DNA of 64,000 bases from Crambe crambe. Taxonomy: Eukaryota > Porifera > Demospongiae > Poecilosclerida > Crambeidae. This document shows, in pieces, positions 1 to 64,000 of this stretch (position 1 is its first letter; each line of letters begins with the position of its first letter). The translations under genes and the position numbers were made by a program. The notes under the pieces are model-generated. The model worked only from the letters and a program-made list of their open reading frames with translations. It was not told the DNA's origin and did not search any database. The stretch is taken from assembly GCA_963924555.1 (NCBI GenBank), contig OZ004588.1:7351205-7415204 (forward strand), given 5' to 3'.

Positions 1-171
1 GGGAGAGGGTGAACACACTTCTCTGAATTGGCAGCGATGGCCCGTCCTTCCTGGGACACAAGCACACTGGAAGGAGCCGGGAGTGTTAGTACACGTCCCA
101 CCCGACTGGCACAGCTCTGAGAACAAAACAAAATGCAATATTCAGCTCTTGGATACAACCAATAATAATGT

Positions 172-226
<55 letters not shown>

Positions 227-1199
227 GAGTTGAGGAGAGCAAAATTTTTTACAGTAGTTTAACCCTTACCATTTTCACACTCATTCACTTCAATTTCACA
301 ATTAACCCCTCTGTAGCCGAGTGGGCAGGTACAGTCATAACCAGTCGAACTGGTATTCTGAAGCATGCATGCACCTCCGTTGAGACATGGGGAGGGGCTA
401 CATGCCGTCTGTCCACACAGGTTTGAGCCATCCTGATTGGTCACTTCAGTCCTAACTCCAGTTACATCTCTCATAATCATCTAGTGTATTAAAAAAAAAA
501 AGGTGAATTATGTCATGCAGGATTGGCTGTTGTTATTGTCATTGTTTTTATTGTTGTTTACCTCAAATTCCATTGCATTGGTCATGTGACATGAGTTCTC
601 TGTGTTGGGATTTGAGAATTCCATCACCTGAAGCAACAAGACACTGGACCTCGCAAAGATGTCAACAGTGGCCGACACAGAAATAGCGCCCACAGGATTG
701 GTAGCGGTGCAGGTGTAGACCCCTCGGTCCCCACTCTCAGCCGGGGAAATGAAAAGGGACCCTTGAAACACACCAATCCTGGAGTTAAACCCATCCACGA
801 GTGTTTCCTCCACTCCATTGATTATTCTGGAGAAGGAATCTTTAATGTTTAAACCTAAAATTGGACACGAGCTATTCACCAAGTCTATATAATAGACTTG
901 GAAATCTCTGCAAATTTTTCACGAGACCAATAAAACTGTCTAAGCATTCAGCATGATGCCTAGACTCATGACTCATGATCTAACTCAGTCACAGAAAAAT
1001 TTCAGCCATTTTTCAGACGTTTATTATTATTATAGATTTGGTCACATGTGGCTAGGTATCTTGATCATAATATTATGACTTGCATACCTTGTCCATGTGA
1101 TATTAGGCTGTGGGGAGCCTGAGGCTGAGCATGTGAGCTGGAGGGGCTGTCCCTCCCTCAGCTGCTGGTTTGAAGGAGGACTCACTATGGAAGGAGGCA
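1..1199 (-). CDS. Gene A second Ig-like domain and EGF modules, cut by window edge
   Basis: Exon 1199-1088 encodes the first half of an Ig domain (PLQLTCSASGSPQPNITWT). Exon 907-562 encodes the second half (GDRGVYTCTATNPVG) and a linker. Exon 480-270 encodes an EGF module with CSPSPCLNGGACMLQ and CTCPLGYRGVNCE, then the start of a calcium-type EGF (VNECENG). Exon 116-1 continues with CQSGGTCTNTPGSFQCAC and CQFREVC. The acceptor for 907-562 was fixed by phase: only the site before 907 keeps the frame open from the preceding exon. A (GT)n microsatellite lies in the last intron at 173-222. Confidence 0.8.
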
Positions 1200-4100
1200 C
1201 TAAAAGGAGAAATGAAGAACAAGAAAATTGTAATGATAGAGAGCAATTGAATTAGAATAAACATTACTATGTCCTCAATGTAGAATGCACTAAGTATTGG
1301 AAAGTTATCTACCTTGGATCCTGACAAAGATATTTGGGCTCACAATGTTCCCAATTACTGATGAGGCCCTACAGGTGTAGTCCCCTGTACTCTCAAAATC
1401 GGTCATGGGGATGACCACACCCCCTCCTGGAGTAGCGGTGATGTCACTATCATTGTGAAGGAATGCAGAGGTCACTTGGATATTGGAGAGAATTGAACAG
1501 GATAAGTTCAAAGTTTGTCCCACGGCAATATTCAGACTTGCTGTCAGAATATTTACGCTGCATAAAAGACTACTCTTTATTTCCCCATTGGTTGAATTAA
1601 TCATGTGACTTTGTCGAAAACAGGGCACCTCAAACTCCATGACAATGGTAACATTGGTACTCAAACGAGGAGTTCCATTGTCCGCGACAACCACTGTTAG
1701 CATCGTTTGTGTTGCATCAGCTGACATGAATACATTTGAAATAGAATATGTAACCACAGCATTTGGTCCAGTATCTAAGTCCGTTGCTATGACAGTGAAA
1801 AAGTTGGTCGTGGTTTCCTCGATCTCTACCACCGTTATGTTTGTGTTAAGGATCGGGTTCTGTACAAGTGGGGAATTGTCGTTTCTGTCAAGGATGGTCA
1901 CGTTAAGTCGCGTAGTCACACTCAGTCCCATGGGATCACGAGCTTGAATCAGAATGGAATAGAATTCCACAACTTCCCTGTCCACATTCCGTTGCAGGAA
2001 CACAATTCCATTCTCATCAACTCTGAACGTGCCATTTGTATTGTCATCAATAATTTCATAAGTCAGGGGCACCTCAAATACGAAATCCCCAGTGATCTCG
2101 TCGATATCAGCAGCTGCACATTCGATGATGAGAGTCCCGGGATCAGCATCCTCAAATATCGACTCCATACACACCCCCAGGAACCTTGGGGGTTGCTCAT
2201 CGATATTTGAGACGTTGATAGTCACTTGGATAATGGATGCCATTGGAGGATTCCCCTGGTCCCTCGCTACGACATTGAGAACGTGCATCTGTACCAACTC
2301 AAAATCCAGTGCTTGTTCGATGGACAAAATCCCGTTTATTGGATTGATACTGAACAGATTAACAGACTCTGCAGGGATAGAGGATTGTATTCCATATCTC
2401 ACCTCTGAATTCAGTACTGATGCATCTCTATCCGAGGCCATCACTCGGAGAATTACACTTCCTACGGACACATTTTCTGGAACTGTTGAGTTATAAGAAT
2501 CCTGCCGAAATATCGGAGCATTGTCGTTCTGGTCCACCACAGATATCACAAGAATCTCACTCACAGAAAGAGGAGGTTGTCCATTGTCAGAGGCTGTCAC
2601 AGTAGCAGCATACGTCTGGACTAATTCGCTATCCAGAACAATTGAAGTCAGGACATTTCCAGAGCCATTAATGATGAAGGGACTTTGGGTTTGGTTTAGC
2701 CCTGAGATTGCTATTGAGTACGTGATGACTGCATTCTCCCCCAGGTCACTATCTGTTGCCATGACGTTGCTTATTACTTCTCCCACTTCTTCATTCTCAG
2801 GAATCGACACTAAACGGTTCAAGTTTTGAAAAGAAGGTGCATTATCATTGACATCTTGCAAAACCACACCCACTGATCCGATAGTGCTACGAGGGGATGT
2901 CCCACTGTCTGTAACTTCAACCCTGATGAACTCTCGTGACCCTTGGGAAGGGAGGAACAAATCCTGTTCGACCAGTTCCTCTCTATCGATGACCTGATTG
3001 GTGAAGATGGTTCCGTTAGTTGGATCAATTCTGAACAACATGGAGGCAGTGGTATCAAAGAGCAACGAGTAAGAGAGGACTCCACCCGCACCTCTATCTC
3101 CATCGCTGGCTGGAACTGTTCCCACTACAGTGCCGTTAGGTTGCTCTTCCAACACAAATAAATCAACCTGTTGGATTACTGGATTGAACTCATTTACATC
3201 TAGGACATTGACCATGATGAAAGAATTCGTGTTCACACCTCCATCACTCACGAGGATTGTGATCATGAAGGAGTCACTTGTTTCAAAGTCCAAACGTCTG
3301 TTCAAAGAGACCACTCCTGTTGAATCAATGCCAAATATGGAAAGGGTGTCACCTGAATTACCCCCCGGGCCACTGCCTTCCACTGCTGCTATGGTGAAAT
3401 TCAATTCCATTCCATCCGAGTCTGTCACATTAATACGTGCAATTCTGGTTCCAACCAACTCGGTTTCTGAAATATTGATCGTTTGGTTGCTAGTGACAAC
3501 GGGAGGGAACTCGACAAAGTTGGTGACATTCACTCGGATGGTCGTGTTGCTACTCAAGGGGGGATTTCCCTGATCCGATGCTGTTACACTAAGTTCGTAA
3601 AAATTCAATACTTCAAAATCGAGTTGACCAATCAGACGAAGTGTAGCTGAGCTGCTGTCAATGGCAACGAGATCAAAAACTCCGCTCACATTCGTTGTTG
3701 CAGGGTTTAGAGTGAAGACGATATCAGAATTAGGGGTCGAGGGCTGGTCCATATCGAAGGCAGAAAGGGTTAAAACATCAAATGGAGCTTGTGTGTCCTC
3801 CCTGATGGTTGCCTGGTAACTCTCTCTGGTGAAGACAGGACGGTTATCATTGATGTCAGTCACATTAATGAAGAGAATAGCCGTATCAACAAGCGGGGGC
3901 TGCCCCATGTCCTCTACTTGTAGTGTGAGGGTGAACATTGGAATGGCCTCACGGTCAATCACACGTGCCACTGAGATCAGTGCTATGGTGTTACTTATGC
4001 GCTTGATCCCCAGCGAATCATTAAAGTTTCCACCCGCGATTGAATATCTGAGCGTGCCCAGTAGGTTAGAATCAGCATCATTTGCGTTGATACTAATCAC

Positions 4101-5617
4101 TGCAGTTGTTGGGGAAGCCCCTTCAATTACCGAAGCGAAGTAAGTCTCCATGCTGAACACGGGTGGGTTGTCATTGACGTCCACAATGGGAATAAAAGTG
4201 AAGTTATTGGATGAATTAAGACCGTCAGGATTGCTAGCGGTGACAGTGATCACGTAACTACGAGTGGTTTCAAAGTCAAGTGTCTGGTTGACAAACAGTT
4301 CCCCAGAGTTGGGGTCTATTTGGAACGGCAGGGGACTGAACGTAGAAGAAAGGGTGTAGAGGATTTGAGCATTGCTTCCATTATCGGGATCGTTTGCTAT
4401 GTATCGAGTGATGAGACTGTTGACTGCAATCGATTCTCTCACTCTCAACTGAACGGGAGACTGGAAAAATTCGGGAACATTGTCGTTCTCATCACCTATG
4501 ATAACTGTCACCATGACTACAGCAGAAAGGGGGAGGATCCCATTGTCAGTTACTCTGACTGTGAAAGTGAAGGAAGGTGTTTCTTCACGATCAAAGACAT
4601 TCATTGTGCGAATGAGTGCACTACGGCCACTTTGTTCTAGGCGAAAACCAACTGGTGTTCCCTCACGTACGAGTTCAAAGGTTAGTTCTCCATTTCGGAC
4701 AGAGGGGAAATCTGGGTCACCTGCAAATAAGGTGCCCACGTCAGTTCCATTGGGACGATTCTCGGATACAGTGAACGTACACTCTCCCGTGCCCCCTCCT
4801 GGGTGTGGCATGGCACATCTGTCAGTGAAGAAAGGTCGCTCGTTCACATCTGTGACTCTGATCACTACGGTAACAGAAGCGGATGCTCTAGTGGACACGC
4901 CCCTCCCCACTACAGCAATGGAGTAATTATTCACCCGTTCAAAATCGAGGCTCGAGGCAAGAGTAATATTCCCAGTGGATGAGTCGATCGCAAAAACACC
5001 AACAGCATCTCCACTCAGTGAAAGTGAGTACTCAACATTACCACTCCCCCCACTGGCTGTAACTTGAGTGATTTGGGAACCAATCACTGCATTTTCTGGG
5101 ACCGATACTGGATCCAAATCTGGGAATTGGATGTTGTTATTCCGGGAGACTGTGACGATAATTTGGACTCTCCCTCTGTGACAGGAGAACTGGGAATTCT
5201 GGGCCACAATGGTGAGAAGGAAGCTGTCCTGTCTATCAGAGTCAAGGGGGCGGAGGAGGTCGAGAAGACCAGACTGCTTACCCAGAGAAAAAAAGCCCCT
5301 TTCATTACCATCCTTGATGGTAAAGTTGAAGCTGCAGATAGAATACATTTGTGGTAATCTTATACATTAGAGTAGTAATCTCACTCAGGATATCAACAAG
5401 AGAAAATAGTAATCTTAGTCAGGATATTAATGGACTCACGTGACGTTGCTACTGGTGAGGAGGTGGGTGGTGAGGTCAAAGAGACCAGGAACGACAGTGC
5501 CCTCAGGTACTGTGAGGATATAAAGGTCCTGTGGGAAGATCATGTCCCAGATGATGACACTGAAAGTGTTTCGAATGGTAAGGCCTCGCACAGAAACATA
5601 CACAAACTAAATCCATG

Positions 5618-5689
<72 letters not shown>

Positions 5690-8600
5690 TATATGGTCAT
5701 CCCCTGGCTAGCCACACCCCTTTACATACCCTGTTGCCATGGAGGCGGAGGGTGACGGAACGGTTACGTCTATTTCTGTCTTCATTCCTGACCACCATCT
5801 CATGGGAATTCAGGGGACCTGAGAAATGTCACATGATCATCACATGATAGAGTATCATAGAACTCTTCATTGCAACAAGGACATGCCCATTGGGATCTAG
5901 AGGGAGGCCACCCCTGGAAGAGACCACACCTACCTGGGTTCTGGACGGAGGCTGAGGCATAGAGACTGCACTTGCCAATGATGTCAATCTGTTCGATCAT
6001 GACAGTCTGAGAAAAGGCGGGGCAGGCACTCTGGAAGTAGCGGAACTTGTCCTCCTCCACTTCAGTGGTCGTGTTCTCCCCAGGAGTCACCATGGCAGGT
6101 GCTAAAAGAGAAATGGGAGGGGCAAATGTAGAGGAGAAGAAGAGAAATGGGAGGGGATAATTACGAACTTGTACCCTGAAGCTGCCACTTACTTTCACAG
6201 GTGGTGAAACTTAGAAAGTCGACGAAACTTGGAGCATCATTGAAGGAGTCAAGCAGGAAGACATGGCGATCATCAGGATCACTGGCAATTGTCAATAGCT
6301 CAGGAATATTGATCTGCCCTATCCCCACAGTATACACCTAAGAGTAATGGTCAGGTATATTATTCAGTAATCTCTACACTAGCTACTACAATATTGGTCA
6401 GTGTTATTCCTGCATAATCTTTGAGTTAGTCCCTGCATACTAGTCAGTAATCTTCCTGTATATTAGTTTGTAATCTTCCTGCATATTACTCAGTAATTCA
6501 TATTAAGTGATGCACTCACCTGTACTCCTGATTCTCTGAGTTGAGTAGCATAAGGCTCAATGGGATAAATATTGGACTGTCCATCCGTTATCAGTACAGC
6601 GATCTTTGGAATACCCTCAGAAGCAGGACGTGCTCCATAGGAGAAGGCGGGGTCTAGTATGTACCTGGCGAACAAGAGAGCAAGAGAAGTGGAAGTCCAG
6701 CCCCCTGTGTAAGGGATCCGGCTCAATTGCTGCTGGATGGAGTAGAAATTAGTCAGTTGCCCCAGGGTGAATTCTATGTGAGCATAATCGGAGAAAGTTA
6801 CCAGTCCCACCTGCACAGGAAATAATAACAATTAATCCCTAGACATCATTATGATGTAATTTTTTACGATGTCATCGTTATGATGTCATTGAATTAAGGT
6901 ATTAGTACTATAGTACTGGTTGTGTCTACAGATTTCAAAATCGAGTGTGGCCAAACAAAGCATGTTATACCCTCTTACAAACCAGTCACAATAGTGATCC
7001 CACTTCCTTTCCAGGAGAGAGAGAGTTTTGTCAAGGAATTTTCAGTGGAACCTCCAATTGAGGACACTCTGAAAGAGGACAAACTTCGGGACGATCGGCT
7101 TCTTAGACAAAAGATCACTGAGTATAACCTTTAAAAGGCTGGGTCCCAAGTGTGTCCATTATTCTGGGGTTCCACTGTACCCCCAAGTGTGTCCATTATT
7201 CTGGGGTTCCACTGTACCCCCAAGTGTGTCCATTATTCTGGGGTTCCACTGTACCCCCAAGTGTGTCCATTATTCTGGGGTTCCACTGTACCCCCAAGTG
7301 TGTCCATTATTCTGGGGTTCCACTGTACCCCCAAGTGTGTCCATTATTCTGGGGTTCCACTGTACCCCCAAGTGTGTCCATTATTCTGGGGTTCCACTGT
7401 ACCTTGAATTTTCTTACCCACCAAAATCTCCTGCCCTACATGGAGTAGTGCTAGGCAAAGTCTGACTGACCTGAGTAGCATTGGTGGAAATGTTGAAGAA
7501 TGACACGACGTTGCTGATGAATCTGAGAGCTATGTCATGGTTCCTTATCCCCACGCTTCCCGACTGATCCAGCATGAACACCAGGTCAATATTGGCACTG
7601 CAAACTGAAGGGATGACATCACAATAAAATCGAACAACTAAAATTCAATGCTCATGTGGAGTAATTAACATTCGCCATCCGCCAAGTAAATATTTAAGTA
7701 ACAATGTTATGGTCGGGGGAAGACGCTACAGGCAGAAAGTGTGCTGACTCATTTGTAAACAAATTATAACATGTGCATGTGTGCGTGTGTGTATGAAACA
7801 GAATGCTCCCACTTTACTGTCCCCCCCACCTCCTCCTCTCATCTACTGCCTTGAAAAGGGGGCAGGTCCCTAAAATGGAGCAATGACATTATGTTTTTGA
7901 AGTTTTGCCCTTTTAGGAGTTCAAAGGTGGCCAGTCAGCAAGTAAATAATTCATTATTCCTCTGAGGGTAAGATGCAAACAAAAAAAAAAGATTTCTTGG
8001 GAAGGGGGAGGGAGGAGGAGGAGGAGGAGGGGGAGAGGGATGAGGGGGGGGGGAGGGGGAGGAGGGGAGAGGGGGAGGAGGGGAGAGGGATGAGGGAGAG
8101 GAGCAAACCATCTCTTTATACTGCAGTGGTTTACTGTTGGACATCCCTAGCACCTTAGCATCCTGGCCCTTTCCTTGAGTGACCAGTAGGAGCCTCTGAT
8201 ACTAACTGATGTCCTTGATTTGAGTAATTTTCAAAGTGGTATTCAATTATTAGAATGTGTTCACATTACATTGATGTGTGTAAGAGGTCTTTTAAAATTG
8301 AGAGTGAGCCAAGCATCACTGTGGATTAATCAATTCTTGCATTCTAGAGCAATTGGTTGCTAAGGAGTAAAGGATGCATGCAGAGGACCAGGCTTGTACA
8401 TGCCCACACATGCAGTCTAGAGATAATGCCTAAGGGAATTCAATGGTACTGACATTACAACGATGGATCCATTCCAATAAATAAACACATGCTCATTGTT
8501 CCATGTGATCTGTGGCTAATTTTAGAAGCTTCATATCGGACACGTCTCAAGTCACCAAGAGATACGTAAGTCTGATATAAACTTATTGCTTTTGGCTAAT

Positions 8601-11600
8601 TCATGAACAATTAGGTGTGGTGTAACCATGGAAACAAGCGTCACCTAAGTATATACTTACCATTATATAATAATGCAATATTGGTAGGGTAAAATTTTCA
8701 TGCCTTGAAAACAGGCTCACAATTATTTATTTTTGGCAAAGTTACTGCAGAAAATTTCGTGCTGCGCTATATCTTAGCCCTAGTCATATGTGGTATGTTG
8801 ATGGGGAATAAGAAAGGAAATATGTCCTAGCCCTAGTCATATGTGGTATGTTGATGGGGAATAAGAAAGGAAATATGTCCAAATACGTGATGTAGTAATG
8901 AGTCTTTCCTAAAACAAAAGCTTGTCCTGAATGTCCTAATTGTGAACCACCTTTAAAGGGAGTTTTGTGGATCAGCAAGCAAGCTGAAAGGAAACACATT
9001 CATGGCATTCAAGCTTTATGCAGATGTTTTATATTCACTGAGTACCCAATGGCCTTACAAGGAAGGCCAGGAACAGCTGTCCACTACTTAGGGCAATCAA
9101 TTCGTGATCAACAAGTCTTCCTCAGCCAATTAGGGTAGAAGGGGGAAAGTGGCAGTTGATTCAGCTCAGGAAAATGACATATTAAAAAGACCAAAGGAAA
9201 CACTTTGTCGTCATTAATTGTTTGTATAGAGAGATTGACTCTCCCAGACTTAAAAGGTAGTTTGCTGTTTAATTGGAGGGATTTACCACCATTGTGATAT
9301 TTATAATATTGATGGATGGGAGTAGACAAGATCAAGATCAGGGTTCATCCCATCCACCGCAACATCTTCATGATTGACATAATTACATAATTGACAGGGT
9401 TTACCCCATCCACCTACTCACCATCAGGGATGACACTGAGACGGACATAGTCATGGGATGCATAGTACACCCAATCAAATCCAACCTCCACTGCCAACCT
9501 CAGCAAAAGAGATAAATGGTTCCTTCTTCTGACTCTAACTTGCACTGTTCGACCTACAAATACAAATAAGTGCATACATTAAAAGGACCTAGGGCATGCA
9601 AGAGGTCATAGGTCATAGGTTAGAGGTCATACGAGTCCTTTAAAATGAAATAGCTCGTTTTCATTTTAAAAAGGAGTCTACATCTGTGCAAACATCATCG
9701 TGTCATAGGAAAGGTTGATTTGGACCAGGACTAAATATCCGTCTGTATCTTTGCAGCATGTTGCGTATCCAGGAAACCTTTCAGTGTCAAGGTGACCAAA
9801 CAAACAAATTAGAACTGCCGCTGCTACTTTTGCACTCCTGACCCTCTCACTCATTCATGGTTCAATTATAGATTGTGATGTGCCTGAGGGTCAACAACAC
9901 ATGTCACGATATTTTTGTGTTTTATAGGTTCTATTTGGAGTAAAAAGGTCTTGTGCTGATCAAACACCCTAAAATGTCTGTTTTCAGAGCTTTTATGCAA
10001 TTATTTACCAATAAACATGCAAATATTTAAGACTTTTCCCTCTGATCATACATTTTAACTGTCTGATGGAGAACCAGTCCTTGATAATTATGACCATATG
10101 GAGAGGGATGTTGTCCCGTTGCCGTAGCTACAGGCAAGAGTGGGTTTTCTAATTAGGAGAAAATGCAACTGCAGGGATTTGAAAATTATTCAGAAGTAAG
10201 CAAGCAACTGCAAGGGTGGAGCTCTCGTGTTGTGCAAATGATAGAGCATTTTAGGCTGGGGAGAGGAGGTAAGGTCTCCTTCCACCATTAACCAGCATTT
10301 CTAAGGCCACCTTTAGTGATGCAGTTACATAAACAGCTAATTCCTTTTAAAAATCACTTCTTCTAACCGAAGGTTCTATAGGCAGAGAGTGAGCTTTAAT
10401 TTTTCTTGTGTCACCATCTTCTTCCTTTCTCTGAAGGATCATTTGATATACGTAGATATGAGAGGTAGAGAGGGGGCCCGGAGAATATTATTACTCTAGG
10501 TTGACAGATCCTCATTTGTCAAGGAGTGCATGGGTAGCTATGTACAGTGTGCAGTGAAAGTTCTATGTTTAGTCTCCCAGCTAGTGCAATGTCACAGCTT
10601 GCACTCTCCTAGCCAGTACCATCACAAAAAGATTGAAATGTTTGCCATGAGAGCAGCAATAGAAGTTAGTATGTAAATCCATAATAGAATGTATAACACT
10701 GTCATTGATACACAGTGTAACAGTGTGCATAGCTAAGAGGTGATCTGAATGGCATTAGGAGGGGGAAGTGTACATAAGAGGTGATCTGAATGGCATTAGG
10801 AGGGGAAATCTCCAAAAGGATTTTAAGGAGAATGCTGAAACAGGTTAAGGGGAGAGTAATACATACGATTCTTATAAGTCAAATTCTACACAATTTATTT
10901 GGACACACTTTCCATTAATATAAGAGCTAATTAAGGTTGTTCTCTTAGCAATGTGACACGAGGTCCTATAGAACTTAGCAACGTGACATGAGGTCCTATA
11001 TAACTGCATTTGGTGACGAAGAGGAGGTCAATACTGAACTCCATTACAAACGTTTCGTGTAGCTATAAAATGATGTAGCTGCCTTAAATGGAGTCTCCTA
11101 CTCAAATTCCAAGTTTTTGTAAAGGAGGAAAGAGGATCACAGCTACTTCCCTTTCAAGTAGTACACAGGGCACCCCAAAAGAGGACAAATCTCTCAACAA
11201 AGGACAATCCAAAGGTACCCTTGTAATAACCTCCAAAAGAGGACAACCTCTCTACAAAGACAGTCTCAAGTGTGTCCAAGATTCCAATGATCACTCTAAA
11301 CTTGTATATATCTTGAAATTCTTATCCTGGTGTAAGCTCCATTGGCTAAAGTGGCACATCTTGTAAGATAGGAAGTCTCTGGCTACTTATTTAATAACAT
11401 CCTCATTGAATGGGTAAGTGCTTTTATCTTCAATTAGGAACTGAAGCAGACACAATACTCTCACTCTCCATCCACTCTCTCCCAACTTAGCACTTCGACT
11501 AAAGAGAGTTTATGTTTGCTAACATGAAAAACCAGCCAAGTTTGGAAGAAAGTTGGTATGGGAACAAGGTAATAGAGTAAAGGGTCACACAACGATAATA

Positions 11601-12461
11601 CACACTAATAGAGGTTGTACATTACACACAGGCAGAAGTATGTGACAACACTTTCTGAATTTGGATCGTTGTAGTGCTACAAGAGGTTACTGAAGTTTGA
11701 ATATGACTACGAAAGGCACACAAGAATAGGGACATCCCCTTCTATCAGTGCCAACATCATTATGATTCATTTTTATCATACTAATAATCATCTAGTGGCA
11801 AAATTAAATTTAAAAATTTTCTCCATCTACTCACAGTATTAACAAAATGTCTCCTTGGGAAAAATTGAAACTTTCCTCAGAAGGCATTATAGGCACTTAA
11901 GGTGCTAAGGGTGAGAACTCGAAGGACATAAACACATCTGTTGAGATCTGTTCCAACCAGATGATTACCAAGTTTGTATATCTAGTTATGGAGTAACCCG
12001 ATACCTTCAACAAATTTCATCTATGTTTAAATTCAATTAGCTGAAATAATTATTGTACCTTCATAATGCAAAGAATGAGGGTCTCCTATCCTGTCACCTG
12101 CAGAATACTCACTCCATGCCCTTATCACAGTGATTCTAGAGGAAAATCTTTCTGCTAGGGCATCCAAACGAGATTGCAGGCGAGAAGTCATTAGTCTTGC
12201 ATCTGCACTCTGGAAGACAATGTTAGGGTTGCTGTTAGTGACCAAGTCGCTCCGATAGAGCCTGGAGTTGCGCATTATCCTCAGGCGTATGGGCCTGCAT
12301 TCTTCTGTTTCGTTGCGATTGGGATAGCGATCGCCCCTGCGGAAGATTCTTGGTAGAGGTCCACGGGTGTACAAGAAAGGCCGGCCATTTGAGGTAGTGC
12401 TGGACAGTTCTATCACGCTGAGTAGAGTGGAAAACGTTAGGATCTGTTGTAGAAGTTGCAT
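1..12461 (-). CDS. hedgling: Hedgling-like gene A (hedge-vWA-cadherin-Ig-EGF), 3' end outside window
   Basis: This is a giant secreted or transmembrane adhesion protein. Its N-terminus is a hedgehog signalling (hedge) domain, followed by vWA, a beta-rich linker, about 11 cadherin repeats, two Ig-like domains and EGF modules. My splice model on the minus strand is 12461-12059, 9553-9422, 7604-7471, 6810-6520, 6337-6193, 6101-5934, 5818-5730, 5606-5440, 5331-1313, 1199-1088, 907-562, 480-270 and 116-1. All phases agree, giving about 2,111 residues before the left edge. The Met at 12461 is preferred over an upstream in-frame Met at 12524 because a signal peptide (MQLLQQILTFSTLLSV) follows it and a TATA box lies at 12521-12514. 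Domain order and most exon boundaries match gene B at 28480-40912. In the known family hedgling is a membrane-tethered cadherin-like protein. Function here is inferred from architecture. The transmembrane exon must lie to the left of base 1. Confidence 0.88.
173..222. repeat. (GT)n microsatellite
   Basis: About 25 uninterrupted GT units in an intron of hedgling-like gene A. Confidence 0.95.
1313..5331 (-). CDS. Gene A single 4.0 kb cadherin exon (about 11 EC repeats) ending in an Ig-like domain
   Basis: One uninterrupted exon of 4,019 nt encodes tandem cadherin repeats. Ten calcium-binding linkers can be counted, including VTDVNERPFF, IGDENDNVPEF, IVDVNDNPPVF, VTDINDNRPVF, VLDVNEFNPVI, LQDVNDNAPSF, VVDQNDNAPIF and LDRNDNSPLV. 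LDRE/LDFE motifs and Ala/Val-ATD motifs lie in most repeats, consistent with calcium-dependent rigid ectodomains. The fifth linker (VTNFVEFPPVV) and the ninth (VSNIDEQPPRF) are degenerate. The last 80 residues are an Ig-like domain with LSCSI and GDYTCRAS cysteines; the usual core Trp is Phe. The flanking splice sites are clean (acceptor after ctatctgcag, donor gtagat). Confidence 0.9.
5440..7604 (-). CDS. Gene A vWA domain and beta-rich linker exons
   Basis: Exons 7604-7471, 6810-6520 and 6337-6193 encode a vWA domain with an intact MIDAS: LDQSGSVG (DxSxS), a Thr in the TGGWTSTS loop, and LITDGQSN. Exons 6101-5934, 5818-5730 and 5606-5440 encode a cysteine-containing beta-rich segment (FRYFQSACPAFSQ, LYASASVQNPGP, VYVSVRGLTIRNTFSVIIWD). 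It resembles the jelly-roll or PPC-like modules that often follow vWA in invertebrate surface proteins. That resemblance is by eye only. Gene B has the same block with two fewer introns. Confidence 0.82.
5620..5685. repeat. (AG)n microsatellite
   Basis: About 33 AG units filling most of the 123 bp intron between gene A exons 5818-5730 and 5606-5440. On the coding (minus) strand this is a CT-rich tract upstream of the acceptor. Confidence 0.95.
7150..7403. repeat. Seven-copy 35 bp tandem array derived from a MITE end
   Basis: Seven near-identical copies of a 35 bp unit lie in a gene A intron. The unit contains gtgtccattattctgggg and ttccactgtacccccaa. It matches the terminal sequence of the dispersed element seen at 13121-13270 and 63290-63360 (gtccattattcagaggttcc), so the array looks like amplification of one element end. 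The open frames across it are a by-product of a repeat with no in-frame stop. Confidence 0.93.
7605..9421. other. Gene A intron with low-complexity purine tract and short direct repeats
   Basis: No coding exon is seen. It holds a G/A-rich tract at about 7990-8105 and a 53 bp direct duplication at about 8776-8880 (containing catatgtggtatgttgatgg twice). Confidence 0.7.
9422..12461 (-). CDS. Gene A hedge (hedgehog N-terminal) domain, two exons
   Basis: Exons 12461-12059 and 9553-9422 together encode a signal peptide and one hedge domain. Signature stretches are RNSRLYRSDLVTNSNPNIVF, ARLMTSRLQSRLDALAERF, SLHYEG at the splice junction, then RLAVEVGFDWVYYASHDYV. In hedgehog the equivalents are the KISRNSERF, DRLMTQRCKDKLNALA, SLHYEGRAVDIT and [23 protein letters not shown] regions. 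The His of LHYEG is kept. The zinc-ligand Asp of VDIT reads as VQVRV, and the final His of HIHCSV reads as YVRLSV, so two of three zinc ligands are gone. There is no hint of a Hog/intein autoprocessing domain. The 2.5 kb intron between the two exons holds no gene I can see. Confidence 0.88.
9554..12058. other. Gene A intron between the two hedge exons
   Basis: I see no coding exon. Short direct repeats occur at about 10738-10805 (aggtgatctgaatggcatta twice) and at 10945-11000. A copy of the dispersed 'aaagaggacaa' repeat family lies at about 11150-11300. Confidence 0.65.
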
Positions 12462-12645
12462 CTCTAATCTTATGTTATTTGTCAACTTTTCAGCTGAGTT
12501 TTCACACGCTGCAATTTTATACAATCTGTTGAGTTAGCAGCAGTAGGAACGCCCACGTTGTGAGCTTAACCACACCCTTTTTATCTTAACCGCACCGCCT
12601 TTTCGCTAGCCACGCCACGCCCACTTGACAGTTGTAAGGTAAGTT
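12462..12645. promoter_or_regulatory. Short divergent promoter region between hedgling A and ACBD5
   Basis: Only 184 bp separate the two divergently oriented start codons. The minus side has a TATA box. The plus side is TATA-less and carries repeated CACGCCCAC/CCACGCC-type boxes at about 12551-12631, which resemble Sp/KLF sites. Shared regulation is inferred from the arrangement. Confidence 0.5.
12514..12521 (-). promoter_or_regulatory. TATA box of hedgling-like gene A
   Basis: TATAAAAT on the minus strand, 53-60 bases upstream of the chosen ATG at 12461. It lies just downstream of the alternative Met at 12524, which supports the later start. Confidence 0.55.
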
Positions 12646-12754
12646 ATGGCGAGCACCAAGAAGCCTAGACCCATCAAAGAGAGGTTTAATGCAGCCGTCG
12701 GTGTCATCAAAACTCTGCCAAAGGAAGGTGAGCTGCCATAGCTAGCTCAGTAGC

Positions 12755-12791
<37 letters not shown>

Positions 12792-14506
12792 GGGCCTTTC
12801 CAACCATCTAATACAACAAAGCTTCGTGTAAGTATAATGCACTCACTTCAATGCAAATGGTTCCTTATATCTCGATGCTCAGTTCTATGCTCTCTACAAG
12901 CAAGCAAATGAAGGTCCTTGTTCCTCCCCTAAACCCTCGTTTTGGGATGCAGTTGGACGAGCCAAATGGTACACAGCAAACAGCTAATCATATCACCCAA
13001 TATCAATCAATTAATTTCTCTGCAACTTTAGGGAAGCATGGAGTGTTTGTGGGAAGATGAGTTCAGATCTGGCTATGAATATGTACGTGGAGGAATTGAC
13101 GCAGGTAAAAATATTCAACTGCAGTGGAACCTCCAAATAATGAACACACTTAGGACCCAGCTTTTTGTCCGTTCCAGGGAGTCCATTTTGTGTAGAGTGA
13201 TATATACAAAGGTACTTTTAGATTGTCCTTTATTGAGAGATTTCAGTGTCCTTCATTGGAGGTTCCATGCTACATGATTCTGTCATATCATCACACACAT
13301 ATCTCACACACATGATAGTTGCATGTCTGATTATATTAGCTGGTGGAGACCATGCCCCAGACTCCAGAAGTGAAAGAGTTCTTGAAATCCATTGGACCAT
13401 TTTATGAGGAGGAGGAAGGCACCAGTTTGGACCAGGACGAGGATAAGGAACAGATAGTTGTGCCAAGTAAAGGTTCTCATAATGAGGATACTGGCGAAGG
13501 AGAAAGGAAGGATGAAGTTGATGGTAGTCATGTGACTGAGACTAAACAAGATGCTAGTGAAGTGGAGGAAAAAGTTATTATTCCAGGTGTGTAGATTTGA
13601 ACATGTACAGTGAACCTCTGGGTAATGCACACACCTATGACCTTGCCTTTTGTCCTTTGTAGAGAAGTTATCCTTTTTTTAGAGGTCATAATGTCTATAG
13701 CTAGATTAAGAGGACCCCCTCTGAATATTATCACTTGTCCCTACAGATATACATGTAAGAGAATCCAGTGACAGTGATACCAGTGAAGATTTTCACGACA
13801 GCTTCCGAGAGTTGCCTACTTCCACTCCGATGAGTTTACAACATAGGAACCCTTTACCCAGTGGAGTGGTACTGGAGCCTGACTCACGCTCTCCAGATGT
13901 TCCCAGCCCTCAGGTTACAAGCATCACTGTTCCTTCAGGCAGTACACCTGGGGCAACATTAACTGTCACTGGAGCACCCAGAACTCCAAGAAGTAAGAGA
14001 TCCAGGGGAGGCTACTCCAAATAATTGACACACTTGGGACCCATCCTTTTGTCCTTTGTAGAGAGGTTATCCTCTTTTGGAATATAGGGCAACTTTTAAA
14101 TGGTGTTCTTTATTGGGAGGTTTGTCCTCTTTCTGAGTACATAGTAGGTAAAGGGTAGCTAATAATGGAACAGGCTGATCCTGTATATTATGCTCTATTT
14201 GCAGATCACACAGAGACCCTGGAGAATTTACTCCCACAAATATTAAACATTCAGTCTAGCCTGCACTCCATTCTCCAGCAGCTAGGCACTCTGGTCTCCA
14301 ACTTACAGCCACACCCCCAGTCCCAACACCTGGTGAGATGGCACTCGTTCAATTTATGTAGACTTGATCTCATTAAGGAATTTTTTTTTAAGGTGACTCC
14401 AGGATTAGTGAGGAGAAGAAGATTGTTATATCTTGTTCCATTTCTACTCAGTTGGCCTTTCATTCTTCAATTCTTTATCCAATTTTTGAACCAAAGGTAC
14501 AACTAA
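12646..14506 (+). CDS. ACBD5: ACBD5-like acyl-CoA-binding, tail-anchored protein
   Basis: Exons 12646-12727, 12793-12827, 12883-12968, 13032-13104, 13340-13586, 13747-13992, 14205-14332 and 14393-14506 join in phase to 336 residues. Residues 1-110 form an acyl-CoA-binding domain: [56 protein letters not shown]. The Tyr/Lys residues that contact CoA are kept. [20 protein letters not shown] follows, as in ACBD4/5. The middle is acidic and carries [11 protein letters not shown], a possible FFAT-like motif. A predicted coiled coil ([20 protein letters not shown]) precedes a C-terminal hydrophobic anchor ([20 protein letters not shown]) after a basic RRRR cluster. Family members anchor in the peroxisome membrane, bind very-long-chain acyl-CoA and tether to ER VAP proteins. 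That role is inferred here. Confidence 0.9.
13121..13270. mobile_element. MITE copy in an ACBD5 intron
   Basis: The sequence begins cagtggaacctccaaataatg and ends with its inverted form tccttcattggaggttcc. Related copies lie at about 7045-7403, 14020-14140, 29730-29860, 49850-49950 and 63180-63360, all in introns or spacers. No coding capacity is seen, so this is a non-autonomous element. Confidence 0.65.
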
Positions 14507-14551
14507 TGAATTCGTGACCCAGCAGACACTATTCTAGCCTCCCTCTAGTGT

Positions 14552-14825
14552 ATAGTCTTGCGTAGCCAGACCCTTTACCAACTCAAGGAGGGTCTGATCG
14601 GTTCTATTTTTTCGGACCAGATAAGTGGGTGGCAAGTAATGAATATTATTATAACCCAGCTAGTATACATAGTAGTACATAGTGTGGTAAGCAATAATGA
14701 TATTCATAACCATGCGGCTTATTTTTGGTCTAGGAGCTGGCTAAGAAAGAACCACTCTGCTATGTGAAGTTTACCAGACCCTTTCCCTCCTTGAGTTGGT
14801 AAAGGGTCTGGCTACGCGAGACTAT
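14552..14825. mobile_element. MITE with about 40 bp terminal inverted repeats and 7 bp target duplication
   Basis: The left end (atagtcttgcgtagccagac, continuing through cctttaccaactcaaggagg) is repeated in inverted form at the right end (tccttgagttggtaaagggt then ctggctacgcgagactat). The 7 bp CTAGTGT flanks both ends, at 14545-14551 and 14826-14832. The 190 bp interior has no coding content. Confidence 0.8.
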
Positions 14826-16536
14826 CTAGTGTGGTGTGTGTGTGTGTGTTGTGATCTCTAACACCAAGAGGGGTAGTTTGGCAGCGCAGGCTTAGCAAAG
14901 GGCGAGGGTATAGTTGTTTCTTGAAAAGAATAACTCAAACAACTTGAATCACCTATTGACCTTTCTTGATGGTTACAACTACAACCAAGCAGCTAACCAT
15001 GCTGCTGCAAAGCTAGGTCATTAAGGTTGAAGGAAGAGGTTCTGACAGCATTCCTGTCTGGTTTTTGTTGTCTTTCCCACAGGATACGGGAAAGGTGACA
15101 TTTCATTGCATCTTTATACTGTAACTTTTGACACAAATGCATTGGGAACGATTCAAAAGTATGACGTGATATCAGACCCTTGCACTCGCCACGCTCGGAG
15201 CTGCACTGCCAGATGGAGGGTGCATTGAAGAAATAATTATGCCTACTCCCTTCCATACAGGTTTGGTAATGGTGATTGGACATTGCCTCCTAACTGGATG
15301 TTCTCTCTGCTGACCTTCCTCCACTCTACAGTAGCTGTGGCACTATTCACTATTTATACTTACACTCAAACATGATTAACTTCATTATTAAAAAATTTTT
15401 TTGTAATCTAATATAATAATGTGCTTGTCAGTGCGTACGTACGCAAGGAAATCATCACAGTTAAAAATTGAGAAAGAAAAAAAACCAGATCGAGTTAGTT
15501 AATATTCCATACATTCCAAAGTACTACACCTGATCATAGGGACATAACCACTTGAAATTGAAATCTAGGTAGTGCCATGCCATTAGTTGTTACCTGCTGC
15601 CATGTTAAGCTTGCACATGTATCATGTTTTTCAGCCTCAGGAGGAACCACTAAGGAAGACGTGCTTGCCTCCATTTTTGGTAGTGGACTGTGTTCAGTGC
15701 TGTCCATTTGAACTAGCTGTTTCTGCAATTTGAACGGGTCTTTTGAATGTACAAAATATCAGAGAGTGCGGTAGCACTCTCTATGTAGGGATGACTCGGA
15801 CGGCCGCGCGCGCCGCCTATAGACTAATACAAAAGTGAAATTCCAGTTCCCCCACTTAGACCTAACAAAAGCTACTGTGAATGATTATCCAGCCTACTAG
15901 AGCCTACTACAATGTGCAGACCAAGTTTCAGGACCAGGGAGCTTACCGTTTCAGAAATACGGCAAGCAGGTAAACCGCTATATTCTTCTTCTTCTCTATT
16001 ATTATTATTCTTCTTCTTCTTATTATTATTCTTCTTAGACAACCATATCTCTCGAACCACTCAAGCTACAGCTATGATTTCTGGACAAATCCACTCCAAA
16101 TTCTACGAACTACGATCTTTTCTACTCGTTGATCCTCGAAAGAGTCGATGAAAAAGGAGACACTAAGGAGCACAGCACTCGACTAATTCAATTAGGAAGC
16201 CATCTTTTCTATAATACGCATGCGCATGTATTTGATATCCAATTATTCGAAATTATAATATTATTCAGCTGCCTCTAGCTAGCTAGCTAGCTAGGTATAG
16301 GTATATGTAGCTAGAATAGTGATGATGATGATAGACTACTGTATCGACTCGGGGATTTAGATTCAACAAGGTAGACTCTATTTCAGCATCTTCTACCTCC
16401 ACCTTGACTCGTTGATAGTGATTGGGCTGGTATGCTATTGGAGAACTATTCTTCTTTCATCTGTCCCTGCATACACATAGAAGAATGAACTCTATACATA
16501 GCTAAAACCATAAAAGAGAGGAAAAAAAGACCAGGA
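14826..16536. other. Intergenic spacer with short degenerate fragments
   Basis: No intact gene is seen. A 96-residue open stretch on the minus strand at 14993-15283 looks cysteine-rich and may be an eroded exon or transposon fragment. A piece at 15714-15752 is repeated in inverted orientation at about 23284-23322. Simple TTCTTC/ATT repeats lie at 15985-16035. Confidence 0.5.
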
Positions 16537-16827
16537 ACAAGTAAGGGAAAAAGCATTTCGTGAAATGAAAAAAGATGTAGGGATGACCACTGCACAAAAA
16601 AGTAAGGAAACAAGAAGGATGGAATCTTTGTTCTGTATATCCAGCCAACAATCCCTACATGTACGTACATTACTACACTATAATCTGAAGCTACCCGACG
16701 TATATGTAGGGATTGTTGGCTGGATATACAGAACAAAGATTCCATCCTTCTTGTTTCCTTACTTTTTTGTGCAGTGGTCATCCCTACATCTTTTTTCATT
16801 TCACGAAATGCTTTTTCCCTTACTTGT
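16537..16827. mobile_element. Fold-back element with two 124 bp arms
   Basis: 16537-16660 is an almost perfect reverse complement of 16704-16827 (outer end acaagtaagggaaaaagc, inner end ccaacaatccctacat), leaving a 43 bp loop. Open frames read on both strands are mirror images of each other, so no protein is implied. I found no clear target duplication. Confidence 0.9.
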
Positions 16828-16875
16828 AATAATAATAAAATGTAATTTACATAATAGTTAGACAACGAGACCTAC

Positions 16876-17137
16876 CTACACAGTGAAAAATCTACAACTT
16901 GTAACAGGTCTGGACTGCCCCACATACCAGTTATGACCTGTACACAGGTCTGTAACGGGTCAGTAAAATCTACAAGTCTGTAACAGGTCCATATTTTTGG
17001 ACTGTATCAGACCTGCTGCCCTACCAACTGCCTACAGATCAAAAATTAGTACTTCTGGTGCCTAGGGTTTATGGATTTTTGTTCTGTTACATACCTGTTA
17101 CAGAATGCTTACAAGTTGTAGATTTTTCGCTGTGTAG
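16876..17137. mobile_element. Small MITE with about 29 bp inverted ends
   Basis: The left end (ctacacagtgaaaaatctac then aacttgtaa) is matched in inverse at 17109-17137 (ttacaagttgtagatttttc then gctgtgtag). The interior repeats acaggtct/ggtctg motifs. It is non-coding. Confidence 0.75.
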
Positions 17138-17246
17138 GGATCTAAGTTATTTAGAGACCCGAGGGCCCTGGGCTGTAGCGACCCGAGCGCAGCGAGGGCG
17201 CTACCAAGGGCCCGAGGGTCTCTAAATAACTTAGATCCCGTTGGTC
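17138..17246. repeat. GC-rich palindromic element
   Basis: gggatctaagttatttagag at the left returns in inverse as ctctaaataacttagatccc at the right, with gggccc-rich inner arms around a short loop. The motif on its right flank (tagatcccgttggtc then ctaacttatttaga) recurs inverted at about 20184-20230, so this may be one end of a larger composite of about 3 kb. Confidence 0.7.
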
Positions 17247-17782
17247 AAGTTGCCTAACTTATTTAGAACATAGCAACATAGTTTTGGAACTTAGAAAGGC
17301 TTCAAATGAATCGCTAAAGTTAGCTAGTCAGCCATGAAAGCTTCGTGCACGGAAAATCCAGCAGCTGAAAATCACCAGAACTAAGGTAGGCTTTCTAGCT
17401 TATACGCTTGAAAATATGAACTAACTAAGCTTTCTACGCTACCTTCGGTACCTTGTTACTCTTTTCTAGGCTTTAGTTGGTACTCACTAGTGTCAGGAAG
17501 CGAGAAACTAGCTTTCACCATTTTTGACAAGTCTTCTAACACACACCCACCAGGCGGGGTTGGTTGGTTACTATGGATTCATAACAATAATTATTTCTAA
17601 TTGCTGCCCACCACAGGTTTACTAGTGCCCGGGGCACTTAGTAAACCTACTGTTAGGCACTTAGTATCCCTGTGATGCATTATGAGGTTTAGAAGATCTG
17701 ATTTTGTATTGTGAATGTACAGAGCTGTGTTCTAAGGGTAGAATAAGCCTAATGTACCTCAGCGGCCATTTTCTCAAAAATT

Positions 17783-18352
17783 AGGGTAGGTGTGGGTATT
17801 ATGAGTCAGCTAAGTATTGTTGCTCTTTTCTTGGAAATGGACTATCTTAAAATCCTGAAAATTGCTCCAGATATAAAATAGGTTATGTAGAACTAACGTG
17901 TGGAGAAAGTAATAAAAATATTGCATCTTGTAGATAGGAGTTATGATCTTACATAACATACTCAGGAAGGTATTATGAGTCATAGGTATGAATTATGAGT
18001 CGCTGGCTTGATTTTTGTCTCTAAAAATTGATAATGTAGCTAAGATTTCTACAAAATAAAAATGATAACCTTAGATTACTTTAAAATTCATTTTTTACTC
18101 CATCTTGTGGCATCATTGCTTCCCTGCGCTTTTTTTTTATTCAGATTGGTTACGATTGTACCCATTTTTAAACTTCTCATTTAAGATTATGTTTATGCAT
18201 GAATGAGGCATTTTCTGGATGATTTTATTTGATCAAAAGACCAAAAAAAAGATTAAGCTTTCATATCTAAAGTATCAACTCTTGTAGATTCTTATCAAGT
18301 GGTGAACCCATAATATAGGGACTAACTCATAATACCCACACCTACCCTATGA
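17783..18352. mobile_element. Candidate 570 bp non-autonomous element at the ZIP promoter
   Basis: tagggtaggtgtgggtatta near the left end is the exact reverse complement of taatacccacacctacccta at the right end. The interior is AT-rich and non-coding. The right end stops within the CRE-like site and about 70 bp before the ZIP start codon. Confidence 0.65.
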
Positions 18353-18357
18353 CGTCA
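18350..18357 (+). promoter_or_regulatory. CRE/ATF-type palindrome upstream of the ZIP gene
   Basis: TGACGTCA, a perfect CREB/ATF consensus octamer, 64-71 bases upstream of the predicted ATG at 18421. No TATA box is apparent. Function is inferred from consensus and position. Confidence 0.45.
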
Positions 18358-18420
18358 TCATGTAATACAAAAAGTATTGTAAATGTACGCTGGCGACTAG
18401 ACTGTTAAGGATTCGTAAAG

Positions 18421-18523
18421 ATGAAGTTGACGGCTGCCGGCGTTTTTCTACTGTTTCTGGAACTATGTCTGTCGACTCCGAGGCTCTCCGACAGCGCGCT
18501 ACTCCGTACTCCAACTGGCGAAA
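18421..18523 (+). CDS. Predicted first exon (signal peptide) of the ZIP gene
   Basis: An ATG-initiated 103 nt exon encodes MKLTAAGVFLLFLELCLS followed by TPRLSDSALLRTPTGE and ends at a consensus gtaagc donor in phase 1. The acceptor at 24432 (cctatag) requires exactly that phase. No other nearby gene lacks a first exon on this strand. Confidence 0.65.
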
Positions 18524-21500
18524 GTAAGCTAAATAAGCCCTCTAGCTAATGTTTCCCTCACCGCGTGGAATAGGGGTCTTTAGAAGGTTAAACAATCTCT
18601 GTGACAAGCCACCATCACTGCAGAACTAGAACTAGAAAGGGTAAGGAGGGCGAGTAGTTTTGCCGCGATCCGGAGGTGCCGTGTGCAGCAAGTTAGTGCA
18701 GTGTGCAAAAAAATTTCGTGTTCCTTCATTGTCAGTAGTGAGTAGGTTGTATAGAGGATTGGGTCGCTGAGCAGATCAAGTTATGACAAATAGTTAGAAG
18801 TAAGCCTACTTTTCTTGTTGCTGTTTCCCTATAGGCCTAGGCACTTACTCAGTTGTTCAGCCATGTTATATATGCACTGATAATATAAGATGCCATTATT
18901 ACATGCATTCCAATGGTACATATGGTTTATGAAACAACTAAACATTACTTGCCTTCTAACCCTAGCAATTATGCCTGATGCTTGAGAGTACCTGAAATAA
19001 TATTATGCCAGCATATTTAGACTGGTCCCTACTCATGCTCCAGATTTGTGACTCCCTTTCCAGTGACAATTGCATTCCTATACCCACAGACTGCACTCTG
19101 CCAGTAGTCTAAATATGGCATTCTCATGTGCACACAGGATGCCTTGTTTGCCACTTATCACTTCATGAAAAGCATGAATTTCATAATGATCACATGCTCC
19201 ATGATCCAGTTGGCATATGAATCTCTTTAAGGGTGCTCCGTATGCCCAGCAACGGTGTGTTAAAATCAATTAGTTAGTACTAGGGCAATGTTCAACATTC
19301 AGTTGACAGCGAGTGAGCAAGCAAGTACATTCTTCAACATTGCTGTTGAGTATCTGTAGCAATGTGCAGCATTTGATAGTGAGCAATTAAAGTAGCTGAT
19401 AGGCTTCAGTGCTTGATATTGCTAGAGTCATGTAAGTGGTGGCAGGCAGCTGCATACATGCTTACCTCAAAGCACTTAGATAAGCCTAGTGCCTACAAGC
19501 CGCTTAGATAAGCCTCTTGTGCCTGCTGCCCAAAAGGCTGTAGAAATGTTGAGCTGATAGTTCATTTGCTTTGCTGTTGTGTTATGTAGAAAGCTAAGTA
19601 CTTACCACAAAGCACTTAGATATGTCTAGTGCCTACTTAGATAAGCCTAGCCCTACTATCACACCATGCTATAAACAAAGCGATGTAGAAATCAATCAAG
19701 CAATTACAACTGGAGCATGCGCATAAATGCACGCGCAGGGGCGCTACTATTTATTTTTATTTTTTTATTTTTTTAACGTTGCTCAGCAACTGAAATATAA
19801 AAAAATAGGGCTTCCATTCCAAGCTGGGAATGGAAGCGCTACTATTGCACGACACGTACGTATGTACGCCTGGGGCATTTTGGAGTGTAGACCTAGATTT
19901 AGACTATAGTCACAATCAAGGAATCTCATTGGTCCATTTGGTGAATTCTATTCACTTAGAATCACGCCTTATGGCACTTAGAATCACGCCTTATAGCACT
20001 TAGAATTCACTTGCCCTAGGTAAATCCGGTAAAGATGGTCATTCCAATTGGTCCAATTCTAGCAACGCATCGCGGTGGCCACGGTTATTGTTTCTAGGTG
20101 CGCTCTGATTCATGTTTGTTGCATTTAAAAACCATGGTTATTGTTTCCAAGTGCGTGTTGAGGTAAGTTAAACAACTCCAGTGATTGGCTATAGTCTAAA
20201 TAAGTTAGACACCTCGACCAACGGGATCTACGGTCTGTTTAGAAACCTTGGTCTCGGTGTCTAACTATTATATATATTTACATAGGGCTTTTCTTGGCTT
20301 GGAATGGAAGCCAGAATTGGCTTGGAATGGAAGCGCTACTATTGCACGAACGTACATACGCCTGGGGCATTTTGGAGTGTAGACCTAGATATATATATTT
20401 ACAATTTCAATGAGTCATGACCTGAGAGTCAGCTCGCTCGCTGCATGCAACAAGAATGTGTCCCGCGCAAAATTATCAACCTCGTGGTTTTTGGCGCGTT
20501 ATCTTATCTTCATCGTGGCATATGGCTAGGCTGGCTAGCAGAAAGAGGAAACAAGTGCAGGCAGCCTTATCTGAACGGAAGCGCCTGTGCTGCTAGGAGA
20601 GAGAAAAATAAAAATAATTATTATCATAAAAATTATAATGTGCATGGTAGAGAGTGTGATTCTTCCAGAGACTCTGGACTCTAACAGCTTCTGTCTCTAG
20701 AGAGACAGATTCTTTCACCAGTTGGAAATGAATCTGAAGACCCCAAGGAGAAGTGTGTTGATGAAGTAGTAGTGGTAGAGAGATTGAATGAAGTAGTTGA
20801 GAAAATAGGAATCCCAGCAGAGATAAAGTCCATATTGCCAATAATTGTACACGCAGAAAATTGTTGAGGGTCTTGAGGTCATGTTGGGAATCTGGCTGAG
20901 TGGTCCTGCAACCAAGTTAGGGAGACTATCAAAACCAGGGGCGATGACAAGAAATGGGTAGCCTCCTTTGACGGGTTTTATTTGACTCGTGGCCACTATT
21001 CAAATAATTGCTCGGCCACTGTGCATGATTTCTTGACTGGGAAGATTTCATGGTACTCCACCAGACAAAGCAAGGGACAGGACACAATTGGGAGGGCACT
21101 TCTGCAGCCGAGGGAGATATGTTTGATGAGCTCATTGGGAAAGTTTAGGCTGCAGGATTCATTGTCAAGGAGGTGATCACTGACAAGGATTCCTCCTTGA
21201 ACGCCATCTACTCAAAGTTTTTTCCTGAGGGGACCATCACCTACTGCGCAAACCATTGTGTGAAGCACCAGTTACAAAAGATATGACAGATCAAGTGCCA
21301 GGTAATTATTTCTTATTGTATCATGAAGCATACATTTTCCGATTCTTTTGGCTGAGATTGAACGCCGGCCACAGACATACTTTGCCCCTTCTGAAAGAGG
21401 TACAATAGAAAATACATTAACACATTACATTATACCAATGCCATACAGATGCAGAAAGGTGGGAATGAACGGCTCAAAGGCACCAAGCTGGGAATGAAAG

Positions 21501-24500
21501 CCCTCTACAAGCATGTGCTTGGGTCTGACTTGCCAGGTTAGATTACAATAGGCACTATTATCAGACAACCTACTATACACTTTCTTTATACAGGAGCCCA
21601 TAGGGCCCTGGCAGATGTAGAAGCTACAGTGGCAGTGCTCACTCACCCTTCCTTGAAGGACTGTCTTTCCAATCTCCCTACTCGCTCTTCCAGACAGCAG
21701 CTTGAGTTATGGGACAAGCAGAAGATGAAATACCAGCGGAAAATCTCCCTCATCACCTCCTTGGGCAAGTCTAGCATCACTTCTGCTCAGGCTGAGAAGC
21801 TAGACTCTGTTGAGGCTTTGCTCTTCGTGTAAAGACGAGGACGACTTCACTAAGGCTTTGAAGACCAAGGGCGTTAACAGCAAGGTGCTACCGAAGAAGT
21901 TGTGGAATGTCCTGAGCCCCAAGACCTAGCAGCCACCACGTCAGCTCTTTTTACGCGAAAGATTCACCAAGCGCACTATTAAAAATTTATTGTGGGTGGG
22001 GTTAACTAATTTTAGCGACGGTTGGATCCAAACAGCCTCTTATATCTCTGGAATTCGGAACCAGTCGTCAGAATGTGCCCAATCTTTGCATGTGGCTTCC
22101 ATCAGGTGACGTATCCAATATTAACAGTTAGTTTTTTTCCGCATCTGGTCCGAATAGCCTGCTATGGTACTAATAAATAGAAAAGTAAAATTAATAATTA
22201 TTAGAAAAAACTCACTGTTGCGTTGTAGAGTACTGGGAAAGAAGACTGTAGAGCAAAAATCAGCCATGTAAGTCAAGCGGCCACTGAGATCTAGTGATGC
22301 TTGATAGAATAATAAAATCGCTTGTAGCAGCTACAGTAATCATCTTTTTTTTCTTCATTTTTGGTGTGTATAGTAGTATTACAGTACTCTACAACTAGGC
22401 ATTTGTTTCATTTTGCTATTCCAATTATCTCTGGAGTTATAATTCCCTAGCAACCACGCGTGGGCGAGGGTACGGAGCACCCTTAAGGATAGCCGTTTTT
22501 ATGTATAATCCAGACCTTTTATGCCAAGATGCTAAAAGCACTGAAGTGCTAACACTCAGCGTATACTTTTTAAATAGATACTGTGCTTCTCTGAATTGTG
22601 AACTTTCTTCCCAGCATAACTGGAACATCTACTTTGCAGTCTTAAAACATTCAAAACGGTATAAGCATAATATAATTAGACTGTACCACTGGAGGTCTCT
22701 CCAGCTTGCTTCGCAGCTTCTTGGCTATGAAAGAAAAAGCAGTTTTCCAGCTAAGAGATTATAGCCACATGATTTCTTCTTTGTGAGTGTTTTGATATAA
22801 TTGTGTGTTTGATATCAAAAGAGGCTAAATAGGAAGTTTTAGGAAGTTTGAAATTAATGCAGGAAGTATCAGATGAGTGTGGGGCAAGGCACATAGCTAC
22901 CACTATAATATTGCACAACATCTTATAGAAAAATATATAGCTAGCTTTAGCTAATTCATGTTTGCGTGTATAGATATTCCCGAGACTTCTGTTTTAGGGC
23001 CCCTTTCTTTAGTCAGTTCAAAGCCATACAACAAAATGTCTTGCAGAGATGTATTGCCTACAGCATTCTTTTTCTTAGATGGATTGAAAAATCAAAGCCA
23101 CTTTGGCTTATGTGTGGCTTATTCCAGTGAACTGTGACATCTGATGTTAATAGATTAAGAGGAACTTTGGGAAAACTTCCACTATTTGATGTAGTTACAA
23201 TGAGCATATCCACTTGTAGCTGCTTATCTTGAATAAAAGTGCAGAAACAATCGAGGAACAATTCCTATAAGTGCAGGAACAGTTCAAAAGACCCGTTCAA
23301 ATTGCAGAAACAGCTAGTTCAAATGGACAGCTACGTAGTTTCAACACACTTTAGGTGCCCACAGTAGCTAACTTCCCATACATGCTCCTCTTACATCTGA
23401 TAGTTGGTGTATATCTTCAGTTAAAGTTGCAACTACATCCTCGCCCAAGACAGATGTTGCCAACTCTTTTTTATCCACAATTGTCTGACTGAAGCTTTGT
23501 TGTTCCTTCCAAAGTTCAGTAATTGGTGTCAGAGCTTTCTCTTTGTTTGTTGCTCTGCAGGTCAGGTGGGAAGAGCAAAGTTCAAGAGCTTTTCGAACCT
23601 CAGGGTGTGCACTCTCTTTTAGCCAAATGCCTTATTGCTGAGCAGCCAACTCTTGGAGTTCTTTCTTTAGTGTTGCAGTCTACATACTCTTGCTGGGCCA
23701 AAGCTTTAGCTATCAGTCCACATCAGCGTCTGCATGTAAAAATACTGCTTGGAGAACTGCACAGATATGATCAAACATGGCAGGTAAGACAGTAGCAGCT
23801 AAGCTAATAGCTGCCACTAGAAATACTCTCCAGCTAGCTGATTTTTCATTCATATTTATGCTGTTGCTCTACACCAGTCCACAGATGCAAAGCTCTTGTA
23901 GTCTCACCACGCGCACAGCCTAAAGTGCCTTTCAGATAGAGTAGGTAATGGTCAGCAGCCCACAAAGTGTGCATTATATGGAGTATACGGAGCTGGAAAT
24001 CTTGCCTTTTCGGAATAAAGCCTTTTCCAAAAATCGGCTCTGGATCATCGTTAAGGCTGAAATTAAAGTGCTCTAATCACTACTGGTAGTGTGGTGGATG
24101 TCAGATACACAGAAACTGACTGAGGGTTAATAGGTTAAAATTTTTGGTGATTATCATTAACAGGTGCTAATTTCAGCTAGTTCAAGGTTCAAACTGATAT
24201 TGAAATACAATTTTAACTCATAAATACTTGAATGGAGGAAAGGCTGATGTAAATTAGTACCTTTAATTAATAATACCTTGAATTCACAGAAATTGGAAAT
24301 TCGCTAAATTTGTACCCGTAAAATTAAACTGCTCAGAGTGGTTGATCAGCTTTCTTAGCTGGTATTTTATGTGAAATTTTGGAATGCTGAAGGGGGTCTA
24401 AACTTGTGACTAAGTTTGAATGTGCCTATAGGTCATAATATCCAGAAGCGAGTTGTAACTGAAGACCCAGAACACCATGATGATGACCATGGCCATGGTG

Positions 24501-25290
24501 ATCCCCATGACAACGAACAAACAGCAAGTGTGAGTGATCCATTTGCATCAACTCATCTTCTTAAAATGATTTCTCTTTGTCTACACTCTAAACACTAGGG
24601 ATTTTATCATTATTCTGATCTAACTCTTGTAGTGTGCAGTGGACTCTGATTCTCTGGCCCAAGAGTTCACAAGACTAGCGATGGAGCTCAATTTCACTGG
24701 GCCTGATGGTGTTCAGTGCCACATTGAGGCAGAAGACCATCATGAAGAAGGTAAGTTGGAGAGTACGAAGACTAATCCTAGCTACTGCAACCCCCCCCCC
24801 CCCCCCCCCCCAGTAAATTTTACTTCTCTATAGTGCACGACTAATGTTTCTGTAATGACAAAATTATAGGACAAGTAGAGGTGCAGCAAGGTGTGGTGGA
24901 TTTAGCTGACTTAAAGCTTAAAGTCAACAATATGATATAATATACACAATTGGTCACAAGATGTACCAGATGGACATGGGCCTAGCTGGAGAACAAAACA
25001 AAACAACAAAAAACATCAAGATGTTTACTTGACCTTTCTGACCTTTATATAGAAGGAGAGCATCATGAGGAAGATGGACATGAAATGGAGTCCTCTTGTG
25101 GACAGACGTACCACTTTATGAGGGACCTGCTCATCAGGCTCAACTTGACCACACCTTGTTGCCTTGGAGAACATGCAAATGGGACAGATTGCCATGGCGA
25201 TGATGAGCACACACCTGGATCTAGTCTGCAGAAGACACCAATTCCACAAGGTAGGAATGGCTAGATATCCTCTTTATTGTGCATTTCTAA

Positions 25291-25365
<75 letters not shown>

Positions 25366-28235
25366 ACAGCATATGGTTATGGCTTCTTGATGGTAGTTTT
25401 GGTGAGTTTAGCATCCCTACTAGGTCTCCTTCTTCTTCCGTTCCTCAACAACACACGCTTTAAGGAGTATTACAAGTACTTGTATGTGCTGCTGATAGCT
25501 CTGGGTGCCTCTGCCCTCTTCTGTGATGCTATCCTCCACCTCATCCCTGAGGTATGTGCTTGACTACCCTATGGAACTCCTCAATAATATGCTGGCTCTG
25601 TCCCATCACCTTTTTTGTTCGTTTGTTTGTTTATTTATTTGTTTTCATCAGGATGTGCTTTTCTGTTCTGTGTTCACTCCTGAAATTGAGGAACCTTTTT
25701 AATTGGATGTGATCAAAAAAAAAAAAAAAAAAAAAAAAAAGATTGCATGCTCATAATCATCATGTGTGGGTTGGTGGTATTGATTAGGTCACCTCTAAAG
25801 TGGTTTGGGAGGATGGAAAAGGTGTTGAGTGAGAATCTATGCAGAGTTTTAACCGAGTTTCCAATTAGCAGTTCCATTTATGCTGTACATGTTATGACCT
25901 CAATAGAATTAGTTCTCATAAAATTAGCTTATGAAACATTATGTTATGACCTGTTTATATTTCATATTAGGCATTTGGTCTCCATGACCACAGTGCCGCC
26001 ACGGGAGACAGCCATGCCCATTCCATGGAAGAATCTAGTGAGGAGTTGCTTGTTGTTTGGCGGTCTTGTGCAGTGGTGTTGGGGATGTATATCTTCTTAC
26101 TGGTGGAGTTTATGCTACATACTATGAACGTCCATGAGCACAAGCAACCCACCTCCTCTGACCACTCCTCCATCGGTCCAAATAAGGATGAAACGGTGAG
26201 TGCCAGACTAACAGTGAAACCTCTGATATCTCTAAAAGTACCTTTTAACCTTCAACTCTAAAAGTACCTTTTAACCTTCAGTAGTCAGTACCTTTTAACC
26301 TTTTTAATTCAAAAGAGGACAATCTCTCTCCCCAAGTGTGTCCATTAGGCTCCATGAAAACCCTCCATTACATTGTGTAATTACATTGTAGCTACATTGT
26401 AATTACATTAAAGTACATGTACTGGGCTGGAGACAGTTATAATGACATGTGACTAGATCAAGTGTATCTTCTTTTCCAGCATGTAAGACTTAACCCTGTG
26501 GCCAATGGAGGAGAGGAACTGGTCCAGGAAGAGGTCATCGAAGAATCCACCAGTGATGGTGAGAAGTGCACAACATGTCAGCAAAATGCAGACCGTAAGA
26601 TCCCTTTGAAATTGAAATTTCATCCTTAAATGATTTTATTGCTCTGCAGAAAGTAAAAAACTGACTTCTAGCATTCTGCATCCTTCAAGTGAAGAAGTCT
26701 GCCACAAAAAGGAATGCAATGTTAATACTGTGAGTCAACCCTCCAGACTCGATAATGTCCAACTCCTTTCATACCCCTCCTCCCCTCTCCTCCTCCCCTC
26801 TCCTCCCTTTCCCCTTGTCCCCTCTCCTCCTCCTCCCCTCTCCTCCCTTTCCCCCTGTCCCCTCTCCTCCCCTCTCCTCCCTGTACAGAAGACCAATCAT
26901 GGTTGCTGCTCCAAAGTCTGCAACTACATCCGAGCCATAAAGCCTCTAGCCTGGCTCATCATCCTTGGTGATGGACTCCACAACTTTGCAGACGGATTAG
27001 CCTTGGGGGCATCCATCTCCCAAAGCCTCTCTCTTGGGATTGGCACGACCATTGCATTGATCTTCCATGAGATCCCCCACGAGTTGGGGGACTTTGTCAT
27101 CCTCCTCTCCACAGGTATGACGTGGTACGCTGCTCTCTTCTTCAACTTCCTCTCTGCCACGGTGGCCATTGTCGGCTTCTTCATTGGAGTGAGCATTGGT
27201 GCTGTGAGCACAGAAGCTAACTTCTGGATACTGGCTGTGACAGCAGGCGTGTTCCTCTATATCTCATTGGTCGATTTGGTGAGCAAGTCCCTAGCTCTTA
27301 TATAGCCCTCTTTGATTAAGCTTTTTAACTAGAGATGCTTGTATAGCATTAGTTGGGGGAGCAAGCAGCCAGTGGTCATTTACCTCACCTTATGATTATA
27401 TAGCCCCAACAGTGACTTTGTTTTCGATATCTATTCAGGTTGTTAACTGACTTGGTGCATTCCCAATTAGCATTAGAGTGTCTTCTCTGAATCCAGGCTA
27501 GCCTACGGGACTGACGAGAACCCCAGAATGCATGGTAGCACTTCTATTCAGACTCAGTAGTGGCTAGTCTCTCATTATTATGAGCCCTTATTTGCCCTAA
27601 TCTGGCAGCTCTGTGTTCTGCTGACTCTGCTCTCCTTCTGGCTCTCATTTGCTCTGCTCTTGCAGCCTTATCTTCTGCTGACTCTTTACATTCCCTCCTC
27701 CTGGCTCTATCTTTCGCATTTCTTTTGGCTAGTCTTGTTTTTCTCTGTTCTCCTTCTAGTTCTGTCTCTTCATGAAGTCTCACTCTTCTTTGCTGGTCAG
27801 TTTCTAACGGGTGTTCTGGGGCCTCCTTTGCTTGTTTTCTGGTTCTCTGGCTTCCATAATACTCGCTACAATAGTATGCTTATTATGACGTTGCTTAGTA
27901 GCTATTTCATGCACATGCGCATTTTGAGTGACGTACGTGTAACATATAAATATCGCAATTTTCCATTTTGACCAATTAGTGTGGGGCTTCGCTCGCTCGC
28001 CAATAAATGACCTTGGTTGGACAAAGGTCATTACCACTTTATGATTTTCTCTTTTACTTCTCTTGTGATCCTAATGCACCCACAGGTTCCACAGCTGATC
28101 AATATCAAGGAGAATGGCTGCAAGAAGTTTGTTCTCTTCCTGATGATGAACATTGGCTTCTTGATCTCCTTTGCCGTCATGCTTCTCTTGGCAGTCTATG
28201 AAGAACGTCTCAACAATCTTATTCAAATTAAATGA
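18421..28235 (+). CDS. SLC39: LIV-1-type ZIP zinc transporter (SLC39 family)
   Basis: This gene encodes a plasma- or organelle-membrane importer of Zn2+ into the cytosol. Exons 18421-18523, 24432-24529, 24633-24750, 25053-25250, 25370-25551, 25971-26195, 26480-26594, 26650-26729, 26889-27278 and 28086-28235 join in phase to 552 residues. Exon 1 is a signal peptide (MKLTAAGVFLLFLELCLS). The extracellular part is His/Asp-rich (EDPEHHDDDHGHGDPHDN). About eight membrane segments follow. Diagnostic motifs are ILHLIPE, GDGLHNFADGLALGAS and the LIV-1 signature HEIPHELGD. His/Glu residues in the fourth and fifth segments form the metal site. The cytoplasmic loop between segments 3 and 4 is long and acidic. 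The exact subclass (ZIP4/12-like or ZIP6/10-like) is not resolved. Exon 1 is 5.9 kb from the rest; its phase and signal peptide fit. Confidence 0.9.
19809..20396. repeat. Diverged direct repeat pair in ZIP intron 1
   Basis: The stretch around 19809-19903 (ggaatggaagcgctactatt, cctggggcattttggagtgt) recurs at about 20300-20392 in direct orientation. The region between is AT-rich and includes short cacttagaatcacgcctta repeats at about 19955-20005. This is probably transposon debris. Confidence 0.6.
20690..21935 (+). pseudogene. Degenerate DNA-transposon transposase-like sequence
   Basis: Fragments in shifting frames read as one eroded protein: SFDGFYLTRGHYSNNCSATV at about 20963, then a segment with VKEVITDKDSSLNAIYSKFF, TYCANHCVKHQLQK near 21250, and AHRALADVEATVAVLTHPSL near 21598. 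Asp-rich catalytic-looking motifs (SFDGF, TDKDSS) and a CxxHxxKH-like motif suggest an RNase-H-fold transposase of the Mutator/Kolobok kind. The family is uncertain. Stops and frameshifts interrupt it, so it is dead. Confidence 0.55.
21936..24431. other. 3' half of ZIP intron 1, no intact gene
   Basis: On the minus strand 23060-23800 contains several adjacent open fragments (for example ITELWKEQQSFSQTIVDKKE) that may be a second eroded transposon or retrocopy. The family is not recognised. The rest shows nothing coding. Confidence 0.45.
24791..24811. repeat. Poly-C tract
   Basis: About 21 consecutive C residues in a ZIP intron. Confidence 0.9.
25297..25361. repeat. (CT)n microsatellite before a ZIP acceptor
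   Basis: About 32 CT units end 8 bases before the acceptor AG at 25368-25369 and thus act as an extreme polypyrimidine tract for the exon encoding the first two ZIP membrane segments. Confidence 0.9.
27540..28010 (-). pseudogene. Fragment of a mobile-element protein with Arg/Ala/Glu repeats, in a ZIP intron
   Basis: The minus strand encodes, through about 27545-27870, a highly charged helical repeat (RLAKRNAKDRARRRECKESA, AARAEQMRARRRAESAEHRA, ARLGQIRAHNN). Such ARRxxESxEERxARL repeats occur at the N-termini of Helitron-associated and related transposon proteins. It lies entirely inside the intron 27279-28085. A possible promoter (CATATAAATATCG on the plus strand) lies nearby. It is probably a truncated element. 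Confidence 0.45.
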
Positions 28236-28479
28236 AACTGGCCACATGTGTAGGCTGTGACTATCGGTATACTATGCCATTATTTCTAACTTTTTGTAAA
28301 CCATGCATACTATGATAATTATTATTTCTTTTTTGAAAAAGACACAAATCTCATACAATTAGCTAGTAATTAAAAAAGACCTTGATTATGATACAAATAT
28401 GATTAATGATGGACTAAATAACTTGTTACATTTATATATAGTGTGCATGGTTTCTTTCACAGCAAGTGCAGATGAGTGT

Positions 28480-29276
28480 TCATGGCTTCTTTGGTGGGAG
28501 GATATCGTAGTCGTTCTCATTTGCTTCTGTGAGGTTCTCTTTGGAGTCACTAGTTGCACTAAGGAGAGGAGAGAGAGAGAGAGAGAGAGAGTTGAAGTCT
28601 TGAAACTAAACTGTGACACCAATTAAGAGTGTGGCTACTCCACAGAGAGCTAGCTAAGGGGCAAAGAGGAGGGATATTAATTCTAACTAACTTACACTTT
28701 GTTAGTAGTGACATTCTGATAAATATCGTCAGATTCAGTATAACTGCAGAATAAAAAAAGATGGTAAGTGTCCATTGATATCCATAGTTAATCATTCCCA
28801 CCTCAGAAGAACTGGGGATGCCTTAGGTGGTCTTGCTGGAGGCACAGCAGAGGAGGTGGCGCTGTTCTCTATCAGGTTGTCAGTTGAAGACATCATATCA
28901 TTCTTTGCAGTCCCATTCCTTCCTGCCTCAGCATCCATTGGTATCATCTGCATAGCTCGCTCCTTCTTCCTGCATATCATGTGATCAAGTCATGTGATTG
29001 CAATGTCAATGAGCTAAGTCGTGTGACATTACACCTTACATCTTAAATACCATCAACCACAATGCTAGCGAATTAGCTAGCAAGGGTAGCCTCGTACCCA
29101 CCGATATGCCCCCCCTTCTCCAAGGCTTATAGTGTTGGCCACTCACTTTGCTTGTTTCTGCTTGTGCTCGTCAACTCTGTTCCTCACCACTAGCAACAAA
29201 ACGACCACCAGCACCACAATCAAAGCGAGACCTAGCAAAGCTCCTATCACTCCTCCTACTATACCACCTACACTCC
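28480..29276 (-). CDS. Gene B transmembrane exon and cytoplasmic tail exons
   Basis: Exon 29276-29147 encodes a Gly/Val/Leu-rich membrane helix (GGVIGALLGLALIVVLVVVL) followed by RNRVDEHKQKQAK. The tail exons 28969-28802, 28743-28696 and 28558-28480 encode VPPARPPKASPVLL, SYTESDDIYQNVTTNKV and ENDYDILPPKKP then stop. YQNV fits a Grb2-type pYxN motif, PARPPK fits class II SH3 (PxxPxK), and YDIL is a YxxI/L motif. Reading on past 28802 without splicing gives a short RWE stop, but the donor gtgggaa and in-phase downstream exons favour the spliced form. Confidence 0.75.
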
Positions 29277-30167
29277 CTGCATGACAATAGTACAGAAACC
29301 ATGACAATAGTACGGAAACCATGACAATAGTACAGAAACCATGACAATAGTACAGAAACCATGACAACAGTACAGAAACCAAGACAACACATTTCTCAGA
29401 AAGTGAACACAATCAACACATACAGGTTATTTGATCACATCAATGAAAATAAACAAACAAACAAACAAACAATAATCTTGTGACTCACCTGGATTATTTT
29501 GGCCATCTCCGACATTCGCTGGGCGTGGCTCAGTGTTTTCAGCGGTGATGGCAGAGACAGTGAAGCCACTCTGGGCCAGTGCCCTGCGAGCATCCTTTCC
29601 TTCCAAGTCCTTGACAGAGTCCAGCGCATCCACAGGCTCATTGGTGGAGGCATCCACCAACACTACTCTCACCTTCGCACTATAACAACAAAATCAAATT
29701 TTCAAAAGATTTCTATTTTTGGTGAGTAGAGTGCAATCTCTTAAAGGACAGGACAAACCTCTCAACAAAGGATAATCTACAAAATAACATCCAAAAGAGG
29801 ACAACCACTCAACAAAGAGGCTGGGTCTCCATTATTCAGAGGTTTCTACTTGGTGGTATGAATTTTTGTGGGGTTAACGTTAACAGACAAATTTCTGGTA
29901 CTCACTCAACACTAGAAGGGGATGGGGGACTGGTGGGCGGAGTCATGAACTCCTCTCCGAGGGGAAGCCTGCAACGTGTGACCACGCCCAACTCGAATAA
30001 GTATGAGCAGAGACGTTGTTGGGCTTCGGGGGTTGGTTGTTGCTCCCCCTGGGGACAGATCCACAGGAGCACCATGTCGTTCTCTGAGAGAATGAAGCGA
30101 GGCTCGCACACAGTTGTCAGGCGTACCTCTGTCTGTCTCCTTCTTCTCCTCCTCTGAGTGTTCCTCT

Positions 30168-30201
<34 letters not shown>

Positions 30202-33200
30202 GAGAGAGAATGATTAAATGAGATTTCTGAGGGTTGGTGACTTTACTAACTTGAAGTTCTTGTTCTATGAAAACTTGAATGAGATCGTTGAGTCGGCCGA
30301 TGTCAATTTTAGCCCCACCCACAACGAGAGAGGAATTACGATCGGGAACAATACACTTGTAGCCTGGAGCAGTAAATATCTCCACACACGATTCATCTGA
30401 ATAAAGAAAGATGCATCATTCATTCATTCTGCAGCTAGCCAAGTTTAAAATAAGGACACCTCTCTAATCAGGATACCTCTCTAATCAGGACACCTCTCTA
30501 ATCAGGACACCTCTCTAATCAGGACACCTCTCTAATCAGGACACCTCTCAATCAGGACACCTCTCTAATCAGGACACCTCTCTAATCAGGACACCTCTCT
30601 AATCAGGACTCCTCTCTAATCAGGACACCTCTCTAATCAGGACACATTTTTTTGGTCCTAAAAGTGTGGAGTCCCATTAGTTATGACGGTCCACACACCT
30701 GGGTTAGTGCAGTTGTTCTGGGTGGTGCAGACATCAGTGAACTGGCACCTTCGTCCCGTGCGACCTGGGTTGCAACTGCAGTTGAAGGACCCTCGGATGT
30801 TCATACATTGTCCCTCTCCCCCACATGGATCTACAGTTAATAGCATTAATTAAATTCATGATGACAGGGCAGGAGGGAGGGGGGAAGGGGAGGGGCAGGA
30901 GAGAGGAGGGGCTTGAAGGAGGGAGGGCAGGAGGGGGAGGGGAAGGGGAGGATAGGAGGACATTTTTCACCTTGGTCACATTCGTTCTCATCCACTGAGC
31001 AATTGACCCCTGTGTATCCTTGCTGACACCTGCATTCGTAGCCTCCTGTGACGTTCATGTTGAGGAGACAACTCCCACCGTTCTGACAGGGGGAGGGGCT
31101 ACAAGGTGAGAGTTCACAGAGTCCAGATCCTTCCACAGCGGTCACCATGGCACGCTGATTGGTCAGTGTGGTCAAGGCCGACTCCAGCTTCCTGGGGTCA
31201 AAGATCTGACAACTGCCATCTTCTTTGGGGTTGTTGATGTTGTTCAAGTCCAACTCAAGAACATTGAAAGAATCTGCAGGAGAAATGGACAATAAGGAGT
31301 CGAGGTGAAGCAGTCACATAAACACTCTTAAGCTAGCATTGCACTATAATCATTGTTGTTGTTTTTGTTGTTGTTGTTGTTGTTATTGTTAAGACTCACT
31401 GTATACAGTCAAACGTGTTGATGAGCTGTTCCTTCCTGCCTCATTAGTCGCTACACACATGTACATGCCGGCCTTGCTGGGGTCCACATCCTCCACAGAT
31501 AACATCCCTCCATTCACCACCTGCTGTGTCCCTGCGTACCACTCTACCGTGGGTGGGGGTATCCCTGTTGCCAAGCAGTCAAGCATTGCCGTGGAGCCTT
31601 GAGAAGCTGCTACATTGAGTGGTGCCGATATGATCGTGGGGATCACTACATTGCAGATAAGAAGGTAAAGGATAAGAGATTGAAAATATTCTTGTAATGG
31701 GTCATTATCACCACAACCTATATTTGTTGAGTGGGGCATGATATACGACACTATTCTGGTAAAGGATTGTTATTATCACAACCTACCTTGAATGGTAGCA
31801 GTGGCTGCAGAGGATTGGAGACTACCGGCCTGAGAGGTGACCTTGCAGGCATACTCTCCTGCATCACTGAATTGGACCTCTGTATCCGAATAGGTAATCT
31901 GTAGTCTCATGTCCGTGACCGATTGAGAGGGCGTGATGATGGTCCCGTTATGCACCCATTGGTACGTCAGTGGACTGTTGCGCAACACCACACACGACAA
32001 CATGAAGCTGGCTCCGAGCACTATGGGCAGAGATGAAGGAGATATTTCAACTGAACAGAGAAGGAAAGCTGATACTTGACCGTTGTTGGGATCAATCGTA
32101 TACATCTGCAGTTGGCATGGAGACTCAAAACTCACAGAAATATTCGTCATTGAGCTTCTCGAAGGGGAGCCATTATCCGTGGCGATCACTTCTACCTGAG
32201 TCTCTGTGTTGGAGTCTTGCTGGAAGGTCCTGCCAATGGAGAAAGTGAAGGTCCCATTCTGTCCCAAATCTAAGTCACGAGCAGTGACGGTGAGAAACTG
32301 TTGCGTGTGACGTTGAATTGCGTCCACCGTGAACCGGAAAGCGTAAGGTTCATTGGAAAATTGAGGAGCATTGTCGTTGACATCCAAAAGTCTGATCACC
32401 ACACGTCTTGTTGAGAACAGGCCAGCTAAATCCGTGGCTTGAATGTTGATCACATGAACTGGAGTGCTGTCCCTATCGAGGGGGGCTGTGGTCCGGATCT
32501 CACCGGTGGTGGAGTTCACTCTGAAAAGATTACTCAGGGACGTCAAGGAATATCTGATTGGAGGTTGGTTACCAGTAGCGATCGTGTCCGAGTCATCTGC
32601 TTCGCATCGTACCACGAGTGTGTCCACTGGTACATCTTCAAGTATTACTGAGTTACAAGATGAACCTGAAAAGAATGGTGGAATTTCATCCACGTTATAG
32701 ATCTCCAAAGTCACAAGAGCAGTTGCCATTCTTCGGGGGACACCCTGGTCGCTAGCGGTGACGGTAACATTGATTTGAGTTGCACTTTCAAAGTCGAAAT
32801 CATTTAAGTTCCTGAGGACACCAGTCTGGGGATCAATGGTGAATATTGTGGTGATTCTTGAGCTCTCAACGTTGGTGAACGTGTCAGAATCGTCAACAAT
32901 GATGCTATACCGTACTTCACCATTCAACCCTTTATCAGCATCAGTGGCAAACACTGTGACGATATTAGTCAAAGGAATAGTAGCTTCGGAGAGGCGTCTA
33001 CGATAAACAGACATGTTAAATACTGGACTATTATCATTCACGTCGATGATACTTAGATTCCCCATGACATTTGAGCTTCGTGATGACGGCGTTCCCATGT
33101 CAGTGGCTCTGATGTTGAAGGTGTAAAATGGCTGCAATTCGCAGTCCAGAGGTCCAGAGGTTGTAATGCTTCCTGTGGCAGTATTGATGGTGAATGGATT

Positions 33201-36200
33201 TGAATTTCCAGCGTTGTTTGTTAACGTGAAAGAGTAAACGATGGCTCCATTGGTACCTAAATCAGAGTCCGTGGCGGAAGCCTCGAAGACGGGCTGATTA
33301 GCAGGAAGATTCTCCTGGAGCATATTTGAGAAATTCTGACTGGAGAAGGTAGGTGTGTTATCGTTAATGTCTTCCAGAGTGATCTCATAGTTCCTCACAC
33401 TCCTCATGGATGGTGAGCCATTGTCCTGCGCTGAGATCTGTACGGTGATCCTGGACTGAGGTGGCTGGAAGACTTGAGTCAGTTGCTCCCGGTCCAGAAC
33501 TATTCCAGTTGTGATCTCACCATTCTGGGAATTGAGAACGAAGTTTTCCGTCCGGGAATCTTGCTGGACAAAGGCATATGTCACCACGGCATCTCGATCT
33601 CCATCAGTCGCCGAGACTTGGCCAACTCGTATTCCTGCTCTCTCCTCTTCGCGGATGGAGAAGGCAGTCGGGCCACTGAAGACAGGTGCGAATTCATTCA
33701 CGTCTAAGACATTGACAGTAAGGGATGCCATCGCAGTCTGCTGACCATCTGAAGCTAAAATACCAAGTGTGTACCTAGTGGTCGTTTCGTAATCCAAGCT
33801 CTGTACGAGAGTGATTCTGCCACGTGTTGAGTCGATTGTAAATCTTCCTTCTCTATTTCCTGAAGTGATGCTGAAAGTGACTGGCATTTGATCTGGGTCC
33901 AAGGCTTGGAAGACGGCTATGAGAGTTCCATTGGAAGCAGCCTCTGAGACCTCCACCTCCTGTTCCCCCGTGATAGTTGGAGGGTTTTCATTGACGTTTT
34001 CCACCGTGACGGACACACTAGCCGTTGCACTCAAGCTGGGATTACCTCCATCGGTAGCTGCAACCACTAAAGAATAAGAACGAGTAGTCTCGAAATCAAG
34101 CGAGTCGACCAATCGTATGCTTCCGTTTGATGAGCCAATGCTGAATCTGTTGGTACTATCCCCACTCCTGATGGAGTATACAATATTAGAGTTTGGTGTG
34201 TTTGGTTCATCTGCATCAGAAGCAAGTACTTGGATCACTTCTGATGTCGTTTGTAGGTCCTCTCGAACGCTTACTGAGTAAGAGGTAGGGAAGAAGACAG
34301 GCGGGTTGTCATTTTCATCTCTGACCCTGATGGACACAGTGGCTCTTGCACTACGACGTAATGGAGTCCCACGGTCCCGCGCCTCTACCACTAAATCAAA
34401 CGACTGGACCCTTTCTCTATCGATGTTATTACGGACGGTTATTCTACCATTCGATCGACCAATACTGAAAGAGTTGTTGAAATTTCCACCTCTAATGAAG
34501 TAATCCACCACGCCATGGTCGCCCAAGTCAGCATCTGTTGCCATAACAGGAATTACGAGTGTATTAGCATCTGAGTTCTCAAGCACAGTAGTGTTGTATG
34601 GAGTGTTTTGAAAAATTGGAGTATTATCGTTGACGTTGATGATCTGAATGGTGGTTCTCGCTGTTGCTCGTTGTGTGGAGCCAGGATTCAAAGCTGTAAC
34701 TGTTATATCATAAGATTGTCGAGTTTCAAAGTCGATGTTTCCAGTCAGAGTGAGAATTCCGGTTGCTCCCAAAGTGAATGGTAAGTTACTTGGAGCAAGG
34801 GAGAAAGAGATGACTGCGTTAGCACCTATGTCAGCATCTGTGGCTATGTATTGCGTTATCTGGAATCCTGTTCGAGCGTCTTCGCTGACACGAACGGTCT
34901 GTGGGGCGACTGTGAAGACAGGAGGGTTATCATTTGCATCAGTAACTACGATCCGAACATTAGTATTGATGGTGAAGGCACACCTGCCAGGGCAACCATC
35001 AGTAACTCGAAGCTCTAAGTTATAATTGTCTTCGTCCTCTCGGTCAAGTGCTTGTGTGGCCCTGATATTGCCTGACCCATCAACAGAGAAGCGAGAACTG
35101 GGAGTTGAGAACCCATATGTCAGGGTTCCATTTGGAGTGGCGCTGGAGTCAGGGTCTGAGGCTTGAACTCGTCCTACGATCACATTTTGAGCGTTATTTT
35201 CTGCGATGGTGAAACGGCAGGAATTAGTCAGCGCACAGGGTGTGGTGAACATGTGACGTTCATTGATATCAAGGACACGAATACTTACTGCCATTTCTTC
35301 AGAGACAGTATCACTTGCCGCCCTCACACGGAAAGAGTAGCTTGGTATCCTCTCAAAATCCAAGGCGCGTGCTACTGTCAATGCTCCCGTATTCATGTTG
35401 ATATTAAAGTCGGTAACAGTGCCAACGAAAGAATACAGGATTCTACCGACCCCTCCTGTTGCGATCACACTCGCTATGGAAGTCCCCAGAGGTGTTCCTT
35501 CGGGCACTGCCAGTGGTCCCAGGTTCCTGAATGAAATCATGCTGCTGATGACTCGAATGTTGATACGAATCCTTGCCCTCTGGCAATCGGCTCTAACGTT
35601 CTCTGCCTGGACTGTGATGTTATGAGTGCGCTGAGATCTGAAGGCATTTGCATTAATGATAGAGATAAGGCCATTCGTGTTCACAGAAAAGATTCGAGCT
35701 CCATTACCTTCAATGATGCTGTAACGATAACTGCAAAACACCAAACAAAAACAAACAAACAAACAAACAAATAAACAGATGAAAAGTGGCCATCAGCGAG
35801 GTCTCTCTCTCTCTCATTTCTTTTCACAGAATCTTTTCTGCTTTAGCTTTATTGGCTATATCTTTATTAGACTTACCTGTTTCGTAGTCCATCTGCTGTG
35901 AGGTTAGCACGGATATTATAAATGACGTTGCCATTTTGGACTGAATCCAATACATCGATGAAGACGTCAGCAGGGTCAAAGAGCTGGTCCCACACTATCA
36001 GGGTGAAGGTATCAGACATACCTTGACCCTGAACACCAATGTACACCACCTGCAAGAAAGGAATTCTTAAATGACATATGCCATTGAGTCTAGACATCAC
36101 ACTGAATACATAGATTCACATTTGAGTGTTTTGATTTACATATGAGTGTTCGTAAAAAGGCCATTTTCCAGGAGTTTCCCAAGTCTATAAGCAAATTTTG

Positions 36201-39200
36201 TGGTTTTATAGTCAAAAGTGAGTCTAGGCATCATACTGAAATGTTTGAGTGCTATTGGTCCCATGAAAATTGTTTTGCCATTTTTCTAGAGTTGCATGGG
36301 CACAGCTATGGTGGGTATTAATTGGAGTAAATGCTGGCTGGTGCAGCTAGGTGGTTAGGGGTAAGTATTATGTACCCTTGAGGGTCCCGTGAGTCTGATG
36401 ATGCCTGTCCTGCGACGAATCCCCATGGTGGTGTTGACGATAGTGTTGGGAGTGAGGGGACCTGGGTTGGTCACCACTGACGAGCAGAAGAGGAAACTCG
36501 TTCCATTGACGTCTATCAGCTCTACCAGTACCTTATCGGAGAAAGCGGGGCATTCCGTCTGGAAGTACCTGATCCCTCCATCGGGGATCCCTGTGGTGGT
36601 ATTGTCCCCGGGATCAATGATTGCAGGGGCTGGAGGAGTGAAAGGGGAGGGGGGAGGGTGAAAAAGAATGGATAAGATTGCTGAGTGGAAATATTTATTT
36701 CATGGGGTCAATAACTTGTGCTTACCGACACATTTCTTCCCCCAAGGCATTCCCATCAACATTATTGAGTTAATTAGCAGATTTTAATCCAACAGAGTTC
36801 AAAGTTCTACATATCTACAAATCATTGGGACAGATATCCAAACACACTGTCACTGCACTAGGTATGTATAATAATTATTTATGAGACCCGTGCATGGTCA
36901 CAGGTGTGTTAGTTATAACAGTTAGTATGCACTGAGTTATCTAATGTGTGACCAAGCCAAAATGGATGTAGACCGTGCACTGTTGACTCAGCTGGTTCTA
37001 AACTGACTCACTATCACATGTGGTGACGCTGAGGAAGTCCACAAAGCCGGCAGCATCCAGGTAGGACCGGAGGATGAAGACGTGCTCGTCATCAGGGTCA
37101 GAGGCAATCAAACGGAGTTCTCGCTGATCAATTCTCCCAATGCCAACAGTGTAGACCTGCACTCCCGAGTTTCTGAGAGCAGGAGCTGCTGCATTCAAGT
37201 TCCCTCGGTTGGACCTACCATCTGCAGAGAGGGAGGGGAAGGGAGGAGGAGAGGGTGGATACAAAGGTCACACAGTGGTATACATAAATGTATGAAGAAT
37301 CTTTGGAAAGTACAAAGGTGATCCCCCAAACTCTGAACCCCTCCTACCCCTGCAGGGGGAAACAAAATCACATCTCCAACTCACCAGTGATGAGAATGGC
37401 TATCTTTGGTATCCCCTCTGAGTTGAAGCGAGCACCCCTGTTGTTTCGAGGGTTGAGTAGGAGCTGAGCATGCCCAAGGGCTGAGGGGGTGTTGGTGGAT
37501 CCCCCCGTGTATCTTACTCGCTGAACAGCACTCTGGAGGGAGGAGAGACGAGTGTAGTCATTCAGGTCAAACTGGATGGAGGATGAACTGGAATAAGCGG
37601 CCATTCCAACGCGACTGGTGTTGAGTCCGATGGTGAAGAAAGAGACGACACTGTTGATGAACTGGAGGGCTATGCCATGGTTGGTACGACCCACACTCCC
37701 CGATCTATCCAACAGGAACACACAATCCACACTCCTCTCACATGCTGCATGGTGAAGGGAAAGAGAACTAATACTTTGTGGAGTAATAAACATGAAACGT
37801 GGACCATGGAAAGAGCATGGAACAATCATGACATGGAACATACATGGAACATACATGGAACATCTTTCTTTGATCTCCCACAACTGTTATAGCTAGTTAA
37901 CAAACAAACATCCCCTGCCCCCACTCATCATGTACGATTAGTGTGCTGACACTTTCACATCAAAGGGTTACAGTGTGTGAAGATTTCTTGTTGCTAACTT
38001 AAATATTTTCAGAATCATTGAACTAATTCCTCATACAATGTTGTGTGGTTAGTCTTAAAAGAACCAAAAGCTAAAACATAGAAATCTAATTAATAACACA
38101 CTATGACACTCATTATCTAACAGGATGTGACCTGAAGGTGGGAGAGAGTGAGTGTTTAAATGGTTTCATCATTCTTTCTTAGAGAGCTAGGGATATGTTA
38201 TACCATTCCAAAACCCACACCCCCTCCACTTGTATAATGACACGATTTCACACAGGCTGGTGATTCACTTATGGAAGAAGACCGTTAGCCCTACTTGTGA
38301 TTTCACATAACATTGTTGTGATTAAGCATGCATTTATGGAAGAAAACTGTTAGCCCTAGCCCTTCACACAAGCTACTGATAACATTGCTGTGGTCAATTA
38401 TGGAAGAAGACTGTTGTTATGGCTATCATGTCAGGATTTCCACCAGCATATACAAACCAACAGTTGTTGGTTGTCATGTCAGGATTTCCATAAGAGGATT
38501 TGAGTTTAGGTACACAGTCCAGAGCAATATACAAACAAACATTCCTTTCCTTAAGTTATTCCTCTACCACATCCTTTAATCATGCTCACCAATGGTGAGT
38601 CTAGCTCCCACAAATACAGCAATCAGCTGTACTACAAGTATATACAAGTTGGTTGGCTGCAGTTGTAGTTATGTAAACTCTCTGCAGTAGTGCACAATAT
38701 AGAGTTTACATACTTAAAACTGCACTATACGTAGGACATGAATTCTGCCAACCAACTTGCAAAGCAGTGTAGCTAATCCTGTTTATGACTGCAACTTTGA
38801 TACTCACAAAATGATAATTACTATGACGATGACAACATAAACAATGACAATAACAATATAAACAATGACAACAACCACATAAACTATGACAACAACATCA
38901 ATGATAACAACATAACTATGACAACGATAACAAACTATGATGATGACAACAAACAATAACACAAACAATGACGACGACAATAATAATATAACAAAATGAA
39001 ACCTATCATTAAGAAACAACAACTTACATGATGGAATGACACTGAGACGGACATAGGAGGAAGTGGCATAGTAGACCCAATCGAAGGAGGCCTGGACTGC
39101 CAGTCTCAAGAACATGGGATAGTCAGATGATCGGGGGAGGGTGACGCGCACTGTACGACCTAATATGTGTGTGTTGTGCATGTTAATAAGGAACCCAAGT

Positions 39201-40912
39201 GATGACAGGACGAGTACGAGTCAGCAATGACCATTGTTCTTAGTTATTACTATATTTATCAAGCCATAATTGCTTTAAATAACATTCACCACACAAGGAA
39301 CTGCCATTGTGCAGTGCCAGAAGGAAATACAGTGTGATGCTCAATGATCATTAATGGCTAACCAAGTGTTTGAAGTTATGACAGGGCATGCAGGGGATAG
39401 GCTAGGATCTAAGATTTGGTGGGGCTACTCCTCTGGCATGATATGGGATATCCGATGTAATTTTGGTTTTGACCAATCAAATTGGCCCTTATTTCTATCA
39501 ATTATTAGTGTGCCCCTTTGACCAAATGAAGTGCATGGGGTTAACTCTGCATGGTCACCTATTGCTTAATTAGATTCAAGAGGACGTGAATAAGATTCAG
39601 AGAAAAAGAGGATACTCGTGATATGGTAGCTATACTAACTATGAATTCAATCAGATTTTGTTTTTCGTCTCCACACGATTAATCTGCTGGATTAAGATAT
39701 CATCAATCCGATCTTAATTGATTTTCCATTTATAATTTAAAAAACACGAGTTTCAAAAAACACTGACTGTTGACAGAGTCACTGTGATGGTTATAGCGCA
39801 GTAAAATGAATACTGCTCACATGAAGATAGCTAGAGCTCTGTTAGCTTGTTTACTTAACAGTAGGAAATGGGAAATTGAAACTCAGTACATGTACTTTGC
39901 TGCACAACTATGTAGTAATCCATTACATGTCAGAATAGCTACTCTCTTCCTTCTGAAGTTCTTCACATTTAGCACCATGGGGGACCTGTGAATGGAGAGC
40001 CTCCCACCCATTACCACCTCATCAGCACTCATTCGTGCCCTATTTTTACAGCTCTAGATGTACGCAGCCAGGGGCAACCGATAATGAAGCTAAAAATTGC
40101 TGATGTTATTGGAAATCTTGAATTCTTATAGTTGTAAACAAGGAGTTTATCATTTATGCTTTCATGACTGCATCCACCTCTGTGCTGGCATGGAGGCATT
40201 CTTAATACCTACGTGTGCAAACTCAACCTAAATTCACTGCAAGCTGGTTAGTTGTACAGCTGCTGCAAAATCTAATCCCACTGGGACTGATAAAAAATGC
40301 TCTGTTGAGATTAAGACTACAACTGGTAACTTAATAAAGCATAACCATCAATAGTTAGTCTGCTGCACAGTTATAGCATGCTGCAGGAAAGTCTGTCATC
40401 TCGAGCTACACTTTAGAATTCTAGCTATAGCTGTGGTTATGATAGCTACTGGATATGCATGCAGCCCCACCTTCATAATGCAGTGAGTTATCATCTCCTC
40501 TGAGCTGTGAGTCAGGAAAGGGAGTCCAAGCCTTAGTGACTGTCATTCTCCTGCGATAAGTTCTATAGTAAGCACTGGCCAAGTCATCCAATCTTGACTG
40601 CATCCTCGAGGTCATGATTCGTGTATCTGCTGAACGAAAGTAGATACCACGATTTGTGTTTGTCACCAGTTCATTGTTGAATCTTGCAGAGTTTCGTGTG
40701 ATCCTGTCAGTGATGGCTCTGCAAGTCATGATTTCAGCTTCCCTCACATTGTTGGAGCGAGCTGGGTAGAAGATACCCACACGAAATGCTGGAATCTGGG
40801 CACGAGTGAAGTCCTGCTGTCCTGAGGCAACCTGCAGCAATAGTAACAGTCCAACTCCAGCTGTTGCCAGCAGCAGGAGATTCTGAAAGAGTTTAGAGCA
40901 CAATGACTCCAT
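28480..40912 (-). CDS. hedgling: Hedgling-like gene B, complete (hedge-vWA-cadherin-Ig-EGF-TM-tail)
   Basis: Minus-strand exons: 40912-40471, 39159-39028, 37744-37385, 37221-37012, 36629-36376, 36049-35877, 35730-31787, 31645-31400, 31273-30971, 30830-30699, 30396-30251, 30165-29906, 29679-29489, 29276-29147, 28969-28802, 28743-28696 and 28558-28480. Every junction is in phase, giving about 2,405 residues. Order: signal peptide, hedge domain, vWA, beta-rich linker, about 11 cadherin repeats, two Ig-like domains, EGF modules, a juxtamembrane region with an RRRRRR cluster, one transmembrane helix, and a cytoplasmic tail of about 100 residues. It parallels gene A domain for domain. The last two exons (48 and 79 nt) are short but have strong acceptors (ttctgcag; a CT-rich tract before ccttag) and fitting phases. 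Cell-surface adhesion or signalling is inferred from architecture. Confidence 0.9.
29281..29380. repeat. Five-copy 20 bp tandem repeat
   Basis: Copies of acagaaaccatgacaatagt (with one or two variants) abut the acceptor of the gene B transmembrane exon, so the branch-point region of that intron is made of repeat units. Confidence 0.9.
29489..30396 (-). CDS. Gene B juxtamembrane extracellular region with polybasic cluster
   Basis: Three exons (30396-30251, 30165-29906, 29679-29489) encode a region I do not assign to a family: DESCVEIFTAPGYKCIVPDR, then RRRRRRQTEVRLTTVCEPRF, LLWICPQGEQQ, and VRVVLVDASTNEPVDALDSV. The hexa-arginine run fits a proprotein-convertase (RxxR) site. The acceptor of the middle exon is a pure C tract (C33 then ag), and an alternative AG 12 bases on would also keep frame. 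Confidence 0.7.
30168..30200. repeat. Poly-G tract (33 G)
   Basis: An uninterrupted G run on the plus strand. On the coding strand it is a C33 tract immediately before an acceptor of gene B. Confidence 0.95.
30455..30650. repeat. 17 bp tandem array
   Basis: About eleven copies of ctctaatcaggacacct lie in a gene B intron. The same core, inverted and more variable, forms the array at 48215-48600, and related units occur at 54355-54545 and 57843-58010. Confidence 0.92.
30699..31645 (-). CDS. Gene B second Ig-like domain and EGF modules
   Basis: Exon 31645-31400 is one Ig domain (AMLDCLATGIPPPTVEWYAG, GMYMCVATNEAG). Exon 31273-30971 holds a linker, an EGF module (CSPSPCQNGGSCLLN, CRCQQGYTGVNCS) and the start of a calcium-type EGF (VDENECDQG). 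Exon 30830-30699 continues with CGGEGQCMNIRGSFNCSCNP and CQFTDVC. These match 1-1199 of gene A, except that gene A splits its second Ig domain by an intron. Confidence 0.85.
31787..35730 (-). CDS. Gene B single 3.9 kb cadherin exon with terminal Ig-like domain
   Basis: An intron-free exon of 3,944 nt encodes about 11 cadherin repeats. Linkers include VLDINERHMF, VTDANDNPPVF, IINVNDNTPIF, VRDENDNPPVF, VENVNENPPTI, VLDVNEFAPVF, LEDINDNTPTF, IIDVNDNSPVF, IYNVDEIPPFF and LLDVNDNAPQF. The final segment is an Ig-like domain with MLSCVV, TYQWVHNG and GEYACKVTS. Start and end phases equal those of the gene A exon. Confidence 0.92.
35877..37744 (-). CDS. Gene B vWA domain and beta-rich linker
   Basis: Exons 37744-37385 and 37221-37012 encode vWA with an intact MIDAS: LLDRSGSVG, TGGSTNTP, and ILITDGRSNRG, with the Asp of the last formed across the splice. 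Exons 36629-36376 and 36049-35877 encode the linker (IRYFQTECPAFSD, LVELIDVNGTSFLFC, VVYIGVQGQGMSDTFTLIVW). Compared with gene A, two introns are absent here: one inside the vWA and one at the NPG/PL boundary. Confidence 0.85.
38640..38766. repeat. Imperfect hairpin element in a gene B intron
   Basis: aagttggttggctgcag near 38647 is matched in inverse by ctgccaaccaactt near 38745-38760, with atgtaaactct inverted in the inner arms. It is a possible small MITE. Three decayed direct repeats (tatggaagaaga..tgtta) lie upstream at 38270-38420. Confidence 0.55.
39028..40912 (-). CDS. Gene B signal peptide and hedge domain, two exons
   Basis: Exon 40912-40471 starts MESLCSKLFQNLLLLATAGV with a clear signal peptide, then TRNSARFNNELVTNTNRGIY, TRIMTSRMQSRLDDLASAYY and SLHYEG. 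Exon 39159-39028 continues GRTVRVTLPRSSDYPMFLRL, AVQASFDWVYYATSSYVRLS and VIPS. These align with the hedgehog signalling domain from KISRNSERF to HIHCSV. As in gene A, LHYEG keeps its His, but the VDIT Asp is Arg (VRVT) and the HIHCSV His is lost (YVRLSV). Confidence 0.9.
39160..40470. other. Gene B first intron
   Basis: This 1.3 kb intron splits the hedge domain exactly after SLHYEG, as in gene A. No coding exon or recognisable element is seen. Confidence 0.6.
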
Positions 40913-40979
40913 ATTTCTCTCAATGAGCTATGAAGACTGCAAGCCTGAGAAAAAATGCTTGAATCTATTGCCACTTCTG

Positions 40980-40987
40980 CTTTTATG
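40980..40987 (-). promoter_or_regulatory. TATA-like box of gene B
   Basis: CATAAAAG on the minus strand, 68-75 bases upstream of the ATG at 40912. It is an imperfect TATA element at a plausible distance. Confidence 0.4.
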
Positions 40988-43232
40988 GCAATAGAACAGG
41001 AAGTGCATCATGCATAACATATTTAGCTATTATTCATTATTCATAGAGCATAGAGGAAGTTTAAAATAAAATTCTTCCTCTTTGTATATCGTAGACACTA
41101 CTGTTGATGTTGTTTCAATACTAACACAAAAATGTGTGCAAACATGGGTCCAGAGATTCACAAAATTAATAAGCTCATTGAAAGAGCACCAGTCAAAGTA
41201 CTGATCATCACATGGTTATCTAAGCTGAACCACCTGGTCAGGGAACAGTGTGCCATGCTACAGAGGCTTAGCTAGTTGTCAAATCTTTAATAATTCAGTT
41301 ATCATTATTACATTATTATGCCAGTCAAAATGAAACTAGCCATGCAGTCAGCTCTGTGTTGTATATTCATTCTCTTTTCATCATAACATCATTATCATCA
41401 TAATGGCATCTAATAATAATAATGCAGGTGGTAGGAATTGAATTTAAAGTGGGATGGCGTCTAGCTATAGAGCTGGTCCTCTTCAGCCTAGCTAAAACAA
41501 AAAAGCTGTGATGTTTAATGAAGGGGGGGGGGGGGGAACCATTGCCCTATCATCAATTTATAAAGTCAGAGTTGATGTATATTATACTACATAGCTAGAA
41601 AAGTGAATAAAATAAACTGATGATTGATTTCTTTGGGGCTAGTGTTTAGAAAAGGGCCATTTAAATGCAATAAGCACTTCACAGAAGTTGATTAAACATG
41701 TTTACAGATAGTTAGCTGCATGTTAATGAAGGAGAGAGAATTTTGTTAATGGAGTTTTAAGGAATAATCGTACCTAACCATGCATATTTTCAGGTACATG
41801 TATGGATAAGTGACACGACGTTGTGTTCCTCACTATAATTTCCAAGGCAACCATGCATGCATGCATGCATTCCACTATTCAGAGAGACGTCTCTGTCTGC
41901 CAGGACATTGCATTGTACTACATACAGATAATAGTCTTACATAGAAGTCCACTGATCAAGACTGCACTAAGATTTTTAGAACATCTCATGGTTGGAGGCA
42001 CTGGTACTGTACTGTACTGTACAGCCATGGCCATACCACCATTTTTGTTATGTTTTGTGTGTGTGTGTATGCAATTTGAATAACTTAGCTATTATGTGGA
42101 ATCCCCAATAGCTAGCTGGCTATTAATTATAGCTAGCTACTGAGTAAATAACTTGAATTTAATTATTGGGAAGGAGGATCAAATGTATGTTATCGTACAC
42201 TTTCATATTCATGCAAAGTAAATTTAGGAATTATTTTGGTGTAGAGCTTTAGATTATACATTGAAATTGAATTTATAATATTAACTGGAAGACATCCCCC
42301 AGATCCCCCAGATGGTAGCTAGCCAATAATATATACAAATGAGCTGGCTCTGGCTCTGTATTATAATCTACCCAATTTCATATATACAGTGAAAATGATA
42401 ACTTTCAGGACTGAAGTATATTATTATTCAGAAGGCAAGGCCCATAGGAAGCAAAATTAAAGTGGAGAGTCCATTATTGTGGTGTTCAGACTCCGAGCAG
42501 CTGCACGACTATCAGGACATACGTCACACATGCAGCTGCGTACCTTTACTTAAGTGGTTAAAAAGCCTCTTTGAACTCTTCCAGTCCTGGCCCCAAAAGA
42601 AGTGGTGAGGCCTGTCAATGAAGGAGCATATTTGTCTCTATCAGCCACTAAGCTTAGCAGATAACAACCTTACATGGTCCTTGAACTTTTATTTGTCAGT
42701 TGCACCATTTATTTTAGGAATGCAATTGTGCCTTTTACCTTTTTTAGCCAATATCACTTAAAGATATATTTGGGCTATACCTAAGGTGCCTGCACGCACA
42801 TATGTCCTTATACTGCAGTGATCTCATCATTCTCACACATGTGAGTGCATAAATTCTAATGAATTGTACTAGTTGAGGCGTGCTAACATTACAAGTATCC
42901 CATATAGCATTACAATACTCATACAAATGATTATATTGACTAATTAGGGTCAAATATACACGCTTGATTAACTTCACACATTACAAAGTATGCATTCACC
43001 TTTTTCAGTCAGTGCATTTCAGTCTTATGATATCATTCAATATATTAGCCTCAAACCGGACACCCACCCAGGCCTTTTCTGGGTATGAGGCTATCAAAAT
43101 AGGAGATTTATCTAGCACCTCTCAGCTTATTTGATGATGTCTAGCTATGATGTTGTTACATACTCATCCTTTCTACATGGTATCGAAGTAGAGTTTCTCT
43201 CATCACCTGTCCTGTTACCTGGATCCAGGAGT

Positions 43233-43265
<33 letters not shown>
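43233..43265. repeat. Poly-G tract
   Basis: About 33 consecutive G residues in the spacer between hedgling B and the receptor gene. Confidence 0.93.
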
Positions 43266-43267
<2 letters not shown>

Positions 43268-44000
43268 GAGGGAATTGCAGCCAAGTTAAAATAGTGCCCC
43301 AGAAATTTTGACCATACCTAACTTTGCAAATTGCCTAGCCCTGCCCACTTTAATTACCTGGATGGAAAGGAAAGAGTTTACAGGGGCCGAGGTGCCACTT
43401 GGGGGGTACTCCAAATGTAAAGAGGGTTCAGGTCTATCCACATGTACTATCCCATGCACGTCACTTCAAGACGTCTTTTAGAGATCCTAAAATCCTGGAT
43501 CCAGCCCTGAACACCACAGAATCAACCTTCCTGCGAGCCACACCTACAAAATTGTGTGCTATTTTCGTTAATGAATGACCTCACTGAGAAGAGAAACAAG
43601 GGATCAACTTTGCCTGGCCTAATTCTCAACCTGATACCTCTATTCAGGGGTGGATCTAGAAATTACATATGCAGGGAGCCCTCTGGGAGGGTCTGCAAGA
43701 GCAGTATAGATTAGCTTGCAAGCCAGCCACATTTACTATTGAAGCGCAGCATAATCGAAATCATTTACTGTCTAGCTGGGCCGATCCGCACCAGTTCAAT
43801 CGCCTGGCCCGGATATCCGGGTGTTCATTATGCGCATGTGCACTGAATGAAACCCGAAAATGCTGAGTGAGCATTTTTGTGCGATCCTGAGGTAAAATGC
43901 TCTGTAGCTATCAAAGCTCATAGCTAATGAAACATTTGTAGCTGCAAAGGGCCAGCTGTTTAGCTCCAGCTGTTTAGCTCCAGCCACTAAAACACCTGGA

Positions 44001-47000
44001 ATGCTTTGGTGAGTCTTGTAACTCGTTAAATCAGCTGTGTAGCTGTAAGGGGCTCTGACCCAGCCAGCTGTTTCATTATGTTAGCTTACTTGAAACAACT
44101 AGCTGAGGTGCCTCTTAGTTCATAGCTAGCTTGTGGTGAAGGTGGAAGGGAACAAGGAATAGTGAGAGAGGAGGGGAGGATGGAGGAGCAGAGTACCAAG
44201 AATGTACATCTCTAGTTCTATTTATTTAGGGTTTGGATTTTGACACTATGGGTATCACCATTGGACGCTTTATCATGTTGGGCGATCAATGGAACCAGGC
44301 CAGTTATAGAAGAGTGCCCATCTCACCTGCCACATTGTTACGCCAGTTATCATGTCAATTCGCAAGGAGAGACCTGGTTTGGGTTATTTGGATGCAACGC
44401 TCTGTATGCCTCATGCAATGTAAGTTTCTCTCTCTGACCTATACAATTAGGGAGTCTACATTACAGTATCAGACAAGGCTGTAGATGCTTGGGGTGTTAC
44501 AGCACCCCCTTGGAAAAACCAAAGAAGAAACTGAATGCAAATTAGTATAACTTGTGCACATAGATGGATAGCACCCCTCCCCCCTCAAAATATTATTCAC
44601 ACCCCTATATCCTCTTGCCCTCCCCTCCCCACGCCCTACAGAAAGCTCGATGCGAACCAACTATTGACAATTTGGGAGGAATCGTCTGTTGCTGCAATCA
44701 TAACGGCTGCAATGCCATCAACAGCCTTTCTGACTTCCCATACCACACTCCTGAGCCCCCACCCTTCCCTAGTGTGACTCCTCCCCCTGTCCGCCCAGGT
44801 GAGAACTTGCATGGAGAATAACTCATCGGTTGTAGAATACGTGGACCCAGTGAAGAATAATTGACCAATACATTTTGACCAGAGACTAGTCTAAGTTTGA
44901 TTCAAGAACTGGGCCTCAGACCTTCCTCTGGTCACGACTTGAAGAAACAAAGGGTGGGAGACAATCATACAGGAACTCTGAGATGTGGTATTGTGGACAG
45001 ATGGAGGTGGTCTTACACTATCTCATCTCGGAGTATAGCGTTCCATAGCCCTCCAAAATGTGGGCAAGTCCCTCTTTTTCAAGGGTATTCAACTGTAGAT
45101 GAGTCTCACACCATATTACACAGAAGAGTCCATTTCAGGGTGTTGGAATTTAGGAGAAGCGAGGTTCTATCCTTTAGTCTGTTGTTGATTTATCTATCTT
45201 TCAGGATATTTGCTCTGTGAAGTGTACAGTTGCTCCAGATCAAGTAATTGCTACCATGGTTATCAGAACTGTGATGGTTATTGCAGTGCATCCTACCAGT
45301 AAGTGAAGTAATGGGTTGTATATTGTACTTATTTCCCCTATCACAATTCCCTGTTGAAAAACATTAGTTTATCAGTGTTTTTTAGAGTCCTAGGTCTGGC
45401 TACAACCAAATTAATTACTTTTTGACTGATGATCTTGAAAGATATGAAGTCCAGGGTGTAGTCATTGGTATAAAAGTGTGTCCACAAAAGTGGCAGCTCT
45501 ACCACTCACTGACTGTTCACTTCTAACCCATAAACACATGAAAGCTGTCATCTCTCGGAACCTTCTGTAGCTTTGGCTCTACTGAGCATGTATGAAGGAC
45601 ATACAAGTGACATGCATGCGTGCAAGTTGAAGCCGGACATGTGGTGTGAGAAAGAGCGTGGACAGACATTAGCTGATAGAAGCCTTATCTTGTGGTGAAA
45701 TAAGCTGTTTATATACATTATACATCAATGCTCATATTGAAGCCCCAGATGTGTCACAGATAATATAACTACTTCACTTCAGATTTCTATATCCACATAT
45801 CTACTTTTTTCTTCCACAACTATTTTTCACGATCAAAAAATAAAATCATTAAGATATACTTCTGATCAAAACATCTATACCTTTTGTATCGTCACAAGAA
45901 GTAAGTCATGTGGTTACACACATAAAGCTTCAGGTAATGTCATTACTGCTAACTGTAATATGTATTTTATGTTACTGAAGCTTTGGATGTGTGTTGTTGG
46001 GTGGAATGTTGGAATGCTAGCCAACTTTAATGATGTGTAGCAGAGTAGTAAGACCAGCATGACGCCTCTATGTAAGATCACCGGAGTTCTAATGTTACAC
46101 CAGCATCTGATTGCAGTATTTTAGTAAAGTGAATTAGCACTGCAGTCTGGTCCTAACACACTTTAACAGACCACAACAGAGTTTGGGCTGTACCTTTCAA
46201 TCCTGGTGTACACATACATTTTAATCTGGGCGTAATTGAGAGCTTGGTGGGTTGAATCCAGACTCGATTACATGTCAATCTGGATGCTATAATCCACGGA
46301 TTAAAAACCGGGTCTAGTTATTTATAGTATGTAGAACAAACTTTTCAGAGTGGGAATATGTCCTGATTTGAGGGTTATAAATTCAGGAATCGATCCCTTG
46401 TTATACAGAATTCTGAGGTGAAGTCCCTGCTTGTAATTAGGTTTACAGTTGATTTAGTAAAACTTGCAACAGTAGCCAGTGGTTAAACTCTGGCTACATC
46501 AATGAAATGTGGACATTAGAGTCGGGGACTTTTTTTTTTTCCTTGTTTATATCTTGTGCTGATAAGCTTATAACAGATGGTAGTAAATAGAGTTGGTGAC
46601 CTTATGGTGAAGGGGTAAACAACATGAGGTCATATGTACCCTTGGACAGGAGGTTACTTAACCTTATCCAGCTGATAACAGCTAAGTTTCCTCTCAAATG
46701 GAAATCTCTGAACTGCATTTTAGTACAGTGCAGCATAGTAATCTTTGTCTATTTCCATTCTGGGTAATGTCTCTTCTTTTACTGGCAGGTGGATTAATGC
46801 AGCACTAAACGTGTGACCTTGAAAATACAAGTGTAATACTGTGCCATGTAGACATAGATTGTTTTCCATTTGACCCTGGGTAGTCTAGCACACAATGTTC
46901 CTTGCAGGAGCAGGTGATGTTATAAGAAGAGATTTCCTCAGCTATTGTAGCATGCAGCATAGTAAACTATCATATTTGTGGAGTGGTTGATTATGGTGTG

Positions 47001-49067
47001 TTGTTTTCCTGGTCCATTGAATCAACAAACGACTGTGTACTTTGTACTAACTGCACTGATTAATAATTTTGATGTGGAAGATTAGAATAACAACAATTCC
47101 TTATGGTAATTGCTTATGGTAGTCCAGGACTCCAGGTGCAGCTTCCCATAGCTCCTCATTTTGTACACAACTATTTTCAAAATGAATTGGCTAAAATTTT
47201 CCTTGTCCTCTTCTGTTAGTGACTGGTTCACATGTGGTTGTGTTTTTGCAGGCGAGACGTGAGAGGTAACTATGCCCTGAAGACACTGGAGTGTCTCCCC
47301 AGCAGCCCCATGAGAATCTCAATTACTCCTCCTGACAGGTACCACTTTAAATCAATCCCTACTGAAATTGAGGATGCCCCTAGCTGGATGATTTTATTTT
47401 ATCTCTTGCAGCTGTTTTCTTGACACCAGTGGTTCACATGCGGTGATACGCTGTCAGTGTGGGCGGAGCTTTTGCAATTCCATCCCTGCTCTCAATTTCA
47501 GTAGCTCCAGGAATATCATCCACTATGGTGAGTAGCTGTATGACATGGCCGTCATTATATACATGAATGTACAGGCACAGAGCATCTGTACAGAGCATGT
47601 CATGTGAATTTACAGGCATGTGAATGTACAGGCATATACAGAGCATGTCATGTGAATGTACAGGCAAATACAGAGCATGTCATGTGAATGTACATGCAGG
47701 CAAATACAGAGCATGTCATGTGAATGTATTAGGTTTTGCTTCCCTTCAGTTGACCGTGAGTGCAAGAGGTTTGGATGTGACCATATTTGTGTGAGGAGAT
47801 CAGATGGAGCTGCTCAGTGTCTCTGTCAACCTGGCTATATCCTTGATCAAGACAATAGAACATGCATAGGTGAGTACAGAACAACAACAACAATAACAAC
47901 AACAACAGACAAACAAATACTTCCATTAGTAGAGTTTGTATTGACATCCCTTACCTAACATTATTAGATTTTGATGAATGTTCAGCAAGGCCTAACTACT
48001 GTGAGTATCGGTGCATCAATACAGCCGGAAGTTATATGTGTACCTGTCCTCCTTCACAAAGACTCTTATCTGATGGTCGTACTTGTGAACAACGTAAGTT
48101 TATTATAGCCGCACATGGTCTGTTTGCAGTCACCTGCTCCTAACAGTTATAACTTATCGTTTTCACAAATTTTAAAAACCAGCTAATACAGTGTAAAATT
48201 TGGTTGAAAGTTATATTTAGCGAGGTGTCCTTTAATTAGAGAGGTATCCTTTAATTAGAGAGGTATCCTTTAATATTAGAGAGGTATCCTTTAATATTAG
48301 AGAGGTATCCTTTAATATTAGAGAGATATCCTTTAATTAGAGAGGTATCCTTTAATTAGAGAGGTATCCTTTAATATTAGAGAGGTATCCTTTAATGAGA
48401 GGTATTCTTTAATATTAGAGAGGAATCCTTTAATGAGAGAGCTATCCTAGAGAGGTATCCTTTAATATCCTTTAATAAGAGAGGTATCCTTTAATATTAG
48501 AGAGGTATCCTTTATTGAGAGGTAGAGAGGTATCCTTTAATATCCTTTAATGAGGAGGTATCCTTTAATGAGAGAGATGTTCTTTAATGAGAGAGGTAAA
48601 GAGGGACACAGAAAAGTGCCAACTGAGTCCACATGGAGCTCATTTTTATTGTAGCAACTGGCTTGGTGTGCGCGTCAAGGATCAATTGTTCACTGGATGA
48701 CTACGAATGTTTGAGACCGGATTATTGCAGCATCCCTTCCGAAGTTTGTGTCAACTTCTACACAAAAGACGAGATAACAGGAAGAATTCAGTTTCAGGTA
48801 AGTTTTTGAGGTTCTACCATAAAAATAGGTTAACTGAAATGGTGGCAATACATGATTAGATGATGTGTCCTCGTCTCATTGAATTTGACGCTCTTCCATT
48901 AAAATTACAGTAATTGTTGGAAAGTGAATATGGTTATTTCTACAGCTTGCATCTTGCTTGACTGAAGAAAGTCCTCATTGTGGAACTGATACTTGTGTTA
49001 TCCGCCAACATCCCAACAGCGCCCGATACCTCTTCTGCTGCTGCTCAGGGTCAAATTTCTGCAATGC
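44001..49067 (+). CDS. Receptor ectodomain: three three-finger-like modules and two EGF modules
   Basis: Module 1 (44230-44798): [34 protein letters not shown], then [10 protein letters not shown]. Module 2 (45205-47527): [59 protein letters not shown] 1 (47750-47869): [29 protein letters not shown] 2 (47968-48093): [27 protein letters not shown]; this has the calcium-binding D-x-D/E-C start. Module 3 (48655-49067): [48 protein letters not shown]. Each module ends in the CxC...CN pattern typical of activin/BMP receptor ligand-binding domains. Confidence 0.82.
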
Positions 49068-52000
49068 GTAAGTCATTGGAAACATCACCCATTGTACACT
49101 TTAATAATGGGGGAGTTTACATCATTATTAAGTATTGATTTGTTGGTAGGAACCCGGTGCTTGGACCCATTCCACTTCTAACAACAGCAACAATGGAACC
49201 CATGACAACACTAGGTGATGATGTCTCAACAGAGTTGACCTTTATGCCAGTCACCACGTCTTCTTTGGGTCTGACTGATAATATAAAGGAGAATAATACT
49301 GGTATTATAAATAGCCCAATCTATCATGTAGAAATCCCTAACTCCTCCCCTCCCCCTTCATCTGCAGCTGTGATTGGAATAGTAGTGGCAGCTCTGGTTT
49401 TCATACTGTCGATTATGCTGGTTATCTTGTGTTGTTGTTGTTATATGAAGGTGAGGGGTCAAACAATCCACTGGGTGTACTACAATATCATAGCTCTTTT
49501 TCTTCCCCTGCCCCTCCCCCTTCTCTCTCCCCTTCCCTCCCCTGTCCCTCTCCTCTCTTTCTGCCCCCCCCCTCCCCTTCTCTCTTCCCCACCCCTCCCC
49601 TTTAGTACCAAAAGAAGTGCAAGGAGAACCCTTTGGTGCCTATGGAAACAGACATAGAGCTGGTCTCATGTCACTCCCAACTCAATCCTGACACAGTCAC
49701 CCTCTTTGAGATTGTAGGCAATGGGAAGTTCGCCTGTGTCCGCAGGGGGACAAGTTCAGGGTATTCGAGCTCCTTGGCTGTCAAGGTCAGTCTTTAAGAA
49801 TCCCTCCAAGCTAGCTCTGACCTGTACTCGAGAATGAAAAATCAATTTGTTAGTAAATTGCAGAGACAGGACATGTCCTTTGTAGAGAGGTTGTCCTCTA
49901 GGTTTGTCCTCTTTCAGAATGTCCTTTATCTGCAGAGGTTTGCACTCTATTCTAAACTTCTCTCCAACAATGCAGATATTCCATCCTCATGCTCAGGAAT
50001 CTTTTCAGAAAGAGCTATGGATTTATTCCTTGCCCGAGTTCCAGCATCCAAACATACTTGACTTTGTCAGCAGCAGAAATGACTCACTTGGCATGTGGAT
50101 TATCACCACCTTCCACGAGCATGGCTCTCTTAGCAAAATCCTCACTCGATCAGATCCTCTGACCTGGGAACAGTGCATCAGCTTGGTCTACAGCTTTGCT
50201 AGTGGTAGGCATCAAACCTGCAGTGGGGAGGAAAATTTTAAATTTCTCTCTTTCTCTCATCCTTTCCCCTCCCCCTCCCCTCTCATCCCCCTTCCTTCTC
50301 CCCTTCCCCTCCCCTCTCCTCCCCCTTCCTTCTCCCCTTCCCCTCCCCTTTCTCCCCCTCCTCTTTCCCCTCCCCTTCCCCTCCTCTCTCTCTTTCCCCC
50401 TCCCCTCTCTCTTTCCCCCCTCCCTTTCCCCCTCCCCTTCCTCCTCCCTTGTTGTAGGCCTCGCATTTCTCCACAACGAGTGTGGGCGGAAGCCAGCCAT
50501 TGCTCATCGGGACTTGAAGACCTCTAACGTGCTGGTTAAGAATAGCTGGGAGGTCTGCATCAGTGACTTTGGCCTGAGCAGTGCTCTGCCTTATGAATCT
50601 GATCGGAGTGGAGTGAGCCAGGTAGGCAAAATACACATGTAGACATGTACATGCATGTATAGGCATGTACATGTATACATGTGGACAGACATTCATTAGG
50701 TATGAGTGAGAGCCTATATTGTGTGACTTGGTAAGGGATGTCACTATGACTTGCCACTTTATTAGCAAACAAAACCGCACTGCCACACCCATTCTCATTT
50801 AATACCACACCCCTGTCTTGTATGTAGGTGGGCACTCCCAGATACATGGCCCCTGAGCTCATTGACCTCGAGATGGACATTGCAGTGGACACTGCCCTCC
50901 GACACATGGACCTGTATGCATCGGGACTCGTCATCTGGGAAGTGGCCTCCCGGACATGTCCTCCTCACTTTAACATCAGTGAGTCTCCATGTACAAAACT
51001 TATCCAGCACCTCCCAAAATGCAGTATCTGGTCACATTTTACCCTTGAACAGCCTTATTGGTCAGTTCACTACTTGGAAATGTACATGTACATGCACATG
51101 TACATGTACATGTACATGCAGTATGAAAGTCAATGGTACATGTACATGCAGTATAAAAGCCATTAGCCTGATAGGTGTCTCTGCTCTATGGCTCTTTGTT
51201 AGTGGCCTTGCTTGTGGCATGCACAGTGCACAAACATGTGGGGGCACTCTGAGGACACATGTCTTCAACTACCTCATGACACATGTACGATACAAGTGGG
51301 AGGTGCTATCCTTGGCCTTCGTGTGGCTACTGGGTCCATGTACTCTCTTCGTGTTAGCTGTTACTTTATTAAGATCGAGTGAAGCTACACTGAGAAGCTC
51401 ATGTCCCCAAGTGACGCCCTAGTCTAGGAATCCAACCAAGGTGTGGGAAGAGTAGTTTTGCTTAATGAGCCGTCACTAACCTTATAGTGATTCTGCCACT
51501 GAAATGGACAACAGTGACTGCACGGCTGACTACCTCTGTGTACCAATATCATCGTCTTGCGTGTACATAGGAGCCTTTGTGTGAGCCCTTAAAGGCATAC
51601 ACACCTACGGATAAGCCGATACGATTCCCTAAGTTATCAGTGCAGGGACTATATCAGAGAATGAATTTCATTCATCTGACCCTTCTCCTAGGTAGTTTAT
51701 TTTAGTGTGTACTGATAAAATTCTATTCGATTTTTGTTATTCCTGATTACACCATCTCATCTCACCATCACCCCCCCCTCCCCCCCCCCCCCCCCCCCCC
51801 CCACATCAAATTTTGGAGAGATAATAATATAACTTATCATGATATTCCTGTAGTGACAGGACTTGGTTATCTGAGAAAAGACTTGGTAGCGTGCTTGACT
51901 GCTTCTCTTGGCGTTGAGGTGTGGGGGCATGTTTGTTTGTTTATACTCCACTCCATGGCCTAATTATTACCTCGCTCAGCTCACCTTAGAGAGTGGAATT

Positions 52001-55000
52001 ACATCTTGGAAGTCAGATCCAGCCTAGCTCTTTTCTGAGAGTAAAATTAGTTCGAAAAATTCAACAGATCTTGTAGAAATGAAGTAAAAATAGAAATTAG
52101 AAACCACATAAAATTAACTGTCTTTAGTGATGTAGTCGGAAGGATATTGTATATCAATAGAATTAGTTTTATCCATGGTTTATTAGAATTCTATTGAATT
52201 TTTTATCGTAGAAATAAGAAGATCATGATATTATCATGATTTATTAGGGTGGCTGTTAAATAGTAGCAGTGACCTCTCCTCCTACACTGTTCTCCCAGCC
52301 CACAGAAAAGGGGCTCGTTCCCACCACCTCCCCCTCCCCCTCCATAACTCTTCCCAGAGATAATTGAGCAGAAGTTGTGGATTTCCAGGAATGCTATTTG
52401 TGGGCAGTAGGCAGAGGAGTCTTCAGGGACAGGTGTCCACAACTGGCCCAGCCACATGTATTCTGTCTGCTGTCATAATAGTCAGGCTGACCACTTATCA
52501 TTTTCTAAAATAAAAAAAAAGCAAATTTGAATTTTTGTTAAAGACAGTCTTTTCTTTCCTACATTAAATTGCATGCCACTTCATTGCAATGCTGTACATT
52601 TAGTGAGTGAGCAGGCAGATGGAATACCACCTTGCTTCTCCCCTTCTATTTCATAACCTTGAAATTGGAACATATTTTCAACGCCTCAATGACACCACCA
52701 TTATTACATCACATGGGAGGATCACTCTACCGTCTCCTGAGGGGAAAGCCTCATATTTAACGGCTGCTGCTCAAATTGAGTGTACTAATAAGATTCTCCA
52801 CGGCATATTTATTGCCGGCTACTGTAACTGAGTGGTGTGCAGACCACATTCTCTCACAGTGTGACAAGCCTCATTGGAGAGGAAGAACGGGCAGTCACTC
52901 CTGAGAATCAGCCAAGCACTAGACCGGCATTTCTGTTTTTTGTCCTTGGGTGACCGATCAGTCAATAATGCCTTGGGCCTGCTCTTGCATGGCGGCACAT
53001 GCAGATCCATAGCTTATGGCATGTACATGGTACAGATGAGACCAATAGAACATGTATGTGACATGCATGTACATGGTACAGATGAAAACATGTATGGGAC
53101 ATGCATGTTGTGGCAGGCTGTCTACATAAAATTTATAATCTCAAACTGATGTATGTATCACAATCTAACCTTGCATGTTTCAGTGCTCTAGACGCAAGTC
53201 TATCGATGCTACCTTTGTTCAAATTGCAACATTATGTCTCTTGGAGCAATTCCTCTGCTCACTCACTTGCATATCCACATGAGAGAGGATCTAATGGTCT
53301 CATCTAACATCCCTACTACTAGTCTCCTCGGTCTCTATTACACTCATTGTGCCCGTTACCGCCAGTATCTTGTTACCATGCCCACTCTACCATGGCCACA
53401 AAATAACAGTGCAATAGATGATGGCATCTGTAGAGAGTTCAAAGGTCAGGTGACTTGAGGTCAGATTATAACTCCTAAGCAAAGGTCATCGGTTGAGATG
53501 TCAATACTGCAGAGTATAAAGGGGAAACATCAAAAAACCCTTCACTAATTATCTTCGTGGATGTGCCTACTCAAAGGGATAGAAAGATAACGTGTAGGTT
53601 TTGAAAGGGTTAATGGAACGAGGCTGAGCACACATATCAGGAATCAGATCAGCTTGTTCAAGGCAATGTTCCAACTCGGCCATCTTGATGACTTATTCAA
53701 TCAACCACAAACCTCTCCTCACACATCACGATTACTTCAACATGCACTAGAGCTACCTTCATTTAGCGATGAATTAACTATGGGGGTGCATGCTATTTCC
53801 TCTTATTACATAGCATATAAGGTGCTTATTTTATACTAATTACAAGGTATTTCCTCTTTAATTACTTGCTAAATCACAAGATTCCTTCTCATGAAAGCAA
53901 TTATTACTGAGTGGAATATCATCACCAATGCAATGTTATTGTGTACTGATCTTTCCACATTCATGCTTTAATGATTTTTATTTCTGCTTATCATCGTCCC
54001 CCCCCCCCCCCCCCCCCTCCCTCTCGTGTACTGAGGGCCTATATATATATGTATGCTACCAAGCGAAGCAATCACTCTATGCCACATGTCGTCTTATTAT
54101 TAGTAAACATGTTTTGACGTTGATAATCTCTTCTCTTTGTTCATCTCCCCCCCACACACTCTCTATCATGGGTGCGAGGTAATCAACCAATGAGATCTCT
54201 CCTGGACATGTTCTCCCTCCCATGGTTGGTTGTGGCCTTTACTGTTCCATATATTCAGTCATGGGTGTAGGCCCAATCACCCGGACAGTGTTATTCCAGG
54301 GTAAACAACCTTATCCATCACTTTGCTGTCACGGAAGTAGTTCCATACTAATACTTTATTCAACCTCTGTATTGAGGACACCTCTATACTAAGGACACTT
54401 GTTCTAGTCCTTTAGTGCATTGTTCAACCTCTGTATTGAGGACACCTCTATACTAAGGACACTTGTTCTAGTCCCATACTAATGCATTATTCAACCTCTG
54501 TATTGAGGACACCTCTATACTAAGGACACTTGTTCTAGTCCCATACTAATAATAATTATTATAGTATTTAGTACATTTCTATAATTATTATTGAGAACAC
54601 CAGACACTTAGTGCTTCTAGTCCCATAGTAACACTTTACTTATTATGAACTGCCATCATACTTGCATAGGTGATATTCCCCCATATCAGGCCCCCTATGA
54701 GGAGTATCTGGGCTCTAAGCAACCTCCTAGTATCGAAGCAATGAAGAACCTATTCATGAGGGACTCCAGATTACGTCCCACCATCCCCCCTCGCTTCGCC
54801 ACCAATCACGTAAGTCGTCTCAACCCACTGTCAACCCATATATGCCCAGACAGATCACAGGGTTCTACTCATAGTTTTCTCTAGCCACACCCACTCTTTC
54901 CAAACCATGCCCATTGACTAACTGATGTCTATTTTCAGGACTATGAGGACTTTGTCAAGATAATAGAGGACCTGTGGCATTCCGATCCTGGCACTAGAAT

Positions 55001-55367
55001 CTCTGCCACATGCTTACTCGAAAGAGTGCAACCACTCAAGACATCCCCTGATGATAGTGGGATTGAGGGCATGGTATGCTACTATATCTTTGTGTACATG
55101 TGCATGCCTGTCCTATGCATGTACATGTCATGTAGCTGTGCATGTATGTGCTGTGCATGTGATATCTGATACATGTATGTCCATGTGTGATATGTGCATA
55201 TGATGTGTGCATGTGTGTTGTTTCCTTGGATATACGAGAAGATTCCTTCACGTTGCATGCTGTACACATGTACATGTATGTAGGGTCATCATGCAGATGG
55301 ACATTCTCCCCTGGATGTGAAGCCAAGGACTAGTAATGCTTTTTCAGATTTATCAACTACTGTTTGA
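44001..55367 (+). CDS. Type II activin/TGF-beta-like receptor Ser/Thr kinase with triple ectodomain and EGF modules
   Basis: Exons 44001-44008, 44230-44419, 44642-44798, 45205-45298, 47252-47338, 47412-47527, 47750-47869, 47968-48093, 48655-48797, 48946-49067, 49150-49450, 49606-49785, 49976-50204, 50458-50621, 50828-50978, 54670-54809, 54939-55073 and 55284-55367 join in phase to 848 residues. Order: signal peptide ([18 protein letters not shown], begun by an 8 nt exon), three cysteine modules each ending C-x-C-x4-C-N-like ([31 protein letters not shown]), two EGF modules between the second and third, a Thr/Ser stalk, a transmembrane helix ([20 protein letters not shown]), and a complete kinase. 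There is no GS box, and the kinase matches type II receptors. In the family, type II receptors phosphorylate type I partners after ligand binding. The extra ectodomain modules are unusual. Confidence 0.9.
45299..47251. other. Receptor intron, nothing recognised
   Basis: 1.95 kb within cysteine module 2. No exon fitting phase 2 and no clear element seen. Confidence 0.5.
48215..48600. repeat. Variable 17-21 bp tandem array
   Basis: About 18 imperfect units of agagaggtatcctttaat(att) lie in the intron before cysteine module 3. They are the reverse complement of the 30455-30650 unit family, with AT insertions. Confidence 0.88.
49606..55367 (+). CDS. Receptor kinase domain, type II class
   Basis: Kinase motifs in order: glycine loop [13 protein letters not shown], catalytic Lys in [23 protein letters not shown] in ISDFGLSS, and APE equivalent [12 protein letters not shown]. 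These are followed by the type-II-specific [19 protein letters not shown], then [28 protein letters not shown] and [18 protein letters not shown]. All catalytic residues are present. The C-terminal tail ([12 protein letters not shown]) is short. A 3.7 kb intron (50979-54669) splits the C-lobe. Confidence 0.9.
51771..51802. repeat. Poly-C tract
   Basis: About 30 C residues broken by one T, in the kinase-domain intron. Confidence 0.9.
54355..54545. repeat. Three-copy 60-63 bp tandem repeat
   Basis: Units contain ttcaacctctgtattgagga and ctaaggacacttgttctagt. A related sequence lies at 57843-58010 in a PaxB intron. Confidence 0.88.
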
Positions 55368-55378
55368 CCACCACAGAC

Positions 55379-55384
55379 AATAAA
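55379..55384 (+). terminator. Polyadenylation signal of the receptor gene
   Basis: AATAAA, 12 bases after the stop codon at 55365-55367. Close spacing implies a very short 3' UTR, so a later signal may be used. Confidence 0.5.
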
Positions 55385-55688
55385 ATTATTTTATCTCATA
55401 ATTATGTATAATACTGCACACTAGATATTTTTTAAAAAGTTATTTTATTCTTTTTAGTATTATTTGTTTTTTGTTACTTTGTTATACAGTTTATTTTGTT
55501 TTGTTTATTTTAATTGTTTTATTCATAATAATAATAACTATGCAATGTACAATAATTGTTAAGTGATAATAATTTTCGCGCGCGCATGCTTTGTAAAAAA
55601 ATGCGCTAAAAATTAATTGCAGATAAAATGATGCATGCAAAGTTCCAGTGGACATTTCACCTGAAGAGCAGTGAAGCCAGACGAGCAT

Positions 55689-55695
55689 TATAAAA
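55689..55695 (+). promoter_or_regulatory. TATA box of PaxB
   Basis: TATAAAA, about 150 bases upstream of the PaxB ATG and 320 bases after the receptor stop codon. The gap between the two genes is only 475 bp. Confidence 0.5.
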
Positions 55696-55842
55696 GCAGT
55701 TTTTGCGGCTCACTGGTTAGTTACAAACTTCTCTATGCTCTGTGAGCGCTGTTTTTAATACATTTTCATTTGCACTTCAGCAGTGTGAAATTCGTTCAAC
55801 CATAGATCACTTAATCTAGTTGCTAGCTAGCAACAAACAGAC

Positions 55843-58800
55843 ATGATGGTAAAAGGATCAAGTGCTGCTGGGCAAGGGGGAGTGAATCAACTAGGTGGCG
55901 TATTTGTCAACGGTAGGCCCCTGCCTGAGATAGTTCGAAGGAAGATAGTCGAGTTATCGAACTCTGGTGTTCGTCCATGTGACATCAGTCGCCAGTTGAG
56001 AGTGTCCCATGGCTGTGTCAGCAAGATTCTTGGAAGGTGAGTGGTTATAATGTGCTGAAGGTGTGAGTTATATGTACCTTGAGGCTTCACTGTTGCAGAT
56101 AGCTGCACTTGACTTAGCATGCATGCTTGATTACCTATCTTCAAAAATTGCTAGCTTGTCTTTTCTCTCTTGTCGACTTTGCAGGTATTACGAAACTGGT
56201 TCTATTAAGCCTGGAGTTATAGGTGGGAGCAAGCCTAAAGTCGCCACTCCGAATGTTGTTGCTAAAATTGAAGATTATAAACAGGAGAATCCATCCATCT
56301 TTGCATGGGAGATTCGAGATAGACTGTTACAAGAGGGGGTTTGTGATAAGGGTAATGTTCCTTCTGTTAGCTCCATTAACAGAATCGTACGAACGAGGGC
56401 GCAGCAGAGACAGAAAGCGTTGCAAGACAAGGCTCCTTACATGGGACATCATGTACCACTGGTACATACAGATCCATCCACTGGATATCCACTTACTATT
56501 CACGGAGAAGCATTCCTTCCCAATGCAGCGGCAATGCCTCAGGGGCTGATGGCTGCAGCACCGCATTATAGCAATCTCCCGGTCCCTAGTTCCGGACTCC
56601 TTCAGCAGCAAGCAGCATTCATCCCGCAGGGAGCTCGCATGCCTCACTCCCATTTCCCCTCGCACCCGCATCCCCATCATGCACAGACAGCTCTGGACCA
56701 TTCCTCTTCGCTGATGAGCATGGCCGGGTCTGTTCCCCCAGTGTGTGGGGGGTTCACAGCCATCGAAGCCCCCCACTACATAGGGAACGTTTCTGCTGAA
56801 TCCAGTACAGCCGTGGTGTCTATGCAGGGGAAGATATTTCCCCATCCAATGAGCGCAGCTCATTATGGAGGGTTTACCTCATCATCATCTACTGCTGCTG
56901 CCTCCTACCCTGTAGCACTTAGTCCTGAACAGAATCAGAATGGGTCGCAGACCAACCTCCAAATTGCCATTAGTCCACGAAGCATGCAGGCTTGTTCCCC
57001 TCACAGTGGCTACCAAGCTTCCTGTAGTTCTGGGTGCCACTCCCCCTCGTCCACTTCCTGTCCCCAGCAGAGTGACGTGGGGAACGCTCACTCCCCCAAC
57101 ATGCCTGTCAGGAGCAGTGACAAAGCAGCCATGATGAGTCCAGGGAATGGATCAACACCCCAAGACTACATCAGGAACAAGGAAGAAGGTGAATATGCAT
57201 GGATTTTGCATGTTATGAATGAAATTTGCATGTAGTTTGCATGTATGTGTATGGATTTCATAGCATAATGACTGATAATTTCTGTGAGCATGATATCAAA
57301 AAAAAAATTATTGATGCAAAAAAATTTTTGATCTGGTGACTATGACCCATTTTGAAAGTGTATTTCGGCACTTGGGAGTGTATCTTTAGCTGAAAATCAG
57401 TGAAACATGGCGATACCAATCCTGAAACTATCCAGGACAGATGGATCTAACCTGAGCCCAGGAAGATCAACAAAGGATGAATTCTAGTGGGGGACTGGAA
57501 AAGGTGTTACCTTGACCCTAGCTGAATTGTGGCTGTGAAAGTGATTGATTGTTATCTCTGGGGAGGGAGGACTGGATGAAAAACACACAAGGGAGGAGAG
57601 CTAAGTCTCCCACACAAATCACTGGGGCCACATGAACACTGCCCCCTATACCACAACTCCTTGATTCCCTTCCACATGTAAACAGTGGTGTAGATTCCAC
57701 CACCTGACAACTCTCCAACACACACAAACATTCGTTTCAGCTCCTTTTTCAGTCTTTATCTCTCCCCTGTATCAGAAGGGAGAGGGTTGTGATGATTTAT
57801 GTCTGTCTAAAATAGCAAAATTTACCAATTTTGTGTTTCATACTTCAACCTCTATGCAGGACACTATACTAAGCTTGTCTACTCCTGAGCTTAAACTTGT
57901 CTATTCTAAGCTTGTCTACTCCTAAGCTTAAACTTGTCTATTTCTAAGCTTGTCTACTCGGTCATTAGGACACTCCCTCACTTAGGACACTTGTTCTACT
58001 ATTACTAGGACACTTGAAAGATCAGCAGGTCACAGAATTGAGTGTAGCATGCAATGCATGGTGCACTGATTAATGGAATTCATCTTGTGTTAACCAGCTG
58101 GTAAACACTTGTCAACAAAAGTGCCTTAGACATTTTTTTCAAATTTTTTAATCTGCCAAGATTCCTGCTGATATTGGTGTCTGTTGTGGTCAACTATTAA
58201 TGTTGGGTCAAGTATGAGGGAATGGTACCAAGGTACTGAGGTCAGTCTCTTATGACTAGGACTAGATGCTAACTAAATGCATGCTAGCAAGTGGGAGCAT
58301 GTGTTAACATGGACCTTTTTATCGATGGCTGACTTTTTTTAGCGGGGTAGCCTGGTTGGCAGGCCCTAGAATAGCTACTACAGGTATAGGCCATTCTATA
58401 CAGATTTCATCAGAATCTTACTTATTTCATTCGTGGAGTATAAGACAGTTCTTTGGTTGGGAGATTTGAATCATCCACTTAGTGGCATAGATGGTACCTG
58501 ACTTCACTTCTGGCCATATCTTTGTGGCATCTCCTGATGATTGATTCTACAGATAATGAAACTTTGAAATAGTTGAGCGATGAGAACATTTCTCTGTATT
58601 TTATTTGGAATATTTGTGGGTGTTCAAATTACCATATCATTTTTCATGATTTGTCTAGTGTTGGAGTCCCTAAAGTCTGTGTGCTTTTCAGGAGGGGGGC
58701 CTGTTGATCCTTCGCTCAAATGAGTGTTTGATTTGATGAGTGGTCCCAATTCACTCTAGAGGCTTGAAGGAAAAAGGAAGAGCCACCCACCCACCAAGGA

Positions 58801-61800
58801 AGCACTATACTTTTTACCTAGGCATTGGTGATAATTATTATCCTATTGGTATAATGATTAGAGTACGACCCTATTGGTAGACTACATAATTACTGGGTAT
58901 GACCCTTGAATGCATATGGATGGTATTATGGCACCCAATGGTATATCATAAAGGGTAAGACCCTATTGTTATGTTGTGCTAATGATACATGATGTAAGAA
59001 TGGCCCTGAGCTAGTACCTTGGTATGTGCACCCATTCAGAGTTAGGAGAAGTAGTCTTTTGTGGTGTGTCTTTGAAGCAGCAGTGTGCTTTCAGGTTCTT
59101 TTGACCCTTGGCAGACGTGGACTAGAAGTGGTTGGTGTTGTGCCTCCTATTACATGGTTTCCTTTGCTCAGGTTCCTCCTGCAGCATAAACTGTGGTATC
59201 CCACAGGAGACCACTGAGATCCAACACCTGTTCCCCTCCAACTTTATGGTCACAAATCTGATCCCTCTTCCTCACACTTTAAGGGTCTCTCTCTCTCCTT
59301 GCCTCTCCAGCCAAGACCTTAGTTCTTTGAAGTTTTATAGCTGTTTGAAGTTTAGCTGGTTATTTTGAGGGATTGAAACTGCTGCTTGAAAAAAAATTGT
59401 TTTAATATTTTGTGATTTATTCAATCGAAATAAGGTGAATTTTTATTGATCTGATGATGAAATATAGTCTCGTCCCACACATGTAATGACATTTCCCTAC
59501 ATTCATGTGACGACATGGTTCTGATATGTTCCCACACGTAACCTTAGTACTTTCTCATTTCCTTAGTTGGCTGTCACATGACCAGTGACCCGTGACTACA
59601 TTTAATTTACCCGTAATGGGGTCCATGGCAACTCCATATCACACACCCAAAAGTAGAAACTGCCTTCTGTGATAACAAGCTTCTCACTGCTGTCTTTGCT
59701 AACAGCTGCTCATTAACGGTGATTAAACCTCACCCTCTTTTAAGTTGCGGTCCAATTAGAATGGATTTCTCTTCTCTGTATTTTTAAGGGGTGAAAAAGG
59801 AAAACAGGATCTTGTTTGCCTCCCTTTTCTCTCGCAGTGTGTCTCCCAAGTCCCGCCACAGGGCCTGGCCTTGTCTGTGTGTGCTAACATTCTTTACTTG
59901 CTTGTAATTAATGGGCTATCATTCCTAATTGGGTACTTGTGACATTCTAATCAAAAAAATATGTTAATTTTTTGTTAGTGCTAATATGCAGAGCTTTTCA
60001 TTTCACGAGTTGTGTTCACCAAATGATCATACAATTTGGAAGCTAATCACATAGCAATAATTGTCCCCTTTAGCTATGCTTGCCCCTATAATTAACAGTA
60101 GATTAATACATGCTACGCTTGCCCCTATAATTAACAGTAGATTAATACATGCTACGCTTGCCTTTATAATTAACAGTAGATTAGTACATCTTGGCTGTAT
60201 AGTTTACCACAGAGCTATAAATCAAAGCAGAACTTTTGAATTTGGAATCATTCTCTAATTTCTTTTCCCTCCTATCCATGGAGTCGTGCGTTGCATGTAA
60301 TTATCTTATTGGTTGTTTTCTCCACGCTACTTGGAGCTGCCAGCTGATTGAAGCAAACAAAACGGACTAGCTGTTCCATCAGTCAAGCTTAGCATTTGGT
60401 TAACGAGGCAATGCCCTTGATGGGACAGGGTTTGCAGTGTGACTTAGTCTTTGTGAGGGATCATTGAGCTTCCACTAGTGCACAGAGGGTCATTAACATG
60501 CCAACCACATGCTGCACTGGACTCAGTCATCCTTTAGCTTCTCAGCCGTGTCAAATGCTGATTTTAGCAGAATATTGGGCACTGCACTATACTTGAAACT
60601 TGACATTCTTAATTTATGGTGGCCCAGTGTTTGGCATAATGTCTGCTAGATATTAGTGTTGTGTTTCAGACAACATCTGTTGGTATAATTTCTTAAACCA
60701 CTACAGTATTAATACTCTCTCTCTCTCTCTCTCTTTTTCTCTCTAGACACAGTGTCTGAGGACGGGGTGGAGCGTCCCCTGACCGATGTTCAAGTGAAGG
60801 AGCTGGAGGCAGTATTGACCAGCACTTCCCAGTATCCTGACCAAGCCACCATCAACAAGTTGGCGGCTCGTCTTGACCTCTCCGAGTCTCAAATACAGGT
60901 ATGTGTATGTATGTATGTATGTATGTATGTATGTATGTATGTATGTATGTATGGGACTATATTCAAACACTCAATATCAAGACTGTCTCTGTTGCCCAAC
61001 TAGAACTAGATGTTAGAGCTGTCAGTGTGTATGGATTGCCTAACTAGGCCAACGGAAGCATGGAGTTGAGCATTTCTGCTTGATTGCTGATGTCTGTTTG
61101 CCACATTTTTGCCATAGTTTGACTGTCTTGAACACTTGTGCCAGCTCCCTCTCTCCTTGTATTAGTCAATGGGAGAGGTCCATTATGAGCGACCATCTAT
61201 ATAGAAATTATCTGACAGGAGATTGCTGAGTGTTTGCAACCCAGTAAAGAAGCAGACAGTGTTATGCTTGGTTCATTGCAACCCAGTGTACCTGGTTCAA
61301 TGCTGGACGTTTTCATGACTTCTAACTTTTTTTTCCACAGGCTTGGTTTTCTTATAACACACAAGCAGGTAGAGGAAGAGGGGTGTGGCAGTCATCTGGC
61401 ACCACCTACTCCCCTCAACATAACAATAGCGCAGAAAGTCTGCAACCCGACCACTTAAACCATGCCTCCTTCTCTCCTCAAAATCCAGGTAATTTCCCTT
61501 GAAGTGTTGATGACCCATACCCGTTTATGGATTAATAATTGTCACTGTATTTTGCAGTGCAGAGGAACCCTTCCCCTAGCAACCGGCACTCTGTATATAT
61601 GAGTACTCCTGGTTCCAATTCGGAACACCACTCCCCTCCTCCCCACCCCTCCTCTTATCCAGGGATCGCCTCCCACATGCCGCACCCCCACTCTGGAGGG
61701 CTGTCTGGTGCAGGTGTGGGGGGCGATGATGGCGTTTCCAGCACGACCACCAGTTGGAACATCTCGGGACAGTGTTCCACCTCCCCCTATGCAGGTGAGT

Positions 61801-62046
61801 GAGTGTCCATGGATCGATCCAAGGAGGGGAGGGGAGAGAGTTATGGTGCTGCCAAACCTCAGCATGCTAGCACAAATCTTTCACTGAAAGTATTTCAAAG
61901 AACAGCCCATTATTCTCTCAACAAGGGGTCCTTTTTGGTGAAGGAGTTCTTTGTATATTGAGCCATGGTATGTATGTATTCTTTAACTTGTAGCATATTC
62001 ACCTCATTCTGGACTGGCTGGAAAGATGGAATCAGCTGCTGTTTAA
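55843..62046 (+). CDS. PaxB: PaxB (Pax2/5/8-like) transcription factor
   Basis: Exons 55843-56036, 56185-57188, 60747-60898, 61341-61488, 61558-61794 and 61994-62046 join in phase to 595 residues. Residues about 12-140 are a full paired domain: [93 protein letters not shown]. These are closest to Pax2/5/8. A long Ser/Pro/His/Gln-rich linker follows, then a homeodomain-like segment with a degraded third helix, then a Ser/Pro-rich tail ending KMESAAV. No octapeptide of the HSIDGILG type is present in the exons found. The role in the family is DNA-binding developmental regulation. An intron splits the paired domain after CVSKILGR. Confidence 0.93.
57189..60746. other. 3.6 kb PaxB intron
   Basis: No exon that I can support. 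It contains a tandem region with aagcttgtctactcctaagc units (57870-57960) and a three-copy 39 bp repeat at 60072-60185 (cttgcccctataattaacag). A small octapeptide exon could be hidden here but I did not see one. Confidence 0.5.
60747..61488 (+). CDS. PaxB homeodomain-like exons
   Basis: Exon 60747-60898 encodes helices 1 and 2 ([40 protein letters not shown]). Exon 61341-61488 starts [16 protein letters not shown]. The Trp-Phe of helix 3 is kept, but the usual NRRAKWR after WFS is replaced by YNTQAGR, so the near-invariant Asn51 is displaced or lost. Both splice sites are consensus (cag/gtatgt, ccacag/g). Confidence 0.8.
60901..60951. repeat. (TATG)n microsatellite
   Basis: About 12 tatg units directly downstream of the donor site of the homeodomain exon. 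Confidence 0.9.
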
Positions 62047-62295
62047 GAGTGCACTCCATGCGACTCCGATACTATTACCTTTGAGAGGAGTGAGGACTTC
62101 CCCCCTTTTTTTTTTTCGTTAGTAATAATTATCATCAATGAGAATTTTCTACCACTTTTTTTGAAGCAATTATGCACAAGTGTGTGTTCCTTGTGTGTTC
62201 TAACACACCACCTCAAAATATCACTTAATTCTTTATACATAAAAAATAAGAACTTTTATTTTCAAAAATGAATAGAAAAAGGCAAAATCACTTTT

Positions 62296-62301
62296 AATAA
62301 A
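62296..62301 (+). terminator. Candidate polyadenylation signal of PaxB
   Basis: AATAAA about 250 bases after the PaxB stop, followed by a T-rich tract (62323-62342). Sequence between 62047 and 62878 is otherwise AT-rich with no coding content; this is the convergent spacer to the next gene. Confidence 0.4.
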
Positions 62302-62878
62302 TTAATTTCCTCCCAATACTAATTTTTTTTTTTTTTTTTTTTGTAATTCATAAGCAATGTTTTAGAAAAACTGTATCACTTGTCAAATATGCATGTATCA
62401 CTTACTCCTCTCTGATTTATAAATGCTCTGGATTGTGAGCGAACTATAGAATTGAATCACTTTTTTTACATTTGACCACATCTCACTTTTTTTCTTTTTT
62501 TCTTTTTTTTACATATAACACATGTATCACTTGACTCTCTGACTTTGAGCTAACTGAAAATTGAAATCACCTTTTATCTTCCCTTTATACACAGATTATC
62601 ATCACATAACCTCATCATAATTATTGCTGGATAGTGCTTGATTAATATTTTTTATGAGGTTGAGTCTATGTGCAATTGGGGATTATTTACTAGATGTCTT
62701 ATCAGGAAGGGGAGAATCACTGTTGTGTAGTACATTTATGCTTGCATACTGTCTAGATATGACGAAGCCCTTGGATTTTATCCCTAGTCCTTGCCAAGTG
62801 ATAAATACATATATATTAAGTGGTATAAAACACAAACTATACATGGTCCAGCTAACAATAGAAGTCTTTCCCATGAGG

Positions 62879-63865
62879 TTAATCATGATGCTCCTGGTAC
62901 CAAACACCTGCTGCCTCCTTGACAGTGCCTGTCTTGGGCATGGCTGCTTTCTCTCTGGCCTTCATGAACTCGTCCATCACATAGTTGGCAGGAAGTTCAG
63001 GCATTTCCATCGCCATGGCATCTGCACTCACCTGCATTCATTGTACGACCTCCGATAAAGGACGCTCATGTACCAGGACAAATAAATATACTAGGACACT
63101 CCATGTACCAGGATAAATAAATGTACTAGGACACTCCAACAAAATAAATGTACCAGGACACTTAAATGTACCAGGACACTCCAATAAAGGACAATCTAAA
63201 TGTACCATAAATAACCTCCAAAAGAGGACACCTCAAAAGGCCGAGTCTCTCTGATAACATCAAGGACACTTCAATCCATTATACACTCAACCTCCAAAAG
63301 AGGATAACCTCTCTACAAGGATGGGTCCCAACTGCGTCCATTATTCAGAGGTTCCACTGTATCACCTGCTCCTCCCACTAGTCACACCCCCTACCTGTGC
63401 AGCCCTGATCTGTCCATCTATGGCAGCCATGATCTGCGCTGTGGGTGGGGCACTGGGGTCCTCCTTCTCTTCCCCATCAGCTTCATCCTCAGGATTGTCA
63501 TACAGCGATGGCACTGGACCTTGACCTTTGCGGCGTCGCCAGTCAAAAGCATCCTAGTGGAGACAAAGATTGTGTCACTAATAATATCTGGCTTATTGTT
63601 GTTAGCCAGATTTGAGGGATGTTAGCTAGTTTCATAGTTCAAAGCGGTGCACCATACTTTCCTAACAAGGGTACTAGCTAACACATTCTCTTACCTCCAA
63701 TTCCTCTATCTGTTTCTCTATATCAGTGATGGCCAAGTCCAGTTCTTTGGTTTCCACTCTCCGTACCAGATATTGGGTACCAGGATCCAGACTGGGTTCC
63801 ATCTGGAAGGGCTCCAGAGCCACCGTGATATTCTCCCATTTGGCCTCCACTGAAGATCCCTTACG
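62879..63865 (-). CDS. Uncharacterised coiled-coil, acidic protein (C-terminal exons)
   Basis: Three in-phase minus-strand exons, 63865-63695, 63553-63395 and 63031-62879 (stop at 62879), encode the last 160 residues of a protein that continues beyond the right edge. It reads AKWENITVALEPFQMEPSLD, then a helical TKELDLAITDIEKQIEELED, a basic DWRRRKGQGPVPSLYDNP, an acidic PEDEADGEEKEDPSAPP, and ends MPELPANYVMDEFMKAREKA, KEAAGVWYQEHHD. It looks soluble and cytoplasmic or nuclear. I do not recognise the family. It is convergent with PaxB. Confidence 0.7.
63040..63360. repeat. Intronic copy of the 'aggacactcc / aaagaggaca' repeat family
   Basis: Several units of aaatgtaccaggacactcca followed by a MITE-like end (gtccattattcagaggttcc then actgta), inside the intron between 63031 and 63395. 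Confidence 0.7.
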
Positions 63866-63894
63866 CTGGAAAAGAGATCATGGAGATTATGCTG

Positions 63895-64000
63895 GGCTGG
63901 GACTAAGGCTAGCTTAGACTAGGGACTAGGGGACTAAGGCTAGCTTAGACTAGGGACTAGGGACTAAGGCTAGCTTAGACTAGGGACTAGGGACTAGGGC
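63895..64000. repeat. 31-32 bp tandem repeat at the right edge
   Basis: Three or more units containing aaggctagcttagactaggg run into the edge, within an intron of the uncharacterised gene. Confidence 0.85.

Follow-up and report, generated by a model that had tools for sequence, protein, structure and literature searches.

The window analysed, a stretch of 64,000 nucleotides from the sponge Crambe crambe, carries on its forward strand, between positions 44001 and 55367, an 18-exon gene model for a protein of 848 amino acids (17 exons and an inferred first exon of 8 bases; Table 1). The cysteine modules, the EGF pair and the in-frame kinase that an initial annotation had named are present in the DNA; in the model their order is signal peptide, first module (M1), second module (M2), EGF1, EGF2, third module (M3), stalk, transmembrane helix and kinase. 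All 17 introns are GT-AG, and one frame is kept, free of stops and frameshifts, to the stop codon at 55367, which is followed after 12 bases by an AATAAA. Introns in phase 1 lie at all four module borders, and M1 and M3 have in common an internal phase-0 intron 3 residues ahead of a cysteine. The donor of exon 1, TTGGTGAGT, ranks in the top 1.6% of 708 GTs. Weaker sites, equalled or bettered by 22-32% of candidate sites, are three acceptors (44642, 47968 and 54670) and two donors (47338 and 50204). The predicted signal peptide and single transmembrane helix were recognised by eye, and the start of the former rests on the inferred exon 1.

Table 1. Features of the predicted receptor gene, in positions of the window.
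Feature	Position	Strand	Remarks
Inferred exon 1, coding part ATG CTT TG, signal-peptide start	44001..44008	+	phase fits
Exon M1a: remaining signal peptide, module 1 first part	44230..44419	+	paralogue exon of same length (190) and phases
Exon M1b: module 1 end (CCCNHNGCN) and Pro-rich linker	44642..44798	+	157 bases in both paralogues
Exon M2a: module 2 start	45205..45298	+	gene model and paralogue
Exon M2b: module 2 middle	47252..47338	+	gene model and paralogue
Exon M2c: module 2 end (CQCGRSFCN)	47412..47527	+	116 bases in both paralogues
EGF module 1, single exon, phases 1-1	47750..47869	+	Pfam FXa_inhibition above cut-off; 120 bases in both paralogues
EGF module 2, calcium-binding type, single exon, phases 1-1	47968..48093	+	Pfam EGF_CA above cut-off; weak acceptor
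Minisatellite, units of about 20 bases, filling most of the EGF2-M3 intron	48217..48598	+	
Candidate alternative start (MELIFIVA...), same frame as the M3 exon	48633..48654	+	
Exon M3a: module 3 first part	48655..48797	+	gene model and splice-site ranks
Exon M3b: module 3 end	48946..49067	+	AMHR2 match, sub-cut-off Activin_recp
Exon: Thr/Pro-rich stalk and transmembrane helix	49150..49450	+	helix judged by eye
Exon: juxtamembrane segment, then start of the kinase with glycine loop and AVK lysine	49606..49785	+	no GS box
Kinase exon 2	49976..50204	+	
Kinase exon 3	50458..50621	+	
Kinase exon 4 (APE)	50828..50978	+	
Kinase exon 5	54670..54809	+	
Kinase exon 6	54939..55073	+	
Last exon, short tail and stop	55284..55367	+	AATAAA at 55379

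The cysteine counts of M1, M2, EGF1, EGF2 and M3 (10, 10, 6, 6 and 12) are all even. In a profile search of solved structures, M1 gave 13 matches up to E 10, all of them activin receptors (12 named as type II, one as 'activin receptor'; E 0.013-0.055), and its cysteine spacing is almost exactly that of ActRII. M3 matched the AMHR2 ectodomain best (E 0.0027); with AMHR2 included, type II receptor ectodomains make up seven of its eight matches up to E 10, the remaining six having E values of 0.26-1.6. With M2, no receptor was matched in the PDB. Against a type II ectodomain profile, M1, M2 and M3 scored 32.0, 31.3 and 23.6, respectively, and the EGF pair, as a control, 12.5; M2 aligned over the full length of 79 columns (E 2.4e-5 for a single comparison) and M3 over 22 columns only. 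Taken by itself, without its paralogue (see below), M2 scored 20.8 instead of 31.3. None of 150 shuffles per module, with the cysteine columns fixed and all else shuffled, reached the real score of M1, M2 or M3 (z 4.1, 8.3 and 3.9). These comparisons support the earlier assignment of all three modules to the type II receptor ectodomain family, M1 and M3 being classed as ActRII-type by the search of solved structures and M2 by the profile alone. The gene model would thus hold three such modules against the one that is usual, not defining, for type II receptors.

Pfam agreed for the two six-cysteine EGF modules, which sit between M2 and M3 as had been claimed, but not for the receptor modules: Activin_recp was absent from M1 and M2 and reached 16.2 bits in M3, below the cut-off of 20.9. 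A genome-wide search with Activin_recp found one place, outside this gene, and the profile is therefore insensitive here. For the TGFBR2 ectodomain family (PF08917), the genome search gave three sub-cut-off matches on C1 and none in this gene.

The claim of in-phase splicing to a complete type II kinase was likewise upheld. In a search of the PDB the kinase matched ActRIIA best (E 1.9e-52), followed by type I receptors. It fell on the type II side, apart from the type I rows, in both trees (100/100); for a position inside versus just outside the six type II references, p-AU was 0.113. Its branch is long (2.17-2.21), and at 40-41% identity the row closest to it is a type I receptor encoded in its own genome. 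The catalytic motifs are intact, and no GSG-type motif, and hence no GS box, is found anywhere in the predicted protein; three genes on C9 of the same genome have the GS motifs SGSGSG/SGSGAG. Taken together, a type II kinase, complete with its catalytic motifs, is supported. In the protein database, no sponge name occurs among the best 120 of 581 matches to the kinase, nameless rows not being assignable.

A paralogue on C8 contains M1, M2 and EGF1 in exons of identical phase and nearly equal length; its EGF1 is joined by a phase-1 splice to a further three-finger-like module, which does not align to M3. No counterpart of EGF2, M3, the transmembrane helix or the kinase was demonstrated in it: in the 20 kb of the paralogue region (L045-L046) the kinase of the window receptor had no match at E <= 10, and no TGF-beta-receptor-like kinase is among those listed for this region. 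Of the four first-exon candidates listed for the paralogue, two have a common end that is followed by GTGAGT. Comparison of the two genes gave dN 0.36-0.37, dS 1.4-2.2 and third-position differences of 54% versus 34% and 27%, signs of purifying selection on the protein sequence of M1-M2-EGF1. As M1-M2-EGF1 is conserved exon for exon, and with these signs, in a paralogue that lacks the kinase, this part is a real unit. Furthermore, a 342-base aligned copy containing the M1b exon lies on C16; exons of this gene thus do get copied about, which would fit an assembly or annotation artefact or a decaying locus that mimics one gene. The uninterrupted joined reading frame and the protein-level constraint argue against such an origin, and we therefore reject it as very improbable.

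The junction between EGF2 and M3 calls for closer attention, the initial annotation having allowed that 44230-48093 and 48655-55367 might be separate genes. An in-frame ATG at 48633, 22 bases 5' of the M3 exon, opens a hydrophobic, signal-peptide-like start, the most hydrophobic among the in-frame starts ahead of 16 internal exons; such starts occur in two of 108 acceptor-frame controls of the window, 48633 being one of the two. This start leaves room for a pair of genes, or for a short receptor made as an alternative. Two adjacent genes would be a secreted, kinase-less M1-M2-EGF1-EGF2 protein (44001-48093 and an unseen end) and a type II receptor from 48633 with M3 as its one module. This arrangement would be in keeping with the kinase-less paralogue and with the single extracellular receptor domain given in published descriptions (PMC8235796, PMC3169577). 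However, reading past EGF2 runs into a stop, the gap of 48094-48654 contains neither AATAAA nor ATTAAA and is mostly minisatellite, and the flanking splice sites are phase-matched and strong (the EGF2 donor is among the best 0.9% of 708 GTs, the M3 acceptor among the best 3.5% of 722 AGs). Moreover, cleavage after VCA would reduce the cysteines of M3 from 12 to 11, the one lost lining up by eye with the first cysteine of ActRII modules, whereas cleavage ahead of that cysteine would give a hydrophobic stretch that is very short. In the C8 paralogue, too, a three-finger-like module follows EGF1 across a phase-1 junction. We consider two genes unlikely. One locus with two promoters, making a long three-module and a short one-module receptor with M3, transmembrane helix and kinase in common, would account for a splice junction and an alternative start that both look usable; the odd number of 11 cysteines in M3 of the short form argues against it, and it seems quite improbable to us. 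Thus, the splice sites and the absence of the two signals favour continuity, while the start at 48633 keeps separate genes or a short isoform in consideration. The locus is probably a single gene for a type II receptor kinase with a composite ectodomain of M1, M2, two EGF modules and M3, working by the mechanism proposed below.

This composite layout was not found in the sources searched. Among 1048 candidates from the protein database for region 1-410, six matched at E <= 0.001, none of them receptors: three fibulins, one fibrillin and two uninformatively named proteins with the same EGF-type Pfam domains. For region 15-218, none of 114 candidates matched at E <= 10. Both searches depend on shared 5-residue words and on lengths of 0.55-1.75 times that of the query, and may overlook relatives that are distant or much shorter. 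A receptor of the layout M1-M2-EGF-EGF-M3-kinase was also not found in the titles and abstract openings of the literature surveyed. The idea of a previously undescribed receptor form is favoured by the lack of an ectodomain relative in the protein database, but is qualified by the blindness of the search to distant or much shorter ones.

With ACVR2A/B, BMPR2, AMHR2 and TGFBR2 the predicted receptor shares a type II kinase that lacks a GS box, a single putative transmembrane helix and a membrane-proximal ActRII-type module; it differs from them in having three modules, not one, and in the EGF pair that separates the second from the third. The proteins of the uPAR/Ly6 group have several three-finger modules per extracellular chain as well, but are GPI-anchored and are not known to carry a kinase or an internal EGF pair. 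In contrast, the Crambe protein has a putative transmembrane helix and a kinase, and in the search of solved structures its M1 and M3 match type II receptors rather than Ly6 proteins. With the type II receptors of Amphimedon, Halisarca dujardinii, glass sponges and Mnemiopsis it was compared through published descriptions. Excerpts of these describe sponge and ctenophore receptors as consisting of extracellular receptor domain, transmembrane domain and kinase, with extra modules unmentioned there (PMC8235796, PMC3169577), or attribute a 'typical domain composition' to most receptors (PMC5684314). As in these animals, there are two type II candidates in the genome, alongside several type I genes. 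The C8 paralogue, a receptor ectodomain without kinase, resembles the BAMBI-type pseudoreceptors named in PMC3169577 and could likewise trap ligand or receptor; unlike BAMBI, it is related to the ectodomain only and has three modules and one EGF module.

We suggest that the gene arose by duplication and shuffling of exons bordered by phase-1 introns. The membrane-proximal M3 would stand in for the ordinary ligand-binding module of type II receptors, and the EGF pair might hold M1-M2 off the membrane, where they may form a second contact. This contact could be made with the same dimeric ligand, at its other protomer or a further face (avidity), or else with a partner or matrix protein. The bound ligand would recruit a type I receptor with GS box, which this kinase would phosphorylate, leading to Smad signalling. 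We infer a single transcript, three-finger folds, a ligand, avidity and signalling; the binding of several ligands, or of several sites on one, would be in line with the initial annotation.

Alternatively, M1 and M2 may serve as spacer, co-receptor contact or in adhesion, with the ligand bound by M3 alone. At what we take to be the columns of the aromatic hot spot Y, W and F in the alignment of the modules, Y is found in M1, none of the three in M2, F in M3 and W nowhere, so no module has it complete. These three aromatics form the ligand hot spot of ACVR2/BMPR2, whereas TGFBR2 and AMHR2 bind via other residues, according to PMC9234707; the missing aromatics therefore do not exclude binding. 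Together with the near-exact ActRII cysteine spacing of M1, this argues against binding by M3 alone, which is nevertheless well possible. That reading concerns function and is compatible with the single-gene structure.

The type II receptors known have a single small ligand-binding module attached to a kinase. If expressed as predicted, the Crambe gene would mean that the ectodomain has been free to multiply and to take in EGF modules in at least one early-branching animal line, and would offer a natural, testable case of receptor avidity. More tentatively, and with some doubt, we propose a lineage-specific multivalent type II receptor whose three modules engage a dimeric ligand or two ligands at several sites and whose kinase-less relative serves as a decoy or co-receptor; the animal itself may be without the known diffusible antagonists. 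Amphimedon and Mnemiopsis are reported to be without them (PMC3169577). Receptor and kinase-less relative together would then be a candidate for ligand control.

The sequence at 44001-55367 (plus strand) reads as a single gene, the window gene, for a putative type II receptor kinase of the TGF-beta superfamily. Its 17 exons between 44230 and 55367 share one frame of 846 codons including the stop, and all introns of the model (17/17) are GT-AG, in line with the initial annotation, according to which the ectodomain modules are spliced in phase to the kinase. The predicted protein comprises 848 residues once a first exon at 44001-44008 is added. This exon is inferred from its phase, from its donor, which ranks in the top 1.6% among the 708 GTs of the locus, and from resemblance to a kinase-less paralogue in the same genome, whose first-exon candidates include one with a similar end and GTGAGT directly after it. 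Weaker splice sites are the acceptors at 44642, 47968 and 54670 and the donors at 47338 and 50204, where 22-32% of the locus candidates are equal or better. The predicted domain order is signal peptide, first ActRII-type module (M1), Pro-rich linker, second module (M2), two EGF modules (EGF1, EGF2), third module (M3), Thr/Pro-rich stalk, transmembrane helix and kinase. Phase-1 introns lie at the M1/M2, M2/EGF1, EGF1/EGF2 and EGF2/M3 borders, as would be expected for shuffled extracellular modules, and a phase-0 intron is present inside both M1 and M3, three residues upstream of a cysteine. Just downstream, on the same strand, lies a paired-box gene (55843-57235; PAX domain, E 2.4e-71).

M1, M2 and M3 contain 10, 10 and 12 cysteines, respectively, and the EGF modules six each. 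From the third cysteine onwards, M1 keeps the cysteine spacing of ActRIIB almost exactly (18, 6, 4, 11, 0, 0, 4 vs 17, 6, 5, 11, 0, 0, 4). A two-row M1 profile (window gene and paralogue), searched against solved structures up to E 10, matched 13 distinct sequences, all 13 being activin receptors (12 named type II, one 'activin receptor'; E 0.013-0.055). M3 alone gave eight matches, of which AMHR2 was the best (E 0.0027); six more came from ActRII and TGFBR2, three each, at E 0.26-1.6, and the remaining one was a PH-domain protein unrelated to these receptors. Since the solved-structure search with M2 returned no receptor and only three filamins, all with E of at least 1, the case for this module rests on comparison with a profile of six type II ectodomains, to which 79 columns were aligned with E 2.4e-5 in a single comparison (score 31.3 with the paralogue, 20.8 with the window gene alone). 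By profile, M3 is the weakest of the three (23.6 over 22 columns). When cysteine columns were held and the remaining columns shuffled, 0 of 150 shuffles per module reached the real scores of M1, M2 and M3 (32.0, 31.3 and 23.6; shuffle means 16.1, 11.4 and 13.1; maxima 25.4, 18.4 and 21.3), and the EGF pair, as a control, scored 12.5. Together, the structure matches of M1 and M3, the profile match of M2 and the shuffles argue for the three TGF-beta-receptor-type modules that had been proposed. The Pfam scan is blind to most of this module content, with no family in M1, two weak unrelated families in M2 and Activin_recp below threshold in M3; EGF_CA was above the cut-off. Direct profile comparisons among the three modules are weak (scores 21.1, 11.6 and 17.2) and do not support a closer relationship within this set than with other receptors.

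An ATG at 48633 lies 22 bases upstream of the M3 exon and reads in frame with it; translation from here would begin with a stretch resembling a signal peptide and would yield an ordinary receptor with one module. Upstream in-frame ATGs precede 6 of the 16 internal exons, the 48633 start being by far the most hydrophobic (2.56 vs 1.24 for the next), and signal-peptide-like starts occurred in two of 108 acceptor-frame controls within the window, at 48633 and 42674. Against two genes, the EGF2 donor and M3 acceptor are strong and agree in phase, and the gap between them is mostly minisatellite and contains neither AATAAA nor ATTAAA. Moreover, with cleavage after VCA, M3 would be down to 11 cysteines, the missing one being aligned, in our reading, with the first cysteine of the ActRII modules, and an EGF module is joined to a three-finger-like module in the paralogue as well. 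We consider one gene the probable arrangement; two genes, or a short alternative form starting at 48633, together take up most of the appreciable doubt that is left.

The best solved match of the kinase is ActRIIA (E 1.9e-52), followed by type I receptors; TGFBR2 and BMPR2 come further down. Two trees, one of 17 kinases and one of 13 rows from which other long branches were left out, both put the window kinase on the type II side (support 100/100 each). By plain identity, the nearest row is a type I receptor of the same genome (40-41%), and the branch of the window kinase is long (2.17-2.21). Forcing the six type II references into a group that excludes it has a small cost (3.8 log units, p-AU 0.113), so that a stem position among type II kinases is possible. 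The catalytic motifs are intact and the protein has no GS box; with both trees, this agrees with the complete type II kinase described initially. Receptor-kinase searches of the genome returned four loci on C9, three of them GS-box genes and the fourth a further related kinase. A second type II candidate was returned on C11, on the strand opposite to the window gene and about 28 kb away from it. In this receptor (L072 minus strand, G000:C11:7432500-7439499) the ectodomain exon is apparently duplicated upstream, the copy having a broken frame. Stretch L049 on C9 holds an extra receptor-type ectodomain exon, with no kinase match within the 10 kb examined.

Coordinates of the minisatellite and of related genes
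Feature	Location	Description
Minisatellite	48217-48598	EGF2-M3 intron; units of 19-21 bases (TTAGAGAGGTATCCTTTAATA)
Paralogue, kinase-less	L045:2514-7553 = G000:C8:2791513-2796552	M1, M2, one EGF, different third three-finger-like module, long Thr/Pro-rich stalk, short hydrophobic C-terminus
GS-box type I receptor genes, three	C9 ~4.85-4.93 Mb (L047, L048, L050, L051 and L049 examined)	One ectodomain module near each
Further related kinase	C9 4.29 Mb	

By kinase and module type, the window gene belongs to the type II receptors, its unusual feature being the module number. In the relevant sections of PMC8235796 and PMC3169577, receptors are built from an extracellular receptor domain, a transmembrane domain and a kinase, and those of PMC5684314 speak of a typical domain composition. 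EGF as a word is absent from the main text of PMC3169577 and appears once in PMC8235796, for LRP5/6. No receptor of this ectodomain layout was described in the titles and abstract openings of the papers listed, and no relative of M1-M2 was found among 5.8 billion proteins by a search needing shared five-residue words and 0.55-1.75 of the query length. The suggestion of a previously undescribed receptor form agrees with these searches; relatives outside the word and length limits could be missed.

From family knowledge, the membrane-adjacent M3 would perform the ordinary type II role, the kinase would phosphorylate a type I receptor, and M1-M2 could supply a second contact at a distance fixed by the EGF pair. 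We take the hot spot of aromatic ligand-contact residues to lie on the columns CY, GCW and FCCC; on this placing, Y is present in M1 and F in M3, M2 has none, and W occurs in no module. Whereas the hot spot of ACVR2/BMPR2 is complete (Y, W, F), no module of the window gene has all three, and with such an incomplete set the mode of binding, if there is any, would be unlike that of ACVR2. For ACVR2A and BMPR2, the pertinent part of PMC9234707 describes the aromatic hot spot (Y67, W85 and F115 in BMPR2), for TGFBR2 an outer strand and for AMHR2 aliphatic residues.

The paralogue and the window gene have M1, M2 and EGF1 in common, with identical phases and similar exon lengths (190, 157, 103, 84, 116 and 120 vs 190, 157, 94, 87, 116 and 120). 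In the paralogue the donor after M1b (GTTCAA) is weak, and the first exon is represented by candidates. The two genes align over 251 codons with 54% identity at the protein level; dN is 0.36-0.37 and dS 1.4-2.2 (three methods), and codon positions 1, 2 and 3 differ at 34%, 27% and 54%. The low dN relative to dS and the third-position excess indicate that the protein sequence has been conserved between the two, a pairwise figure silent on the share of each copy. After EGF1, a phase-1 splice leads to the third module, and the reading frame stops after the hydrophobic end; the window kinase as query gave no match in 20 kb around this gene. The third module gave no alignment to M3 and scored 28.3 against a mixed type I/II reference set vs 17.3 against type II alone; the third modules of the two genes therefore need not correspond. 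The paralogue could be a decoy, a co-receptor or a GPI-anchored protein. An exon-like stretch at G000:C6:8918327-8918539, 42% identical to its third module (E 5.9e-5), points to more three-finger-type genes. At L052:4874-5191 (G000:C16), the M1b exon and its intron flanks are copied, alone in the 10 kb examined, with 342 aligned bases 92% identical to 44613-44953.
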